Source: Chryseobacterium ginsenosidimutans (GTDB taxonomy: Bacteria > Bacteroidota > Bacteroidia > Flavobacteriales > Weeksellaceae). Taken from it: a stretch of 64,000 nucleotides of DNA. Both the position numbers and the translations under genes were made by a program. The stretch spans positions 2,773,001 through 2,837,000 of the forward strand of contig NZ_JAUSXC010000001.1 in assembly GCF_030823405.1 (NCBI RefSeq). The letters run 5' to 3'. Below are positions 1 through 64,000 of the stretch, piece by piece. The notes under the pieces were generated by a model that was not told the DNA's origin, did no database searches, and saw only the letters and a program-made list of their open reading frames with translations. Within the stretch, counting starts at the first letter, position 1, and each line of letters starts with the position of its first letter.

Positions 1-1
1 T

Positions 2-265
2 GTTTTGAGTGGTGCAGCTCTCGAATTCGGACTTGGCAGTAAATTTGTAGAGTTGTTCAACGAAGTTCAGCGTTCCAATATGTCCAAAGCTTGTGATAAT
101 GAAGAGCAGGCACAGGAAACTGTTGAATTTTATAAAGAAAAAGGCGTAGAATCATTTTACGAAAAGTCCGGAGAAAAGTTTAATGTATATAGAAAAGCTG
201 ATCATAAAGTTTTAAAAAACAAATACTACTCTCCTGCCGATTTGAAGACAATTATCGAAAAATAA
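2..265 (+). CDS. C-terminal end of an unidentified protein (5' end outside the window)
   Basis: The frame is open to the left edge of the window, so the real start lies upstream. A TTG at position 5 would be an arbitrary start. The visible 87 residues are charged and helical-looking, contain one Cys, and have no signal peptide or membrane segment. The stop codon shares one base with the ATG of the next gene (taATG), so the two are probably translationally coupled. I do not recognise the family. Confidence 0.6.
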   Translation, partial: VLSGAALEFGLGSKFVELFNEVQRSNMSKACDNEEQAQETVEFYKEKGVESFYEKSGEKFNVYRKADHKVLKNKYYSPADLKTIIEK

Positions 266-828
266 TGAAAAAAATTACAAATATTATTGCTGTTTCAGCA
301 TTACTTCTGGTAAACCAACAACTTAGTGCTCAAAAAGTAGTGGTGAATCGTGAAGTTGAAACCACAAACGATGGCAAAATGCTTTTGGGAACTCAGACCA
401 AAGATCAGTTTACAAAAGCACCTTATGCAGATTGGTACGTGAAAGAACACGACGAATATGCAATTGATCAAAAAGCTGTGGATCAGCTCAAAAAAGATAA
501 AATCAATTCATATAATCTGATAGTTTTCATGGGAACGTGGTGTGAAGACAGCCACAGGGATTTTCCAAGATTAATGAAGATTTTGGAAGAACTGAAATAT
601 CCGGAAAATAAGCTGACAATTATTGCTGTAAACCGTAAAAAAGAATCGCCTTCCGGTGAAGAAGGTCTTTATAACATTCAGAAAGTTCCTACGATCATTG
701 TTCAGAAATACGGTAAAGAAATCGGAAGAATCATAGAAATGCCTACCACTGGATATATTGAAAGAGATCTGATTGAAATTTTGAAGAAAGACGACCAATC
801 TGTAATTAAAGAAATTTTTAGCAAATAA
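265..828 (+). CDS. exported thioredoxin-like protein with a one-cysteine active-site motif
   Basis: This 187-residue protein starts with a signal peptide (MKKITNIIAV to about LSAQ, residues 1-23), so it acts outside the cytoplasm. A thioredoxin fold is indicated by a beta strand leading into FMGTWCEDS at residues 88-96 and by a later VPTIIV segment holding the usual cis-proline. The canonical CxxC is replaced by C93-E-D-S96, so only one catalytic cysteine remains. This argues against ordinary disulfide exchange and for a thiol, peroxidase-like or binding role. It overlaps the upstream gene by one base and lies 3 nt before the DUF4230 gene, so the three are probably one transcript. Confidence 0.75.
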   Translation: MKKITNIIAVSALLLVNQQLSAQKVVVNREVETTNDGKMLLGTQTKDQFTKAPYADWYVKEHDEYAIDQKAVDQLKKDKINSYNLIVFMGTWCEDSHRDFPRLMKILEELKYPENKLTIIAVNRKKESPSGEEGLYNIQKVPTIIVQKYGKEIGRIIEMPTTGYIERDLIEILKKDDQSVIKEIFSK

Positions 829-831
829 ATT

Positions 832-1437
832 TTGAAAAATATCAGAATAATAATATCATTTTTAGCAGGCATCGTAGTAATGACGATCCTTTTTTTCAGC
901 TTTAAATCTTGTTTTAGTCTTAGTAAAAAAACGGAAAAGTCAGATTATTATATTCTGACCAATCAAATTTCTAAAATGAATAAAATGGTGGTTTTGGAGC
1001 AGAATTCTTCTGCAATGCAAAAAACCAAAATGGGCTACGAGGTTTTCGGAAAAGAAGTTTCAAGCAACAGTATTATTACATATACAAAAACGACTGCGCA
1101 GGTTTCTTACGATCTTAATAAAATGAAGATGGAAGTAGATTCTATCAATAAGAAATTAATTATTACAGAATTACCTGATGCAGACATCAGAATCACGCCA
1201 AGCGTCGAGATCCAATCTTTAGATGATTCATTTTTTAACAGAATTTCTGAAAAAGACATTAAAAATGTTACCCAAAAAGCTAAAGAAACTGCCACAAAAT
1301 CAGTTGACCAGAATAACTTGAGAACTGAAGGCCGCAAACAGTTGATGGAAAATCTTAATAATATTTTCGTTTTGGCAAAGGCTTTGAATTATACAATAGA
1401 AGATAAAACCGGAAAAATCGGTATTCTTGGACTGTAG
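832..1437 (+). CDS. DUF4230 membrane-anchored protein
   Basis: The 201-residue product has an N-terminal membrane segment (about residues 5-23) and then a soluble domain that I match to DUF4230, a common family of unknown function. Features include the early KMVVLEQ segment and a C-terminal helical stretch. The start is taken as TTG at 832, three bases after the upstream stop; no ATG gives an intact membrane anchor. Tight spacing places it in the same operon as the thioredoxin-like gene. Confidence 0.7.
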   Translation: MKNIRIIISFLAGIVVMTILFFSFKSCFSLSKKTEKSDYYILTNQISKMNKMVVLEQNSSAMQKTKMGYEVFGKEVSSNSIITYTKTTAQVSYDLNKMKMEVDSINKKLIITELPDADIRITPSVEIQSLDDSFFNRISEKDIKNVTQKAKETATKSVDQNNLRTEGRKQLMENLNNIFVLAKALNYTIEDKTGKIGILGL

Positions 1438-1497
1438 AAATTTAGCCTTAAATTTTAAGTTTTTAAAGTCCGTTTTCAAATCATAAAATTTAAAATT

Positions 1498-1683
1498 ATG
1501 GATTCAAAAGGAAACGACAAAAAGAAAGAATCTGCAAATAACGCAGAAATGAAGAAACAAAATCAGGATTTTCCTAATATTCCTGCATCGTCAAAAAAGA
1601 CAAATCCGCCGGATATTGATAAGGAAGATGTGCAAAAATCTTCAAAAAATAAATCTGGAAAAACAGATAACACTAAAGAATAA
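1498..1683 (+). CDS. small hydrophilic Lys/Asn/Ser-rich protein
   Basis: This 61-residue, highly charged protein (many Lys, Asn, Ser and Asp) has no cysteine, signal peptide or membrane segment and is probably intrinsically disordered. It has an ATG start in an A/T-rich context and is followed within a few bases by a hairpin terminator, which supports a real transcription unit. I cannot assign a function. Confidence 0.55.
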   Translation: MDSKGNDKKKESANNAEMKKQNQDFPNIPASSKKTNPPDIDKEDVQKSSKNKSGKTDNTKE

Positions 1684-1685
1684 AG

Positions 1686-1723
1686 AAAAAAGGTTCTTTC
1701 TCACATGAGATGGAACCTTTTTT
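1686..1723 (+). terminator. rho-independent terminator after the small hydrophilic gene
   Basis: AAAAAGGTTC pairs with GAACCTTTTT around a loop that itself contains a TCTC/GAGA helix, and the 3' arm runs into T residues. It closes the first transcription unit before thrS. Confidence 0.75.
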
Positions 1724-1852
1724 ATATGCTTTAATTCATTTATAATAAGTACATTAATTCATTAAGAATAATTAAAAACGATTTTATTTCATTTTTAGTA
1801 TTAAATATCGCCTCAAATATACATGAATATAGTATTTTAAATAAAAAAAGCG

Positions 1853-1860
1853 TATTTTTG
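1853..1860 (+). promoter_or_regulatory. thrS -7 promoter element TATTTTTG
   Basis: TATTTTTG matches the Bacteroidota -7 consensus TAnnTTTG and lies 24 nt before the thrS ATG. No good TTTG -33 element is seen at the expected distance, so the call rests on the -7 box and location. Confidence 0.5.
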
Positions 1861-1884
1861 CATCTTAAAATTTCTTAGTAAACA

Positions 1885-3804
1885 ATGATAAAAATTACAC
1901 TTCCAGACAATAGTGTCAAAGAATTCGAAGCGGGAGTTACTCCGCTAGATGTGGCAAAATCTATAAGCGAAGGATTGGCTAGAAATACCATCTCCGCAGT
2001 TGTTAATGACAAGCAAGTAGAAACGACCACACCTATAACCACGGATTCTACGGTACAGCTGTTGACTTGGAATGATGATCTTGGAAAGAAAGCTTTCTGG
2101 CATTCTTCAGCCCACCTTTTGGCGCAGGCTATCCTTGAGTTTTATCCTGGTGCTAAGTTAACAATCGGTCCTGCAATCGAAAACGGATTCTATTATGATG
2201 TAGATTTCGGTGACGAAAGCTTATCTGAAAAAGATTTTGAGAAAATTGAGAAAAAAGTATTGGAAAATGCTAAAAAAGGTTCAACGTTCTCATTATACCC
2301 TGTTTCTAAAGAAGAGGCGTTAAAAACTTATGCAGATAATCCTTATAAAGTAGAATTGATTTCTAATCTTAATGATGGGGAAATTACTTTTGTAACACAC
2401 GATGATTTCACAGATCTTTGTCGTGGAGGACATATTCCGAATACGAGTATTGTAAAGGCAATGAAGGTTCTGAATGCAGCCGGAGCATACTGGAGAGGAA
2501 ACGAAAAAAATCCTCAGTTAACAAGAGTTTACGGTATTTCTTTCCCTAAACAAAAAGAACTTACGGAATATCTTGAAAGATTAGAAGAAGCAAAAAGAAG
2601 AGACCACAGAAAATTAGGTAAAGAACTGGGGATTTTCGCTTTCTCTGAAAAAGTAGGTGCCGGTTTACCATTATGGTTACCAAAAGGTACAGCTTTAAGA
2701 AGAAAATTGGAGAATTTCCTTTCTGATGCTCAGAAAAAAGGAGGTTATGAATTCGTAATGACACCGCATATCGGGTCAAAAGAATTATATGTAACTTCTG
2801 GACACTGGGATAAATACGGAGCAGACAGCTTCCAGCCGATCAAAACTCCGAATGAAGGAGAAGAATTCATGCTGAAGCCGATGAACTGTCCTCACCACTG
2901 TGAAATTTATAAAACTTCACAATGGAGCTACAGAGATTTGCCAAAAAGATATGCAGAATTCGGAACTGTTTACAGATATGAGCAAAGTGGAGAGCTTCAC
3001 GGATTGACAAGAGTACGTGGATTTACTCAGGATGATGCCCACCTTTTCTGTACTCCGGATCAGCTTTTAGGGGAATTTGAAGCGGTAATTGATCTCGTTT
3101 TGTATGTTTTCAAATCTTTAGGTTTTGAAGATTTCATGACGCAGATTTCTTTAAGAGATCCTGAAAAAAGAGAAAAATATATCGGTTCTGATGAAAATTG
3201 GGAGAAAGCTGAAAATGCGATCATTACAGCAGCAGCAAACAAAGGTTTGAAAACTGTTGTAGAATATGGTGAAGCAGCATTTTACGGTCCGAAACTTGAT
3301 TTCATGGTGAAAGATGCTTTAGGTAGAAAATGGCAGCTTGGAACAATTCAGGTTGACTATAACTTACCGGAAAGATTTGATCTTCACTATATCGGAAATG
3401 ACAATGAAAAGCACAGACCGGTAATGATTCACAGAGCACCGTTTGGTTCTATGGAACGTTTTATTGCGATTTTGCTTGAAAATACGGCAGGTGATTTTCC
3501 GCTTTGGTTGAGTCCAGATCAGTTTATTATTCTACCGATCAGTGAAAAATATGTAGATTATTCAAAAAAAGTTTCACAATTTTTAGAAAATCACGATATT
3601 AGCGGTCAGATTGATGACAGAAATGAGAAAACGGGTAAAAAGATCCGTGATGCAGAGTTAAATAAGATCCCATTCATGCTTGTAATTGGAGAAAATGAGG
3701 CGAATGATGGCACAATTTCTGTAAGAAGACGTGGAGAAGGAGATCTTGGAGTAATGAAGATGGAAGATTTCGTCAGTTATTTTAAAAAAGAAGCAGCAAT
3801 ATAA
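1885..3804 (+). CDS. thrS: threonine--tRNA ligase
   Basis: Class II aminoacyl-tRNA synthetase charging tRNA-Thr. The 639-residue length is normal for bacterial ThrRS. The protein opens with a TGS domain (about residues 1-60), then the editing domain with its [11 protein letters not shown] motif, the catalytic core with the zinc cysteine in LKPMNCPHH and the motif 3 region [10 protein letters not shown], and a C-terminal anticodon-binding domain. It has an ATG start and a short leader. infC follows after 41 nt, the usual thrS-infC order. No T-box or clear operator is seen in the leader. Confidence 0.97.
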
Positions 3805-3845
3805 GTATTGCTCAAATAGAAAGTTAACCAATAAAATTTAATACA

Positions 3846-4406
3846 ATAGCACAAAGATTTAACAACAGGGGCCCACAAAGACGTCCTGTACAGGAGGACT
3901 TACACTTGATCAACGATAAAATTCGTGTGAGAGAGATTCGTTTGGTGGGCGATAACGTAGAGCCGGGAATTTATCCTATTGACAAAGCAAAGCAGATTGC
4001 TGCTGAGCAGGAATTGGATTTAGTAGTAATTTCCGATAAGGCAGAACCGTTTATTGCAAGAATATTAGAATATAAAAAATTCTTATATGAGCAAAAGAAA
4101 AAGCAAAAGGAACTAAAAGCTAAGCAGGTAAAAGTGGTTGTAAAAGAGATCCGTTTCGGACCTCAGACTGATGAGCACGATTACGAATTTAAGAGAAAGC
4201 ACGCTGAAAAATTCCTTGAAGAAGGTTCAAAATTAAAGACCTACGTATTTTTTAAAGGACGTTCGATTATCTTTAAAGATCAGGGAGAAATTTTGCTTCT
4301 AAAACTGGCTCAGGAATTAGAGCATGTTGGAAAAGTAGACCAGCTTCCTAAACTTGAAGGAAAAAGAATGATTATGATGATGAGTCCTAAAAAACCAGCT
4401 AAATAA
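3846..4406 (+). CDS. infC: translation initiation factor IF-3, probable AUA start
   Basis: IF-3 binds the 30S subunit, prevents premature 50S joining and discriminates start codons. The core [16 protein letters not shown] onward is a full IF-3 with N and C domains joined by a Lys-rich linker ([14 protein letters not shown]). The frame is open upstream to an in-frame TAA at 3825, and codons from ATA 3846 encode an [19 protein letters not shown] extension typical of the phylum, giving 186 residues. Non-AUG infC starts are a known autoregulatory device in other bacteria. The alternative start is TTG at 3906 (166 residues), preceded by AGGAGG at 3892-3897. A terminator follows, so rpmI-rplT are transcribed separately. 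Confidence 0.93.
3892..3897 (+). promoter_or_regulatory. Shine-Dalgarno AGGAGG before the internal infC TTG
   Basis: A perfect AGGAGG with an 8-nt spacer precedes the in-frame TTG at 3906. It partly overlaps a 12-bp palindrome TCCTGTACAGGA (3884-3895) that could hide it in a hairpin. Strong Shine-Dalgarno sites are unusual in this phylum, but this one also encodes IF-3 residues and may be chance. Confidence 0.4.
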
Positions 4407-4442
4407 TCCTATAATCAGATTTTTTCGTCTGATTTAACATAT

Positions 4443-4472
4443 AAACCTCAAAGAAATTTGGGGTTTTTGTTT
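4443..4472 (+). terminator. terminator after infC
   Basis: AAACCTCAAA pairs with TTTGGGGTTT (one G-T pair) around GAAA-type sequence, followed by a T run. A second hairpin, AATCAGA/TCTGATT, lies just upstream at 4413-4434. Together they separate infC from what follows. Confidence 0.75.
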
Positions 4473-4592
4473 TTTGAGTGTTACTATATTCAAAATTTAC
4501 ACTTTTATTAAAGTTGTAGAACTTCCATTTTAATTGTTGTTAATATTTATTAATTTTTCATATAAATTCTTATTATGATAATTATTTTACTT

Positions 4593-4600
4593 TAAATTTG
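4593..4600 (+). promoter_or_regulatory. -7 element TAAATTTG for the hydrolase gene at 4669
   Basis: TAAATTTG fits TAnnTTTG and lies 68 nt before the ATG, in the gap after the infC terminator. The -33 element is not obvious. Confidence 0.45.
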
Positions 4601-4668
4601 CTTTATGAATAAGAATTAAAAACTTATTTAAGTAATAATAAAATTAATAACACTTAAACTTCAAAAAA

Positions 4669-5490
4669 ATGAGTACACTACGATTAAAAGACGGGACAGA
4701 AATTTTTTACAAAGATCAGGGAAAAGGACAAGTATTAATGTTTCACCACGGATGGCCATTATCCTCGGATGATTGGGATGCGCAGGTTATCTTTTTCTTA
4801 CAGAAAGGCTATAGAGTTGTAACGCATGACAGAAGAGGTCACGGAAGATCAAGTCAGGATATCTACGGTCACAATATTGAACAATATGCTTCTGATGCAG
4901 CCGAACTGGTAGAATTTCTTGACCTGAAAGATGTTGTTCACATCGGACACTCAACAGGAGGTGGTGAAGTAATCCGTTATGTAAATAAATATGCCAACGG
5001 AAGAGCAAAAAAAGCAGTATTGATCAGTGCCGTTCCGCCGATTATGGTAGCTAGCGAAAGCAATCCTGATGGTGTACCGATGGAGGTTTTCGACAACATC
5101 AGAGACCAGACTTTGAACAACAGACAGCAGTTTTATATCGACTTGACTTTCCCTTTCTACGGTTACAACAGAGAAGGTGCAAAAGTGAAAGAAGGGATAC
5201 AGAGAAACTGGTGGAGACAGGGAATGATGGGCGGAATCGTGGCTCATTACGAAGGTATCAAAGCTTTTTCTGAAACTGATTTCAGAGAGGATTTAAAAGC
5301 GGTTGATATTCCTGTTTTGGTTCTTCACGGAGAAGATGATCAGATTGTTCCTTATCAGAATGCTGCTTTAAAATCAATTAAATTATTGAAAAACGGAACA
5401 ATAAAAACTTATCCGGGTTTCCCTCACGGAATGCCGACGACGGAAGCGGAGACCATTAATAAAGATCTTTTGGAGTTTATCCAGTCATAA
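4669..5490 (+). CDS. alpha/beta hydrolase, non-heme haloperoxidase-like (copy 1)
   Basis: A 273-residue cytoplasmic alpha/beta hydrolase of the cofactor-free haloperoxidase/esterase group. The catalytic triad is visible as Ser95 in GHSTGG, Asp224 in GEDDQIVP and His253 in GFPHGMPTT; HHGWPL near residue 26 forms the oxyanion region. It lies between infC and rpmI, which are normally adjacent, with its own candidate promoter and a terminator on each side. It differs from the gene at 62928 at only 10 of 273 residues, mostly conservative and clustered at the C-terminus, while the flanks are unrelated. This points to duplication and insertion into the ribosomal locus. The true substrate is unknown; peroxidase activity in this family is often incidental to esterase or lactonase activity. 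Confidence 0.88.
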   Translation: MSTLRLKDGTEIFYKDQGKGQVLMFHHGWPLSSDDWDAQVIFFLQKGYRVVTHDRRGHGRSSQDIYGHNIEQYASDAAELVEFLDLKDVVHIGHSTGGGEVIRYVNKYANGRAKKAVLISAVPPIMVASESNPDGVPMEVFDNIRDQTLNNRQQFYIDLTFPFYGYNREGAKVKEGIQRNWWRQGMMGGIVAHYEGIKAFSETDFREDLKAVDIPVLVLHGEDDQIVPYQNAALKSIKLLKNGTIKTYPGFPHGMPTTEAETINKDLLEFIQS

Positions 5491-5504
5491 TTCTACTTAT
5501 ATAA

Positions 5505-5545
5505 AATAAACTGCGTACGATATTTTCCGATCGCAGTTTATTTTA
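5505..5545 (+). terminator. candidate terminator after hydrolase copy 1
   Basis: AATAAACTGCG (5505-5515) pairs perfectly with CGCAGTTTATT (5532-5542), followed by a short T-rich stretch. The T run is weak. Confidence 0.5.
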
Positions 5546-5638
5546 AACAATCTTATTGGGGTTTTCTTTAAAAAACATTAGATGTTTTTACTTTTTCTTT
5601 GTCTTGAGAATTTCCTTTCAGGTCTCATTTTTTTTCCG

Positions 5639-5646
5639 TATTTTTG
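5639..5646 (+). promoter_or_regulatory. rpmI-rplT -7 element TATTTTTG
   Basis: TATTTTTG matches TAnnTTTG; a TTTC 19 bp upstream is a weak -33 element. The predicted leader of about 65 nt carries the hairpin listed next. Confidence 0.55.
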
Positions 5647-5656
5647 CAAACTATTA

Positions 5657-5677
5657 TTCCTAAAATATCGTTAGGAA
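5657..5677 (+). promoter_or_regulatory. leader hairpin upstream of rpmI
   Basis: TTCCTAA and TTAGGAA form a perfect 7-bp stem with a 7-nt loop in the 5' UTR of rpmI-rplT. A ribosomal-protein (L20) autoregulatory site is one possibility; no known leader family is recognised. Confidence 0.4.
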
Positions 5678-5719
5678 ACCAGTACAGATATTGATAACAA
5701 AATAATAAAAAGCAAAACA

Positions 5720-5917
5720 ATGCCAAAATTAAAAACGAAATCAGGTGCTAAAAAGCGTTTTAAACTTACCGGAACAGGAAAGATTAAAAGAAAAAATGCT
5801 TTCAAAAGCCACATTTTGACAAAAAAGGAAACTAAGCAAAAGAGAAATCTTACGCAAACTTCTTATGTTGCAAAAGTGGACGAAAAAAGCGTTATGCGTC
5901 AATTAGCAATTAAGTAG
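5720..5917 (+). CDS. rpmI: 50S ribosomal protein bL35
   Basis: The 65-residue basic protein [20 protein letters not shown] onward matches bL35 in length and sequence. It is a structural protein of the large subunit. It is followed after 121 nt by rplT, its usual partner. It is separated from infC by the inserted hydrolase gene and has its own promoter. Confidence 0.96.
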
Positions 5918-6038
5918 TTTTTATAAATCTATATTCGGTTTATAAGAATTCAAAAAATTCAAAAATTTCAACCCTGAAATGGAGCAACTAAGTGTAATGA
6001 AACAGTTTACCGCACATTTCAAAAAAACAATTTAAATT

Positions 6039-6383
6039 ATGCCAAGATCAGTAAATGCAGTAGCTTCTAGAGCTCGCAGAAAAAAATTAATGAAACAAGC
6101 TAAAGGTTTTTTCGGTAGAAGAAAGAACGTTTGGACTGTAGCTAAAAACGCCGTGGAAAAAGCAATGCAATATGCTTACCGTGGTAGAAAAGAGAAAAAG
6201 AGAAACTTCAGATCACTTTGGATCACTCGTATTAACGCGGGAGCTAGAGTACATGGAATGTCTTACTCTCAGTTTATGGGAGCTCTTAAAAAGAACAACA
6301 TCGAATTAAACAGAAAAGTTTTAGCAGATTTAGCAATGAATCACCCTGAAGCTTTCAAAGCTGTTGTTGATCAAGTAAAATAA
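6039..6383 (+). CDS. rplT: 50S ribosomal protein bL20
   Basis: This 114-residue basic protein begins [20 protein letters not shown] and matches bL20, an early 23S rRNA-binding assembly protein that in other bacteria also represses its own operon by binding mRNA. Its long Lys/Arg-rich N-terminal helix and globular C-terminal domain are intact. A strong terminator follows 24 nt after the stop. Confidence 0.97.
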
Positions 6384-6407
6384 TGTAGAATTTTTGTTAT
6401 CAATATA

Positions 6408-6437
6408 AATCCCGAGTTTTTTGCTCGGGATTTTTTT
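6408..6437 (+). terminator. terminator after rplT, overlapping the next promoter
   Basis: AATCCCGAG and CTCGGGATT form a 9-bp stem around TTTTTTG, followed by a T tract. The loop contains TTTG that can act as the -33 element of the M28 promoter downstream. Confidence 0.85.
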
Positions 6438-6451
6438 ATTATCTACATTTG
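6420..6451 (+). promoter_or_regulatory. promoter of M28 peptidase 1 (TTTG, 20 bp, TACATTTG)
   Basis: TTTG at 6420-6423, in the terminator loop, and TACATTTG at 6444-6451 fit the Bacteroidota promoter consensus. The GTG start at 6485 lies 33 nt downstream. Confidence 0.65.
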
Positions 6452-6484
6452 CTAATTATTAAATGCTTAAAACTTTCTTTAAAA

Positions 6485-7657
6485 GTGAAAAAATTAACTA
6501 CTTTTCTATTTCTTTCATTAGCAACTTATAGCTTACAGGCCCAAAGTCTTATTCAGGCATATAAAAACAGAGCAGATCAGGTTTCACAAACCAATATCAC
6601 TACTCTTTTACAGGATTTTGAAAATCTGGGTGTAAAAACTACCGGCTCTACGGCTAATACAAATGCTTTAAACTGGCTGAAAGCAAAATATCAATCTTAT
6701 GGATACACTGCAAGCCAGATCACGGAAGATTCTTTCACAGGAAACAATAATACAAGTTCTAAAAATTTAATTATAACTAAAACAGGAACAGTTTATCCCA
6801 ATATATACGTCATTATTTGCGGGCATTATGATACAATTGTAGGTCCCGGAGTAAGTGATAACGGAAGCGGAACGTCAATTATTCTGGAAGCTGCGAGAAT
6901 TTTAAAAGATATTCCGACAGAATATTCCATCAAATTCATTAATTTCTCGGGGGAAGAACAAGGATTATTGGGTAGTAATCATTATGCAAATAATGTTGTT
7001 TTCCAAAACGGAACGCGCCAGCTGAATGTACGACTGGTGTTTAATATTGATCAGGTTGGAGGAAAGCTGGGAAATGTAAATACTGCTATAAAATGCGAAA
7101 GCGATCAAAGTGGTCAAACAGGAAATAATGCTGCTTCACTTTCATTTACACAGCAATTAGCGAATTGTACAGCATTGTATTCAACTTTGCAAACTGTAAT
7201 GTCTAATGCATATTCATCAGATTATATGCCTTTTGAAGCTAACGGAGACATTATTACGGGGTTTTATGAAAATGAAAGAAGTTACAATGAACATACGGTA
7301 AATGACACTTTTGCTAATGTAGATCCAACCTATGTATTTAATGTAGGAAAAGCGGCTGTCGGAGCATTACAGCATTTTGCAGTGGCAACAAGTTTTTTAA
7401 GCACAAATGAACAGGTTGCAAATACTTTGGAATCTATAAAAATCTATCCAAACCCGGCAAAAGATTTCTTGAATATCGAACTTCCTAAAGATGTTAAAAA
7501 CTTCAATCTCGAAATCACTGATTTGAATGGCCGTTTGGTTTTAAATAAAGAAAATGAAACGAAAATAAATGTTTCCGGTTTGGTGAATGGTGCTTATTTA
7601 TGTACAGTAAAAGCAAATGATAAAATTGCAGTAAGAAAAATAATTATCGGTAAATAA
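6485..7657 (+). CDS. secreted M28-family zinc metallopeptidase with T9SS sorting domain
   Basis: The GTG at 6485 starts an ordinary signal peptide (to about LQAQ, residue 20); upstream TTG/ATG starts would lie in or next to the promoter. The 390-residue product has an M28 aminopeptidase core with zinc ligands His114 (CGHYDT), Asp125, Glu158 in GEEQG, Asp189 (NIDQ) and His270 (NEHT). From about residue 316 follows a type A C-terminal sorting domain (IKIYPNPAKDFLNIEL to KIIIGK), which routes proteins through the type IX secretion system. The enzyme should act outside the cell or on its surface, cleaving peptides. The next gene is a paralogue lacking this tail. Confidence 0.9.
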   Translation: MKKLTTFLFLSLATYSLQAQSLIQAYKNRADQVSQTNITTLLQDFENLGVKTTGSTANTNALNWLKAKYQSYGYTASQITEDSFTGNNNTSSKNLIITKTGTVYPNIYVIICGHYDTIVGPGVSDNGSGTSIILEAARILKDIPTEYSIKFINFSGEEQGLLGSNHYANNVVFQNGTRQLNVRLVFNIDQVGGKLGNVNTAIKCESDQSGQTGNNAASLSFTQQLANCTALYSTLQTVMSNAYSSDYMPFEANGDIITGFYENERSYNEHTVNDTFANVDPTYVFNVGKAAVGALQHFAVATSFLSTNEQVANTLESIKIYPNPAKDFLNIELPKDVKNFNLEITDLNGRLVLNKENETKINVSGLVNGAYLCTVKANDKIAVRKIIIGK

Positions 7658-7675
7658 TATTAAAATAAAACAGAT

Positions 7676-7709
7676 ATAGAAATCCTGAGTATTTGCTCAG
7701 GATTTCTAT
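7676..7709 (+). terminator. perfect 14-bp hairpin between the two M28 genes
   Basis: ATAGAAATCCTGAG and CTCAGGATTTCTAT pair perfectly around TATTTG. There is no long T run, but the position 18 nt after the stop fits termination. The loop TTTG doubles as the -33 element for the next gene. Confidence 0.7.
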
Positions 7710-7722
7710 ATTGTTACTTTTG
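7692..7722 (+). promoter_or_regulatory. promoter of M28 peptidase 2 (TTTG, 19 bp, TACTTTTG)
   Basis: TTTG at 7692-7695 lies in the loop of the terminator hairpin and TACTTTTG at 7715-7722 is an exact -7 match with ideal 19-bp spacing. The gene starts 30 nt later. Confidence 0.7.
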
Positions 7723-7752
7723 TTGAATTATAAAACTTAAACCATTACTAAA

Positions 7753-8661
7753 GTGAAAAAAATTACTGCACTTCTACTTTTTTCTTTGTCTACAATCACC
7801 TTAAATGCACAGGCTTTTATTCAGTCTTATCAGGATAGGGTAAATTTGCTAAAGAAAGAAGATATCATATCAAATTTAAAAGAATTTGAAAAACTTGGAA
7901 TAAAAACAACGGGTTCTTTAGAAAATGAAAATGCTCTAAAGTGGATTAAAGAAAAATATTTATCTTTCGGCTATTCTGAAGATCAGATCGAGGAAGATCC
8001 TTTTTCTGTAGGAAGATTAAAATCAAAAAACCTTATCATTACAAAGAAAGGAACAGTTTATCCCGATAAATATGTGATTATTTGTGGGCATTTCGACAGC
8101 ATTAATGGTCCCGGAGTAAATGATAATGGCAGCGGTACTTCCATTATGCTTGAAACAGCAAAAATTTTAAAGGATATTTCTACTGAATATTCCATTAAAT
8201 TTATACACTTTTCAGGCGAAGAGCAGGGACTTTATGGAAGCAGGCATTTTGCAAATGAAGTTGTTTTCCAAAATAAAACTCGGCAGATTGATATAAAAAT
8301 GGTGTTTAATCTTGATCAGGTTGGTGGAAAAAAAGGAATGTTTAATGATACCGTTTTTTGTGATGAAGATCAAGGTGGTTCATCTAAAAACAATGCAGCT
8401 TCAACTCAAATTACAAAGGAATTAATGACATGTACAACACTTTATTCTCCTTTACAGGCAAAAACAGATCCCGCAGAACACAGTGATTATATTTCTTTTG
8501 AGAAGAAAGGTGAAATAATTACCGGCTTTTTTGAATATCTTAGGAGTGATCTTCCGCACACAGCAGATGACACCTTCGCCAATACGGATGTTATGTATGT
8601 TTTTAATATCGGGAAGGCAACCATCGGTGCGTTACAACATTTTGCTGTTGCAAATAAATAA
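7753..8661 (+). CDS. exported M28-family metallopeptidase without sorting domain
   Basis: A 302-residue paralogue of the preceding gene, also with a GTG start and signal peptide to about residue 20. M28 ligands are kept: His113 in CGHFDS, Asp124 in NDNGSG, Glu157 in GEEQG, the NLDQ aspartate and the PHTADD histidine. It stops right after the catalytic domain (QHFAVANK), so unlike its neighbour it has no T9SS tail and is probably periplasmic. Tandem position and parallel promoter and terminator layout indicate a local duplication followed by loss or gain of the sorting domain. Confidence 0.88.
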   Translation: MKKITALLLFSLSTITLNAQAFIQSYQDRVNLLKKEDIISNLKEFEKLGIKTTGSLENENALKWIKEKYLSFGYSEDQIEEDPFSVGRLKSKNLIITKKGTVYPDKYVIICGHFDSINGPGVNDNGSGTSIMLETAKILKDISTEYSIKFIHFSGEEQGLYGSRHFANEVVFQNKTRQIDIKMVFNLDQVGGKKGMFNDTVFCDEDQGGSSKNNAASTQITKELMTCTTLYSPLQAKTDPAEHSDYISFEKKGEIITGFFEYLRSDLPHTADDTFANTDVMYVFNIGKATIGALQHFAVANK

Positions 8662-8729
8662 TAGAGTTTTATTTGAAGTCTTTTAAACAAAGTTTAATTG
8701 GACTTTAAATAATTTTTAATTGAATAATA

Positions 8730-8764
8730 AGAGGTTTCGGCGGGCAAAGCCCGCCGAAACCTCT
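8730..8764. terminator. GC-rich perfect 16-bp hairpin between convergent genes
   Basis: AGAGGTTTCGGCGGGC and its exact complement are separated by three A residues. It lies between the plus-strand M28 gene and minus-strand genes, so it probably acts as a two-way terminator, although neither side has a long T run. Its GC content stands out strongly from the AT-rich surroundings. Confidence 0.6.
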
Positions 8765-8808
8765 ATAAATATAATATCTTACCCTCCTCTTGTACCACCT
8801 TTAGCCGT

Positions 8809-8922
8809 TTAATTTGTGTTTACTTTCCCTCCATTACCTCCGCTTTTTTTGGAAATAATCTTCGGATCATTTACTTCTTTGCTTTTGGGCAATTCAGGAT
8901 TTTCTGTTTTGTCTTTTGCCAT
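8809..8922 (-). CDS. possible 37-residue hydrophilic protein
   Basis: ATG at 8922 opens a 37-codon frame starting MAKDKTENPELPKSKE, Lys-rich and ending SGGNGGKVNTN. It lies 32 nt after the hisIE stop on the same strand, so it may be the last cistron of the his transcript. The frame continues beyond the first stop as TAKGGTRGG to a second stop at 8779. Function is unknown; it could be a real micro-protein or a decayed one. Confidence 0.4.
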   Translation of the reverse strand: MAKDKTENPELPKSKEVNDPKIISKKSGGNGGKVNTN

Positions 8923-8954
8923 GATTTTAGTTTTAATTCATATAAAAGTACAGT

Positions 8955-9542
8955 TTATTTGTCACGCGACACCAAAATTTCCTCAATACCTTCCAACCTG
9001 ATATTTTTAGCTTTCAATAAAATTAAATAGTGATAAAGCAGGTCTGCAGCTTCATTTTTAAATAATACATCATCATTATCTTTAGCTTCAATCACCAATT
9101 CTATAGCCTCCTCTCCTACTTTTTGAGCTACTTTATTCATTCCTTTTTGATATAGAGAATACGTGTAAGAATCTTCAATCTTTTCATCAATTCTTTGGTT
9201 GATTTTCCCTTCTAATTCATAGAGAAATCCTTTGGAGTCCTTCTCTCCAAAACAACTGAAACTTCCGGTGTGACAAACAATATTTTCAGGTACAGCCTTA
9301 ATTAATATTGTATCCTGATCACAATCGACATTAATACTTTTTACCATTAAAAAATTTCCGGATTCTTCACCTTTTGTCCAAAGCCTGTTTTTTGAACGGC
9401 TGAAAAAGGTAACAATCCCTTCAATTTTTGTTTTCTCAAAGGCTTCTTCATTCATGTAACCCAGCATCAAAACCTGTAATGTTCTGTTATCCTGAATAAT
9501 GACAGGAATTAGACCGTCACTTTTATTAAAATTCATATTCAT
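8955..9542 (-). CDS. hisIE: bifunctional phosphoribosyl-AMP cyclohydrolase / phosphoribosyl-ATP pyrophosphatase
   Basis: This 195-residue enzyme catalyses steps 2 and 3 of histidine synthesis. The N-terminal HisI part has the metal-binding Cys in VDCDQD and CHTGSFSC. The C-terminal HisE part shows [14 protein letters not shown] and a [10 protein letters not shown] helix. It overlaps the end of hisF by 4 nt and is the last biosynthetic gene of the his operon. ATG at 9542 is used; an in-frame ATG two codons later is also possible. Confidence 0.95.
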
Positions 9543-10291
9543 CGTATTGCAATTTTTTTTGATTTTAACTCACTTTTCAAATCCTGAATTTCCACTTCCC
9601 CGAAATGAAAAATACTTGCCGCCAAAGCTCCGGTAGCTTTAGTTTCATTAAATACTATTTCAAAGTCCTCAATATTTCCTGCTCCTCCGGAAGCAATTAC
9701 GGGAATATTTACATTTTCAGAGATCAATTTCGTAATCCTTATATCAAAGCCTTTTTTCGTTCCGTCACCATCCATTGAGGTCAGAAGAATTTCTCCGGCG
9801 CCAAGTTTTTCCACTTTCTTTGCCCAATCCAAGGTTTTAAGATCCGTTTTTTCTCTTCCTCCTTTGATATGAACCCAATCCAAACCATCAATAAATTTTG
9901 TATCTATGGCAACTACAATACACTGGCTTCCAAATTCTTTGGCTAAATCAGAGATCAATTGAGGATTTTTAACGGCAGAAGAATTAATACTGATCTTATC
10001 CGCTCCAGCTTCCAAAAGTTTTCTCACGTCTTCAACCGTAGAAATTCCGCCTCCGACAGTGAAAGGAATACTCAATTCTCTGGCAATATCCTTTACCAAT
10101 TCTACAAAAGTTTTTCGCTCTTCAATTGTTGCAGTTATATCCAGAAAAATCAGTTCATCGGCCCCTTCATTTTCATATTTTTTTGACAGTTCAATAGGAT
10201 TTCCGGCATTTCTGAGTCCTTCAAAATTGATTCCTTTTACCGTTGTTCCCTCTTTTATATCCAAACAAGGGATAATCCTTTTTTTAAGCAT
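9539..10291 (-). CDS. hisF: imidazole glycerol phosphate synthase cyclase subunit
   Basis: HisF forms imidazole glycerol phosphate and AICAR using ammonia from HisH. The 250-residue (beta/alpha)8 barrel opens [15 protein letters not shown], with catalytic Asp11; the second aspartate is in [11 protein letters not shown] at 10291 is chosen over a TTG two codons upstream because it matches the family N-terminus. It overlaps hisA by 8 nt and hisIE by 4 nt, so translation is coupled. Confidence 0.96.
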
Positions 10292-11006
10292 TTTCAATAA
10301 AATTTTGAAGTTGTTTTAAACTGATCTTACCTTCATAAATTGCTTTTCCTATAATTGTTCCCGAACAGCCGATTTCTTTCATTTTATCAACATCTTCAAT
10401 GTCTGAAATTCCGCCGCTTGCCACTAATTGAATTAAAGTATTCGCTAAAATATCTTTATATAAATCTGTTGAAGGACCTTCCAGCATTCCATCTTTTGAA
10501 ATGTCGGTACAGATAATGGTTTTTATATATTTTTCCTGATATTGGAGAATAAGATCAATTACATCTTGATTACTTTCTTCCAGCCAACCCGAAGTTTTTA
10601 TTTTTCTATTTTCGCAATCAGCCCCAAGAATAATTTTTTCTGAGCCATATTTTTCAATTAAATTAAAGCAAAACTCAGGGTTCTGAACGGCAATACTCCC
10701 GATTGTAATTTGTTTTGCACCGGAATTAAAAGCAATTTCTATATCTTCTAAAGTTTTCAAACCACCGCCAAAATCAATTTGTAATGAGGTTTCCCGAGCA
10801 ATATTTTCCAATACTTTTTGATTAACAATATGTTTAGATTTTGCTCCATCAAGATCAACCAGATGAAGAAATTTTATTCCAAAATCTTCAAATTCCTTAG
10901 CAACTTCTACAGGATTTTCATTGTAAATTTTCTTGGTTGCATAATCGCCTTTTGACAGGCGCACACATTTTCCGTCAATAATGTCAATAGCAGGAATAAT
11001 TTTCAT
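10284..11006 (-). CDS. hisA: ProFAR isomerase (HisA)
   Basis: The 240-residue (beta/alpha)8 barrel isomerises the ProFAR aminoaldose to PRFAR, step 4 of the pathway. It begins [17 protein letters not shown] with catalytic Asp8; the C-terminal half has [12 protein letters not shown] and the phosphate-binding [11 protein letters not shown]. It lies 2 nt after hisH and overlaps hisF by 8 nt. Confidence 0.95.
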
Positions 11007-11008
11007 AA

Positions 11009-11587
11009 TTAAAGTTGTAAAAAGTTATTTAATAATTGACTTCCTATTTTCCCGGATTTTTCAGGGTGAAACTGCATACCATAAAAATTATCTTTCTGCA
11101 AAGACGAACTAAAAGGAAGAATGTACTCGCAGACAGAAGTTGTATTCTGTGATAATTCACAATAAAAGCTATGAACAAAATAAACATCACTTTTTTCTTC
11201 AATCCCAATAAAAACAGGCGTGCCAAACTCCGAAATTGTATTCCAACCCATGTGTGGAACTATATTTGTTGACGGAAATTTTTTCACATCAATATTAAAA
11301 ATTCCCATTCCAACCGTATTTCCTTCTTCATTATTTTTACACATCAACTGCATTCCCAGACAAATTCCTAAAACAGGTTGTTTTAAAGTTGGAATTAACT
11401 GATCCAAACCTTTATCTTTTAATGTTTTCATTGTAGAAGAAGCTTCTCCGACTCCCGGAAAAATAACTTTATCAGCTTTTTTAATGAGTTCAAAATCATC
11501 TGTAATAATCGATTCAGCATTCAATCTTTTCAATGCATTTTGTATCGAATTGACATTTCCTCCGTTGTATTTTATAATTGCAATCAT
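11009..11587 (-). CDS. hisH: imidazole glycerol phosphate synthase glutaminase subunit
   Basis: A class I glutamine amidotransferase that supplies ammonia to HisF. The 192-residue protein has the nucleophile Cys76 in GICLGMQLM and the His-Glu pair in MQFHPEKSG. It starts directly after the hisB stop. The hisH-hisA-hisF order matches that of enteric operons. Confidence 0.95.
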
Positions 11588-12682
11588 CTATAAGCTCCCT
11601 TTGGTTGATGGTACATTAAAATTATTATCTGTTTGATTAACAGCCATTTTTATTGCTTTTGCGAAGGCTTTAAAAACAGATTCAATCTTGTGGTGTTCAT
11701 TCTCGCCTTCAACTTTAATATTTATATTACATTTAGCCGAATCTGTGAAAGATTTAAAAAAGTGTTCAAACATTTCGGTTGGAACATCTCCTATTTTTTC
11801 TCTTTTAAAATCTGCGTCCCAAACCAACCAGGAACGTCCTCCAAAATCAATGGCAACCTGTGCCAGACAATCATCCATTGGCAGAAGGAAACCGTATCGT
11901 TCAATGCCTTTTTTCTTTCCTAAAGCTTTCAAAATAGCTTCTCCCAAAACGATTCCCGTATCTTCAATCGTGTGATGCTCATCAACCTGAAGATCACCTT
12001 TTACATTAATTTTTAAATCTAAATTTCCGTGTTTTGAAATCTGTTCAAGCATATGGTCAAAAAAATGTAATCCTGTTGAAATTTCAGACTTTCCGCTTCC
12101 GTCGAGGTTGACTTCAATTTCAATATCTGTTTCATTCGTTTTCCTTGAAACCTTCGCTTTCCGTGGGATCTGCTTTAAATATTGATAAATTTCACTCCAG
12201 CTTTCTGTAGTCAAATCAGCATCTTCATTCTGAATTTTATTAATGAAAATAGCTTTTGAAGTTAAATTTTTTGCTAATTGAATATCTGTAATTCTGTCTC
12301 CTATCACAAAAGAATTTTCCAGATCATAATCTCCGTAAATATATTTTCCGAACATTCCCGTTCCCGGTTTTCTGGTAGATAAATTTTCGTATTCAAAGCT
12401 TCTATCAATAAGAATGTCATTAAAAATAATTCCTTCATTTTCAAAGGCTTTCAACATCTTTTCATGTGGTTTTATAAAATCTTCATATGGAAAACCATCT
12501 GTCCCCAATCCATCCTGATTGGTTACCATTACCAACTCAAAATCAAGTTCTTTGACAATTTTTGAAAGATTTTGAAAAACACCTGGAAAAAACTCTAACT
12601 TCTCCAAAGAATTAACCTGAAAATCAGTTTTTGGCTCAATAATTAATGTTCCATCCCGATCTATGAATAATACTTTTTTCAT
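11588..12682 (-). CDS. hisB: bifunctional histidinol-phosphatase / imidazoleglycerol-phosphate dehydratase
   Basis: The 364-residue protein joins an N-terminal HAD phosphatase (FIDRDGTL, Asp8 and Asp10 catalytic) with a C-terminal IGP dehydratase containing the metal-binding motifs [13 protein letters not shown] and EHHTIEDTG. It therefore covers steps 6 and 8. The fused form is typical of enteric bacteria and also occurs in Bacteroidota. It lies 2 nt after hisC. Confidence 0.95.
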
Positions 12683-12684
12683 AA

Positions 12685-13710
12685 TTAAATATTTTTTAAA
12701 ACTTTAATTAATTGAATATCTTCTTTTCTGCTTCCAACATTTATTCTGATACAATTAGGAATTTGCGGGCTTCTTTTGCTGGTAAGAATTTCCTTTTCCA
12801 ATAATTTTTTGTAGACTTTTTCTGCATTTTCAAATTCAATTAAAAAGAAATTGACATCGGTAGGATATATTTTTTTTATACAGTTTATCGTTTCAAATTC
12901 CTTTTTCAACCATGAAATTTCATTTAAAGTGTTTTCTATATTTTGTTTTATATTTTCCTGTATATTAATTACTTCAATTATTTTATTTAAACTTAAAGAA
13001 TTAACATTATATGGAGCTTTTACCATATTGATTAACTGAATAATATTCTCCGAAGAATAAGCCACTCCGACTCTCGCTCCCGCCATTCCCCATGCTTTTG
13101 AAAAAGTTTGAAGGACAATAAGATTAGGATATTTTTCTAACAGTTCAATACTTGATTTTTTTCCGGAAAATTCAATATAAGCTTCATCGACAACTACAAT
13201 TCCATTAAAATTTTTAATATAAAATTCGATATCATTAATACTATTTCCCGTTGGATTATTGGGAGAGCACAAAAAGAAAATTTTTAATTGATTATCTTTT
13301 ATAATATTTAAAAAATCTTCTTTTACAATTTCAAAGTTTTCATCTAAATCTAATTTTACAACCTTATTTTCATTAATGGAAGCGTAAAAACCATACATCG
13401 CAAAAGAAGGATTCATCATTAAAATTGAATCATTTTTAGGTTCACAGAAAACCTTAATGATTAAATCAATCAATTCATCGCTTCCGTTTCCAATTGCAAT
13501 TTGATTGGGTGAAATATTTTTTATTTCTGAAAGTTTCTGCTTTAATTTTTTCTGGGTAGAATCCGGATAACGGTTAAACTCCCCAAACGGACTTTCATTG
13601 GCATCCAGCAAAACAGGATTTTCAAATTGATTATTGTCCCTAAAACTTACATAAGGTTGTAGTTCCAGGATATTTTTTCTAACTAAATTATTTATATTAA
13701 ACTCTTTCAT
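12685..13710 (-). CDS. hisC: histidinol-phosphate aminotransferase
   Basis: A fold-type I PLP aminotransferase (341 residues) converting imidazole acetol phosphate to histidinol phosphate. The PLP lysine lies in [15 protein letters not shown]; upstream are SPNNPTG and VVDEAYIEF with the cofactor-contacting Asn, Asp and Tyr. It sits 4 nt after hisD. Confidence 0.94.
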
Positions 13711-13714
13711 TTTC

Positions 13715-14989
13715 TTAATTTAATCGGATTGAAACGGCATTTCTGTGAGCTAATAAACCTTCAGCTTCTGCCATAATTTCTATTGTTTTTCCTAAGTTTT
13801 GAAGCCCTTTTTTTGATAAATTCTGGAAAGTTATTTTCTTTACAAAACTGTCTAAAGAAACACCACTATAATTTTTTGCAAAACCATTGGTTGGAAGGGT
13901 ATGATTGGTTCCGCTTGCATAATCTCCCGCGCTTTCACACGAATAATTTCCTAAGAAAACTGAGCCTGCATTCTGAATTTTAATAATATATTTTTCAAAA
14001 TCTTTTAATGCTAAAATCAAATGTTCCGGAGCGTATAAGTTGCTGAATTCTAAAGCTTCATCAATTGTATTCAACAAAATAAAATGACTGTTTTTTAATG
14101 ACTCCTTAGCAAATTCATTTCTTGGAAGCTCTTTGATTTGTTTTTCAGTTTCTTCAATGGTTTGTTTAAAAATTTTTTCATTTGAAGAAATAAAGATCAC
14201 CTGACTGTCATTTCCGTGTTCTGCCTGAGAAAGTAAATCAGCTGCACAGAATTCCGGAATAGCCTGTTCATCAGCAATTACGAGCACTTCACTTGGTCCT
14301 GCAGGCATATCGACAGCAATTCCAAATTTCTGACAGTAATCTTTTGCTGCAACGACATATTGATTTCCTGGTCCAAAAATTTTATATACGTTGGGAATAC
14401 TTTCTGTCCCGAAAGTCATTGCTGCAATAGCTTGAGCACCTCCTGTTTTAAATATTTCAGTAATTCCGCAAAGTTTAGCAGTGTACAAAATAGCAGGGTT
14501 AATATTTCCATTTTTATCGGGAGGAGTACATAAAATAACTTCTTTACAACCTGCAATCTGAGAAGGAATTGCGAGCATTAAAACCGTAGAAAATAAAGGT
14601 GCTGTTCCTCCAGGAATGTAAATCCCAACTTTTTCAATAGCCCGGCTTTCTCTCCAGCAAATAACTCCTTTTGTTGTCTCAATCTTTTCAATTACAGGTA
14701 TTTGTGAGGTATGAAATTTGGTAATATTTTCTTTTGCCTGCTGAATGGCAATTTTCAGTTCTTCACTTATTGATTCTTCTGCATTTTCTATTTCTTCGTC
14801 CGAAACCCTGATGTTTTTTACTTCAGCATTATCGAATTTTTTATTAAAATCAATTAAAGCCTGATCACCACTTTCCTTAACTTTTTTGAAAATTTCAGCA
14901 ACAATTTCTGTGAGTTCTTCACTTTTTAAAACAGGTCTCTTTATCAATTCAGACCATATATTTTTATTGGGGAATTTATTAATTTTCAT
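13715..14989 (-). CDS. hisD: histidinol dehydrogenase
   Basis: NAD-dependent zinc enzyme performing the last two oxidations to histidine. The 424 residues are standard length. Recognisable segments are YIPGGTAPLFSTVLM, FGPGNQYVVAAKDYC, MPAGPSEVLVIAD and the C-terminal ASGTNHTLPTNGFA. The zinc-binding residues lie in LSQAEHG and the terminal EAEGLLAHRNAV. It directly follows hisG. Confidence 0.96.
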   Translation of the reverse strand: MKINKFPNKNIWSELIKRPVLKSEELTEIVAEIFKKVKESGDQALIDFNKKFDNAEVKNIRVSDEEIENAEESISEELKIAIQQAKENITKFHTSQIPVIEKIETTKGVICWRESRAIEKVGIYIPGGTAPLFSTVLMLAIPSQIAGCKEVILCTPPDKNGNINPAILYTAKLCGITEIFKTGGAQAIAAMTFGTESIPNVYKIFGPGNQYVVAAKDYCQKFGIAVDMPAGPSEVLVIADEQAIPEFCAADLLSQAEHGNDSQVIFISSNEKIFKQTIEETEKQIKELPRNEFAKESLKNSHFILLNTIDEALEFSNLYAPEHLILALKDFEKYIIKIQNAGSVFLGNYSCESAGDYASGTNHTLPTNGFAKNYSGVSLDSFVKKITFQNLSKKGLQNLGKTIEIMAEAEGLLAHRNAVSIRLN

Positions 14990-14990
14990 A

Positions 14991-15848
14991 TCAAATCACC
15001 ATTTTATCAATTGGAATTATTAAAATATCCTGTGCTCCTTTTTCTTTAAGTTCATCAATTACTTCCCAAAATCTTTCTTCATCAATTACAGAATGAATAC
15101 TACTCCAACCTTCTTCTGCTAAAGGAATTACAGTCGGACTTTTAAGAACAGGAAGTGTTTTAGAAATTATTTCAATTTTGTTATTGGGAACATTCATTAG
15201 AATATATTTCGAATTTTTTGCTTTTAAAACAGCTTTTATTCTGAAGAGAAGTTTTTCAAGAATGGAATTTTTTTCCAGTTTTAAATTTGGCGTTTTAGCA
15301 AGAACAGCTTCGGATTTCAAAAGTGTCACCGTCTCTCTCAGACCGTTTTTAAACAAAGTGCTTCCGGAACTTACAATATCACAGATTCCGTCGGCAAGAC
15401 CAATGTTCGGAGCAATCTCTACTGAACCTGAAATCACATGAATATCAGCAGAAATATTATTTTGTTGAAGAAAATTTTTAAGTGTATTCGGATAAGATGT
15501 AGCAATTTTTTTACCTTGAAAATAGTTCAGGCTATCAGTTTCAATTTCTTTTGGAACAGCCAGTGAAACCCTGCATTTTGAAAATCCCAGCTTCTGAATA
15601 ATTTCAATATTCTTTTGCTTTTCAAATAAAAGATTTTCACCGACAATGGCAATATCTACCACTCCATCTTCCAGATATTGAGGAATATCAGAGTTTCTGA
15701 GATACATAATTTCAATAGGAAAATTTTCTACAGAAACTTTTAGCTGTTCTTTTCCATTGTTGATAAAAATTCCGCAGTCTTTGAGGAGTTGCAGGGATTC
15801 TTCGTAAAGCCGTCCGCTTTTTTGTATCGCAATTTTTAGTTTACTCAT
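14991..15848 (-). CDS. hisG: ATP phosphoribosyltransferase, long form
   Basis: HisG commits ATP and PRPP to histidine synthesis and is normally feedback-inhibited by histidine. The 285 residues fit the long HisG_L type, with catalytic domains and a C-terminal ACT-like regulatory domain (from about LMNVPNNKIEIISK). The start is ATG at 15848 (MSKLKIAIQKSGRL); a longer reading adds eight unlikely residues. It is the first structural gene after the attenuator. Confidence 0.95.
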   Translation of the reverse strand: MSKLKIAIQKSGRLYEESLQLLKDCGIFINNGKEQLKVSVENFPIEIMYLRNSDIPQYLEDGVVDIAIVGENLLFEKQKNIEIIQKLGFSKCRVSLAVPKEIETDSLNYFQGKKIATSYPNTLKNFLQQNNISADIHVISGSVEIAPNIGLADGICDIVSSGSTLFKNGLRETVTLLKSEAVLAKTPNLKLEKNSILEKLLFRIKAVLKAKNSKYILMNVPNNKIEIISKTLPVLKSPTVIPLAEEGWSSIHSVIDEERFWEVIDELKEKGAQDILIIPIDKMVI

Positions 15849-15920
15849 TTTACTTTTGTTGAGTCTGAGCAAATAAAAACTGGTTGAATTGAAAACTTCC
15901 CGGGATAAATTAGAAACAAA

Positions 15921-15949
15921 AAAAACCGTCTATTACTCAGACGGTTTTT
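15921..15949 (-). terminator. his operon attenuator terminator
   Basis: On the minus strand AAAAACCGTCT (15949-15939) pairs perfectly over 11 bp with AGACGGTTTTT (15931-15921) around a 7-nt loop, followed by further T residues (15920-15915 side). It lies between the leader peptide and hisG, so it can stop transcription before the structural genes. Confidence 0.88.
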
Positions 15950-15997
15950 AATTATTTTTGATTTTTAACACAAAATATATCAATCAATTCCGCCTAA
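15937..15997 (-). promoter_or_regulatory. predicted his antiterminator helix
   Basis: TTAGGCGG, spanning the leader-peptide stop codon (15997-15990), can pair over 8 bp (two G-T) with CCGTCTGA (15944-15937), the 5' arm of the terminator. A ribosome stalled on the His codons would leave TTAGGCGG free and let this helix replace the terminator. A ribosome at the stop codon would cover it. Confidence 0.7.
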
Positions 15998-16044
15998 CAG
16001 AGATGATGATGATAATGATGTAATGTTAAAAAATTCGGTTTCAT
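15994..16044 (-). CDS. hisL: histidine operon leader peptide
   Basis: ATG at 16044 opens a 16-codon frame encoding MKPNFLTLHHYHHHLC, ending in TAG. Five of six consecutive codons (9-14) are His, an arrangement diagnostic of transcription attenuation. It lies 12-20 nt after an excellent promoter and upstream of a rho-independent terminator and hisG. The stop codon is inside the antiterminator segment, as the ribosome-stalling model requires. Confidence 0.9.
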   Translation of the reverse strand: MKPNFLTLHHYHHHLC

Positions 16045-16061
16045 GTATTGAAATTCTGGTA

Positions 16062-16091
16062 CAAATGTAGAACTTATTTTTAAACTGCAAA
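16062..16091 (-). promoter_or_regulatory. his operon promoter (TTTG, 18 bp, TACATTTG)
   Basis: On the minus strand TTTG (16091-16088) and TACATTTG (16069-16062) are separated by 18 bp and match the Bacteroidota consensus. The leader-peptide ATG lies 17 nt after the -7 box. The -33 element lies only a few bases after the stop of the upstream glycosyltransferase gene. Confidence 0.8.
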
Positions 16092-16094
16092 GAT

Positions 16095-17195
16095 TTATTG
16101 CAATATTTTTTCATAAAGACTCATCAATTGATTGGCAATCGGTTCATCATTAAACTTCTGTACATATTCAAAACCCTTGTCAGCACGACGTTTTCTCTCT
16201 GACTCGTTTTCCCAAAGAAATTTTATTTTCGATTGAATATCTAAATAATTTTCTGGGTTAATGTAGACAGAATCCGGCCCGCCCGCTTCAGGAAGGCAAC
16301 TTGTATTGCTGGTAATCGTTACCGTTTTTGAGAAAAGTGCTTCTATTACAGGGATTCCAAAGCCTTCGAAGAAACTTGGGTAGATGAAAATGTCTGCTGA
16401 TTTATAAATAACAGCTAATTCATCCATTGAAACTCCTTCCAAAAAATGAATTTGTTTTTCCATTTTATTTTTCTGAATAAAATTCGCTATTTTTTGAAAA
16501 TACTTTGTTTTTTTTCCTACAACAACTAATGAAATTCCGGTATCTTTTATTGCTTTAACAATATTCAATAGATTTTTGCGGTCTTCAATAGTTCCAACAT
16601 TTAAAATAAACCTTTCAGGAAGATTAAATTTCTGCTTAGTGCTTTGGATTAATTCATTGGTTTGCTGTTGCTTAAAAGCCTGGTGGCAACCTTGGTAGAT
16701 CACTTCAATTTTATTATCAGGAACTTTTAAATATTGAATAATATCGCGTTTCGTCTGTTCAGAAATAGCAATAATTTTATCTGCAGAACTAGCTGCTTTT
16801 TTAAATTTCCAGAGGTGGATTTTCCTGTCAAAAAAGGAATAATATTGCGGATATCTTACAAAGATAAGATCATGAATGGTAACAATTTTTTTGATTGGCT
16901 TTTTGTCCCATTTTAATGGTAATTCTCCTGATAAACCGTGGAAAATATCTGCATCCTGTTTCTGTGCATCTTTTCCCATCTTAAATTGTCGTGACATATA
17001 TCCTTTCGAAGTTTCTACAAACCGAACATTGGATTTCTTTAAAATATCAGCCCCTCTTTCGGACTTATTTTTATTTAAAAGAATGTATTCGTTTGCAGGG
17101 AAATATTCTGATAAAATACGTATAAAATCTCTGGAATAGTTGCCTAAACCTGAAGTATTATGAAAGAAACGTTTGGCATCGAAAGCTATTTTCAT
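16095..17195 (-). CDS. GT4-type glycosyltransferase
   Basis: A 366-residue retaining glycosyltransferase of the GT-B fold, expected to add a sugar from a nucleotide donor to a surface glycan on the cytoplasmic side. Evidence includes the N-terminal acceptor domain, ILNVGTIEDRKNL at the start of the donor domain, and PSFFEGFGIPVIEAL, the E-x7-E motif that contacts the donor. It overlaps the deacetylase gene by 4 nt (ATGA) and is the last gene of the dapD-glycan operon. Sugar specificity cannot be read. Confidence 0.88.
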   Translation of the reverse strand: MKIAFDAKRFFHNTSGLGNYSRDFIRILSEYFPANEYILLNKNKSERGADILKKSNVRFVETSKGYMSRQFKMGKDAQKQDADIFHGLSGELPLKWDKKPIKKIVTIHDLIFVRYPQYYSFFDRKIHLWKFKKAASSADKIIAISEQTKRDIIQYLKVPDNKIEVIYQGCHQAFKQQQTNELIQSTKQKFNLPERFILNVGTIEDRKNLLNIVKAIKDTGISLVVVGKKTKYFQKIANFIQKNKMEKQIHFLEGVSMDELAVIYKSADIFIYPSFFEGFGIPVIEALFSKTVTITSNTSCLPEAGGPDSVYINPENYLDIQSKIKFLWENESERKRRADKGFEYVQKFNDEPIANQLMSLYEKILQ

Positions 17196-17968
17196 GATTC
17201 AATTTGTTTTTGGAATTCCTGAAATGTTCCGAATGAATAATTTTTATCTTTTAGCCAAGAGACAAATTTCTCGAATCTTTCTACCATCTCATTTCCCGAA
17301 TTTTTTACAGTAAAACCAGGTAATTTAAAGGCTTTATCTTTAATTTCTGCAAATTCCCACGGATGAAAATAAATATTTAAATAATTATCTTTCTTCAAAG
17401 TATCTGCAGCCAGTTTCTTGTAAAAAGATAATGGGAAATTGTGAAAGCTCAACCAAAATAAAGGAATTCTGAAATTTGGGGAAACTGAAGCCGGAATCTG
17501 TGTCACCTTTCCTTCTTTGAAATATATTCTTGAAACTTTCAAATTATTGTATCTTCCAGGGAGGAAAGTTGGGTTAATTGATGAATTGTAAGAATAGCCG
17601 GCATCTTCTACTGCATTTTTACTTACAGGCATCATTCTCGGCATTCTTAGACCCGTCACTTTTGTAGAAAATAATTCTTCTAATTTATCTTTTGATTCCT
17701 TGAGATGATTTTCTTGAAAATCTGAGTGAAACCAAGTGTGAGAAGCCAATTCATGACCCTCACTTAATAATCTTTCGATTAAATTTTTGCTGTTTTCTGC
17801 AAAGACTACAGTTGAAAAAAAAGTAGCTTTTGCATTATATTTTTTAAGAATATCTAAAATCCTTTTGAGTCCTGTTTGTGAGATTGACAGCTGTTTTTCA
17901 AAAGAAATTTCTCCTTTGTATTCTAATGGCATATCAAATTCCTCAATGTCAAAACTTAATAAAACCAT
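17192..17968 (-). CDS. polysaccharide deacetylase family protein (NodB-like)
   Basis: The 258-residue protein has a carbohydrate esterase 4/NodB layout: SFDIEEFD at residues 5-12 with the first metal and catalytic aspartates, ATFFSTVVFAENS, and SHTWFH giving the SHxxxH metal motif. A FHPWEF segment near the C-terminus resembles the family's last motif. No signal peptide is present, so it may act on cytoplasmic lipid-linked or nucleotide sugars. It lies 2 nt after the GT2 gene and overlaps the GT4 gene. Confidence 0.85.
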   Translation of the reverse strand: MVLLSFDIEEFDMPLEYKGEISFEKQLSISQTGLKRILDILKKYNAKATFFSTVVFAENSKNLIERLLSEGHELASHTWFHSDFQENHLKESKDKLEELFSTKVTGLRMPRMMPVSKNAVEDAGYSYNSSINPTFLPGRYNNLKVSRIYFKEGKVTQIPASVSPNFRIPLFWLSFHNFPLSFYKKLAADTLKKDNYLNIYFHPWEFAEIKDKAFKLPGFTVKNSGNEMVERFEKFVSWLKDKNYSFGTFQEFQKQIES

Positions 17969-17970
17969 TA

Positions 17971-18900
17971 TTAAAAATTTTTATTTTTGATGATATAATT
18001 GGGTCTTTCTTTCACCTGTTTAAAGATTTTACCTAAATAAATACCTATAATTCCTAAAATAATCAATTGTAATCCACCGAAAAAAACAATGGTCATAATT
18101 AACGATGCCCAACCTGAAATTTCTGTTTCAACAACGAATGAATAAATCACATATCCAACGTATCCGACAACAGAAAGTGCAGAAAATAAGAACCCTAAAT
18201 ACGCTGCAATAGAAAGAGGTTTTACACTGAAAGCCGTGATACCAGTGAAAGCAAAAGTTATCATTTTCTTGAGATTATAACTGCTTTCTCCGGTTTGTCT
18301 TTCATTAGCTGTAAACTCGATTCCGGCTTGTTTAAAGCCCATCCAACTTGTTAGGCCCCTTAAAAAAAGATCATCTTCATTGAAGCTCCTCATAACTTCG
18401 ACTGCATTTGCATCCATCAACCTAAAATCGGAGCCGCCACCTTTTGTTAAATTAACATCTGATAAACTGGATAAAATTTTATAGAAAAAATCCGAAGTTT
18501 TCCTTTTAAAGTATGAAATCTGTTTGGGATATGTTCTTATTGTGTACACAATATCATTGCCTTCTTCCCATTTTTTAATCATCTCTGGGATAAGTTCCGG
18601 AGGATGCTGTAAATCTCCATCCATTGAAATAACAGCATTTCCGTAGGCATTGTCCATTCCTGCTTTTACAGCAGGTTGGTGCCCGAAGTTTCTTGAGAAC
18701 TCAATGAATTTCACTTCATTAAATTTTTGTGAAAGTTCTTCTAATTTTTGCTGTGTATTGTCGCGGCTGCCATCATTTACAAAAATCATTTCAAAATCAT
18801 AATTGCTTAAACCATCAAAAACTTCTTTAATTTTCTGATGAACCAAAGCAACGTTTCCTTCTTCGTTATGGGCAGGAATTACGATGGAAATTTTCTTCAT
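17971..18900 (-). CDS. GT2 glycosyltransferase with two C-terminal membrane segments (GtrB/DPM-like)
   Basis: The 309-residue protein begins ISIVIPAHNEEGNV and has FVNDGSRDNT and SMDGDLQHPPE, the nucleotide- and metal-binding aspartates of GT2. The C-terminus holds two hydrophobic spans (about residues 230-255 and 262-290), the layout of GtrB/ArnC-type enzymes that load a sugar onto undecaprenyl phosphate. The resulting lipid-linked sugar could feed the neighbouring GT87-like membrane protein. Spacing to neighbours is 2-4 nt. Confidence 0.9.
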   Translation of the reverse strand: MKKISIVIPAHNEEGNVALVHQKIKEVFDGLSNYDFEMIFVNDGSRDNTQQKLEELSQKFNEVKFIEFSRNFGHQPAVKAGMDNAYGNAVISMDGDLQHPPELIPEMIKKWEEGNDIVYTIRTYPKQISYFKRKTSDFFYKILSSLSDVNLTKGGGSDFRLMDANAVEVMRSFNEDDLFLRGLTSWMGFKQAGIEFTANERQTGESSYNLKKMITFAFTGITAFSVKPLSIAAYLGFLFSALSVVGYVGYVIYSFVVETEISGWASLIMTIVFFGGLQLIILGIIGIYLGKIFKQVKERPNYIIKNKNF

Positions 18901-18904
18901 ATTA

Positions 18905-20074
18905 TTAATTCAGGCTGTAATTTTTTTCAAAATCTTTAGTTAAAAGTTCATAAGTAACCCTCAACCAAACTACAATGCAAGGTACTGCTTTTAAAGAATA
19001 TTTGATGATATAATTCTCTTTTACAAATTTCGGAAACAAGTCTGAAGTTGAAAAACATGTAAAAATAATGACGAAAACTAACAATCCGATAATGAAAGGA
19101 GTTCTTTCTTTTTGAAGAAAAAACCAAATCAAAACTCCCACTACTGCAATAATATACGTTGGAGATTCTGAACTTGAACTGAACAATACCAAAAACAGTA
19201 AACTCGACGCCAAGATCATTAATTGAAAAGAATAATTTTTATACTGCTTAATTCTAATGTATGGTGCTGCAAATAAAGGTAAGCCGGCCGCTAAAAATAC
19301 CAGGTTTGAAATTGAAGCATCACCTAAAATTCTCCTGAAAAAACCCATCAATGAGATATCCTGCATGTTTCCTAAAACCTGATTTTCACTGTTCTTTTCT
19401 ACGATCGATTGAAACCAGTCTGAATAACACTGAACAACAAATTTCGGACTAGAATATGCCATTGGCAGAACAAAAAACAGTACAGCAATAATTAATCCTG
19501 AAAGAATAAATTTTGTTTTATTTTTAATGAAGAAAAACTGTGTTAATCCAACAATTCCGTAGATTTTCACAAAAATACCAATCAAAATCGCGGTTACAGA
19601 TTTCACTTCTTTTCTTTCATAGATGTAAGTTGCAGATAATAATAAAAGCCCTGTAAGAGCCACATTAAACTGTAAACTTAAAGCCGCCGTAATATATTCC
19701 TGTAAACAGAGCAGCCCGAAAAGTGCTTTTTTTGAATCAGAAAATGGAAGCTTGTAAATTCCGTAAATAAAGATTAAAGTATTGGCAACATTCCAAAGAG
19801 AAATCCCTAACCAATCGGGCATTAAAGCAAACGGAGCAATTAACGCACTGAAAAAGACTCCATAATGGTTTAAGTCAAAAAATAGATCCGGATAATGAAT
19901 AAATAAATTTTTCTGATTGATTGTATTAAAAAATACACTCTTAAAAATCAAATAATTATTAATGGCATAATCTCCTCTATTATACTTCGAAATCGCCGTA
20001 ACGATTGATATAATAAGATAAACCCCAAATATATATTTAGGGTTTAATAGTATTTTAAGAAATTTTTCTTTCAA
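18905..20074 (-). CDS. polytopic membrane protein, GT87/DUF2029-like
   Basis: The 389 residues form roughly ten hydrophobic spans with short loops. The overall look, including a first extracytoplasmic loop with NRGDYAINNY and HYPDLFFDLNHYG, resembles GT-C fold glycosyltransferases of the GT87/DUF2029 group that use lipid-linked sugars. It follows dapD by 29 nt and precedes the GtrB-like gene by 4 nt, a sensible donor-transferase pair. The family call is moderately sure; substrate unknown. Confidence 0.75.
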   Translation of the reverse strand: MKEKFLKILLNPKYIFGVYLIISIVTAISKYNRGDYAINNYLIFKSVFFNTINQKNLFIHYPDLFFDLNHYGVFFSALIAPFALMPDWLGISLWNVANTLIFIYGIYKLPFSDSKKALFGLLCLQEYITAALSLQFNVALTGLLLLSATYIYERKEVKSVTAILIGIFVKIYGIVGLTQFFFIKNKTKFILSGLIIAVLFFVLPMAYSSPKFVVQCYSDWFQSIVEKNSENQVLGNMQDISLMGFFRRILGDASISNLVFLAAGLPLFAAPYIRIKQYKNYSFQLMILASSLLFLVLFSSSSESPTYIIAVVGVLIWFFLQKERTPFIIGLLVFVIIFTCFSTSDLFPKFVKENYIIKYSLKAVPCIVVWLRVTYELLTKDFEKNYSLN

Positions 20075-20103
20075 AATAGGTGTATTGGTTTAAAATTGTA
20101 ATC

Positions 20104-20916
20104 TTAAACAGCAACATTATTATCTCTCAACGCATCATTCAAAGATGTTTTCTTATCGGTAGATTCTTTTCTCTGGCCAATGATCAAAGCACATGGAACC
20201 TGATATTCTCCCGCAGGATACTGTTTTGTATAGCTTCCCGGAATTACAACCGAACGAGCAGGAACCCTGCCTTTAATTTCGATTGGAGTATCACCTGTAA
20301 CGTCAATAATTTTAGTTGAAGCCGTAAGAACAACATTTGCTCCCAAAACTGCTTCTTTTTCTACGTGAACACCTTCTACGACAATACATCTTGAGCCGAT
20401 GAAACAATCATCTTCAATGATAACCGGAGCAGCCTGAAGCGGTTCTAAAACACCACCGATACCAACACCACCACTCAGGTGAACATTTTTGCCGATTTGT
20501 GCGCAGCTTCCAACAGTTGCCCAAGTGTCAACCATGGTTCCTGAATCTACATAAGCACCAATGTTTACATAAGAAGGCATCAAAATCACTCCAGAAGCTA
20601 CAAAAGAACCTTCTCTTGCAATTGCATGAGGTACAACTCTTACTCCTTTTTCAGCATAATTTCTTTTCAAAGGAATTTTATCATGAAATTCAAACGGACC
20701 TACCTCGATAGTTTCCATTTTCTGAATTGGGAAATACATTACCACAGCTTTTTTTACCCACTCATTTACCTGCCATCCGTTTTCTGTAGGTTCTGCAACA
20801 CGAAGTTCTCCGGAATCTAATAAAGTAACAACTTCTCTGATTGCTTTTTTGCTGTCTTCATTCTGCAAAAGATCTCTATTATCCCAAATGTTTTCAATAG
20901 TTTGTTGTAACGACAT
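20104..20916 (-). CDS. dapD: tetrahydrodipicolinate N-succinyltransferase
   Basis: DapD transfers succinyl from succinyl-CoA to tetrahydrodipicolinate in the diaminopimelate/lysine route that feeds peptidoglycan. The 270-residue length is typical. The left-handed beta-helix hexapeptide repeats are visible from VASGVILMPSYVNIGAYV to CFIGSRCIVVEGV. The family segment VDTWATVGSCAQIGKNVHLS is intact. It is the first gene of a unit that continues into four surface-glycan genes. Upstream, ATTCGCGAAT is a small palindrome near a poor -7 box. Confidence 0.95.
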   Translation of the reverse strand: MSLQQTIENIWDNRDLLQNEDSKKAIREVVTLLDSGELRVAEPTENGWQVNEWVKKAVVMYFPIQKMETIEVGPFEFHDKIPLKRNYAEKGVRVVPHAIAREGSFVASGVILMPSYVNIGAYVDSGTMVDTWATVGSCAQIGKNVHLSGGVGIGGVLEPLQAAPVIIEDDCFIGSRCIVVEGVHVEKEAVLGANVVLTASTKIIDVTGDTPIEIKGRVPARSVVIPGSYTKQYPAGEYQVPCALIIGQRKESTDKKTSLNDALRDNNVAV

Positions 20917-21006
20917 GTTTCTAGTTTAAAATTATTCGCGAATATACAAAAAAGTTCAGCAAAACCTTTTTATCAGCTGATTTGATTTAAATATTAAAAA
21001 TTTTAA

Positions 21007-21546
21007 TTACAAAACTCTCTGAGCATGCAGATAGGCATTATTCCAGTATTTTTCGTTTAATGAAGAAATAATTACACCTTTTGAGGTTGATGCATGGATA
21101 AATTTCACCTCGCCGTCACTTCCGATGTCATGAACGATTCCTACATGAGAAACTCTGCTTCCTCCGCCTGTTGCAAAGAATAAAAGATCTCCCGGTTTTA
21201 CTTCTTTAATATCAATCTCGTTACCAACCTCGGCCTGATCGGAAGACCTTCTTGGAAGCTTAAGATCATTATCTTCAAAAACTTTTACGGTAAATCCGGA
21301 ACAGTCGAAACCTGAAGAAGTATTTCCTCCGAATTTGTAAGGAGTTCCAATGTATTTTTCTGCGTCTTTTAGAATATCGGTGATTGATTTTGAAATTTTA
21401 CCGTCGAATCTTGATTCAAGATTTCTAAGATTTTCAGTTTTCACAACAGTTTTAGAACCTGTATTTTTCTTAGTAGTCATACTTTTTGAGCTTCCACAAG
21501 AAATTATAAACATTGATAGAACAAGCAAAAAAAGTGCATTTTTCAT
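21007..21546 (-). CDS. NlpC/P60 (C40) peptidoglycan hydrolase lipoprotein
   Basis: The start at ATG 21546 gives a 179-residue protein with a lipoprotein signal peptide (MKNALFLLVLSMFIISCGSS, Cys in the lipobox). The C-terminal C40 domain has the catalytic Cys in GFDCSGFTVKVF and His in SHVGIVHD, with PGDLLFF between. Such enzymes cut gamma-D-Glu-diaminopimelate bonds in cell-wall peptides. A longer ATG at 21579 is in frame but spoils the signal peptide. Confidence 0.9.
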   Translation of the reverse strand: MKNALFLLVLSMFIISCGSSKSMTTKKNTGSKTVVKTENLRNLESRFDGKISKSITDILKDAEKYIGTPYKFGGNTSSGFDCSGFTVKVFEDNDLKLPRRSSDQAEVGNEIDIKEVKPGDLLFFATGGGSRVSHVGIVHDIGSDGEVKFIHASTSKGVIISSLNEKYWNNAYLHAQRVL

Positions 21547-21601
21547 TTTCAGGCTTTTATAAAACAATCCGTCCTCCATATTTCTGATTTTACTACAATT
21601 A

Positions 21602-21609
21602 CAAATATA
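21602..21609 (-). promoter_or_regulatory. -7 element TATATTTG for the NlpC/P60 gene
   Basis: Minus-strand TATATTTG matches TAnnTTTG and lies about 55 nt before the ATG at 21546. No clear TTTG is seen 19 bp upstream. Confidence 0.45.
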
Positions 21610-21656
21610 AATAAATTATTGTTTTTAATTGATTGATTTTATGACAGCGATATTAA

Positions 21657-21695
21657 AAGAAAAGAAGCTGCCCAAAATTGGACAGCTTCTTTTTA
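21657..21695 (-). terminator. terminator after the small lipoprotein gene
   Basis: AAAGAAGCTG and CAGCTTCTTT form a 10-bp stem with a loop containing CC/GG pairs, flanked by A and T runs on both sides, so it could work in either direction. It follows the minus-strand gene ending at 21712. Confidence 0.8.
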
Positions 21696-21711
21696 TAATG
21701 TAAAAATCTTA

Positions 21712-22089
21712 TTATTTTGATGTTTTTTCACCTTTCCACGTTCCGGATCTTACAGGGGTTGGAACTGCATTTGTCCAACTTCCGCTTCCTTTTTTATCTT
21801 CTCTTGTCAAAGTCCCTTTGAATTCTCCATCTGCTGGTGAACCGATTGTTGCGTTTAATTCTCCTGATTCACTAAGATATCCTGTAATGTAATAGTTTTC
21901 AGTAGTCTGATCAGAATGCATAGTTCCCGTTACTTTTCCATCAGTTGCTACTACAATGTTCCAGTCACCTTTTTCATTTCCGTCGTAAGTTCCGGACCAG
22001 GTTCCGATGAAATCATAAATTGTATCTTCGTCTTTGCTGCAACCGATGAACAAAAAGGCAGTAAATAAAAGTAAAAATATTTTCTTCAT
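21712..22089 (-). CDS. small lipoprotein, function unknown
   Basis: ATG at 22089 begins MKKIFLLLFTAFLFIGCSKD, a lipoprotein signal with lipobox Cys17. The mature part (about 108 residues) is a beta-rich domain with repeated GTW/SGTW segments (FIGTWSGTYDG, SGTWKGEKTSK) like a small barrel. A longer in-frame reading to 22260 would run through the tRNA-Ala gene and is rejected. It follows the tRNA by 37 nt with no terminator between, so it is probably on the same primary transcript. Confidence 0.78.
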   Translation of the reverse strand: MKKIFLLLFTAFLFIGCSKDEDTIYDFIGTWSGTYDGNEKGDWNIVVATDGKVTGTMHSDQTTENYYITGYLSESGELNATIGSPADGEFKGTLTREDKKGSGSWTNAVPTPVRSGTWKGEKTSK

Positions 22090-22126
22090 AGTTTTATAAG
22101 TAGTTTTATCACTTAAACAAATTTCG

Positions 22127-22200
22127 TGGAGAATACGGGGATCGAACCCGTCACCTTTAGACTGCCAGTCTAACGCTCTAGCCAGATGAGCTAATTCCCC
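22127..22200 (-). tRNA. tRNA-Ala (anticodon GGC)
   Basis: A complete 74-nt cloverleaf reads on the minus strand: acceptor GGGGAAT/ATTCTCC with one G-T pair, D arm GCTC/GAGC, anticodon arm TTAGA-CTGGCAG-TCTAA with anticodon GGC, and T arm ACGGG-TTCGATC-CCCGT. The discriminator is A, as expected for alanine; acceptor pair 3-70 is G-T, the alanine identity determinant. CCA is not encoded. Confidence 0.95.
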
Positions 22201-22230
22201 TTTGAATATCCCGAATTTTTCGGAGCCGTA

Positions 22231-22261
22231 CAAAAGTAAGTATTTAAACCACATATACAAA
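22231..22261 (-). promoter_or_regulatory. tRNA-Ala promoter (TTTG, 19 bp, TACTTTTG)
   Basis: On the minus strand TTTG (22261-22258) and TACTTTTG (22238-22231) are separated by exactly 19 bp, an ideal match to the consensus, 30 nt before the mature tRNA 5' end. Confidence 0.8.
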
Positions 22262-22339
22262 CATTTTGTTAAATTTTCTTTAATAAGTTTGGGTATTGTC
22301 TGTCTATTTTTTATTATTTAATAAGCTTTCGGGTAAAAA

Positions 22340-22372
22340 TAAAAACGCATGCTAAAATTAATTAACATGCGC
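22340..22372 (-). terminator. terminator of the RND efflux operon
   Basis: Minus-strand CGCATG and CATGCG pair with additional TTA/TAA pairs inside, followed by TTTTTATTTTT. It lies just after the outer-membrane channel gene. Confidence 0.75.
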
Positions 22373-22399
22373 CCTTTCACTAACTTTTTATATTGGAAT

Positions 22400-23815
22400 T
22401 TATTTCCAACCACCTCCGAGAGCCTGATAAAGCTCTACTGCTGCTTTCATTTTGCTGTATTCTGCATTGGCGATATTCAATTCTGCATTTAAAGAATTTA
22501 CGCTTGCATTTAATACTTCAAGATAATTTGCCATACCATAGTTTACCAATTCCTGAGAGTAATCTACAGACTTTTTATAGGAATCCAGTTCCTTTTGTTT
22601 AAGTTCAATATAAGAATCCTGAACCGAAAATACTCTGATTGCATCAGAAACCTCTTTTCCTGCTGTAAGAACAGTTTTCCTGAAATTTAAGTATGCTGTT
22701 TCCTGATTTGCCAGGCTTACTTCATAATTTGTTTTAATAGCTCTTCTGTTTAAAATAGGTTGAGCTAAACCTCCTACAACGCTTGCAAACAACGAATTAA
22801 CACTGAATAAATGATCAATATCCAGAGACTGAATTCCTCCGCTCCCCGTAATTTTTAATGTAGGATAAAACTGTGCTTTTGCAGAATTCGTTAATTCAAA
22901 AGCATTCATTAAGTTGTATTCTGCTCTCATTACATCCGGTCTGTTTGCCAATAATTGAGCAGGATATCCCAATCTTAAATCAATCGGAACATTCTGACTT
23001 TCCAATGTTGATCTTTCAATTGAATGAGAAGGTTCTCCCATCAGTAAGCTCATCGTATTTTCCAATAACTGAATTTGAGTATCAATATCAATTAATAAAG
23101 ATTTTGCATTAAAAACAAGTGCCTCACTTTGCTGAACTGCAACTTCCGTTAATGTTCCCGCAGTTTTTAAGGCTTTGGTTGTTTCTAAATTTTGTTCACG
23201 GACTTTAATTGTTTCAGTAATAATTTTTTTCTGATTATCGAAAGTCAATAACTGATAATAAGCAGAAGCAATTGAAGCAATCAAATCACTTTTTACCGCT
23301 TTGTGAGCTGCAACAGTTCCCAGATACGTTGCCAGCTGAGCTTTTTCCTGGGCTTTTAATTTGCCCCAGATATCAGCTTCAAAGCTAACGCTTGCCGTGA
23401 TATCAAGCTGGTTTATATAACGTCTCTGTCCGAATAATTGTCCGGTTTGGGTATTCAGAGACTGTGTCTGGAAAGTGTAACCCGGTCCGACAGTAACTGT
23501 CGGTTCATAAGCTGCTTTACTCTGCTTTAAATAAGCTTCCGCAGAAGTAATACTCTGCAAAGCAATTCTTATATCTAAATTATTTTCCAAAGCCTTCGAA
23601 ATATGCCCCTGAAGTATCGGATCTGTGAAAATTTCTTTCCATGAAATATTCGCTATATTGGTACTGTCGGTAGGAAGCATGTCTGTGCGGAAAAGCTTTT
23701 CGTCTACAACATTATCAGGTCTTTGATATTCTTTTCTTGCCATACAAGATGATACAGCACCAAGAATTGCGACTGAAAAAGTTATTCCTTTTATTATTTT
23801 TAATAAACTCTTCAT
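22400..23815 (-). CDS. RND efflux outer-membrane channel lipoprotein (OprM/TolC-like)
   Basis: The 471-residue protein begins with a lipoprotein signal (lipobox VSSC near residue 24) and shows two repeats of the outer-membrane efflux domain. Markers include LEQNLDIRIALQSI-type helices, TASVSFEADIWGKLKAQEKAQ, and the second-repeat motif LGYPAQLLANRPDVMRAEYNL. It forms a trimeric exit duct for the pump encoded just upstream and is the last gene of the regulator-MFP-RND-OMF operon. Confidence 0.92.
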   Translation of the reverse strand: MKSLLKIIKGITFSVAILGAVSSCMARKEYQRPDNVVDEKLFRTDMLPTDSTNIANISWKEIFTDPILQGHISKALENNLDIRIALQSITSAEAYLKQSKAAYEPTVTVGPGYTFQTQSLNTQTGQLFGQRRYINQLDITASVSFEADIWGKLKAQEKAQLATYLGTVAAHKAVKSDLIASIASAYYQLLTFDNQKKIITETIKVREQNLETTKALKTAGTLTEVAVQQSEALVFNAKSLLIDIDTQIQLLENTMSLLMGEPSHSIERSTLESQNVPIDLRLGYPAQLLANRPDVMRAEYNLMNAFELTNSAKAQFYPTLKITGSGGIQSLDIDHLFSVNSLFASVVGGLAQPILNRRAIKTNYEVSLANQETAYLNFRKTVLTAGKEVSDAIRVFSVQDSYIELKQKELDSYKKSVDYSQELVNYGMANYLEVLNASVNSLNAELNIANAEYSKMKAAVELYQALGGGWK

Positions 23816-23880
23816 TTTTTATTATTAGAAGTTAGAGTTTAGAAATTAGTAAGCTTGTTCTAATTTCTTGAACTTTAATT

Positions 23881-26800
23881 TTATTCTGCTAAATTGATTT
23901 CCTCTTTCTTAAGTGGTTTCACTTTCTCCTGTAAATATTCAAAAATTACGTATAGTACAGGAATTACAAAAAGTCCTAAGATTGTACCTATCAATAATCC
24001 TATTGCTGCACCTGTTGCAATTGATCTGTTACCAACAGCACCGATTCCGCTCGCTAAAACCAATGGTAATAAACCGAAGATGAAAGCAAATGATGTCATC
24101 AAAATTGGTCTTAATCTCGCTTTGGCAGCATTAATCGCAGACATTACAATCGTTTCACCGTGATGTCTTCTCTGAACGGCAAATTCGACAATCAAAATGG
24201 CATTTTTCGCCAATAATCCGACTAACATAATCAGGGCTATCTGGAAATAAATATTGTTTTCCAAGCCCATTATTTTCTGTCCGAAATAAGCTCCCATTAC
24301 CCCAAGAGGAAGAGAAATTACAACAACCAGCGGAAGAATGTAACTTTCGTACTGCGCAGAAAGGATGAAATAAACGAAGATTAAACTTAATGCAAAGATT
24401 AAAACTGTCTGAGATCCTGAATTCAATTCCTCCCGTGTTAATCCCGTAAATTCTACATCATAGTTTTGATTCAATGTTTCCTGAGCAACCTGCTGAACAG
24501 CTGTAATTGCATCTCCCGAACTGAATCCTGCTGAGTTTGCACCCGTTATTTTCACCGAAGTAAATAGGTTATAACGGCTTACAGATTGTGGTCCGTATGT
24601 TTTATTCAAGGTTACAAACTGAGAAATTGGCGACATCACTCCGGAACCTGTTTTCACATACAATTCATTAAGATTATTAATATTTTGTCTGTTTTCAGGA
24701 AGAGCCTGAACCATTACCCTGAACTGTTTACCGTATTTTGTAAAGTCAGCCGTGTAAATACCTCCGATATATCCCTGCATTGTTGCTAAGATATCACTTA
24801 CAGAAACTCCCATTTGTTTTGCCAGCGGAACATTGATCTGCATTTCGTACTGAGGATATTTTGTATTAAAAGAAGTCTGGGCAAATTCAATTTCAGGTCT
24901 TTCCATCAGTTTCCCGATGAATTCATTCGTTTTATTATCCAAATCTGCGTATTCACCGCCCGATTTATCCAAAAGTACCATCTCAAAACCGGCGCTGTTA
25001 CCAAATCCCGGTACACTCGGTGGCTGGAAGAATACAATTTTGGCATCAGGAACCTTTCCGGAAATACCGAATAGTTTTTTCGTGATATCTTCAGAAGTTT
25101 GTCCGTCTTTTTTCCTTTCGTCAAAGGGTTTCAATTTAATAAAAGCCAACCCGTTATTACTTCCGTTCCCCGATAAGAAACCTCTACCGGTCGAAATCGT
25201 AACGTTTTGTACTCCAGGTACTTTCATTGCATTCGCCTGAAGCGTTTTCAAAGCATTATATGTTCTTTCCATTGAAGCACCCGGAGGAAGCTGAACATCC
25301 GTAAAGATAATCCCTCTATCTTCGGTCGGTACGAAACCTTTTTTCATCGTTGCGCTTGCCCAATACAAGATTCCTCCTGTGATTGCGAAGATGATTAATG
25401 TAACCCATTTATGTCTTAATAAGAATACAAAACCTCTTCCGTAACGTTCTGTGGTCGTTTTAAAAGCGATATTAAATTTATAGAAAAACTTTTGAAGGAT
25501 ATTTAAATTTTTATATTCTGTATGGTGTGCATCATGAGGTTTTAAAAATAATGAACATAAAACAGGACTCAATGTTAATGCATTAACCGCAGAGATAATG
25601 ATCGCTACAATAAGTGTTATACCAAACTGTTGGTAAAAAACCCCCGTCGGACCCGTAATAAATGTTACCGGAATAAATACTGATGCCATTACCAATGTAA
25701 TTGAAATAATTGCTCCCGTAATCTCATCCATCGCTTCTACTGTCGCTTTTTTAGCATCAGAAATGCCGTTTTCCATCTTAGCATGAACTGCCTCGACGAC
25801 GACAATTGCATCATCCACAACAATACCGATCGCAAGAACTAAGGCAAATAATGTCAATAAATTTAATGAATATCCAAATAAGTTCAGGAAGAAAAATGCT
25901 CCTACAATTGAAACCGGAACCGCAATTGCCGGAATTAAGGTAGATCTGAAATCCTGTAAGAAAATATACACAACGATGAATACCAAGATAAATGCTTCGA
26001 TCAAAGTATGAACAACCTTGTCAATTGATGCATCCAGGAATTCGTTGGTATCAAAGTTATAAGTGTATTTTACGCCCTTAGGAAAAGTACTTTCCGCTGA
26101 TTTTAGATAGGCTTTGATATTTTTAATGATCTCCTGTGCATTAGACCCAGGTGTTTGGAAAAGCCCCATACTGATTGACGGATTATTTCCGTTTTCCCCG
26201 ATTCCTGTGTAAGACTGACCTGCCAATTCTACTTTAGCAACATCTTTTAACATCAGATTTTGTCCGTCTGGAAGAGATTTAATAATAATATTATCGTACT
26301 GCTCTTTATCGTTGAATTTACCTACATATTTAATGATATATTCGAAAGAACTACCACTGTTTTGCCCAATAGAACCTGCTGCTGCTTCTCTACTCTGCTC
26401 ATTAATCGCATTGGTAACGTCTGTTGGAGTTATTCCGTAAGCTGCCATTTTTGCAGGATCAAGCCAAACTCTCATCGAATAGTTCTTACCTCCGAAAACG
26501 TTGGCATCCCCAACACCGTTAATTCTTTTTAAATTTGGAATAACGTTGATATTCAGGAAGTTTTGAAGGTATACATCATCCAGATCTTTATTTTCAGAAT
26601 AGAAAGACATATACATCAAGGCACTTGTCTGCTGTTTCTGGGTAACAACTCCTGAACGCGTAACTTCACTTGGAAGTAATGGTGTTGCTCTGGTAACACG
26701 GTTTTGTACGTTTACCGCAGCAATATCAGGATCAATTCCCTGTTTAAAAAAAACCTGAATTTGTGCAGAACCATCATTTCCGGCAGATGAAGTAATATAG

Positions 26801-27027
26801 TCCATTCCTTCTACCCCGTTGATCTGTTCCTCCAAAGGCACTACAACACTCTTCATGACAGTTTCCGCATTGGCTCCGGTATAGTTTGCAGAAACGCTTA
26901 CTGTTGGCGGTGCAATGTCGGGATACTGTGTGACTGGCAGGGAGATCAATCCCAAAACCCCGAGAATCACAATCAAGATTGAGATTACCGTGGATAAAAC
27001 CGGTCTGTTTATAAAATTTTTAATCAT
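23881..27027 (-). CDS. RND multidrug efflux pump, inner-membrane subunit (AcrB/MexB-like, HAE1)
   Basis: The 1048 residues match HAE1 pumps that expel hydrophobic drugs with proton influx. Visible are the N-terminal MIKNFINRPVLSTVISILIV, the TM4 proton-relay aspartates in GIVVDDAIVVVEAV, two large periplasmic loops, and a second transmembrane bundle ending in FVIPVLYVIFEYLQ. It lies 1 nt after the adaptor gene and upstream of the channel gene, giving a complete tripartite system. Confidence 0.95.
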   Translation of the reverse strand: MIKNFINRPVLSTVISILIVILGVLGLISLPVTQYPDIAPPTVSVSANYTGANAETVMKSVVVPLEEQINGVEGMDYITSSAGNDGSAQIQVFFKQGIDPDIAAVNVQNRVTRATPLLPSEVTRSGVVTQKQQTSALMYMSFYSENKDLDDVYLQNFLNINVIPNLKRINGVGDANVFGGKNYSMRVWLDPAKMAAYGITPTDVTNAINEQSREAAAGSIGQNSGSSFEYIIKYVGKFNDKEQYDNIIIKSLPDGQNLMLKDVAKVELAGQSYTGIGENGNNPSISMGLFQTPGSNAQEIIKNIKAYLKSAESTFPKGVKYTYNFDTNEFLDASIDKVVHTLIEAFILVFIVVYIFLQDFRSTLIPAIAVPVSIVGAFFFLNLFGYSLNLLTLFALVLAIGIVVDDAIVVVEAVHAKMENGISDAKKATVEAMDEITGAIISITLVMASVFIPVTFITGPTGVFYQQFGITLIVAIIISAVNALTLSPVLCSLFLKPHDAHHTEYKNLNILQKFFYKFNIAFKTTTERYGRGFVFLLRHKWVTLIIFAITGGILYWASATMKKGFVPTEDRGIIFTDVQLPPGASMERTYNALKTLQANAMKVPGVQNVTISTGRGFLSGNGSNNGLAFIKLKPFDERKKDGQTSEDITKKLFGISGKVPDAKIVFFQPPSVPGFGNSAGFEMVLLDKSGGEYADLDNKTNEFIGKLMERPEIEFAQTSFNTKYPQYEMQINVPLAKQMGVSVSDILATMQGYIGGIYTADFTKYGKQFRVMVQALPENRQNINNLNELYVKTGSGVMSPISQFVTLNKTYGPQSVSRYNLFTSVKITGANSAGFSSGDAITAVQQVAQETLNQNYDVEFTGLTREELNSGSQTVLIFALSLIFVYFILSAQYESYILPLVVVISLPLGVMGAYFGQKIMGLENNIYFQIALIMLVGLLAKNAILIVEFAVQRRHHGETIVMSAINAAKARLRPILMTSFAFIFGLLPLVLASGIGAVGNRSIATGAAIGLLIGTILGLFVIPVLYVIFEYLQEKVKPLKKEEINLAE

Positions 27028-27028
27028 T

Positions 27029-28213
27029 TTAGAATTTCGGTTTTATAGATTGAACAAGACTATCCATTTTGACAGGTTTTGGCTTCACGGCAGTTCCGGA
27101 TTTTAAACCTCCGATTCCTGCTACAACGATCATTTCTCCTTTATTTATACCAGATTTGATAAGAGCCATATTGTCGATTCTGTCGATCACATTTACAACA
27201 ACATTTTTAGCGGTATCTTTTTCAACTTTATAAACATAAACAATACCTTGCTGTTCGTAAGTAGCACTTTCAGGAACTACCAATACATTATCGTAAGATT
27301 TTGGAAGTCTGATAGATCCGCTGTTACCGTTACTCAACAGTTTCTGAGGATTTGTGAAAGCTACTCTGAACTGGATTGTTCCTGTCGTGTTATCTATCTG
27401 CCCTGTAATGGCTTCAATTTTACCTTTTTCAGAATAAATACTTCCGTTTGCCAATTGTAATTCAACCATTGGAAGGTTTTTGATCTTTTCCGGTAATGAT
27501 GCGCCAGGAGATTTTTCAAGGAAGTCAAAATATTCTTTTTCATTCATTGAAAAATAAGCGTACAATTGAGAAGTATCGGAAATTGTTGTTAAAGCTGTCT
27601 GATCTGTAGGTCCGACCAAACTTCCGACTTTTAAAGGAAGCTTCCCGATAACTCCTGAAATAGGTGCACGAATGACAGAATACTCAATGTTTGCTTCTAC
27701 TCCTTTATAATTGGCAACTGCCTGGCTTTTAGAAGCTCTAGCCTGTTGTAACTGAGCCTGAGCCTGAGCTAAATTTGCCTGTGCCGTTTGCAGCTGAACA
27801 TTACTGATGATATTTTTCTGAACAAGCGGTTTCAGCTTATTTACTTCCACGTTAGCCGCATTTACAGCAGCCTGAGCCGCGGCAATAGTAGATTCTGCAG
27901 CACCGATTCCTGCTTTTGAAGCAGCAGCATTTTCAGTTAAAATATTGGTTTCCAGACGGAATAACGGTTGTCCTTTTGTAACATACTGTCCTTCATCCAC
28001 CAAAACCTGAGTAATATATCCCTGTATTTTAGCACGAACATCATTATTTACCCTACCTTGAATAGTGGCAGGAAAAGTCTGATAGCCTACTATATTTTTT
28101 AACTCCACATTTACCACGGGATATGGTTTTGCGCCATCCTGTTTTGGAGCTTCTTTTTTGCAGGCAACTAAAGAAAGTCCCGCAATAGAAAGTATAACTA
28201 GCTTATTATTCAT
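27029..28213 (-). CDS. RND efflux periplasmic adaptor (AcrA/MexA-like)
   Basis: The 394-residue adaptor starts with a lipoprotein signal (LSIAGLSLVACKKE). It shows lipoyl half-motifs (VDEGQYVTKGQPLFRLE and YSVIRAPISGVIGKLPLKVG) around a long Ala/Gln-rich coiled-coil hairpin (about residues 85-165). A beta-barrel and membrane-proximal domain follow. It links the RND pump to the outer-membrane channel. It begins 1 nt after the regulator gene. Confidence 0.94.
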   Translation of the reverse strand: MNNKLVILSIAGLSLVACKKEAPKQDGAKPYPVVNVELKNIVGYQTFPATIQGRVNNDVRAKIQGYITQVLVDEGQYVTKGQPLFRLETNILTENAAASKAGIGAAESTIAAAQAAVNAANVEVNKLKPLVQKNIISNVQLQTAQANLAQAQAQLQQARASKSQAVANYKGVEANIEYSVIRAPISGVIGKLPLKVGSLVGPTDQTALTTISDTSQLYAYFSMNEKEYFDFLEKSPGASLPEKIKNLPMVELQLANGSIYSEKGKIEAITGQIDNTTGTIQFRVAFTNPQKLLSNGNSGSIRLPKSYDNVLVVPESATYEQQGIVYVYKVEKDTAKNVVVNVIDRIDNMALIKSGINKGEMIVVAGIGGLKSGTAVKPKPVKMDSLVQSIKPKF

Positions 28214-28214
28214 T

Positions 28215-28670
28215 TTATAGTTTATTAAGAGATTCCTGAATATTTATTATATTTTTATTTAAGAGCGCTTTATAAGCTTCAATTTTTTCGTTGTGACCGT
28301 CATCATGATTTTTTTTAAAATTGTCTAGATCGTCTAGTAGTTTTAATTCGTCTTTCATCTTCTGAACTATTTTTTCAAATCTTATTCTCTTATATTCGTC
28401 ATTGGTGAAAAAATATCGTTTTCGTTCATCCATTTTGTTATGATCTACAATAAGCTGTGCATTCAGTAATAGAGATATGCTTGTAGAAACAGAACTTTTG
28501 CTTGCAGACAGTACTTCCACAAACTCATCAAAGGTAATACCTACCTTTTCATAATCGAAAAGAAGGTATGCGTATATCTTTGAGGCTAAAGGAGGTAGGT
28601 TAAAAACGGTACTGTAAAACTTTACAGCATCCTGGAAAATTTTTTCATCAATTTCTATACTCTTATGCAT
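28215..28670 (-). CDS. GbsR/MarR-type transcriptional regulator of the efflux operon
   Basis: The 151-residue protein has a winged helix-turn-helix of the GbsR-like MarR group: LPPLASKIYAYLLF, then LSASKSSVSTSISLLLNAQLI as recognition helix, then a wing and a long C-terminal coiled coil for dimerisation. As first gene of the efflux operon, with a palindrome inside its own promoter, it is probably an autoregulating repressor released by a pump substrate. The repressor role is inferred. Confidence 0.85.
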   Translation of the reverse strand: MHKSIEIDEKIFQDAVKFYSTVFNLPPLASKIYAYLLFDYEKVGITFDEFVEVLSASKSSVSTSISLLLNAQLIVDHNKMDERKRYFFTNDEYKRIRFEKIVQKMKDELKLLDDLDNFKKNHDDGHNEKIEAYKALLNKNIINIQESLNKL

Positions 28671-28687
28671 TGTATATAAATTTGAAG

Positions 28688-28695
28688 CAAATGTA
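28688..28695 (-). promoter_or_regulatory. efflux operon -7 element TACATTTG
   Basis: Minus-strand TACATTTG lies 17 nt before the regulator ATG and matches TAnnTTTG. The spacer upstream is filled by the palindrome listed next; the -33 element (TTTAG-like near 28716) is weak. Confidence 0.65.
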
Positions 28696-28700
28696 GAAAA

Positions 28701-28715
28701 TTAGTTCAGAACTAA
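28701..28715. promoter_or_regulatory. palindromic operator TTAGTTCAGAACTAA in the efflux promoter
   Basis: A perfect 15-bp palindrome (7-bp arms, central A) lies between the -33 and -7 regions, the place where a MarR-family repressor would block RNA polymerase. A half-site-like TTAGTTC recurs at about 28786-28792. Assignment to the adjacent GbsR/MarR regulator is inference. Confidence 0.6.
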
Positions 28716-28788
28716 ACGAACAAACTTAATAGAGTTTCTCGATCTATAGTTTCTTAAAGAATCAATGAGAATAGATTTAACTTTTAGT

Positions 28789-29301
28789 TCAAATTATAAT
28801 CTTCTCAAAAGCCTTTCTCATTCCGCCGGCAAGAAAAACTTCTCCACAGTAGGAATATCCTTTGTTTTCAAGGATTTTCAGCATCGCAATATTGTCGTAG
28901 TTGGTGTCTACTTTTACACTTTGGATTCCCTGCTCGCGTGTAAAATCTTCAATATGATCAAAAAGCTTTTTAGCTAATCCTTGCCCAGCAAATTTTTCAT
29001 CAACAGCCACCCTGTGAACAACAACAAATTCTCCGTCACTAAGCCAGGCTCCTTCAATAGTACTGTAAGCAGGCTCATCATTCAATATCAAGGCTGTATA
29101 AACAGCGATTTCATCATCTACCGTAAGAACATATCCAAAACCTTTTGTGATATCACTTTCCACAGTTCCCAAATTGGGATAACCGTCTTGCCATTGGGTA
29201 CTTCCGTCTTGTCTGCGTCTCTCAATTGCCTGTTGTATGATGTTCCAGATAATATCTCTGTCTTTAATTTCTGCTTTTCTTAGTTTAATTTCTGAATTCA
29301 T
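28789..29301 (-). CDS. GNAT family N-acetyltransferase
   Basis: This 170-residue cytoplasmic protein has GNAT motif A, VHRVAVDEKFAGQGLAKKLFDHIEDF, with the acetyl-CoA pyrophosphate loop (GQGLAKK), and a C-terminal DTNYDNIAMLKILENKGYSYCG typical of the fold. The acceptor is unknown. It stands alone between the efflux regulator and a DUF2007 gene. Confidence 0.88.
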   Translation of the reverse strand: MNSEIKLRKAEIKDRDIIWNIIQQAIERRRQDGSTQWQDGYPNLGTVESDITKGFGYVLTVDDEIAVYTALILNDEPAYSTIEGAWLSDGEFVVVHRVAVDEKFAGQGLAKKLFDHIEDFTREQGIQSVKVDTNYDNIAMLKILENKGYSYCGEVFLAGGMRKAFEKIII

Positions 29302-29434
29302 TGCTGCCGGATTTGAATTAAAAGATTAAAGAATTATGCTGAGTTTTAAGATTATTTAAATTTATTAAATAATAAAGAAATAACAAATTCAGATATACTT
29401 TTAATTAAAAATTTATTATTAAAGAGTAAATTAA

Positions 29435-29471
29435 AAAAACCGAAAACTAATTAAAAAATTAATTTTCGGTT
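29435..29471 (-). terminator. terminator after the DUF2007 gene
   Basis: Minus-strand AACCGAAAA pairs with TTTTCGGTT, with inner AATTA/TAATT pairing, followed by a run of seven T residues. It closes the ALDH-lat-DUF2007 unit. Confidence 0.8.
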
Positions 29472-29505
29472 CGAAGTAGTAAAATTTAAAATTATGAAAT
29501 TGTTT

Positions 29506-29733
29506 TTAATTTTCATTTTGCTGAAGATAAGCGTCGATAATCTCGAATGCTTTTTTCTCATCTTCTAGTTTCACCATTACTTTCAACGATGTTGCCGTAG
29601 GCGTTGTTGTAAATGTAAGGTAATTATTTTCAACTGAATTTTTAATCTGTGCTTCGTCCAACTTTGACTTAATTAGCTGGATCTCTGCTGATTTGTCACT
29701 TTCAAAAACTGATACTCTTGTACTTCTTTCCAT
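29506..29733 (-). CDS. DUF2007 small protein
   Basis: A 75-residue protein matching the DUF2007 (putative signal-transducing) family by its length and pattern: VSVFESDKSAEIQLIKSKLDEAQI at the front and a C-terminal LKVMVKLEDEKKAFEIIDAYL helix. This is a ferredoxin-like alpha/beta layout. It sits 63 nt after lat on the same strand, before a terminator. Function not established. Confidence 0.75.
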   Translation of the reverse strand: MERSTRVSVFESDKSAEIQLIKSKLDEAQIKNSVENNYLTFTTTPTATSLKVMVKLEDEKKAFEIIDAYLQQNEN

Positions 29734-29796
29734 GTTTCTATGCCGTTTGAGTATCTAAATATATAACGTTTTTTTGAAAATTACAAACTTTGACTT

Positions 29797-31122
29797 TTAA
29801 ATTTTAGTAATATTATTTTCAATTTTATCCAAAGCAAGTTGAATTTCTTCCTTCGTCACATTCAAATGAGGTCTGAAGCGAAGTGACTGATCTCCACACG
29901 ATAAAATGAATAAACCGTCGTTGAAAAGCTCATCTCTTAAATGATTTCTATGTTCATGAGTTGGCAGATCAATGGCACACATTAATCCTCTTCCTCTAGC
30001 ATTTGACAATTTTTCAGGGTATTTCTGAGCCAGATTTTGTAAACCTTCCAATAAAAAATCTCCTACAACTCTTGCGTTTTCTACAAGATTTTCTTTTTCA
30101 ATAACCTCCATTACCAATTGGAAACGAAGCATATCTATAAAATTACCTCCAAAAGTAGAATTGATTCTTGAGCTTTCTCTGAAAACGTTGTCTGGAACTT
30201 CATCGAATTTCTCTTTATTCGCCAGAACTCCGCAAACCTGTGCTTTTTTACCAAAAGAAATGATGTCCGGTTTTGCTGTAAAGTGTTCAAAAGCCCACAT
30301 TTTTCCTGTGATTCCGATACCTGTCTGCACTTCATCAAAAATCAAAAGAATTTCGTTTTGGTCGCAAATTTTTCTCAATCCTAATAAAAATTCGTCCCTG
30401 AAATGGTTGTCACCACCTTCAGCCTGAATCGGCTCAATAATAATGCAAGCCACTTTATCAGGATTCATTAAAATTGCTTCTTCAATATTTAATAAAGCCA
30501 GTCTTTCGTTTTTAATTGTTTCTTCTAAATTTTCTTCCGTGATGGGGAAATTTAATTTAGGATTCAGGATTCTTGGCCAGTCGAACATTGGAAAATACTG
30601 ATATTTTCTTGGATCAGAAGTATTTGTTAAGCTTAAAGTATAACCGCTTCTTCCGTGGAATGCCTGTCTGAAATGGATACAAATTCCCGCTTCAACATCA
30701 AGACCTTTTTCGAAATTTTTACGTGTTTTCCAGTCGAAACATGCTTTCATAGCATTTTCAACTCCTAAAGTTCCACCTTCAATAAAGAAAGCGTACTGCA
30801 ATTCTTCAGGAATCACCACTCTTTCGAAAACTTCTAAAAAGTGAGCATATTCCTCGGAATAAATATCTGCCAATGTTGGTTTATTGACAGCCATTTTCCC
30901 TAGCCAAGCCGATTTCTCGACCAAATAAGGGTGATTATATCCGATAGACGCCGAAGCGAACATCGAAAACATATCTAAATATTCTCTATTTGTAAGCTTG
31001 TCATAAAGCCAAGATCCGTGAGACTTTTCAATGTCCATCACGAAATCGAAACCGTCCGCAAGAACGTGTCTACCTATTGTTTCTTTAACTTTATTTACTT
31101 GTATATCAATTGTTTGTTCCAT
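29797..31122 (-). CDS. lat: L-lysine 6-transaminase
   Basis: A class III PLP aminotransferase that moves the epsilon-amino group of lysine to 2-oxoglutarate, giving 2-aminoadipate semialdehyde, which cyclises to piperideine-6-carboxylate. The 441 residues match LAT closely (SMFASASIGYNHPYLV, FFIEGGTLGVENAMKACFDW, LIFDEVQTGIG and the PLP lysine in ISFGKKAQVCG). The next gene upstream encodes an aldehyde dehydrogenase that can oxidise its product, so the pair forms a lysine-catabolic module. Confidence 0.93.
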   Translation of the reverse strand: MEQTIDIQVNKVKETIGRHVLADGFDFVMDIEKSHGSWLYDKLTNREYLDMFSMFASASIGYNHPYLVEKSAWLGKMAVNKPTLADIYSEEYAHFLEVFERVVIPEELQYAFFIEGGTLGVENAMKACFDWKTRKNFEKGLDVEAGICIHFRQAFHGRSGYTLSLTNTSDPRKYQYFPMFDWPRILNPKLNFPITEENLEETIKNERLALLNIEEAILMNPDKVACIIIEPIQAEGGDNHFRDEFLLGLRKICDQNEILLIFDEVQTGIGITGKMWAFEHFTAKPDIISFGKKAQVCGVLANKEKFDEVPDNVFRESSRINSTFGGNFIDMLRFQLVMEVIEKENLVENARVVGDFLLEGLQNLAQKYPEKLSNARGRGLMCAIDLPTHEHRNHLRDELFNDGLFILSCGDQSLRFRPHLNVTKEEIQLALDKIENNITKI

Positions 31123-31204
31123 ATTAAATAAAAATCTTAGGGATAATTGTAATTAAAAGTTTTTGAGGGTAAAAAATACTCAAATCTTTTAATCTTTAAT
31201 AATT

Positions 31205-32755
31205 TTAAAGGTCAAACTTAATTCCTTGTGCTAAAGGAAGTTGAGCTGTATAGTTAATTGTATTTGTTTGTCTTCTCATGTAGTATTTCCAAACATCTGA
31301 GCCGGATTCTCTACCACCTCCTGTTTCTTTTTCACCACCGAAAGCACCACCGATTTCTGCACCTGAAGTTCCGATGTTTACGTTGGCAATTCCACAGTCT
31401 GAACCTGCGTGAGAAAGGAATAATTCTGCTTCTCTCAAATTCTGAGTCATGATTGCAGAAGATAATCCCTGAGGAACATCATTCTGAATCTCAATTGCTT
31501 CTTCTAGTGTAGTGTATTTAATTAAGTATAAAATAGGCGCAAAAGTTTCGTGCTGAACGATTTCGTAAGAATTCTTAACTTCAGCGATACAAGGTTTTAC
31601 ATAACAACCTGATTCGTATCCTTTTCCTTTTAATACTTCACCTTCAACAATGAACTTTCCGCCTTCTTTTTTACATTTTTTGATAGATTCTTCGTACTGA
31701 TTTACAGCGTCTATATCGATAAGTGGTCCAACGTGCATGTTTTCATCCAATGGATTTCCTATTTTCAATTGGCCGTAAGCTTTTGCCAATCTATTTTTTA
31801 CTTCATCATAAACACTTTCGTGAATAATCAATCTTCTTGTTGAAGTACATCTTTGTCCTGCAGTTCCTACAGCGCCAAAAACAGCTCCGATAATTGACAT
31901 ATCGATATCTGCATCTTTAGAAATGATGATTGCATTATTTCCTCCTAATTCAAGGATTGATTTCCCGAATCTTTCAGCAACTTTAGAAGAAACCATTCTT
32001 CCTACTCTTGTTGAACCTGTGAAAGAAACTAAAGAAACCCTTTTGTCATCAACTAATCTTTGTCCGATTTCATGATCAGAAACCAATACACTTGAAATTC
32101 CTTCAGGAAGATTGTTTTCTTTAATCACTTCATTCATGATATTTTGGCAAGCAATGGCACAAAGTGGCGTTTTTTCTGACGGTTTCCAGATGGTAACGTT
32201 ACCGCAAATCCATGCTAACGCTGTATTCCAAGCCCAAACTGCTACCGGAAAGTTGAATGCCGTGATGATTCCCACCACGCCAAGCGGATGATATTGCTCG
32301 TACATTCTGTGACCGGGTCTTTCGGAATGCATCGTATAACCGTGAAGTTGTCTTGAAACTCCAACTGCAAAATCGCAGATATCGATCATTTCCTGAACTT
32401 CGCCAAGACCTTCCTGTAAAGATTTACCCATTTCATAAGAAACAAGTTTACCCAAATCATCCTTATATTGCCTTAATTTCTGACCTAACTGTCTTACGAT
32501 TTCCCCTCTTTTAGGTGCCGGAATCGCTCTGAATTCCTGAAAAGCTCTTTGAGCCGTCTCAATTACCTTGTCATAATCTGATTCGCCGGAAGTCTTTATT
32601 TTGGCAATCAGATTGCCATCTACAGGAGAATAGCTTTCTATTACTTTTCCTGATGCAAAGTATTTCCCGCCTACAGAAGTCCCTTTATTTTCATCTTTAA
32701 TTCCTAGATTTTTGAGCGTTTTTTCAATCCCAAAATCCTTTACTTTTTTAGACAT
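31205..32755 (-). CDS. aldehyde dehydrogenase, ALDH7-like (2-aminoadipate semialdehyde dehydrogenase)
   Basis: The 516-residue NAD-dependent enzyme has the catalytic Glu in LELGGNNA and Cys in GTAGQRCTSTRR. Sequence around these sites and AFNFPVAVWAWNTALAWICGN resembles ALDH7 (antiquitin), which oxidises 2-aminoadipate semialdehyde. It precedes lat by 82 nt on the same strand, supporting joint action in lysine degradation. A near-consensus promoter (TTTG, 18 bp, TATCTTTA) is visible upstream. A broader aldehyde-detoxifying role is possible. Confidence 0.88.
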   Translation of the reverse strand: MSKKVKDFGIEKTLKNLGIKDENKGTSVGGKYFASGKVIESYSPVDGNLIAKIKTSGESDYDKVIETAQRAFQEFRAIPAPKRGEIVRQLGQKLRQYKDDLGKLVSYEMGKSLQEGLGEVQEMIDICDFAVGVSRQLHGYTMHSERPGHRMYEQYHPLGVVGIITAFNFPVAVWAWNTALAWICGNVTIWKPSEKTPLCAIACQNIMNEVIKENNLPEGISSVLVSDHEIGQRLVDDKRVSLVSFTGSTRVGRMVSSKVAERFGKSILELGGNNAIIISKDADIDMSIIGAVFGAVGTAGQRCTSTRRLIIHESVYDEVKNRLAKAYGQLKIGNPLDENMHVGPLIDIDAVNQYEESIKKCKKEGGKFIVEGEVLKGKGYESGCYVKPCIAEVKNSYEIVQHETFAPILYLIKYTTLEEAIEIQNDVPQGLSSAIMTQNLREAELFLSHAGSDCGIANVNIGTSGAEIGGAFGGEKETGGGRESGSDVWKYYMRRQTNTINYTAQLPLAQGIKFDL

Positions 32756-32835
32756 AAAAATTCTACTTTTCGTTTCCTCTAAAGATAAAAATATTATATG
32801 AACTGCAAAATTTTAATTTTTTAACGTGTTTTTTA

Positions 32836-32866
32836 TTTGGACTAATTATAAACATGCTTATCTTTG
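32836..32866 (+). promoter_or_regulatory. promoter of the small membrane protein (TTTG, 19 bp, TATCTTTG)
   Basis: TTTG at 32836-32839 and TATCTTTG at 32859-32866 match the consensus with exact 19-bp spacing; the ATG is 25 nt downstream. Confidence 0.8.
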
Positions 32867-32891
32867 TATAATAATCATTTGAATTTCAGAA

Positions 32892-33092
32892 ATGGAAAAT
32901 AATAAGACGATAAACGAACCTGTTGCTGAGGAAAAGAAAACCTCAAAATGGAAAAGACTGGTAAAGAAATTCGGGATCGGCGGGATTATCTTTTTTACCG
33001 TGAAAGGAATCATTTCTTCTACTCTTATTTATTTCCTTGGAAAAAATGCTTGGAGTGTGATTGCAGGTTATTTTACAGGAATATTTGATTAG
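32892..33092 (+). CDS. small membrane protein, function unknown
   Basis: A 66-residue protein with a charged, Lys-rich N-terminus (residues 1-26) followed by a hydrophobic stretch GIGGIIFFTVKGIISSTLIYFLG and a second short one. It has one or two membrane passes, with the positive N-terminus predicted inside. It has an ideal promoter and its own terminator, so it is a monocistronic gene. I do not recognise the family. Confidence 0.7.
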   Translation: MENNKTINEPVAEEKKTSKWKRLVKKFGIGGIIFFTVKGIISSTLIYFLGKNAWSVIAGYFTGIFD

Positions 33093-33111
33093 TTTAATTG
33101 ATATAAACAGT

Positions 33112-33140
33112 AAAAAGCAGAGAATTTTCTCTGCTTTTTT
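33112..33140 (+). terminator. terminator after the small membrane protein
   Basis: AAAAAGCAGAGAA and TTCTCTGCTTTTT are complementary with a T tract at the end; the short spacing implies a small loop inside the A/T part. Confidence 0.82.
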
Positions 33141-33162
33141 GTTGAAAGTTATTATTATATTT

Positions 33163-33351
33163 CTATTCTTTTTTCTTTCTTCCCGATTCCATAAGTTTTT
33201 GATGCAATAAATACTCAATCTGCCCATTCACGCTTCGGAATTCATCATTTGCCCATTTTTCTAAAAGCTTGTAAGTGGACTCATCAATCCTTAGGACAAA
33301 AGATTTTTTGCCTTTGTTTTCGGAAGGATTTTGAGTTTTTTCTGATTTCAT
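33163..33351 (-). CDS. Arc-like ribbon-helix-helix protein
   Basis: The 62-residue protein has a basic N-terminus, then KSFVLRIDESTYKLLEKWANDEFRSVNGQIEYLLHQKL. This fits a short beta strand and two helices of the Arc/MetJ fold, with NGQIEYLL as the typical second helix. It lies 89 nt downstream of the SPFH gene on the same strand. No toxin-like partner is seen, so a toxin-antitoxin role is unlikely; it may act as a DNA-binding partner of the SPFH protein locus. Confidence 0.75.
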   Translation of the reverse strand: MKSEKTQNPSENKGKKSFVLRIDESTYKLLEKWANDEFRSVNGQIEYLLHQKLMESGRKKKE

Positions 33352-33440
33352 ATTTCGTTTTCTTTTTATTTTTAATGCAAAGGACGCGGAGTTTTGAAAT
33401 ATTTTGTTTGCAAGAGTGTTTCTCTCAGCAAAAATTTATC

Positions 33441-34310
33441 TTAATTGTACAAAGTTCCTGCGTTTAAGATGGGCTGTGCTGCTTTTTCACCACAAAGAAC
33501 TACCATTAAATTACTTACCATCGCTGCTTTTCTTTCATCATCCAATTCAACAATATTCCCTTCGGAAAGTTTTTTCAATGCTAAATCTACCATTCCAACT
33601 GCACCTTCTACAATTTTGGTTCTTGCCGCTACAATTGCTGTTGCCTGTTGTCTTTGAAGCATTGCTCCTGCAATTTCCGAAGCGTAAGCCAAATGTGAAA
33701 TCCTTGCTTCCTGAATAGTAATTCCCGCTTTTGAAAGACGATCTGTCAATTCCTGTTCTAAGATCGAATTGATCTTGTCACCACCTTCTCTTAAAGTAAT
33801 CGGAGCATGATCATCTTCCAGATTATCATAAGGGAAACTCATCGCCAAATGACGTACTGCAGCTTCACTCTGCATTTTTACAAAATCAGAATAACGCTCA
33901 ACATCAAAAGCGGCTTTGTACGTATCTCCTACTTTCCAAACCATTACCACTGCGATTTCTATAGGATTTCCCATTTTGTCGTTTACTTTCAATGTCTGTC
34001 CCTGAAGGTTTTCGGAACGAAGTGACATTTTCTGTGAAGAATATAAAGGATTAATAAAAAACAATCCGTTGTCTTTCACTGTTCCAACATATCTTCCGAA
34101 GAAATTCAGTACTCTTGAGTGATTTGGCTGAATAATCATTAAGCCTTTAATAAAAAAGAAAAATGCAATAAAGCATACTGCTGCCAACACGATATTGGTA
34201 ATATTTTCACTGCCTGTTCCTGTGATAAATAAATAGACAGATGCAAGAAACAGGACTAAACAAATAATTAAAGCAAGATAGCCTGACATTGGTTTTAAAA
34301 CTTTTTCCAT
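33441..34310 (-). CDS. SPFH/Band 7 (prohibitin-like) membrane protein
   Basis: The 289-residue protein has two N-terminal membrane segments (about residues 12-30 and 38-57), then the SPFH domain from GLMIIQPNHSRVLNFFGRYVGTV. A helical C-terminus follows (ARISHLAYASEIAGAMLQRQQATAIVAARTKI), as in stomatin/flotillin proteins that oligomerise at membrane microdomains. Such proteins often affect membrane protease activity. It pairs with the downstream Arc-like gene. Confidence 0.87.
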   Translation of the reverse strand: MEKVLKPMSGYLALIICLVLFLASVYLFITGTGSENITNIVLAAVCFIAFFFFIKGLMIIQPNHSRVLNFFGRYVGTVKDNGLFFINPLYSSQKMSLRSENLQGQTLKVNDKMGNPIEIAVVMVWKVGDTYKAAFDVERYSDFVKMQSEAAVRHLAMSFPYDNLEDDHAPITLREGGDKINSILEQELTDRLSKAGITIQEARISHLAYASEIAGAMLQRQQATAIVAARTKIVEGAVGMVDLALKKLSEGNIVELDDERKAAMVSNLMVVLCGEKAAQPILNAGTLYN

Positions 34311-34433
34311 GATATGATTTTTAATTTTGATATTATTTTGATATCATAAAGATATAATTAAATTTAATATAAATAATAAATTTTAAAATTTCTTTTGTCT
34401 TGAACAAAAGAAACAAAAATAAGACTTGGAAAC

Positions 34434-34576
34434 TGAATGCTAAAAAATCAAAAGTTAATCCTAAAATCCCCAAAACTCTTGCGGATTTGCTTTTCGTTCT
34501 TCGGTTCCAAATCTGTCTCGCACTCAAACAGTGGGAATTTTTTAACGGATTAACTTTCAATTTTCTTAACGCTTCA
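34434..34576. repeat. structured intergenic element with long imperfect inverted arms
   Basis: The left arm 34434-34461 and right arm 34547-34576 are inverted copies, including a perfect 11-bp match AAAGTTAATCC/GGATTAACTTT and outer TGAA/TTCA ends. The interior has GATTTG/CAAATC and near-complementary AAATCCCC/GGGAATTT segments, so the whole can fold like a multi-branched RNA. A TCTTTTGT/ACAAAAGA hairpin lies just outside at 34390-34410. Overlapping short open frames on both strands are not credible genes. It may be one copy of a dispersed element; this needs a genome search. Confidence 0.5.
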
Positions 34577-34605
34577 GCTTCTTATGTCATTTAAATTAAA
34601 ACATA

Positions 34606-34638
34606 AAAAATCCCCGAAAAGTTAATTTCAGGGATTAT
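34606..34638 (-). terminator. terminator after the cytochrome c assembly gene
   Basis: Minus-strand AATCCCTGAAA pairs with TTTCGGGGATT around TTAACT, followed by TTTTTT. It lies 22 nt after the stop at 34660. Confidence 0.8.
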
Positions 34639-34659
34639 GTTTATGTATGAATTTTAAAT

Positions 34660-37600
34660 CTATTTTTTGTTCAAAATTTTAAATTTAAAATAAGAAGCGG
34701 CTGCTAAAAGTGCCATTGTTCCAAGTCCGATATATACCCAAGCCGGAACCGGAACCGGATCTCCTGCTGCGTAAGAGTGAAGCCCGCTTAAGTAATAATT
34801 TACTCCGAAATATGTCATTACCATCGAACAAAATGCAAACATTGTTGCTACGTGGAATGCCCATTTGCTTCTTAATCCCGGAACCAATCTCATATGCAAT
34901 ACAAATGCGTAAACCATGATTGAGATGAATGCCCATGTTTCTTTTGGATCCCAGCTCCAGTATCTTCCCCAAGATTCGTTTGCCCAGATTCCTCCTAAGA
35001 AGTTTCCAACGGTTAATGCAAATAAACCGATTGTTAAAGACATTTCAGAAACAATTACCAGTTCCTTTAATGTAGTATCGTGGTGAATTTTGTACGTTTC
35101 TTTATTTGAAATAATATAGAATACCAAACTTAACACCGCAATAATCATTGAGAGGGCAAAGAAACCGTAACTCGAAGTAATAATAGCTACGTGAACGATC
35201 AACCAATATGATTTCAATACGGGAACAAGCGGCGTAATCTGTGGATCAAGCGCTGAACCTCCGTGGGCAAATCCCATCATAATTACGGCAACCATAAATC
35301 CGGCAGCAGGGATTAGTGCATTTGAATTTCTGTATAAAATTAACCCGGCTGTAATACCTACCCAAGAGATAAAGATAATCGCTTCGTAACCGTTACTCCA
35401 AGGGGCGTGCCCTGAAATATACCATCTTGCAACCAATCCAAGAAAATGGAATAAATATCCGAAAACACCAAGAACAACAATAACTTTAATTATTTTATTT
35501 AAGATTTTCTTAGGCTTAAATAATTCTACAAAACCTAAAATCAATAATAATCCTCCGATTAATGTATAGAAAATTAATAATTTGAAGTTAAGATTTACTT
35601 TATTCATGAAAACCTCAAGCTCAACTTTAGATTTTGAAGGCACAACTGCCTTACCCCACTTTTGCTGATAATTTGAAAGTTTTTCCAATTCTGCATCTGC
35701 TCTTTTCCAGTCACCATTTTGCTGAGCAACTAAAACTTCTGCGAAATAAGGACCCATCACTTGCTGAGATTCCATATCCGGTTCCATTTTTTGATCCAGC
35801 CAAGAATGCCAAGTGTGATTAGCATCATTTTTTACAGGAACAATTCTCATAAACTGACCGCTGAAAAATTCATTAAAAATCTGAACTCTTTCGTTTACAG
35901 AAATTACTTCCTTGTCATAATTCGTCTGTTCGGAAGGTTTTTTACGGAATGCAGTATTATAATCATGTTCTAATATATAAGTTAGATTTCCGTTGGCATC
36001 AGCAGGGAAAAGATTCATCAGAGAAGTGTAGCCTTCATCGTCTGCTTTTGTCTTATTCTTTAACTCATCGCCTCCTTTCGTTCCGACCTTAATCATTGGA
36101 ACCATCGTCCAGCTTGGTGTATCTGTGTTGATTGAAAGAAACCACTGGTTTGCTGTTAAAGACTTTCCGTCTGTTCCTTTAAACTCGTCTTTTTTGTATA
36201 ATTTTCTTAAAACATCTAAAGCTTCAGTATTAATAGGAACAATTCTTCCTTCGAAGTTCTGAACCAAAAGATATCCAAATTTATCTGCGTGCTCTTTACT
36301 GATTTTATTTCTCGCAATAATTTCATCCGGAGAAATAGACTTCATTTTTGCTAACGGAGCCGCCAAAGAATTTTGTTGCGGTTGTTGAGCTTGAGTCGCT
36401 TCCGGAGCATGATTGTGAGCCTCACCTTCTACATGAATATGTTCTCTGCTTCCGTCTGTTGTTCCGTGAGTTTCAATTTTCTGAGCATTTAAGCCTAAAC
36501 TTAATAATAATAAAATGATACTTGCTGCTCTTTTCTTATTAACGTCTTTCAACATTTTATTTAATTTCCAGAAGTGAGTTCCTTTCCAGAAGAAGATAAA
36601 GAACAATCCTCCAAACAATAATGTGTAGCCGATATAAGAAATTAAAGTTCCCCAATAATCATGGTTTACAGACAGTACTGTTCCCATTCTGTCCGGATCA
36701 AAACTTGACTGGAAGAAACGGTAACCTCCATGATTAAGAACGTGATTCATATAGATTTTAAAAGGAGTCTGTTTTCCTCCGTCAATGATTTTAATGTGAC
36801 TTTCATAAGCACTTGGAGAGGTACTTCCCGGATAAGTTTCCATTACGAAATCCTCCAGTTTAAGTGCGAAAGGTGTATTGTAAATTTTAGGGCCGAAACC
36901 AACCATGATGTTCAAACCATCCATTGTTACCTGCTTGTACGCATTCGGATTTCCTTTTTCAACCGAAAGATCGACCAACTGCTTAGTTTTTGGTCCCTGA
37001 ATTTCAACAGTCAATACATCAGGAACAGCCTGATCTTTCTTTCTGTCGCCTTCAATTGCTATTAATCTACCTTTTTTAAGACCTTCAGGAACAACTAATT
37101 TCAGTTCATTAATTGAATATAAACTTCTTAAAGCCAAAGGCTGGAATTCATTTTTAACAGTGTTTCCTGTAGCCTGAGTTGCCATCGTCATATAAGATGC
37201 ATCAACAGGAGTTTTTATCATTAATTTTCCACCTTCATTTTTGAATTCTACCGCTCCTTCAATCGCTCTGTTGAATGTTACCAAAGTACCGTTAACAGAT
37301 TTTGTTTCGCCCGGTTTGATGTAGATATTCTGTCTTCCTGTGTTTCCGGTGGAAACCAGATGAAGATATTCTGTTCCGTTCGGTTCAGCAACTAAACTGT
37401 CTTTTTTTCTCTGAACATAATCTTTAGCAACAACTTTCAACTCTTTCCCGTGGAAATCGTAAGTTGCGTTGAAATCTTTGTGCAAAGGAGACATTAAATA
37501 AGGAATATCCTGATAATTAAGGATATCTCCTTTTTCTTCAATCTGAACTTTAAAGAAATTTTTGTCGGTTACAATTTCGTTAGACGTTTCTCCTTCTCTG

Positions 37601-37917
37601 ATGTGCATTGTTCCTTCAAAACTGATGTATCTTGTGATTGCACCACCAATAAAAATCAATACAAATGCAAGGTGAAAAACTAAAACCGGCCATTTTTCTC
37701 TTTTCCAAAGTCTGTATCTTCCGATATTTCCTATGAAATTAAGAATAAGCAGAAGCATGATTAATTCAAACCACCATGCCTCATAAATTAACGCTTTTGC
37801 TGTTGGAGTTCCGTAGTCGTTTTCTAAGAACGTGGCATATGCCATCGAAAATGCAAATACCAGTAACAATACAGCCATCGTTCTGGTTGAGATAAGAATA
37901 TCCTGGAGCTTCTTCAT
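34660..37917 (-). CDS. ccsBA: fused cytochrome c biogenesis protein ResB-CcsA (system II)
   Basis: The 1085-residue protein joins a ResB/CcsB part (N-terminal membrane segments and a large extracytoplasmic domain) to a CcsA part with the heme-handling motif WGRYWSWDPKETW near residue 985. It exports heme and attaches it to apocytochromes c. Between the halves, near residues 463-505, lies a signal-peptide-like stretch ending LSLGLNAQ followed by a His-rich segment (HIHVEGEAHNHAP), which looks like the scar of fusion with another exported protein and could bind heme or metal. It is divergent from ftsK. Confidence 0.92.
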   Translation of the reverse strand: MKKLQDILISTRTMAVLLLVFAFSMAYATFLENDYGTPTAKALIYEAWWFELIMLLLILNFIGNIGRYRLWKREKWPVLVFHLAFVLIFIGGAITRYISFEGTMHIREGETSNEIVTDKNFFKVQIEEKGDILNYQDIPYLMSPLHKDFNATYDFHGKELKVVAKDYVQRKKDSLVAEPNGTEYLHLVSTGNTGRQNIYIKPGETKSVNGTLVTFNRAIEGAVEFKNEGGKLMIKTPVDASYMTMATQATGNTVKNEFQPLALRSLYSINELKLVVPEGLKKGRLIAIEGDRKKDQAVPDVLTVEIQGPKTKQLVDLSVEKGNPNAYKQVTMDGLNIMVGFGPKIYNTPFALKLEDFVMETYPGSTSPSAYESHIKIIDGGKQTPFKIYMNHVLNHGGYRFFQSSFDPDRMGTVLSVNHDYWGTLISYIGYTLLFGGLFFIFFWKGTHFWKLNKMLKDVNKKRAASIILLLLSLGLNAQKIETHGTTDGSREHIHVEGEAHNHAPEATQAQQPQQNSLAAPLAKMKSISPDEIIARNKISKEHADKFGYLLVQNFEGRIVPINTEALDVLRKLYKKDEFKGTDGKSLTANQWFLSINTDTPSWTMVPMIKVGTKGGDELKNKTKADDEGYTSLMNLFPADANGNLTYILEHDYNTAFRKKPSEQTNYDKEVISVNERVQIFNEFFSGQFMRIVPVKNDANHTWHSWLDQKMEPDMESQQVMGPYFAEVLVAQQNGDWKRADAELEKLSNYQQKWGKAVVPSKSKVELEVFMNKVNLNFKLLIFYTLIGGLLLILGFVELFKPKKILNKIIKVIVVLGVFGYLFHFLGLVARWYISGHAPWSNGYEAIIFISWVGITAGLILYRNSNALIPAAGFMVAVIMMGFAHGGSALDPQITPLVPVLKSYWLIVHVAIITSSYGFFALSMIIAVLSLVFYIISNKETYKIHHDTTLKELVIVSEMSLTIGLFALTVGNFLGGIWANESWGRYWSWDPKETWAFISIMVYAFVLHMRLVPGLRSKWAFHVATMFAFCSMVMTYFGVNYYLSGLHSYAAGDPVPVPAWVYIGLGTMALLAAASYFKFKILNKK

Positions 37918-38321
37918 GATTTATTTACTTGACTTGCAAAAATAAGGATGATAAACTACATCGGAGCCAAAAAAAACTGTTTTTTATCACTTTACAGGCT
38001 AGAAACGCTATTTTGAAACATTCTTAATAAGATTAATTCTATTGAAGAAAATTTAAATATTGATAATGCTTAATTCCTATGGTATTAATTGAGCTATCTA
38101 TTAGACGAAACATATTCAAATCATCGTTTTGATTTCGGATAGGTTTAAACAACAAAACAGAATATTTTAATTGAAATTTGTTTTATTTTAAATATTTTTA
38201 ATCACTCAATTAAATCACTCAAACTTATTTCCTTTAAATTAGGTAAAAATTAACACTTCTTTTCAACAAAAAAGCATTCATTTAATGTTGAAAAAATATT
38301 AAATTTGCCCACATTGATATT
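37918..38321. promoter_or_regulatory. divergent intergenic region ccsBA / ftsK
   Basis: These 404 nt hold no credible gene. Minus-strand TATTTTTG (37944-37937) is a -7 box for ccsBA, and plus-strand TAAATTTG (38300-38307) is one for ftsK. TTTTCAACA (38260-38268) and TGTTGAAAA (38286-38294) form an inverted repeat over the ftsK -33 area. A direct repeat AATCACTCAA occurs near 38201 and 38214. The middle is plain AT-rich sequence. Confidence 0.55.
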
Positions 38322-40877
38322 ATGGATAAAAACACACAAAACAAACAAAAGGAATCGGCTGAAAAAGGCAAATTTTTATCTAAGCAACGAGTATTTTTCG
38401 GGCTTACCTTTATACTTTTTTCCGTAGTTCTTACCTTTTCATTTGTCTCCTATTTAATGAACTGGAAGGCAGATCAAAGCCAGGCAGGAACAATGCTGGA
38501 CAAGAGTATAAAATCTTCTAACCTTTTTGGGAAACTTGGCGACTGGCTTGGGAATATTTTTATTTTCGAAAGCATTGGAGTTGCTTCTTTTATAATCGCA
38601 TTTTTATTTTTGGTTTTCGGGACAATTATTCTGAAGAAGAAAACGTTCAAACCATGGAAAACTGTCGGACATTCGCTATTTTTCATTTGCTGGCTTCCTA
38701 TTTTCTTCGGAGCTGCGTTTACAAAAGGAGAAGGCGGTGTTTTGAGTGGTGTTTATGGTTACCAGATCATGGATTCTTTAAATGCTTTTATCGGAACAGT
38801 GGGTCTTTGGCTTGTTTTGGCAGCTAGTATTCTTTTATATTTTATTCTTGAATTCAATCTTCGTCCGAGCTCAATAAGATCGAAACTTAATGATATTAAT
38901 GAAAATACCATTGGAAAGGTAAAATCTATGATGCCAAGTTCTGAAAATTTTGAGGCTGATGAAGAATTAATTGAAGAAGGGGAACAAGCTGAAGAAACTT
39001 CTTCAAAAATTACGGTAACAGAAGTTATTGAAAAACCAAATGTAAAAGTAACACAACCAGAACCTGTAAGTGTACCGATAGGATTTCCTGAAGTTCCTGT
39101 TTCTACAGATCTGAATACAATTGTTACTCCGAATCACACTTCTTTTGAGGAAGAGAAGAATGATTTTTCAAATTCAGTTAATTTAAATCTTAAAACAAAA
39201 CCAAATATCCCGACTTCAAGTCCGGAACAGGCTTTCGATATCAAACCTGCAGCTTCAACAAATACTTCAGCTCAGGAAGACATCAAATTCAATATTGAAA
39301 TTGCTCCCGTTATCGATATTCTGGATGATGCCGACAAGCAATCTAAAGATCTCATTGAAAAACACGGACTTTATGATCACAGATTGGATCTGGCGAAATT
39401 CCAGATGCCTCCGGTGGAGCTTTTAAAAGATTATGGAAATGAAGAAATTTCTATTAATAAGGAAGAGTTAGAGGAAAATAAAAATAAAATCGTAGGGCTA
39501 CTGAAAAATTTCAATGTAGGAATTGCCGAAATTAAAGCAACCATCGGTCCAACAGTTACTCTATACGAAATTGTTCCTGAAGCAGGAATCAGAGTATCTG
39601 CAATCAAAAAACTGCAAGATGATATTGCTTTGAACCTTTCAGCTTTAGGAATCAGAATTATTGCACCAATGCCCGGAAAAGGAACAATCGGTATTGAAGT
39701 TCCAAGAAAAAATCCAACAATGGTTTCTATGCGTTCTGTAATTGCTTCTCATAAATTTCAGAATACAGATATGGATTTGCCTGTTGTTTTTGGGAAGACG
39801 ATTTCTAATGAAGTTTTTATGGCAGATTTATCCAAAATGCCCCACTTACTGATGGCCGGTGCAACAGGTCAGGGAAAATCGGTTGGTATTAATGCTATTC
39901 TTACCTCTTTACTTTATAAAAAGCATCCGAGTGAATTAAAGTTTGTAATGGTAGATCCTAAGAAAGTGGAACTTTCATTATATTCAAAAATCGAAAGACA
40001 TTATTTGGCAAAACTTCCGGATTCGGATGATGCAATTATCACAGACACCAATAAAGTAATCAATACGCTGAATTCTCTTTGTGTGGAAATGGATCAGAGA
40101 TATGATTTACTTAAAAATGCATTCTGCAAAAACCTTAAAGAATACAACAACAAATTCAAGGAGAGAAAATTAAATCCTGAAAACGGACACCGTTATTTAC
40201 CTTATATTGTTTTGGTTGTTGACGAGTTTGCAGATTTAATTATGACAGCCGGAAAAGAAGTTGAATTGCCGATTGCCAGATTGGCACAGCTAGCCAGAGC
40301 AGTAGGAATTCACCTGATTGTTGCTACACAAAGACCTTCCGTAAACGTAATTACAGGTATGATTAAAGCTAACTTCCCTGCAAGAGCAGCCTTCAGAGTA
40401 ATTTCGAGTGTGGATTCTAGAACGATTCTGGATTCTACAGGTGCAGATCAGCTTATTGGTAAAGGAGATATGCTTTATTTTAACGGAAATGAAATTTTAA
40501 GACTTCAATGTGCTTTTGTTGATACGCCTGAAGTAGAAAGACTGGCAGAATTTATCGGTGAACAGAAAGGTTACGCTTCGGCATTCCTTCTTCCTGAATA
40601 TGTGTCTGAGGAATCTACAAGTACAGTAGGAACTTTTGACCCTAATGAAAAAGATGCGTTATTTGAAGATGCGGCAAGAATTATAGTTTCAACTCAACAG
40701 GGTTCTACCTCGATGCTTCAAAGACAGTTAAAGTTAGGATACAACAGAGCAGGAAGAATTATGGATCAGTTGGAGGCAAGCGGAATTGTTGGCGGGTTTA
40801 ACGGTGCAAAGGCAAGAGAGGTTTTAATAAGCGATCTTCATTCTTTGGAACAGTTTTTGGAAGATCTGCGCAGTTAA
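38322..40877 (+). CDS. ftsK: DNA translocase FtsK
   Basis: Septal DNA pump that clears chromosome ends and activates dimer resolution. The 851-residue protein has four N-terminal membrane spans (up to about residue 185) and an acidic, Pro/Thr-rich linker. The motor has Walker A GATGQGKSV near residue 513 and Walker B VLVVDEFADL. The C-terminal gamma winged helix is recognisable as SMLQRQLKLGYNRAGRIMDQLEASGIVG. lolA follows after 65 nt, a pairing seen in many bacteria. Confidence 0.96.
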   Translation: MDKNTQNKQKESAEKGKFLSKQRVFFGLTFILFSVVLTFSFVSYLMNWKADQSQAGTMLDKSIKSSNLFGKLGDWLGNIFIFESIGVASFIIAFLFLVFGTIILKKKTFKPWKTVGHSLFFICWLPIFFGAAFTKGEGGVLSGVYGYQIMDSLNAFIGTVGLWLVLAASILLYFILEFNLRPSSIRSKLNDINENTIGKVKSMMPSSENFEADEELIEEGEQAEETSSKITVTEVIEKPNVKVTQPEPVSVPIGFPEVPVSTDLNTIVTPNHTSFEEEKNDFSNSVNLNLKTKPNIPTSSPEQAFDIKPAASTNTSAQEDIKFNIEIAPVIDILDDADKQSKDLIEKHGLYDHRLDLAKFQMPPVELLKDYGNEEISINKEELEENKNKIVGLLKNFNVGIAEIKATIGPTVTLYEIVPEAGIRVSAIKKLQDDIALNLSALGIRIIAPMPGKGTIGIEVPRKNPTMVSMRSVIASHKFQNTDMDLPVVFGKTISNEVFMADLSKMPHLLMAGATGQGKSVGINAILTSLLYKKHPSELKFVMVDPKKVELSLYSKIERHYLAKLPDSDDAIITDTNKVINTLNSLCVEMDQRYDLLKNAFCKNLKEYNNKFKERKLNPENGHRYLPYIVLVVDEFADLIMTAGKEVELPIARLAQLARAVGIHLIVATQRPSVNVITGMIKANFPARAAFRVISSVDSRTILDSTGADQLIGKGDMLYFNGNEILRLQCAFVDTPEVERLAEFIGEQKGYASAFLLPEYVSEESTSTVGTFDPNEKDALFEDAARIIVSTQQGSTSMLQRQLKLGYNRAGRIMDQLEASGIVGGFNGAKAREVLISDLHSLEQFLEDLRS

Positions 40878-40942
40878 GGGATAAATTGACAATTTAGTTT
40901 AACTTTTAATGTTTAAGAAAGTCTAAAGATTAAATAAAGAAA

Positions 40943-41590
40943 ATGAAAAATATTATTTCAAAAATTATAGTAAGCAGTTTGGTAGTTGGAACCGTAGGTT
41001 TTACAAATGCTCAGAAAATTGATGCAAAAGCAAAAAAAATATTAGACGATATTACTGCAAATTATAAGTCTAAAAAGAATTCTTACTTTAAATTCTCTTT
41101 CGGGAACGGAATAAACGGGCAGATCGCCAAAACAGAACCGGGAATTTATTATGCTGCAGGAGATAAATATAAATTGAAGATCATGGAAACAGAACAGATC
41201 TTCGATGGAAACAAAATCTATAATATTAATACAGAAGATATGGAGGTAACGGTTGCAAAACCAAACGGAACCAGCTCGATGTTCTCCCCTATCAACTATC
41301 TTTCGACCTATAGGAATGATTATAATGTAACGTACGAAGGAAAGAAAAATGTAAGCGGAGTAAACGCTGATTTTATTAAATTAACTCCCGTAAAATCAAA
41401 CGGAATAAAATATGTTTATCTTTTTGTAGACTCTGCAAAAAAACAAATGGTAAAACTAGAACAGCACGGAAATAATAAAGACGTTGCGGTAATTGCCATT
41501 AAAGAATACAAAGAAAATCAGAATCTGGATTCCGGAATGTTTGTTTTTGACAAAAACAAATACAAAAACTACGTTATAACAGAATTGTAG
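40943..41590 (+). CDS. lolA: outer-membrane lipoprotein carrier protein LolA-like
   Basis: The 215-residue exported protein has a signal peptide to about FTNA (residue 23) and a LolA-type open beta-barrel, with YKSKKNSYFKFSF, DGNKIYNINTEDMEVTV and YVYLFVDSAKKQMVKLEQ matching family strands. It shuttles lipoproteins through the periplasm. Position after ftsK supports the call, as does the LptF/G-like gene downstream, another envelope lipid system. Confidence 0.88.
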   Translation: MKNIISKIIVSSLVVGTVGFTNAQKIDAKAKKILDDITANYKSKKNSYFKFSFGNGINGQIAKTEPGIYYAAGDKYKLKIMETEQIFDGNKIYNINTEDMEVTVAKPNGTSSMFSPINYLSTYRNDYNVTYEGKKNVSGVNADFIKLTPVKSNGIKYVYLFVDSAKKQMVKLEQHGNNKDVAVIAIKEYKENQNLDSGMFVFDKNKYKNYVITEL

Positions 41591-41718
41591 CAAAAGAAAG
41601 ATCCTGCAACATTCAAATAAATTGTGATGTTTAGGATTTATCTTTAGTTAATTATAAAAATTTCATAAAATATAAAGCTGCAAAGAAAACTTTGTGGCTT
41701 TTTGATTAATTTTGGCGA

Positions 41719-43179
41719 ATGTTAAAAATACTAGACCGATATATCATAAAAACCTTCTTTGGACCGTTTTTCTTTATATTCAGCGTATTGTTTTTCATCT
41801 TTATTGTAAACATTATCTGGGTTCAGTTGGGGCAGTTTATGGGAAAGGGATTAAGCACATGGCAAATTGTTAAATTGCTTTTCTATCTCGGAGTAAGCGT
41901 AATCAGTATGGTTTTACCGTTAACGATTCTTTTGGCAAGCATCATGTCTTTCGGAGAATTTGGGGAGCGGTATGAGCTTGCAGCAATGAAAGCTGCAGGA
42001 ATTTCGCTCACCAGAGTAATGGTTCCGCTTTTGGGTGTAACGGCAATTATGGCAGTCATGCTCTACTTTTTCTCGAATAATATCATTCCTGATTTCCAGA
42101 GAAAGGCAAAAAATATGCTTTTTAATATTGCCCAGACAAAACCTGCCCTGAATTTCACACCAGGACAGTTTATCGATCAGATTCCTGGTAATATGGTAAA
42201 GTTTGATAAAATTTATGGTGAAAATGCCGAAAATATAGAAGGTGTTTTTGTTCATAAAAAAGCAAGTACTTATGAAAATCAACAAACTATTTTAGCCGAA
42301 AAAGGGAAATTTATTCCTGCTGTTAATAAAAATTATTTGAAGCTCGTGCTTTATAACGGATATGTTTATGATGATAATTTTGCAGGAAGAGGTGATAATG
42401 TTCGTTTGAAACAACCCGATCAGGTGATTAAATTTGATTCTCTGGTCTCCCATTTTGACATCAGTGACATCATTAATAAAGCTATTGAAGAAGAAAAAAT
42501 TACCGATGATTACCGTTTTCAAACCTTCAATGAACTGAATAAAACTATTGATAAAACGAAAAAAGATAACGATAAATTCTTTACAAATATCAATAATGAT
42601 GTTTTGAACCAAACCAATTCTGTGATCAGCTATATGGACACGAAGCAGAACAGAGCAAAGGCGAAACCAAAACAGCTTTTAAAACTGGATACTCTGAAAA
42701 GTGAAAAAAGATTAGAAATAATTAATAATGCTTACAGCAGATTAGACAATCTCAAAAGCACGGTTGAGGGTAAAGGAAACGAGATCGATCCAGGAATAAA
42801 ATACTACAGTAAAGTGGTTATTTATCAACAGAGAATCGTGACTTATTCGTTTACGTGTATTATTTTCTTTTTAATTGGGTCAAGTTTAGGATCAATTATC
42901 AGGAAAGGAGGAATGGGACTTCCTGTAATTATAGCGATTGTTATCTTTATTATTTTTTATATCATCAATGTGAGTACCGAAAACATGGCGTGGGCAGGAA
43001 AACTGAATCCTTATCTTGCAGCGTGGATTCCGAATATTGTCTTATTCCCTTTTGGAGTTTGGATGACTTATAAAGCGCTTACAGATTCTCAGTTATTTGA
43101 TGCTGAAAAATATAAAGTTCTGCTAAAACCTATTACCAATCTGTTTGTGAAAAATAAAGAACATAAAAGATATCAGTAG
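41719..43179 (+). CDS. LptF/LptG family permease
   Basis: The 486-residue inner-membrane protein has three N-terminal spans, a large periplasmic jellyroll-like domain with an extra Lys/Asp-rich coiled segment (about residues 250-365), and three C-terminal spans (from about RIVTYSFTCIIFFLIG). MLKILDRYIIKTFFGPF is the classic family start. These permeases extract lipopolysaccharide with LptB. Whether it acts as LptF or LptG cannot be told. A TAATTTTG box directly before the ATG suggests a very short leader. Confidence 0.88.
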   Translation: MLKILDRYIIKTFFGPFFFIFSVLFFIFIVNIIWVQLGQFMGKGLSTWQIVKLLFYLGVSVISMVLPLTILLASIMSFGEFGERYELAAMKAAGISLTRVMVPLLGVTAIMAVMLYFFSNNIIPDFQRKAKNMLFNIAQTKPALNFTPGQFIDQIPGNMVKFDKIYGENAENIEGVFVHKKASTYENQQTILAEKGKFIPAVNKNYLKLVLYNGYVYDDNFAGRGDNVRLKQPDQVIKFDSLVSHFDISDIINKAIEEEKITDDYRFQTFNELNKTIDKTKKDNDKFFTNINNDVLNQTNSVISYMDTKQNRAKAKPKQLLKLDTLKSEKRLEIINNAYSRLDNLKSTVEGKGNEIDPGIKYYSKVVIYQQRIVTYSFTCIIFFLIGSSLGSIIRKGGMGLPVIIAIVIFIIFYIINVSTENMAWAGKLNPYLAAWIPNIVLFPFGVWMTYKALTDSQLFDAEKYKVLLKPITNLFVKNKEHKRYQ

Positions 43180-43205
43180 TTTTAATTTTAAAATTATTTA
43201 TATTT

Positions 43206-43236
43206 AAAGATTCGAAAATTTTCGGATCTTTTTTTT
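43206..43236 (+). terminator. terminator after the LptF/G gene
   Basis: AAAGATTCGAAAA pairs with TTTTCGGATCTTT (one mismatch), followed by T residues, 27 nt after the stop. Confidence 0.75.
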
Positions 43237-43260
43237 GTGGAATACTAAAATTATTCTGCA

Positions 43261-43290
43261 ATTGTTATTTGATTTAAAAAATTATCTTTG
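43261..43290 (+). promoter_or_regulatory. promoter of the secreted protein gene (ATTG, 18 bp, TATCTTTG)
   Basis: TATCTTTG at 43283-43290 is an exact -7 match, with ATTG 18 bp upstream as -33. It lies 20 nt before the ATG at 43310 and excludes the longer upstream start. Confidence 0.65.
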
Positions 43291-43309
43291 CTTAATTAAA
43301 ATAAATGAT

Positions 43310-44095
43310 ATGAAAAAATTATTACTTTTAGGCTTATTAAGTCTTGCTTCATTTAATCTTTATGCTCAGGATGACACTGAATATGAAATGAGAGTCGGTG
43401 AAAAAACAGGCTATATCATCGATAAAAGTGGAAAAAAGATTGAAGGCATCGTAAGACTGGCGGGTGACGAAATGAGCCCCTGGACAAATCAAAAGAAAGT
43501 AAAGTTCATTGCTTCTACTGATATTGACAATTCTAAAAAAAAGCAGAAATTCAAAACATTCGACGTAGATGATCTTAAAGGTTATATGGCGATTGACAAC
43601 AATGCAGAAAGACGTTTCGAAACAATAAAATACACCAATACAAAAGAAGCTTACAATACTTCAAACGGAGGGTTGAGCGGAGGTTTAAAAGCATTTAACA
43701 ACCTTACGAAAAGTAATCAGTTTGCTGAAATAATTGCAGATGGAAAGATAAAAGTGTATAAAGTATATGGCTATCCTACTACTTTTTCAGCAGGAGGTCA
43801 GGTTGCGGTAGCAGAAGAAGAAACAAGAAGAATGAGAGAAAATCCTGCATATGTTTATTCTAAAAAAGGCGGCAAGCCAGAAGAACTAACAATAGCAAAA
43901 GCGAAAATTATTGTTGCGGACTGCCCTATAGTAAAAGGAAAAGTAACAAGCGGAGAATACGGCTCATTAAAAGAAGACAAAAAGAAAAGATCAGGCTTGG
44001 GAAAATTTATCAGAAATGAAATTGACAATGCAATGTCTGATAATCTTTCTATCGTGAATGAAGTAATCTACGATTACAACGAAAATTGTAAATAA
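43310..44095 (+). CDS. secreted protein of unknown function
   Basis: ATG at 43310 gives 261 residues with a clear signal peptide (MKKLLLLGLLSLASFNLYAQ). The mature part is Lys-rich and mixed alpha/beta, with two Cys (one in VADCPIV, one at the C-terminus as ENCK). I see no catalytic motif and do not recognise the family. It has its own promoter and is followed by a terminator, so it is monocistronic. A start at 43235 would lie upstream of the promoter and is rejected. Confidence 0.75.
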   Translation: MKKLLLLGLLSLASFNLYAQDDTEYEMRVGEKTGYIIDKSGKKIEGIVRLAGDEMSPWTNQKKVKFIASTDIDNSKKKQKFKTFDVDDLKGYMAIDNNAERRFETIKYTNTKEAYNTSNGGLSGGLKAFNNLTKSNQFAEIIADGKIKVYKVYGYPTTFSAGGQVAVAEEETRRMRENPAYVYSKKGGKPEELTIAKAKIIVADCPIVKGKVTSGEYGSLKEDKKKRSGLGKFIRNEIDNAMSDNLSIVNEVIYDYNENCK

Positions 44096-44177
44096 CCTAA
44101 GGATTTCAGGCGTTGATTGAACTCTCTGCTGAGTACAATTCATAAGCAATACAATCAGCAGCATAAAAATAAGTTAG

Positions 44178-44203
44178 AAGGATGGTTTTTGCCATCCTTT
44201 TTT
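44178..44203 (+). terminator. terminator after the secreted protein gene
   Basis: AAGGATGG and CCATCCTT form an 8-bp stem with a TTTTTG loop and a T tract. It lies between convergent units. Confidence 0.82.
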
Positions 44204-44278
44204 ACAAATTATTGGAATAAAACCTTGTCACCAAAAATTTTTTATTCGATTTCTCTAAAAAAAATATTATTGAATAAA

Positions 44279-45838
44279 TTAATCCAGATAACGTTTCAGA
44301 TCGGAAATAGTTTTTATCTTAAGCTGTTCCGATTGTTTTTTACGCATCATTAAGGCATAAGAATTATTAAATCCTAAAGGCTGTAACCATTCAATCCCAT
44401 ATTGCTTTTGAAATTCGGAATTGACATAATCATAGGTGCTTTCAGCATTTTTGGATACCCTTGAAATTATATTTTGGTCGGCTTTTAATAAAACTAAAAG
44501 CCCCGTTCCTGTATATTCAGGGTAAAAATCAATGGCGTCGTTCATCAAGGCATCAAAACATATCTTCGTTCCGCCCAAACCGGTTTTTGTTTCGACTTTA
44601 TAATTTGTGTAACCTTCGATCAACATTTTATAAATTTCAGTGAGAATATATTGTTCACCAAAAATCTTTGAGCCAATTCTTACCGTTCCGGAATTTCCGT
44701 TTTGTGGAATCTTGTATAATTTATTTTTAATTAAAAAATCTTTTGCAATTTTTTCGGGTGTTTTATTCAGATAATCTGATTGGTAATTGAGATCAGTCAT
44801 TATCGAATCATTGAATTTCCCTGCCAACAGATCAAGCGTCTTCTCCAGTTCAGGGAATTTCTGTAATGTTTTTGTTTTCATAATCGGTGCAGCAAAATAG
44901 GGTGGAAATATTTTTTTATCATCTACCAAAACGTAAAGATCAAAAGCTTTGATCCTGCCATCTGTAGAATATCCGCTTATCAGATCAAGCTCGCCTTCAT
45001 AAGCGGCTTTGTACATAATGGCATCATTGACAACTTTCGGGTTTACATTTAATCCATAAACAGAACGCAAGCCGAGATCGCCATCCTGTCTACCCATAAA
45101 TTCTGGTGTAAAACCTGCCTGTAATTTATTATCAGATTTAGAATTAAACCAATAACCTGCGCCAATAATCATAAAAATAACAGGGAAAATGTACCAGAAT
45201 TTACGGATGTCCTGATATTTTATTTTTTGAAAAACAGCAATCAGTTTATCCAGCAAAACAGCCAGTAACGCCGCAGGAATGGCTCCCGCCAAGATCATAT
45301 TGGTATTATTCAGGGAAATCCCACCAAAAATAAATTCGCCCAAGCCACCCGCCGCAACAAATGAAGCTAATGTAGCAACTCCAACATTGATGACCGCTGC
45401 AGTTCGTATCCCTGCAATGATGACAGGCATCGCCAAAGGAAGTTCAACCTTGAAAAGCAATTGTTTCCGGTTCATTCCCATTGCTTTTGCCGCTTCGATC
45501 ACAGCCGGATTCACTCCTGTAATTCCTGTGTATGTATTTCGGATGATTGGTAAAAGGGCATAGATCAGTAAGGCTACAATTGCCGGAGTCGCACCAATAC
45601 CGAAAGCAGGAATCATAAATCCCAAAAGAGCAATGCTTGGAATGGTCTGTAAAATTCCTGCAACTCCCAATACAGATCCTGATAATTTTCGTTTTCTCGC
45701 GATGAGAACACCCAGCGGCAAACCGACAATAATTGCTAAAAGTAATGACAAAAATGTAAGCTCCAAATGTTGAGTAATTTGGGCTAATAATTTTTCATGC
45801 TGTTCAGAAACAAACTGCCAAAGACTTTGCTGTGTCAT
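44279..45838 (-). CDS. ABC permease fused to a (permuted) QAT-type substrate-binding domain; candidate ergothioneine transporter EgtU
   Basis: The 519-residue protein has an OpuCB-like permease (residues 1-205; EAAKAMGMNRKQLLFKVELP is the ATPase-coupling EAA loop), a seventh hydrophobic span (about 214-231), and then an OpuCC/QAT-type binding domain. The halves of that domain are swapped: GFTPEFMGRQDG to DFLIKNKLYKI (residues 242-377), normally C-terminal, precede VRIGSKIFGEQYILTEIYK to SDLKRYLD (386-519), normally N-terminal. It overlaps its ATPase gene by 4 nt and ends an operon starting with egtD and egtB. The fused layout recalls the EgtUV ergothioneine importer, so ergothioneine or its precursor hercynine is the favoured ligand; glycine betaine or choline remain possible. 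Confidence 0.8.
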   Translation of the reverse strand: MTQQSLWQFVSEQHEKLLAQITQHLELTFLSLLLAIIVGLPLGVLIARKRKLSGSVLGVAGILQTIPSIALLGFMIPAFGIGATPAIVALLIYALLPIIRNTYTGITGVNPAVIEAAKAMGMNRKQLLFKVELPLAMPVIIAGIRTAAVINVGVATLASFVAAGGLGEFIFGGISLNNTNMILAGAIPAALLAVLLDKLIAVFQKIKYQDIRKFWYIFPVIFMIIGAGYWFNSKSDNKLQAGFTPEFMGRQDGDLGLRSVYGLNVNPKVVNDAIMYKAAYEGELDLISGYSTDGRIKAFDLYVLVDDKKIFPPYFAAPIMKTKTLQKFPELEKTLDLLAGKFNDSIMTDLNYQSDYLNKTPEKIAKDFLIKNKLYKIPQNGNSGTVRIGSKIFGEQYILTEIYKMLIEGYTNYKVETKTGLGGTKICFDALMNDAIDFYPEYTGTGLLVLLKADQNIISRVSKNAESTYDYVNSEFQKQYGIEWLQPLGFNNSYALMMRKKQSEQLKIKTISDLKRYLD

Positions 45839-46743
45839 GCGATCTGTAATTTTCTGTAATCATTGAAGGCTTTTACCATTTTTTCGTAATCATCCGTACG
45901 TTGTTGATCTGAGCTTAATTTCTGTAAAATATTCCAAATAGTAGAATCTTCCGGAAAATCATTTTCAAAATCAGAAAGAAAAGGCAACAGGTCTTTTAAA
46001 ACAGTAATTTTATATTCTAATAAGAGTCGGTTGGCAGAAAAAAATTCTTTAACGAAATCATTTTTTTGATGATAAAGCATTTCTTTTGGTGTCCCGGTCT
46101 GGATGATTTTCCCCTTATCCATCAAACAAATCCGATGCCCCAGCTCAAAAGCTTCCTGCACATCGTGAGTGACAAGAATTGTCGTTTTATTTTTTAATTC
46201 TTCTAAAGATTTGAATTCTGAATGAATATCAGCTTTGGTAATATTGTCTAATGCTCCAAACGGTTCATCCATCAATAAAATCGGAGAATTGGCAATCAAT
46301 GCTCTGGCAATTCCTACTCTTTGCTGTTGGCCGCCGCTTAATTCATCAGGAAAACGGGAAAGAATATCTGTTGAAAGACTGAGTTTGTTTAAAAGTTCTT
46401 CCGTTCGGTTCTCAGTTTTCTTTTTGTTCCATTTCAGCAATTTGGGAATAGTTGCAATATTTTCTCTGATTGTGTAATGTGGGAACAATCCGGAATTCTG
46501 CATCACAAAACCAATTCCCATCCGAAGATCTTCTACTTTATGCTCCCGGATATTTTTTCCATTAATCAAAATATTTCCGGAATCTGCTTCTATGAGTCTG
46601 TTGATCATTTTGAGGGTTGTCGTTTTTCCGCAACCACTCGTTCCCAACAGTACCAAAATTTCCTTATCATTTGCCTGAAAAGAAATATCATCTACCGCTG
46701 ATCTTCCGCCAAAATTTTTAGAAACCGATTCAACTGTAATCAT
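45835..46743 (-). CDS. ABC transporter ATP-binding subunit (OpuCA/EgtV-like)
   Basis: The 302-residue ATPase has Walker A GTSGCGKTT (residues 34-42), Q-loop near 82, signature LSGGQQQR (135-142) and Walker B ILLMDEP (155-161). The C-terminal 60 residues lack the paired CBS domains of many osmolyte transporters, fitting a non-osmotic role. Its stop overlaps the start of the permease-binding protein by 4 nt, and egtB ends 5 nt upstream. It powers uptake of the fused permease's substrate. Confidence 0.88.
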   Translation of the reverse strand: MITVESVSKNFGGRSAVDDISFQANDKEILVLLGTSGCGKTTTLKMINRLIEADSGNILINGKNIREHKVEDLRMGIGFVMQNSGLFPHYTIRENIATIPKLLKWNKKKTENRTEELLNKLSLSTDILSRFPDELSGGQQQRVGIARALIANSPILLMDEPFGALDNITKADIHSEFKSLEELKNKTTILVTHDVQEAFELGHRICLMDKGKIIQTGTPKEMLYHQKNDFVKEFFSANRLLLEYKITVLKDLLPFLSDFENDFPEDSTIWNILQKLSSDQQRTDDYEKMVKAFNDYRKLQIA

Positions 46744-46748
46744 AGAAA

Positions 46749-47939
46749 TTATTTAGCCAAACGGATTCCTGTGAATTGCCACTGCAGATTAGTCGGAAAA
46801 AAATTACGGTAGGTATTCCTGCTGTGACCGACAGGAGTCGCTACTGAAGCACCACGAAGAACGGTTTGGTTGACCATAAATTTTCCATTATATTCACCAA
46901 CTGCACCTGCTTCTTTTTTAAATCCCGGATATGGTAAATAGGCAGAATTTGTCCATTCCCAACGTTTTCCCCAATCGAAATGGTGTGATGCGGCTTCCCA
47001 TTCAGCTTCGGTTGGCAATCTCATTCCTTTCCATGATGCAAAAGCTGAAGCCTCAAAAAAATTGACATGGCAAAGCGGTTGATCAAGATTAATTTCCTGT
47101 AAACCATTTAATGTATAATGCATCCATTCTCCATCGATTAAATGCCAGTATAAAGGAGATTTCATACTATTCTGTTTCACCCAATCCCAACCTTCGGCAT
47201 GCCAATGTCTGAAATCTGAATAGCCTTCAGCTTTCATAAATTCCAGATATTCTCCGTTAGTTACAAGTTGATCAGAAATTTGAAAATCATTCAGATAAAC
47301 CTTGTGTCTTCCCAATTCGTTATCAAAACAAAAACCTTCGCCCTCAAAACCTATTTCATAAATTCCTTCTGAAAATTCAATCATTTTTGAAGGAAAAACA
47401 GATTCACTATGTTCAATATTTTCTTTTTTATAAACAGGGAAAAGTGGATTGTGTCCCAAAATATATTTGATATCTGTCATCAATAATTCCTGATGCTGTT
47501 GCTCGTGATTTAAACCTAATTCCAATAATGGCTCAATGCTTTCATTCATAGAATGACTTTGAAGAAAATCCTGCATTTTTTCATCTACATATTTTCGGTA
47601 TTTATAAATATCCGAAACAGAAGGCCTGCTCAAATTCCCTCTGTCTGTGCGGATCACTCTTGCACCAACGGTTTCGTAATAACTGTTGAATACAAAATTA
47701 TACTGCTTATCAAAAACTTCATAATCCGGAACATTAGGAATCAAAATAAAAGTTTCAAAAAACCAGGTAGTATGGCCCAAATGCCATTTAGGCGGGCTTA
47801 CATCAATAATTGGCTGTACTACATAATCTTCTATTTCTAAAGGTTCACAGATATCTACCGAATGCTGACGGATCTGTGAATATATCTTTGTCCAATCTTT
47901 CACAGAATTAGATATTGTTATTACTGAATTTGCTTTCAT
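46749..47939 (-). CDS. egtB: EgtB-like ergothioneine sulfoxide synthase
   Basis: EgtB is a non-heme iron enzyme joining hercynine to a cysteine thiol (cysteine or gamma-glutamylcysteine) with oxygen. From ATG 47939 the protein has 396 residues: an N-terminal DinB-like four-helix domain with the iron ligands His56 (HLGHTTWFFETF) and His145/His149 (NHEQQHQEL), then a C-terminal formylglycine-generating-enzyme-like domain (RLPTEAEWEAA, TGIRLAK). A longer start at 47987 would overlap egtD. It lies 14 nt after egtD. No EgtC is present, so a direct cysteine donor is plausible. Confidence 0.92.
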   Translation of the reverse strand: MKANSVITISNSVKDWTKIYSQIRQHSVDICEPLEIEDYVVQPIIDVSPPKWHLGHTTWFFETFILIPNVPDYEVFDKQYNFVFNSYYETVGARVIRTDRGNLSRPSVSDIYKYRKYVDEKMQDFLQSHSMNESIEPLLELGLNHEQQHQELLMTDIKYILGHNPLFPVYKKENIEHSESVFPSKMIEFSEGIYEIGFEGEGFCFDNELGRHKVYLNDFQISDQLVTNGEYLEFMKAEGYSDFRHWHAEGWDWVKQNSMKSPLYWHLIDGEWMHYTLNGLQEINLDQPLCHVNFFEASAFASWKGMRLPTEAEWEAASHHFDWGKRWEWTNSAYLPYPGFKKEAGAVGEYNGKFMVNQTVLRGASVATPVGHSRNTYRNFFPTNLQWQFTGIRLAK

Positions 47940-47953
47940 TTTGGTAATTTTAA

Positions 47954-48937
47954 TTATAAAACCTGCCACACGGAGTCCACAAACCAATTTTTGGAATCGC
48001 TAATTTCGTTCAACAGATGAAATCCGGAATTATTGGCCATATTTGTGATATCACTTTTTGAGAACTTCTGAGAAATTTCCATTTCGATAAATTCGTTTTC
48101 CTCAAAATTAATAATATCGTGATCTATATGAACTTCCTGTTTTATAAGACTTATAAGAAAACTGCGGCAAGAACCTGAAATAGGATCGTATGTCTGATAA
48201 TGCTGAAAATTTTCAACATTAAAATCAGCTTTTAATTCACGGTTTATTCTTGTAAGAAGATTGAGATTGAATGCTGATGTAATTCCTGTTTCATCATTAT
48301 ATGCATTTAAAATGGTATGCGGGTTTTTCTTCAAATCAAAACCGATTAAAAAAAGGTCACCAAGATTCAGCTTTCTTTTGACTTCGCGGCAGAAATGATG
48401 AGCTTCTTCAATATCCATATTGCCAATATTCCCACCTAAAAAAAGCACTACTTTTCTTCTTTTGGAAATACCTGTAGCTTTATCAAGCATATCAAAATAT
48501 TCGCCTTCTAAGGATACAATGTCTAATGTTGGAAGCTCAGTATTCAGTTTATCTTTAAGAACTGACAAGATATTCCCCGAAATATCGATCGGCATATAAG
48601 TGAAATCGGCCTTGCTTTCAATAAGATTTTTTAGCAGATATGATGATTTCATTGCATCACCGGCTCCCAACTCTATGATATCAAACGGAGATTGATCAAA
48701 TGTAATTGCATCTGCAATCTCCTGAGTTTTATTTTTGAAGATATCTAATTCGCAATCGGTAAGATAATACTCCGGTATCTTCATGATCTTCTGAAAAAGG
48801 CGGTCTCCGATTTTGTCATAAAAATATTTTGACAACAACCGTTTAGGGCTATTTTTTAAACCATCTAAAACATCTGATCGGAAACTGTCGACCTGAGAAT
48901 TTTCTATTTGAGAATCTTTACCTAACTGTAACTTCAT
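47954..48937 (-). CDS. egtD: L-histidine N-alpha-methyltransferase
   Basis: EgtD trimethylates histidine to hercynine using S-adenosylmethionine, the first step of ergothioneine synthesis. The 327-residue protein carries SKYFYDKIGDRLFQKIMKIPEYYLT (family N-terminus, residues 36-60), the SAM loop IELGAGDAMKSS (88-99) and FLGGNIGNMD. It is the first gene of egtD-egtB-ATPase-permease, read away from a sigma-54 activator gene across a 201-bp gap. Confidence 0.93.
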   Translation of the reverse strand: MKLQLGKDSQIENSQVDSFRSDVLDGLKNSPKRLLSKYFYDKIGDRLFQKIMKIPEYYLTDCELDIFKNKTQEIADAITFDQSPFDIIELGAGDAMKSSYLLKNLIESKADFTYMPIDISGNILSVLKDKLNTELPTLDIVSLEGEYFDMLDKATGISKRRKVVLFLGGNIGNMDIEEAHHFCREVKRKLNLGDLFLIGFDLKKNPHTILNAYNDETGITSAFNLNLLTRINRELKADFNVENFQHYQTYDPISGSCRSFLISLIKQEVHIDHDIINFEENEFIEMEISQKFSKSDITNMANNSGFHLLNEISDSKNWFVDSVWQVL

Positions 48938-49036
48938 ATGTATATTTAGTTTGGCTTTACTTCAATACAACTATCTTGCCGCTGTCTTGTATCAACTAAT
49001 TTATGAAAAAAAAGTGTATTAATCTGCCAATGCAAA

Positions 49037-49069
49037 TTATCTGCAGAATAAACCTTATTCTCCGAATAA
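49037..49069. promoter_or_regulatory. array of alternating TTATTC/GAATAA half-sites in the egtD upstream region
   Basis: TTATCT (49037), GAATAA (49046), TTATTC (49055) and GAATAA (49064) follow each other at exact 9-bp steps, each adjacent pair forming an inverted repeat around a 3-bp spacer. It lies between the divergent egtD and sigma-54 activator genes and looks like an operator for a multimeric regulator. The binding protein is unknown. Confidence 0.45.
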
Positions 49070-49138
49070 ATATATTACAATAATTTTTATCATCGGTAAA
49101 GACTCCATATCTTTAAACTTTTCAATCAAAAGATATCG

Positions 49139-50710
49139 ATGAATAAACAATCTGATAACAATACGGAAATAATGAAACGACTGCAAAACATGCAGAAAGA
49201 ACAGCTTATTATTTCAGTTTTCAATAAAGCCCTGTCGAAAATCTTGGATAAAAAGCAATTTCAACTTGTTTTAAATCAATTTTTAAAAAGTGAAATAAAA
49301 TTTGATGAACTTGTAATTTTAAGTATTGATGAAAATAATAATGAATCTGAGATTTTTCATCATACTTTTATTAATAATAGTTTACAAAACAAAGGTTCAA
49401 AGTTAATTGATAGTCAATTGGATAAATGCTTGAAATCAGCAGAACCAATATTTTTTGATCTGAAAAACTCCATCCCTTTCTATTTTCTTGACTCCAAAAA
49501 TGTAGGAATGAGAACTGCAATCGGGTTTTGTCTGCCATTAATTCAGGAAAAAACCAATATTATTTTCTTTTTTTATAAAGATTATATACAAATTGATGAA
49601 AAATTAGAAAGAATATTGGCTGGTATTTCGACACAATTATCAATAACAATCAGAAATATTATTTTAACTGAAAAGTTTGAAAATCTCAAAGTATCCAGTT
49701 CAAATTTTCAAGATGAAAACAAAGAGATTCAGCCCATAAAAAGCCAAAATGATTTTTATGGCATTATAGGTAATAGTGAACCTATGCTGAAAATTTATGA
49801 AAAGATATCTCAGGTAGCACCTTCAGAATCCAATGTTCTCATCTATGGCGAAACGGGTACAGGAAAAGAATTGGCAGCACAGGCAATTCACGATCTGTCA
49901 TCATCGGCACACAAAAAAATGGTCAGGATAAACTGTGCAGCCATCCCTGCAAATCTTATAGAATCTGAGCTTTTCGGGCATGAAAAAGGAAGTTTTACTG
50001 GTGCAACTGAGCAACGTACGGGAAAATTTGAACAGGCAAATAACAGCACTATTTTTCTGGACGAGATCGGCGAACTTCCTCTTGAACTTCAGGGAAGACT
50101 GCTGAGGGTTTTACAGGAAAAAGAAATCGAACGGATCGGCGGAAACAAGCGCATTAAAGTAAATGTAAGAATTATTGCTGCTACCAACAGGAATCTTGAA
50201 AAGGAAGTGGTAGAAGGAAATTTCAGAAGTGATCTTTTTTACCGCCTGAATGTATTTCCTATCCATCTTCCCGCTTTACGAGACAGAAAAGAGGATATTC
50301 CGTTGCTTGCGAATTATTTTCTTGAAAAACATCATTTAAAAACAGGTAAAAAAATCAAAGGCTTTTCTCAAAAAGTGATAAATGAAATGTACGGAAATCC
50401 GTGGCCGGGAAATATCCGAGAATTGGAAAATATGATTGAAAGAAGCATGCTGACGGCAAAAGAAAACATTATCAAGGAAATTGAATTTTCAAAAAGTATC
50501 TCTCTACAAAATAAAGATCAGGAATTTCAGATCAAAACGCTGCAACAAATGGAAAAAGAATATATTTTAAAAGTAGTTGAAAAATGCAGCGGCAGGATTT
50601 CCGGAAAACAGGGAGCTGCTGTTTTATTGGGATTGCCTGCTACAACTCTGATTTCAAAAATGCAGAAACTTGGGATAAAAAAAGGACATTATTTTAAGGA
50701 AAAAGAATAA
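49139..50710 (+). CDS. sigma-54-dependent activator with GAF-like sensor domain
   Basis: The 523-residue protein has an N-terminal domain of GAF-like size and pattern (about residues 20-180). The AAA+ domain has Walker A GETGTGKE near 238, the sigma-54-contacting GSFTGA loop near 284 and FLDEIGE as Walker B. The C-terminus is a Fis-type helix-turn-helix (GKQGAAVLLGLPATTLISKMQKLG). It should open RpoN promoters in response to a small signal. It is divergent from the egt operon and convergent with the TMEM175-like gene. Its AAA+ domain closely resembles that of the response regulator at 51399. Confidence 0.9.
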   Translation: MNKQSDNNTEIMKRLQNMQKEQLIISVFNKALSKILDKKQFQLVLNQFLKSEIKFDELVILSIDENNNESEIFHHTFINNSLQNKGSKLIDSQLDKCLKSAEPIFFDLKNSIPFYFLDSKNVGMRTAIGFCLPLIQEKTNIIFFFYKDYIQIDEKLERILAGISTQLSITIRNIILTEKFENLKVSSSNFQDENKEIQPIKSQNDFYGIIGNSEPMLKIYEKISQVAPSESNVLIYGETGTGKELAAQAIHDLSSSAHKKMVRINCAAIPANLIESELFGHEKGSFTGATEQRTGKFEQANNSTIFLDEIGELPLELQGRLLRVLQEKEIERIGGNKRIKVNVRIIAATNRNLEKEVVEGNFRSDLFYRLNVFPIHLPALRDRKEDIPLLANYFLEKHHLKTGKKIKGFSQKVINEMYGNPWPGNIRELENMIERSMLTAKENIIKEIEFSKSISLQNKDQEFQIKTLQQMEKEYILKVVEKCSGRISGKQGAAVLLGLPATTLISKMQKLGIKKGHYFKEKE

Positions 50711-50717
50711 ATACTTA

Positions 50718-51350
50718 TTAAAATTCTTGTTTTTTTGCGCTACCCATTTCGATTTTCCCTGAAGATAAAGCCCAAAATATCCAGAGTCCTAAAATAATTA
50801 TCAGAGAAACTGTGGGAATCCAAAACGAAAATAGTAAAGCAGTAATGTAAATCGGAAGTCCGTACAAATAGTTATTATGGATTTTTTTAATCGCTTGATC
50901 GGTAATTCCCGGACGAAGAAGTTTTTTATTCCGGCTTGCCAAAAACCAGAGTAAATTGAACGCAAGATTAATCAAAACAAAGATTCCGGTATAGATTGCA
51001 ACAACTACAGAAGAAGCTTCATCATTAAAATATCTTGCCAATAAAGCCGTAGGATAAGAAACTGTAGAAACCAGAAAAAGTATTAACCCATTGGCAAACA
51101 TAATCGCTGAATTTCGGCTATAGATCTGTTTAAAAATTTTGTGATGATTTACCCACATGATGAAAATACTGAAAAACGAAAGAATGAATGCCAAAAAGGT
51201 TGGCCATTGATTCTTCATAAAAATCAAAAGATCATTTCCATTTGTTATCGAGTTTTCTTCAGGAATATGAAGATCTAACACCAAAAGCGTGATGGCAATT
51301 GCAAAAACACCATCACTAAACCCTTCTATTCTGCCTGTTTCTTTTTCCAT
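50718..51350 (-). CDS. TMEM175 family (DUF1211) cation channel-like protein
   Basis: The 210-residue membrane protein has about six hydrophobic spans. Its first helix reads RIEGFSDGVFAIAITLLVLDL, the FSDxxxAIAxT signature that lines the pore of TMEM175 potassium channels. It lies 48 nt after the sigma-54 response regulator on the same strand and ends tail-to-tail with the GAF activator gene. Ion selectivity is inferred from the family. Confidence 0.87.
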   Translation of the reverse strand: MEKETGRIEGFSDGVFAIAITLLVLDLHIPEENSITNGNDLLIFMKNQWPTFLAFILSFFSIFIMWVNHHKIFKQIYSRNSAIMFANGLILFLVSTVSYPTALLARYFNDEASSVVVAIYTGIFVLINLAFNLLWFLASRNKKLLRPGITDQAIKKIHNNYLYGLPIYITALLFSFWIPTVSLIIILGLWIFWALSSGKIEMGSAKKQEF

Positions 51351-51398
51351 AATCCTTTTTGATTAGCTTTTTTCTCGGTTAAATTTTATGATTTAATG

Positions 51399-52751
51399 TT
51401 ATTGATAACCTTTATCAATTCCTAATTTTTTCATTTTAGAATATAATGTTTGAGGTTGTATTTTCAGCAGTTCTGCTGCACCACCGATTCCTGAAACTTT
51501 TCCTCCACAACTTTGCAGTACATTCATAATGTGTTCTCTCTCCATTTCTTCCATTGATTTCAATTGTACTTGAGATTCAGTTGAAGCTTTTTTTATTATT
51601 TTCGGAAGATCAAAACTTTCAATTTCTGTAGTTTTGGCTAAAAGCACACTTCTTTCAATAAGATGTTCCAGTTCACGGATATTCCCGGGCCAACTGTAGT
51701 TGTAGAGCTGTTCCAGAGCACTTTTACTGATTGAATCAATATTTCTTCTTGAAGCTGCCGTATATTTATTAAGAAAAAAATTAGCTAATAGTTCAATGTC
51801 TTCTTTTCTTTCTCTTAAAGGAGGTAATTCTATCGGGAACACATTTAATCTGTAATATAAATCCAATCTAAACCGTCCTTCTGCCACTTCTTTTTCCAGA
51901 GAGCGGTTGGTAGCTGCTACGATTCTTACATTCACTTTAAGCGTTTTATTACCTCCTAATCTTTCGATTTCTTTTTCCTGTAAAACTCTTAGCAATTTCA
52001 CTTGAGAATCCAACGGTAATTCACCGATTTCATCTAAAAATACCGTCCCTCCATTTGCCTGTTCAAACTTGCCGATTCTCATGACATTCGCTCCTGTAAA
52101 GCTTCCTTTTTCATGCCCGAAAAGCTCAGATTCAATCAATGAATGTGGTAAAGCAGCACAGTTTACAATCACGATCGGACTGTTACTTCTATCGGAAAGG
52201 TCGTGTACAGAATGGGCCACTTTTTCTTTCCCTGTACCACTTTCTCCGATGACAAGAACGGAAGTATCTGTTGGCGCAACGACTCTTACTTTTTCAATAA
52301 CGTCCTGAAGTAACGGACTTTTGCCTATAATTCCTTCTATTTCTTCGTGAATCTCAGATCCCTGAAACTCAGATTTTTTTTCAATATCAAAACGGTATTT
52401 TGCAATATCAAGCATTACGATGAGATCACGTTCCCGAAAAGGTTTCACCATAAATCCGTAAGGCTGTGTTTCCTTTACAGATTCCAATGTAGATTGGTTG
52501 GTGTTGGCAGAAATATAGAGAAAAGGTATATTTTTCTTACGCAATTCCCACGCAAGATCAATTCCGGTAAGATCCCCTTTCAGCATAATATCCAAAAGTA
52601 CCCAATCCGGTTTTTTTTCTTCAATAGATTTTCTTGCCTGTACAACGGAAGACGCAATTCCCGTGACCTGATACCCTGCTTTTATCAGCATGATTTTAAG
52701 ATCATTGGCTACAATAAATTCATCTTCTACAATTAATATTTTTTCTTTCAT
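51399..52751 (-). CDS. NtrC-type response regulator (receiver, sigma-54 AAA+, Fis HTH)
   Basis: The 450-residue protein has a receiver domain with acidic pocket Glu9/Asp10/Glu11, phospho-acceptor Asp54 (VLLDIML) and Lys103. AAA+ motifs follow: GESGTGKE (169-176), GSFTGA and FLDEIGE. The C-terminal helix-turn-helix is GIGGAAELLKIQPQTLYSKMKKLG. It follows the histidine kinase gene by 23 nt, so the two form a two-component system activating RpoN-dependent genes. Targets are unknown; the operon it belongs to is the first candidate. Confidence 0.92.
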   Translation of the reverse strand: MKEKILIVEDEFIVANDLKIMLIKAGYQVTGIASSVVQARKSIEEKKPDWVLLDIMLKGDLTGIDLAWELRKKNIPFLYISANTNQSTLESVKETQPYGFMVKPFRERDLIVMLDIAKYRFDIEKKSEFQGSEIHEEIEGIIGKSPLLQDVIEKVRVVAPTDTSVLVIGESGTGKEKVAHSVHDLSDRSNSPIVIVNCAALPHSLIESELFGHEKGSFTGANVMRIGKFEQANGGTVFLDEIGELPLDSQVKLLRVLQEKEIERLGGNKTLKVNVRIVAATNRSLEKEVAEGRFRLDLYYRLNVFPIELPPLRERKEDIELLANFFLNKYTAASRRNIDSISKSALEQLYNYSWPGNIRELEHLIERSVLLAKTTEIESFDLPKIIKKASTESQVQLKSMEEMEREHIMNVLQSCGGKVSGIGGAAELLKIQPQTLYSKMKKLGIDKGYQ

Positions 52752-52774
52752 TACTATTTAAAAATATCAACGCT

Positions 52775-55009
52775 CTACTTATGAACGTCGATATCTGTAT
52801 TTTTTCTAAATGTGATTATTATTTTTAACCCGTTTTTATTTTCCAGCGAAAAAGTTCCGTCCAGCTGATCGGTAAGACCTCTCATCAGATTCATCCCGAG
52901 AGATTCTGTTTCATCAATATTAAAATCTTCCGGAAGTCCTACTCCATTATCTGAAATAATAAGCTCGTAAAAATCTTTTTCTGTATTTTTAAAAGAAACC
53001 ATTACCTCCCCCTTTTCTTCATCAGGAAAAGCATATTTTACAATATTATTAACCGCTTCATTAACAATTAATCCCATCGGAACTGCCTGCGCTACATCCA
53101 GAAAAACTTTTTCGGTATCCAGAACAAATCTGATGCTTTTTTCTGATGAATAACATTCTTTAATATAGCCTATCAATTCATAAATATACCAAGACATATC
53201 AATAGTTGAAAGATTATCAGACTGATACAGTTTCTGATGGATCAGCGACATCGCATGCATTCTGTGCTGGCTGTTCTGAATAGCCATTAATGCATCTTCA
53301 TTATCCAAATAAGCCGATTGGGTATTCAGAAGGCTGATAACGATCTGCAAATTATTCTTAACTCTATGGTGGATTTCTTTTAACAGCCATTCTTTTTCGG
53401 ACAGCAGTTTTTTCAGCTGTTCGTTCTGTTCATCGATTTGTTTTCTTTTTAATTCTAATTTTTTATTGGCATTACTTTTAAGCCTTGAACGGTTATAAAG
53501 CAAGGCTGCAAAAAGAATCAAAACTAAAATACTTCCAATAAAAACATATTTTATCACAGTATCATTGGTAACCTGAATCTCCAGAAGTTTTCCTTTTTGG
53601 GTAAGCAACTGTATATTTTTATCTTTTTGATCGGTCTCAAACTGAATTTTCAGACTGTTGATCTGTTTGCTTTTTTCACCGTTAAAAACAGAATCCGACA
53701 GTTTTTTATACAATTGATAATGCTCTATAGCATCAAGATATTTCCCCTGTGTTGAATCGGCCTTAAACCAAATCAGATAATTTTCTGAACGCAACATATC
53801 ATTCCCTGATTTTTTCGCCACCGAATCAAACAATGCAGCACTTTTATAGAATGCCGCGTAATCTTTTGTCTGATACCTGTAAAAAACAAAACCTCTCAGC
53901 AACGCTATTTGCTTATTATTCTTCTCGGCATTTTCACCGTAATAGCTAACCAGCTTTTTATAATAAATTTCGGCGTTTTTAAGTTGTTTAAGAATGGTAT
54001 AAGTACTGAACAAAATATAATTTTCCGTCATTTCAAATTCCTGATCGGCAATAGGATAACGGGTTTTATATTCTTTGATCATTTTAATCGCTTCTTCAAA
54101 TTTCCGCTGTCTGATGAGCATTGTAGACATATTGTTGGCAACAGTTCTTACATATCCATTATCGTTGTTCTTCTTTGCGATCGTTAACGCTTTTTCCCAG
54201 TATTTCATGGCATCGTCATTTTGACGAAGATAATAGTAAACCATTCCTGTATTGCTGTAAATAGAACTTAACTGCAAAGAATTATCATGAACATTAATGG
54301 CCGTTTTCTCCGCCAAAATACAGTATTTCAAAGCTTCTTCATAATTCGCTTTCTGAACCTCAGCTTGTATCAGCAAATTGTAAACCCCCTGTAATTCTTT
54401 AAACTTTAAAGAATTATAAACAGCCAACGACTGTTTCAGTAATTCTATGGATTTATCCGGATCTCCTTTTATACCATAAATCTCACCTAAATCTTTTAAA
54501 ACCGAAGCCTGTTTCAATGTTGTTCCTGAACTTTTAAAAAGTGATAACGCTTTTTCTTTGAGCTTTATCTTAATTTCCAAATTTTTAGTGCCATTATCGT
54601 ACATGAAAGAAAGTTCTTCATAACCTTCAGCAACCTGTTCAGTCATTTTATTAGTTTCAAAATAATGGATCGCCTGTTTCATTTTCGAAAAAGCCAAATT
54701 TCTAAGACCTTTTTCTTTGTCTATTTTAGCATCCAGAAGCATGGATTTTCCTTTACCTAGCTTATTACCGTTTTTTGAACTCAAAAGCATTGCCTGTTGG
54801 TTGAAAAATGATGCACTGTCCAAATCATTTTTAAATTCTCCCCTCTTTGTAAGATAGTAATCGCCCAAGTTTAGCAGTAAATCTGTTTTTTTTGTATCAT
54901 CTTTTGAAGAAAAAATAAGCTTTCTCAACTGTCCAGGACTTGAGTTTTTCTGAGCTTTTACTGAGATACTTAAAAACATCAAAACCAATGAAAAAATATA
55001 TATTTTCAT
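52775..55009 (-). CDS. TPR-containing sensor histidine kinase (HisKA_2 type)
   Basis: ATG at 55009 starts a signal peptide (MKIYIFSLVLMFLSISVKAQ); an ATG 12 codons earlier is less natural. The large extracytoplasmic part is built of tetratricopeptide repeats (about residues 50-420). It is followed by one membrane span, a coiled coil with KKLLSEKEWLLKE, the phospho-acceptor His in EIHHRVKNNLQIV (about residue 545) and an ATPase with NEAVNNIVKYAF and SDNGVGLP. The HHRVKNN form marks the HisKA_2/HWE-like group. It is the probable partner of the adjacent response regulator. Confidence 0.9.
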   Translation of the reverse strand: MKIYIFSLVLMFLSISVKAQKNSSPGQLRKLIFSSKDDTKKTDLLLNLGDYYLTKRGEFKNDLDSASFFNQQAMLLSSKNGNKLGKGKSMLLDAKIDKEKGLRNLAFSKMKQAIHYFETNKMTEQVAEGYEELSFMYDNGTKNLEIKIKLKEKALSLFKSSGTTLKQASVLKDLGEIYGIKGDPDKSIELLKQSLAVYNSLKFKELQGVYNLLIQAEVQKANYEEALKYCILAEKTAINVHDNSLQLSSIYSNTGMVYYYLRQNDDAMKYWEKALTIAKKNNDNGYVRTVANNMSTMLIRQRKFEEAIKMIKEYKTRYPIADQEFEMTENYILFSTYTILKQLKNAEIYYKKLVSYYGENAEKNNKQIALLRGFVFYRYQTKDYAAFYKSAALFDSVAKKSGNDMLRSENYLIWFKADSTQGKYLDAIEHYQLYKKLSDSVFNGEKSKQINSLKIQFETDQKDKNIQLLTQKGKLLEIQVTNDTVIKYVFIGSILVLILFAALLYNRSRLKSNANKKLELKRKQIDEQNEQLKKLLSEKEWLLKEIHHRVKNNLQIVISLLNTQSAYLDNEDALMAIQNSQHRMHAMSLIHQKLYQSDNLSTIDMSWYIYELIGYIKECYSSEKSIRFVLDTEKVFLDVAQAVPMGLIVNEAVNNIVKYAFPDEEKGEVMVSFKNTEKDFYELIISDNGVGLPEDFNIDETESLGMNLMRGLTDQLDGTFSLENKNGLKIIITFRKNTDIDVHK

Positions 55010-55090
55010 TACGTTTCTAGTGATAAAATAAAACTTGGAATTCATTTTTTAAAGATAATTCATTATATGATTATGTACCAGTTTTTACCA

Positions 55091-55771
55091 TTAGTTTTTA
55101 CGGTGATAAAGATAGCAGATAATCATCGCCAAGCCAGGTGCAACAAGTGTTACAAGCCCCAGTTGCTTTCCTGCAAAAGCGCCTAAAAAACAACCTACTA
55201 AAAAGCCAAGAATAGTAATCAATTGCTTTTTGAGGCTCACCAGTGAATCAGGATCTTTGAAACCGTTTCTAATTAAATTTCCGAAATCCAGTGAAGCCTG
55301 CGTAACATTCCCTGTCATCATCGTAGTAGGTCCATGCGTTTCTTTAGCATAGAGTTTCCCGAAAGCATTCTGAAGTCCCATCGCAAAAACAGTGACCATC
55401 ACAACAGCATACATCATCCAGCTTGTAAAAAAACCTGTATAATTAAGTATTCCGACAACAATTCCACTTAAAAGTAACAGGAATCCTTCCCAAAATAAAA
55501 TAGTATAATGATTGGTCACTTTATAGGCAATTCGTCCACCGGCAATGACAGCCAGAATAAATACAGGAAAAGTAAGCAGCTTTATCCATGCATTAACATC
55601 CGAACCTTTCACAATCTGATAGGCAAATACAATAAAGTTTCCTGTAACATGTGCAGAAAAAATGGAGTCTGCCGATACAAAAGTGACGGTGTCACAATAG
55701 CCTGCAATCATAGCGAGCAATAAAGTGACAAAACCTATATTATGTTTTATTTCTGTTGTACTTATTTCCAT
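55091..55771 (-). CDS. YoaK/DUF1275 family membrane protein
   Basis: The 226-residue protein has six hydrophobic spans and the DUF1275 features AMIAGYCDTVTFVSADSIFSAHVTGNFIVF and MTGNVTQASLDFG. The family is widespread and of unknown function, with a permease-like layout. It lies 5 nt after dps and 45-80 nt before the kinase gene, inside the long minus-strand operon. Confidence 0.85.
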   Translation of the reverse strand: MEISTTEIKHNIGFVTLLLAMIAGYCDTVTFVSADSIFSAHVTGNFIVFAYQIVKGSDVNAWIKLLTFPVFILAVIAGGRIAYKVTNHYTILFWEGFLLLLSGIVVGILNYTGFFTSWMMYAVVMVTVFAMGLQNAFGKLYAKETHGPTTMMTGNVTQASLDFGNLIRNGFKDPDSLVSLKKQLITILGFLVGCFLGAFAGKQLGLVTLVAPGLAMIICYLYHRKN

Positions 55772-55776
55772 TATAT

Positions 55777-56250
55777 TTATTTTAAATGTGAACGCAGCAT
55801 CCAGGCCATTTTCTCGTGAGTTTCCAATAATCCTGTAATATAATCGCTAGTTCCCGCATCACGGAATTCGACTGCAAAATTTTCAATATTTTCACGAAGA
55901 TGGATGATAATGCTTTCATGATCAGACAATAATTCTTTCATATAAGTAAGACTATCATTAGACTCTAAATGACTTTCTGAAAGATGTGTTAATGAAAGAT
56001 ATTCCCTCAGTGTAGCCGGAGCATAATGACCTAAAATCCTGATTCTTTCGGCAAGGTCATCAATAATCGTGTCCAATTGCTCATACTGTGCCTGGAAAAA
56101 CAAATGTTTATTGTAAAAATCGGCACCTTCTACATTCCAGTGCGCTTTTCTGGTTTTTGTGCAGAGTATAAATTCGTCTGCTAAGGTTGCAACTAATACT
56201 TCAGCTACTTTAGCTAAGTTTACGTTTTTTATTCCAATTGAAGTTTTCAT
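55777..56250 (-). CDS. dps: Dps/ferritin-like DNA-protecting protein
   Basis: The 157-residue four-helix protein has the Dps ferroxidase signature KAHWNVEGADFYNKHLFFQAQYEQLDTIIDDLAERI, supplying the inter-subunit His, Asp and Glu iron ligands. Dps dodecamers oxidise iron with peroxide and shield DNA. It starts 1 nt after the DoxX gene stop and is 5 nt from the DUF1275 gene. This suggests that the operon answers oxidative or starvation stress. Confidence 0.92.
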   Translation of the reverse strand: MKTSIGIKNVNLAKVAEVLVATLADEFILCTKTRKAHWNVEGADFYNKHLFFQAQYEQLDTIIDDLAERIRILGHYAPATLREYLSLTHLSESHLESNDSLTYMKELLSDHESIIIHLRENIENFAVEFRDAGTSDYITGLLETHEKMAWMLRSHLK

Positions 56251-56251
56251 T

Positions 56252-56677
56252 TTAAAGTAAGTTTAATAGATAATAATCGAGTGAATATTTTCCTGCACCC
56301 AAGGCAAGAACTAACAGTAAAGACAAGGTGTACATATAAGGAACGTCTCGTACTTCCGGAGAATCTTTTCTGTGAACTACAAAATAGCCAATTGCTGTAA
56401 CACCAATCGTCGGCAAAACGGCGAGCCTTGTTCCCAATCCCAGAATAATTAAAAAAGGAACCACCAAATCGGAAAATGAAGCAACTAAAGCATTCATTTT
56501 ATCGGGAAGCCCAAGCGGATTCGGGATAACTTCTTTGTTCCCGTTTTCCAGTCTGAATTTTTTCAGTCCGTGGACTCTGAAAAGCTCAATCGCCAGAAGT
56601 ACCCTGAAGATCAGAAAGGCAACATCGTTAAATGATGATCCTAAATCTGAGGTTAAAATTTGTTTTAAAATTTCCAT
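56252..56677 (-). CDS. DoxX family membrane protein
   Basis: The 141-residue protein has four hydrophobic spans and the DoxX pattern: an LFRVLLAIELFRVHGLKKF first segment, FSDLVVPFLIILGLGTRLAVLPT and a terminal LVLALGAGKYSLDY. DoxX-like proteins are linked to redox or thiol stress in the membrane; the exact role is unclear. Packed 11 nt after the amidohydrolase gene. Confidence 0.85.
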   Translation of the reverse strand: MEILKQILTSDLGSSFNDVAFLIFRVLLAIELFRVHGLKKFRLENGNKEVIPNPLGLPDKMNALVASFSDLVVPFLIILGLGTRLAVLPTIGVTAIGYFVVHRKDSPEVRDVPYMYTLSLLLVLALGAGKYSLDYYLLNLL

Positions 56678-56688
56678 GATTTATATTT

Positions 56689-58578
56689 TTAAAAAGCAAA
56701 ACAAGAACATCCCAATGCGCCCCAGAATGAATGGTAATTATTAACCGGAAGATTGCTCATTCTAGTATGGTCATGATTGTGTTGGTGAACATCACAACTT
56801 CCTGCACAACTGTGAACCTGAGAAGTTAAAGGTGTTTTGAAACCCACTTTTGCATTTTTTTCAATTGCTTTCTGAGTATGTCCGCCAACAGGATAATAGC
56901 CGTTGTACAGCTTTGTCGGCGACCAATCCGGAAGAATAGGAATCGAAGGTGGTGCAAACGATGAAAATTCTCCTTTTGCATAGACAATTTTACCATCCAC
57001 AACCGTCATTTCAGCTTCGATACTTTTGATTTCTTCATCCTCGACAGTGAAATAATCTCTATCTAAAACAGCGAGATCTGCAAACATTCCGACTTGGATA
57101 TCTCCTTTTTTTTGCTGTTCCTGAGAAAACCAAGCACTTCCTTTAGTATATAATTCTAATGCTGTATTTCGGTCTAACCTTGTGTCGGTATACAACTGAA
57201 GTCCGCCAACCGTTTTCCCAACCGTTAACCAATACATAGAAACCCACGGATTATAACTGCTTACTCTTGTAGCATCAGAACCACCGCCAACAGGCACTTC
57301 CATTTCCAGCATTTTTTTGATCGGAGGAGTATTTTCAGCAGCATTAGCACCATATTGATCGGTAAAATATTCTCCCTGATACGCCATTCTGCTTTGGATA
57401 GCAATTCCTCCACCTAAACTTTTTACTCTTTCAATATTTCTTTCATCGATCGTTTCGGCATGGTCGAAAATCCACGCAAGACCGTTGAAAGGAATTTCCT
57501 GATTTACTTTTTCAAAAACATTTAAAAACCGGGTAATACTTTCATTGTACGTCGCATGAAGGCGGAAAGGCCAGCGGTTTTCAACAAGCAATCGGACCAC
57601 TTTTTCAAGATCAGCTTCCATATTTTCTGGTAAATCGGGTCTTGGCTGTAAGAAATCTTCAAAATCTGCTGCTGAGAAAACCAACATCTCTCCTGCTCCG
57701 TTATGACGGTACATATCGTCACCCTGATATAATTTCACGGTATCAATCCATTCGCTGAAATCTTCAAACTCATTTTTCGGCTTCTGAGTGAACAAATTAT
57801 AAGCAATTCTTACAGTGAGCTGTTTATTTTCATTTAATTCATTCACCACCTGATAATCATCTGGGAAATTTTGGAAACCTCCACCAGCATCAATCACGCT
57901 TGTAATTCCGAAACGGTTTAATTCTTTCATAAAATGTCTGGTAGAATTCACCTGATGCTCGTACGAAAGTTTCGGACCTTTCGCAAGAGTTGAATATAAA
58001 ATCATGGCATTGGGTGTAGCAATAATTAATCCTGTCGGTTCACCATTGGCATCTCTCTCAATCTGTCCGCCCGGAGGTGCCGGTGTATTTTTTGTGTAGC
58101 CAACTGCTTTTAAAGCTGCCCGGTTCATCAATGCCCTGTCATACAAATGAAGGATAAAAACAGGCGTCTCGGGAGCAATTTTGTTTATTTCCTCCAGTGT
58201 CGGCATTCTTCTTTCCGCAAACTGAAATTCTGACCAGCCCCCAACCACGCGAACCCATTGCGGAGAAGGTGTACGGTCAACCTGTTCTTTCAACATTCTC
58301 AATGCATCTGCTAACGAAGGAACACCGTCCCATCTTAACTCAAGATTAAAATTTAAACCGCCACGAATCAAGTGGATATGAGAATCGTTGATTCCGGGAA
58401 CCACTCTTCTCTTTTTTAAATCGATAATTTTTGTTGATTCCTCCGCAAACTGATCAATCAAACCATCATTTCCAACGGCGATGATTTTTCCTTCTTTAAT
58501 AGCAACTGCTGAAATATCAGGAGTCTCCTTATTAAAACTATGGATTTTTCCGTTGTATAAAATAAGATCTGCCTTCAT
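56689..58578 (-). CDS. YtcJ-like amidohydrolase with Cys/His-rich C-terminal tail
   Basis: The 629-residue metal-dependent hydrolase (Amidohydro_3 group) starts MKADLILYNGKIHSFN, has the metal motif GINDSHIHL near residue 65, FDHAETID, and GGGSDATRVSSYNPW near the end of the barrel. After the usual domain end it carries a 40-residue tail with HSCAGSCDVHQHNHDH and GCSCFAF: four Cys and several His that could bind a metal. It has no signal peptide. It starts 2 nt after the M17-domain gene. The substrate is unknown; the family includes N-substituted formamide deformylases. Confidence 0.88.
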   Translation of the reverse strand: MKADLILYNGKIHSFNKETPDISAVAIKEGKIIAVGNDGLIDQFAEESTKIIDLKKRRVVPGINDSHIHLIRGGLNFNLELRWDGVPSLADALRMLKEQVDRTPSPQWVRVVGGWSEFQFAERRMPTLEEINKIAPETPVFILHLYDRALMNRAALKAVGYTKNTPAPPGGQIERDANGEPTGLIIATPNAMILYSTLAKGPKLSYEHQVNSTRHFMKELNRFGITSVIDAGGGFQNFPDDYQVVNELNENKQLTVRIAYNLFTQKPKNEFEDFSEWIDTVKLYQGDDMYRHNGAGEMLVFSAADFEDFLQPRPDLPENMEADLEKVVRLLVENRWPFRLHATYNESITRFLNVFEKVNQEIPFNGLAWIFDHAETIDERNIERVKSLGGGIAIQSRMAYQGEYFTDQYGANAAENTPPIKKMLEMEVPVGGGSDATRVSSYNPWVSMYWLTVGKTVGGLQLYTDTRLDRNTALELYTKGSAWFSQEQQKKGDIQVGMFADLAVLDRDYFTVEDEEIKSIEAEMTVVDGKIVYAKGEFSSFAPPSIPILPDWSPTKLYNGYYPVGGHTQKAIEKNAKVGFKTPLTSQVHSCAGSCDVHQHNHDHTRMSNLPVNNYHSFWGALGCSCFAF

Positions 58579-58580
58579 GA

Positions 58581-59327
58581 TTATTTGGTGTTAAGTTTTG
58601 TAATAGCATCCTTAATTCCACCTCCTGCAAAAGTAAAAAATGATGGTCCTGCCAATAAAATCAGCTTTTGTAATTTCATTTTATCTGAAAAATGTTTTTC
58701 ATTTAAATAAGACTGTGCACGATAGGCTTCAAAAGCTCCTAGGACTACATTTCTTGCCACCAAAGCTGTTGGAGAATCGATTCCTGCATCTTTGATATCG
58801 CTTGCAAAAGAGGCGGTTTTCACTTTCAGCTTTAAGGCTTCTCTCATGGCTACACTTCCGACTTCTTTCATTAATTCAGGGTCGAAAGAATTTCTGTTCC
58901 CCAATCCGATTAACAGTAATTTTTTTGACGCTAAACTTCCTTTTGGAGGATCAATTAACAAGGTTTCCAACGCATGCCCTTTGAACTGTCCGTTTTTTCT
59001 TACTTCGGTAATAATTCCTTTTAACGATTCATCCAGATGAACCATCCCGTTCAGTTCTTTAGGCAGTGCAGGCGGATTGAAAATATCACCTTCCGTATAT
59101 TCGAAAACACAGGCAATCTGAAGATCTGCCACTGCGGCAGAAGGTCCCTGAACAAGTCCGACTATGGAAATGCCATCTACTGTTCCCCACATTTTTGTAG
59201 TTCCGACCGTTGCTTTGGCCTCAGTTGCTGTCTGTGCAGAGACGAAATTGGTCATTGAAGTTGTCAGAACAAAAGCAGTAAAGATTGCTTTAGACCAATT
59301 AAAATATTTTGAAATTGAATTTTGCAT
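58581..59327 (-). CDS. exported protein consisting only of an M17 aminopeptidase N-terminal domain
   Basis: The 248-residue protein has a signal peptide ending near FVSAQ (residue 32) and then the macro-like N-terminal domain of leucyl aminopeptidases (LEYTEGD-type strand, LLIDPPKGSLASKKLLLIGLGNRNSFDPELMKEVGSVAMREALKLKVKTASFASDI). The metal-binding catalytic domain is absent and the frame ends normally, so this is a stand-alone binding domain rather than a peptidase. Its role in this operon is unknown. Spacing is 2 nt to the amidohydrolase and 20 nt from the porin gene. Confidence 0.8.
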   Translation of the reverse strand: MQNSISKYFNWSKAIFTAFVLTTSMTNFVSAQTATEAKATVGTTKMWGTVDGISIVGLVQGPSAAVADLQIACVFEYTEGDIFNPPALPKELNGMVHLDESLKGIITEVRKNGQFKGHALETLLIDPPKGSLASKKLLLIGLGNRNSFDPELMKEVGSVAMREALKLKVKTASFASDIKDAGIDSPTALVARNVVLGAFEAYRAQSYLNEKHFSDKMKLQKLILLAGPSFFTFAGGGIKDAITKLNTK

Positions 59328-59347
59328 AATAAATGAATTAATAATGG

Positions 59348-60748
59348 TTAAAATTTGAATCCTAAGCGGACATTATAAAAAACTCCACTTTTGGCATCAG
59401 GAATAATATCCTCAATAAAAGCACCTTTTTGGAAATACTGAATTCCACTTACTAAAGAAATATATCTATTAAAACTATAGGTGAAATTGGTAAGATAAGC
59501 GGTTCCTATATATCGTTTGTCTGAGCTGCTCCCGGGTCGGTTCAAGGCTCCGCTTGGTCTATAAACACCGTCATTCAGGGAATATCGCCAGTTTAAAACG
59601 ACATCCATCTGCATTTTTAGTTTAGAAGTTAAATCCAGCGTTGCATACGGATGAATATCAATGAGATTGACAGGCCCAACCTGCGGACTGAAGCCAAAAT
59701 AACCGCCTTTCGGATAGAGAGGATTAAACGTATTGAGTTTTCCGTCGTCTTTCGATTTGTCTCCCGAAATGTAATCGTTCCGAAGGTTAATACTTGGCTT
59801 AAACTTAATATTTTCAAACAGATACCCTATATCGACAGAACCTGTCCATGCGCTGATATTTTCATCTCCGAAAGTTCCAAATTGATAAGCCGCTTCCAGA
59901 TTATAGATAAATCCGCCGCCATATTTCCAGAATCTTCCGCCGATGGTGTGACGTTTTTCTTTAGCTGTTCCGGCTTCAAAAACAGATTCATCTCTTCGGA
60001 TTCCGATGTAATATAAATCAAGATTTCCTGCCTCTGGAACAATAATTTTCGAATATAATCCCCAAACATTGAGCTGTTTTGACATTCTATTATCAAAAAC
60101 CCCAACGTTGATACTGTCTGCCATCATAGCAAAGGCGTCGATTGAAATATTTTTTCCGGAATACATCAATTTAGCTCCTGTAAAAGAAAGCCGTGCATTG
60201 GGACCTTCCCGTACGGAAATCAATCTTCCCGAACCATAATCCAATTCCTGCCGCCCTATTCTAGAAACCAATTTTCTGTCCTGATTTTTAAAAATATCAA
60301 CATCCACAAAGAAATTTTGAATATTCAGCTGATCTTCGTCAATTCCTCTTGAACCGTTTTTTCTTCCGTTTTGTAAAGCGCTTCGAATTTGTGAAAAAAC
60401 TCTTACATTTTCACCCAAATGCAGATCGGCATGAAGGTCGTAGCGCTGCAGAAAAAAGTTATTGTGACCGATATCCAGCCTTCCCCAATCTTCATTATTG
60501 AAATCCACATATTCATATCGCGCTTCTCCTCCAAAAGACAGATAGCTATTTTTCTTTTCATTAAGAGGAAGAAATTTAACTTTATGATAAAAAGTATCAG
60601 CCGAATCTTTTAAATATTCATAGTTTTCATCGTAGCGCAAAAGTTTGAAACTCTGGGCGGATAAATTTTCAGAACATAAAAATATAATTAATAGAATAAT
60701 TTTTAATAACGATATGGAAGATGTAGATTTCAACATTGAAAATTTCAT
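59348..60748 (-). CDS. alginate-export-family outer-membrane beta-barrel porin
   Basis: The 466-residue exported protein (hydrophobic N-terminal signal to about ENLSAQ) shows the alternating strands of the AlgE-like alginate_exp family: LSFGGEARYEYVDFNN near the start, SRIGRQELDYGSGRLISVREGPNARLSFTGAKL, and a C-terminal strand ending VRLGFKF with terminal Phe. It probably lets a small or anionic substrate cross the outer membrane for the neighbouring hydrolases; no alginate genes are nearby. Confidence 0.87.
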   Translation of the reverse strand: MKFSMLKSTSSISLLKIILLIIFLCSENLSAQSFKLLRYDENYEYLKDSADTFYHKVKFLPLNEKKNSYLSFGGEARYEYVDFNNEDWGRLDIGHNNFFLQRYDLHADLHLGENVRVFSQIRSALQNGRKNGSRGIDEDQLNIQNFFVDVDIFKNQDRKLVSRIGRQELDYGSGRLISVREGPNARLSFTGAKLMYSGKNISIDAFAMMADSINVGVFDNRMSKQLNVWGLYSKIIVPEAGNLDLYYIGIRRDESVFEAGTAKEKRHTIGGRFWKYGGGFIYNLEAAYQFGTFGDENISAWTGSVDIGYLFENIKFKPSINLRNDYISGDKSKDDGKLNTFNPLYPKGGYFGFSPQVGPVNLIDIHPYATLDLTSKLKMQMDVVLNWRYSLNDGVYRPSGALNRPGSSSDKRYIGTAYLTNFTYSFNRYISLVSGIQYFQKGAFIEDIIPDAKSGVFYNVRLGFKF

Positions 60749-60755
60749 ATAAACA

Positions 60756-61388
60756 TTAATGGTTCAACATATTGTGAGCATAGTGAATACCCAATCCGTA
60801 AGAACCACCGCATTTTTTCATTAAGTCGGTTACGGCAACATACGTCTCCTGACGCGCCCAATCTCTCTGCAGTTCTAAGATATACTGAATAGAAGTCATA
60901 GGTTTTACTCCTGCGTGAATCATTCTCTGGATAGCTCTTTCGTGCGCTTCATCGCTTACATCACCACAAGCATCGGTGATTACGTACACATCATAATTTT
61001 CTTCCAGTGCAGATAGTGCCGGTCCTACGATACATACACCCGTCCATAATCCAGCGAAAACCAATTTTTGCTTCTGAGTTCCAACGATTGCTTTGTAAGC
61101 GGCTTCATCTTCCCAGGTATTCATTGTTGTTCTGTCGATATAACCTGAAGTTGCGATTGGATATGCCTCTTCAATTTCAGGAAAAACAGGTCCTGAAAAG
61201 CTTTCTTCAGCAACGGTTGTTACGATCGTCGGTACATTGAAAATTTTGGAAGCTCCACAAACCACCGCAACATTATTACGAAGTTCGTTCATGGAGATAC
61301 TTTTTGTCGCAAATGCCATTTGACCTTCAAAATCAATGAGTACAAGAGCGTGATTATCCGGAGATAACAGTTTTGATGATGGTTTCAT
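60756..61388 (-). CDS. YcaC-like isochorismatase-fold hydrolase
   Basis: The 210-residue cysteine hydrolase has the isochorismatase fold with catalytic Asp in LVLIDFEGQMAF, Lys/Arg positions in the centre, and the nucleophile Cys in FAGLWTGVCIVGPAL (about residue 117). YcaC-type members have unclear substrates, possibly amides or nitriles. It lies 7 nt before the porin gene and 43 nt after the exported hydrolase gene. Confidence 0.87.
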   Translation of the reverse strand: MKPSSKLLSPDNHALVLIDFEGQMAFATKSISMNELRNNVAVVCGASKIFNVPTIVTTVAEESFSGPVFPEIEEAYPIATSGYIDRTTMNTWEDEAAYKAIVGTQKQKLVFAGLWTGVCIVGPALSALEENYDVYVITDACGDVSDEAHERAIQRMIHAGVKPMTSIQYILELQRDWARQETYVAVTDLMKKCGGSYGLGIHYAHNMLNH

Positions 61389-61431
61389 AAAAGTTTATTT
61401 ATTTGTTATTATTTTTAGGTTATTTAAAAAA

Positions 61432-62334
61432 TTACTGCTTCAAAAATTTGATGAATTCAGCATTGAATTTATCTTTCTCTTCAATAAACAAAGCGTGACC
61501 ACTTTTCTCAAAAGGAATTAATTGTGAACCGGCAATCGCTTTATGCATTTGTTCAGCCAATTCGTAAGAGACAATTCTGTCCTGTTTTGCGTGAAGAATA
61601 AGTGTCGGGATTTTGATTTTTGGCAGATCTCCTCTCAAATCTTCATCTCTCAAGGCAATTAATGCCTGTTCCATGGCATACGGAGAAGACTGCATCTCGA
61701 TACTTCCCAACCAGGCGCCTATTCCGGGCGAAACGGAAGTTGCCGATAAAACAAATCTTTCACCTATTTTATTCAATAATGCAGGTCTGTCTGTATTGTT
61801 AAGCTCTACCCATTTTGTAATGTCTTCTTTGGTGAAAAACGGATATGGAAAATCCGGTCTTTTGGTGTGAACAGGTGCAGCAGCAGCGAACAACGCCAAT
61901 TTGCTAACGTGAGCAGCATTATATTTTGCAACATAGTGTAAGGCAATTGCTCCGCCCATAGAATGTCCTCCCAACGTGGCATCTTTAACATCTAATTTGT
62001 CCAGAACAGTTTTGATATCTGCTGCAAATTGGTCATAGTCATACTTTCCGTAAGGCTTGTCTGACTGTCCGAATCCTCTTAAAGTGATTCCTATGACACG
62101 ATATCCGGCTTCAATTAAAGGATGATACTGATACTCCCAGGAAGCATCGCTTACCGGATATCCGTGAATTAAGACGACAGTTTTTCCTTCGCCAAGATCG
62201 GTAACATGAAGTCGAACATTTGGCTCAACCTCAATATATTCTGCTCTTGCTTTTGTTGTATTTTGGGCATTAACACTTGTTATGAATACTGTTGTTAATA
62301 AAACCGCAGTACTCAGCATTGATTTTAGCTTCAT
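61432..62334 (-). CDS. exported alpha/beta hydrolase
   Basis: The 300-residue protein has a signal peptide (to about SVNAQ, residue 24), so it works in the periplasm. Ser125 in GGHSMGG is the nucleophile, with HGYP as oxyanion motif, Asp in LILHAKQDRIV and His in EKSGHALFIEE completing the triad. The fold resembles epoxide hydrolases, haloalkane dehalogenases and esterases; the substrate is unknown. It is distinct from the haloperoxidase-like paralogues in the same operon. Confidence 0.88.
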   Translation of the reverse strand: MKLKSMLSTAVLLTTVFITSVNAQNTTKARAEYIEVEPNVRLHVTDLGEGKTVVLIHGYPVSDASWEYQYHPLIEAGYRVIGITLRGFGQSDKPYGKYDYDQFAADIKTVLDKLDVKDATLGGHSMGGAIALHYVAKYNAAHVSKLALFAAAAPVHTKRPDFPYPFFTKEDITKWVELNNTDRPALLNKIGERFVLSATSVSPGIGAWLGSIEMQSSPYAMEQALIALRDEDLRGDLPKIKIPTLILHAKQDRIVSYELAEQMHKAIAGSQLIPFEKSGHALFIEEKDKFNAEFIKFLKQ

Positions 62335-62403
62335 GATATTATATTTAAAGATTTATTTAAAAAAGTTTATCTAAAATGTCAGATGTTAACTGTTGAAAAT
62401 AAA

Positions 62404-62892
62404 TTATCTTTTCAGTAAGTATTTATGCTGACCTTCTAAAACAAGTTCTGATTTCTGGTTGTAGACCGTTACTTTTGTTGTAACAATTCCCTTATCTTCC
62501 TGCGGCGTAAGATCTGTAATTGTAAGCGAGGAGTACAAAGTATCTCCAGAATGAACTTCTTTTAAAAAATTACATGACAGCTCTAAAAAACTGATGAAAA
62601 CATTTCCAAAATAATGAGGTAGCAAAGTAGCTCCGGGAGCGGTAAATGCCAAAACCTGTAATCCGTGTACAACCGGCGCTGTATGTCCATTTCTTTTGGC
62701 GTATTCCGCATCGTAATGAATTGGATGATTGTCACAAGAAACTGTTTGAAAAGCCGAGGCATGAGCGTCCGTTAATGTTCTGCTTGGAGCTCGGAAAACT
62801 TCTCCGATAACCAATTCATCGAAAGTACGGGCCTTTACAATAGAAAAATCTTCAGAATTAAATGCTGATTCGTTTGTATTTGAATTTTCCAT
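62404..62892 (-). CDS. MaoC-like hot-dog-fold dehydratase
   Basis: The 162-residue protein has the hydratase 2 motif SCDNHPIHYDAEYAKRNGHTAPVVHG with catalytic Asp and His in a single hot-dog domain. Enzymes of this type hydrate enoyl-CoA thioesters. An acyl-CoA substrate in the operon's unknown pathway is likely. Spacing is 35 nt after the first hydrolase gene. Confidence 0.88.
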   Translation of the reverse strand: MENSNTNESAFNSEDFSIVKARTFDELVIGEVFRAPSRTLTDAHASAFQTVSCDNHPIHYDAEYAKRNGHTAPVVHGLQVLAFTAPGATLLPHYFGNVFISFLELSCNFLKEVHSGDTLYSSLTITDLTPQEDKGIVTTKVTVYNQKSELVLEGQHKYLLKR

Positions 62893-62927
62893 AAAACTTT
62901 TTGAGTTAGAATAATTTTAAATGGATT

Positions 62928-63749
62928 TTATTCGTTGATGAACGCTAATAGATCATTGTTGATGGTCTCCGCTTCCGTCGTCGGCATTCCGTGAGGGAAA
63001 CCTGGATAAGTTTTTATTGTTCCGTTTTTCAATAATTTAATTGATTTTAAAGCAGCATTCTGATAAGGAACAATCTGATCATCTTCACCGTGAAGAACCA
63101 AAATAGGAATATCAACCGCTTTTAAATCCTCTCTGAAATCAGTTTCAGAAAAAGCTTTGATACCATCGTAATGCGCAACAATTCCACCCATCATGCCCTG
63201 TCTCCACCAGTTTCTCTGTACCCCTTCTTTCACTTTTGCACCTTCTCTGTTGTAACCGTAGAAAGGGAAAGTCAAGTCGATATAAAACTGCTGTCTGTTG
63301 TTCAACGTCTGATCTCTGATGTTATCGAAAACTTCCATCGGTACCCCATCAGGATTGCTTTCGCTTACTACCATAATCGGCGGAACAGCACTTATCAATA
63401 CTGCTTTTTTGGCTCTTCCGTTGGCATATTTATTTACGTAACGGATTACTTCACCACCTCCTGTAGAGTGTCCGATGTGAATCACATCTTTCAAGTCAAG
63501 GAATTCTACCAGTTCGGCTGCATCAGAAGCATACTGTTCAATGTTGTGGCCGTAGATATCCTGGCTTGATCTTCCGTGACCTCTTCTGTCATGCGTTACA
63601 ACTCTGTAGCCTTTCTGTAAAAAGAAAATAACCTGCGCATCCCAATCATCCGATGATAATGGCCATCCGTGGTGAAACATTAATACTTGTCCTTTCCCCT
63701 GATCTTTGTAGAAAATTTCTGTCCCGTCTTTTAATTGTAGTGTACTCAT
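62928..63749 (-). CDS. alpha/beta hydrolase, non-heme haloperoxidase-like (copy 2)
   Basis: This is the first gene of the long minus-strand operon. It has 273 residues with triad Ser95 (GHSTGG), Asp224 (GEDDQIVP) and His253 (FPHGMP), the same as the gene at 4669. Substitutions relative to that copy are R5Q, V90I, A128V, I177V, E195D, V216I, K265N, E269A, Q272N and S273E. Long DNA stretches are identical, while upstream and downstream sequences differ completely. The operon context suggests this is the older location, which is inference. Confidence 0.9.
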   Translation of the reverse strand: MSTLQLKDGTEIFYKDQGKGQVLMFHHGWPLSSDDWDAQVIFFLQKGYRVVTHDRRGHGRSSQDIYGHNIEQYASDAAELVEFLDLKDVIHIGHSTGGGEVIRYVNKYANGRAKKAVLISAVPPIMVVSESNPDGVPMEVFDNIRDQTLNNRQQFYIDLTFPFYGYNREGAKVKEGVQRNWWRQGMMGGIVAHYDGIKAFSETDFREDLKAVDIPILVLHGEDDQIVPYQNAALKSIKLLKNGTIKTYPGFPHGMPTTEAETINNDLLAFINE

Positions 63750-64000
63750 TGTTTTTTGATTTTTTGTTAATTAATATTAAGTTCATAACATTAATTACAA
63801 AAGTTCACCCACAATCATCAATGTATTGATTTACAATAATTTAAACAAATACAAACAAAGAATAAAATTACGATATATCGTAATTTTATTAAACCTATTA
63901 TGAAAATTTATGTTTTTGATTAGTAAAATGATTTAATTAAACATTACATAATGCTTAATTTCTTAAAGTACAGGTAATATTTTTTCAGCTCAGAAAGCAA
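63750..64000. other. upstream region of the hydrolase operon
   Basis: These 251 nt contain no credible gene. The one striking element is the 30-bp palindrome listed separately; TTTG-like repeats around 63846-63860 on the minus strand could include a -33 element, but no exact TAnnTTTG box is seen. Confidence 0.5.
63861..63890. promoter_or_regulatory. perfect 30-bp palindrome, probable operator
   Basis: AATAAAATTACGATA is followed directly by its exact reverse complement, with core ACGATATATCGT. It lies 112-141 bp upstream of the first gene of the 13-gene operon. An unspaced perfect palindrome of this length is very unlikely by chance even in AT-rich DNA and suggests a dimeric helix-turn-helix regulator (ArsR, PadR, HxlR or TetR type). 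Confidence 0.65.

Follow-up and report, generated by a model that had tools for sequence, protein, structure and literature searches.

The genes egtD and egtB, a gene for a CBS-free ABC ATPase and a gene for a permease fused to a substrate-binding domain form one operon in the window, which is the whole stretch of 64,000 nucleotides from Chryseobacterium ginsenosidimutans analysed here. The reading we favour, with a probability of about 0.57, is that this operon makes ergothioneine and that its own importer of the EgtU/AfProX class recaptures ergothioneine, perhaps also hercynine, from the periplasm. All four genes are located on the minus strand, with a gap of 14 nt between egtD and egtB, a gap of 5 nt between egtB and the ATPase gene, and an overlap of 4 nt between the latter and the fusion gene; the coordinates agree with the operon proposed in the first-pass annotation. 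The features are as follows.

47954..48937, minus strand: egtD, histidine N-alpha-methyltransferase, 327 aa (Methyltransf_33, best PDB match)
46749..47939, minus strand: egtB, sulfoxide synthase, 396 aa from ATG 47939 (TIGR03440, PDB matches)
45835..46743, minus strand: ABC ATPase, ProV type, 302 aa, without CBS domain (ABC_tran)
44279..45838, minus strand: permease with circularly permuted substrate-binding domain, 519 aa (BPD_transp_1, OpuAC in two stretches)
45206..45811, minus strand: permease domain, about aa 10-211 (BPD_transp_1 at 39-211; 17-200 matches the OpuA permease)
44714..45133, minus strand: binding domain, original C-terminal half, now first, aa 236-375 (matches EgtUC construct 136-275)
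44678..44713, minus strand: new linker connecting the former C terminus to the former N terminus, about aa 376-387 (optimal cut for rotation after residue 369-387)
44291..44677, minus strand: binding domain, original N-terminal half, now last, aa 388-516 (matches EgtUC construct 10-134)

The earlier assignment of the first two genes to ergothioneine synthesis was borne out by the profile searches. EgtB scored 539.5 against TIGR03440, above the equivalog cut-off of 360, and its nearest solved relatives are the Cabther EgtB chains, which were the top PDB matches. EgtD was recognised by the Pfam profile Methyltransf_33 and its top PDB match is likewise an EgtD; against TIGR03438 it scored 283.2, the curated cut-off being 290.9. 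Judging from the activities of these families, EgtD would trimethylate histidine and EgtB would couple hercynine with a cysteine-type sulfur donor. For egtB, a longer frame is also listed, which starts upstream of ATG 47939 from a TTG at 47987. The ATPase matches ABC_tran and is of the ProV type but falls under the proV cut-off, and, as already noticed in the first pass, no CBS domain was reported on it in the Pfam profile search. A search for a promoter upstream of egtD with a simple Bacteroidetes-type pattern gave no match.

The OpuAC profile matches the fusion protein in two stretches, and their order is swapped; this is the main oddity of the locus and had gone unnoticed in the first-pass annotation. 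The top PDB match of the binding domain, EgtUC of Streptococcus pneumoniae (SpEgtUC), was also found as two swapped blocks. When the domain was rotated, its alignment score against SpEgtUC rose from 343 in the native order to 529, compared with at most 56 for 200 shuffled sequences, and the rotated domain shows 42.7% identity to SpEgtUC over 260 aligned residues, 37.7% to AfProX and 35.7% to the PDB entry 8dp6. By these alignments, the binding domain is a circular permutant relative to EgtU, AfProX and OpuBC, in which the permease is followed by the original C-terminal half and the N-terminal half stands at the end of the protein. The binding domain thus appears to unite an EgtU/AfProX-like sequence with an OpuA/OpuAC-like chain order, and on account of the permutation, the suggestion that its fused permease-binding arrangement is that of EgtUV has to be given up.

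In the structure prediction, the binding domain reached pLDDT values of 78-97 (in blocks of ten residues), and Foldseek aligned it with OpuAC at a TM score of 0.71 by target length; as far as the model goes, the permuted domain would adopt a two-lobed binding-protein fold whose chain is ordered as in OpuA/OpuAC. It is conceivable that, instead of one working domain, the exchanged halves give a swapped dimer or are a remnant that does not bind ligand, as the structure is known as one predicted monomer whose permease part is less confident (residues 162-177 and 232-236 below 50). We consider this very improbable, because the two-lobed model is confident and matches OpuAC, the pocket residues contributed by both halves are invariant in 37 aligned sequences with 48-88% identity to the window protein, and the fusion is open in one frame at 80/80 named loci.

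The swapped order recurs in 33/197 genomes of the family, 27/395 of the order and 22/395 of the phylum sample, these three samples overlapping, and in all 80 of the best-matching named loci (the best 80 of 580 relatives). An assembly error or chance as the source of the swap is ruled out by this recurrence and by the open frames at the 80 named loci. In a plasmid collection, of which 30 of 387 matching records were listed, the best match and all 18 listed matches with a coverage of at least 77% were of the two-piece type, and no permuted form from outside Bacteroidota was found among these 18 of the 387 records. A duplicated intermediate of the permutation was not seen among the open frames of the order and phylum matches listed (409-729 aa); only the longest of them could accommodate a permease and two domains, and this protein (L069) is an ATPase fusion instead.

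The importer is linked to the ergothioneine genes across the relatives. In the family sample of 197 genomes, egtB is found in 33/33 importer genomes, in each case within 3 kb of the importer, as opposed to 32/164 of the others; this count omits one genome (G191), in which the importer is represented by a 47-residue piece alone. In the phylum sample, egtB is found in 19/22 genomes with the permuted importer, in 25/31 with a two-piece match (20 of these 31 were fetched for architecture) and in 68/342 other genomes; the P values for these associations take no account of relatedness and serve as description only. Among the named loci (best 80 of 580 relatives), egtB lies alongside the importer in 77, egtD only in 1 and neither in 2, and in all three loci without an adjoining egtB the gene is present elsewhere in the genome. 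The linkage persists in two protein architectures while gene order varies among lineages, and is conserved. The first-pass annotation had called for such a survey and had held that a lack of conservation of the neighbourhood would speak against it; since the neighbourhood is conserved, this objection falls away. Its remark that a bacterium both making and importing ergothioneine would be unusual is too strong, given the 19/22 genomes mentioned. The 3/22 permuted-importer genomes in which egtB was not detected at E 1e-40 count against ergothioneine recapture. Homologs of egtBD in Bacteroidota are known from an in silico report (PMC11722985); in titles, abstract openings and passages of the open-licence PMC literature, neither a link between egtDB and an importer nor a permuted domain of the EgtU/AfProX class is described.

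The aromatic cage, the carboxylate clamp and E375 of EgtU are present in the window protein, with Y replacing F293, and in 20/20 permuted sequences the cage, clamp and Glu are kept (K391, T445, R250, E246, N492, Y494, Y290 and Y314 in the window protein), so that, by sequence, the cage is intact for a ligand that combines a quaternary amine and a carboxylate. The determinants of ergothioneine binding by EgtU are described as G244 and the Y-to-F switch F293, and G244F lowers the affinity of SpEgtUC about 100-fold (PMC9732360). The window protein has F at the first of these positions and Y at the second, which is also the case in AfProX; among the 20 permuted sequences mapped, G244 is replaced by F (16) or Q (4) and F293 by Y (20), while position 337, Y in EgtU, is F by alignment in 20/20. 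The window pocket is identical to that of AfProX at 12/14 positions, the exceptions being I392 and N492. Pocket residues could not be used to tell the candidate ligands apart, as the permuted class B and class C show one AfProX-like pattern where mappable, positions 242-244 being unmapped in 9/20 class C sequences. Pocket motifs alone do not tell ergothioneine importers from betaine importers.

Trees of the binding domain were built from 40 permuted sequences (25 from the 27 fetched loci, 14 from the 80 named loci and that of the window), together with 19 of the 20 class C sequences, 4 of class A and 3 others; L062, L101 and L125 were excluded for incomplete frames and L267 for lacking domain matches. 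All 40 permuted domains fall into a single clade, which pairs with AfProX with a support of 74, while the 3 EgtU sequences form a clade of their own (support 100) and a split joining the permuted clade with EgtU is absent from the tree. The tree thus leans weakly to AfProX rather than EgtU, also as regards the ligand. The EgtUV-like transporter of the first-pass annotation stands in so far as the best sequence match is EgtUC, but not with regard to the determinants. Clustering with betaine binders and loss of the EgtU ligand residues had been named there as contrary evidence, and the weak AfProX lean of the tree comes close to this.

These observations, i.e., the two changed determinants, the AfProX-like pocket and the tree, count against the ergothioneine reading, and the last two favour a general osmoprotectant importer of glycine or proline betaine that travels with egtDB by association, AfProX being a glycine-betaine binder. 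In addition, the only other OpuAC match of the genome is weak (22.4 bits, cut-off 21.2), so the fusion importer may be the only one of its class in this genome, and egtB and egtD are absent from the fetched stretch at 10/27 permuted loci, including L062, which is cut by a contig end; these loci likewise count against ergothioneine recapture. However, the linkage with egtDB survives several gene orders and two protein architectures, egtB occurs in every importer genome of the family sample, and the ATPase has no CBS domain, which makes betaine import unlikely in our view. We regard as slightly less likely still that the importer brings in hercynine, leaked or from neighbours, for EgtB and not finished ergothioneine. 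The linkage with both egtD and egtB would suit this, as would egtD near the importer at L118 and L119, whose genomes have no detected egtB, and the F at EgtU G244 is close to the water network of the thioimidazole ring, where a ligand without sulfur might fit. However, since egtD belongs to the same operon, hercynine is made inside the cell, and to our knowledge there is no hercynine-specific binding protein; SpEgtUC is described as binding hercynine in the millimolar range only (PMC9732360). We infer the ligand, the direction of import and the recapture role, ergothioneine recapture being the best guess because of the gene context: the operon would have its own type I ABC importer, belonging to the EgtU/AfProX class, which most likely recaptures ergothioneine from the periplasm, and perhaps its precursor hercynine too.

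The EgtU system, known from S. pneumoniae and other Firmicutes, shares with the window system the ATPase with a permease/binding-domain fusion as well as the cage, the K/T/R clamp and the Glu, and is its top sequence match, but it has the canonical order of halves and G244, F293 and Y337 where the window protein has F, Y and F. The window importer adjoins synthesis genes, whereas EgtU is described as a route to ergothioneine for cells unable to make it (PMC9732360), a point that weighs against our favoured reading. A. fulgidus ProX (1sw1), the tree neighbour with weak support, differs in its canonical order, in D and P at the positions of N492 and I392, and in that the solved chain is a lone binding protein. 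The "Osmoprotection protein" 8dp6, which we take to be the H. pylori EgtU domain, is of the same class and, like the window protein, has other residues at G244 and F293 (S and Y), but has the canonical order and D and F in place of E246 and Y290. Ergothioneine uptake has nevertheless been reported for H. pylori EgtUV (PMC9732360; PMC11722985). Within the host family, one class A protein with the canonical order (L067) has 8dp6 as its best match. Lactococcus lactis OpuA and Bacillus subtilis OpuAC share the chain order of the binding domain in topology only, and in OpuA it also stands behind the permease; identity is 12-17% over the aligned binding domain (29-30% in permease-only alignments), the cage is described as built of Trp instead of Tyr (PMC9732360), and the window ATPase lacks the CBS domains of osmosensing OpuA/ProU importers. 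OpuAC and AfProX have already been reported to be circular permutants (PMC2395249), and MglB-2 of Treponema pallidum is described as another natural circularly permuted binding protein, albeit a glucose-binding lipoprotein of another fold cluster (PMC4990184).

As a more tentative scenario, which we hold to be possible with less than even odds, the permuted EgtU/ProX-class domain may have had a single origin in Bacteroidota, converged on the OpuA order and joined a producer's unit for making and recapturing ergothioneine, with re-reduction by an operon-encoded flavoprotein disulfide reductase in Pedobacter/Mucilaginibacter-type relatives. The fused importer offers a natural test of circular permutation, with a near-identical pocket tethered to the permease via the other lobe. 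If the favoured reading is true, ergothioneine importers would extend from scavengers to producers, which suggests that bacteria may protect a costly antioxidant by recapture.

The four-gene operon that the first-pass annotation placed at 44279-48937 was borne out, on the minus strand, by reading of the sequence, including the spacing of 14 nt, 5 nt and a final 4-nt overlap, and no CBS domain was reported for the ATPase in the domain search. In the profile search, EgtB scored above the NCBI equivalog cut-off and EgtD slightly under it (283.2 vs. 290.9); EgtD matches Methyltransf_33, and EgtD structures are its best structural matches. The nearest solved relatives of EgtB in the PDB sequence search are the Cabther EgtB chains, which we take to be type II enzymes using cysteine. 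The genome belongs to a genus that contains Chryseobacterium species, G184 of the family sample and the genome of L217 (C. panacisoli) giving identical coordinates. The operon is real; its synthesis pair is ordinary and its importer unusual. Two regulator genes were noted by eye nearby:
49139-50710 (+), putative NtrC-type regulator, divergent from egtD
51399-52751 (-), second putative NtrC-type regulator

By alignment, the binding domain of the importer is circularly permuted. Residues 236-375 of the fusion align with positions 136-275 of the EgtUC construct and residues 388-516 with 10-134 (PDB sequence search). Rotation of the domain raised the alignment score from 343 to 529 against SpEgtUC (the S. 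pneumoniae EgtU binding domain), from 196 to 373 against the glycine-betaine binder AfProX, and from 221 to 371 against 8dp6, presumably the H. pylori ergothioneine importer, compared with a maximum of 68 in 200 shuffles per reference. The optimal cut lies at 369-387, the segment bridging the old C terminus and the old N terminus. The new break falls near residue 364 in SpEgtU numbering (offset 229, obtained by matching residues named in PMC9732360), within lobe D2, given there as 341-432.

An AlphaFold2 model of the fusion protein, built on 37 aligned relatives, reached a mean pLDDT of 80.3 and a pTM of 0.60; past residue 240 the block means lie at 78-97, and portions of the permease have low values. 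With Foldseek, L. lactis OpuA (7ahd) matched the entire chain over 523 columns, with 17% identity, a TM of 0.49 and an rmsd of 8.7. B. subtilis OpuAC (2b4m) matched the domain at 13% identity and a TM, by target length, of 0.71, while EgtUC could be aligned over no more than some 140 columns, with roughly 46% identity, a partial length expected from the permutation. The model thus has an OpuA/OpuAC-type chain order, and the sequence itself resembles EgtU/AfProX. OpuAC and AfProX are themselves described as mutual circular permutants in PMC2395249.

The permuted binding domain is a conserved feature. A match in one span, indicating the permuted order, was found in 33/197 family genomes (with the full-length protein as query), 27/395 order genomes and 22/395 phylum genomes, these samples overlapping; the remaining domain matches were split into two swapped pieces, in three order genomes and 31 phylum genomes, two of the latter printing a single piece only. 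Reading of the fetched stretches revealed three fused architectures:
Class A: permease followed by a canonical domain (4/4 fetched, all from the family)
Class B: permease followed by a permuted domain (27 loci)
Class C: canonical domain with the permease last (20/20 fetched from the phylum sample, L120-L139; in L125 the permease match extends beyond the listed frame)
Several class C starts resemble signal peptides, and L129 carries a lipobox pattern. At L069:5592-7775 (-), permease, canonical binding domain and ATPase are joined in a single 727-aa frame. In domain trees computed on halves rearranged into canonical order, class B formed a single clade of 40 (support 99; 96 after adding reference proteins), class C a single clade of 19 (support 100), and class A clustered with 8dp6 and a Fusobacterium protein (support 100). 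With references, class B grouped with AfProX at support 74, and the three EgtU sequences formed a separate clade (support 100). Class B was not recovered as a single clade in the permease tree, so that a single origin is supported by the binding domain alone.

The gene neighbourhood proved conserved: egtB, present in 65/197 family genomes, occurs in 33/33 with the permuted importer, always within 3 kb of it, vs. 32/164 others; it occurs in 9/14 canonical class A genomes of the family. In the phylum sample, egtB was found in 19/22 permuted, 25/31 two-piece and 68/342 other genomes. Among the best 80 of 580 relatives, a set skewed toward close kin, 77 carried egtB within the stretch, one egtD only and two neither; the three genomes concerned have egtB elsewhere. 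At the fetched loci, egtB and/or egtD accompany 17/27 permuted importers (none in 10/27), both are near 5/20 class C importers, and neither is near the class A importers (0/4). The order egtD-egtB-ATPase-permease is found in 30/80 of the best relatives and ATPase-permease-egtB-egtD in 42/80; L109 shows egtD-ATPase-permease-egtB, and L066 egtD-oxidoreductase-ATPase-permease-egtB. Twelve loci from egtB-bearing family genomes without the importer (L240-L251) contain egtD and egtB without it, and in one of them a 133-aa ATPase remnant of the importer lies behind egtB (L244:7296-7697 (+)) with no permease match within the stretch; here the importer was apparently lost and synthesis retained. These loci and the remnant indicate that the importer can disappear while synthesis persists; the reverse was not seen among the 197 family genomes.

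Upstream of the ATPase, a gene for a pyridine-nucleotide-disulfide oxidoreductase is found in Pedobacter, Mucilaginibacter and others: in 43/80 of the best relatives and, of the 27 permuted loci, in L066 and L101-L108. One example is:
L103:11056-12444 (-), flavoprotein disulfide oxidoreductase upstream of the importer ATPase
None of the NCBI models listed reaches its cut-off on this protein, the nearest being 'FAD-containing oxidoreductase', and its relatives in the window genome reach only 34% and 31%. It is a possible ergothioneine disulfide reductase. On a Liquorilactobacillus nagelii plasmid (L265:2299-6121), a similar gene, for an NAD(P)/FAD-dependent oxidoreductase, comes directly after those for a permease/substrate-binding protein and an ATPase. 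At L256:4544-5920 (+), a relative of the L103-type oxidoreductase adjoins egtB-egtD, the permuted importer being elsewhere in the genome. A DUF427 (PF04248) gene, found in 32/80 of the best relatives, recurs beside egtB/egtD or the importer, whether the importer is present or absent (L113:6311-6592, L118:5897-6385, L226, L228, L230); 'DUF427' and 'ergothioneine' were not found together in the open-licence PMC literature. A fused methionine sulfoxide reductase (PMSR and SelR) adjoins the egt/importer cluster at L066:5135-6103 (-).

Mapped onto SpEgtUC, the window pocket retains K242, I243, T275, T296, N339, Y341, E375, R379, Y419 and Y443, and differs at G244 (F), T274 (G), F293 (Y) and Y337 (F); the AfProX pocket is unlike it only at I243 (P) and N339 (D). 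The cage and the lysine-arginine clamp point to a trimethylammonium carboxylate ligand. PMC9732360 names G244 and a Y-to-F switch as the EgtU specificity determinants and reports that G244F lowers EgtU affinity about 100-fold. However, 8dp6 likewise lacks both determinants, so these residues cannot separate ergothioneine, hercynine and glycine betaine. Tested on its chain order, its specificity residues and its place in the tree, the importer is not an EgtU; the domain tree gives it a weak affinity with AfProX, the betaine binder. Gene context favours a betaine of the ergothioneine pathway as the ligand, and on the same grounds the importer probably works like EgtU.
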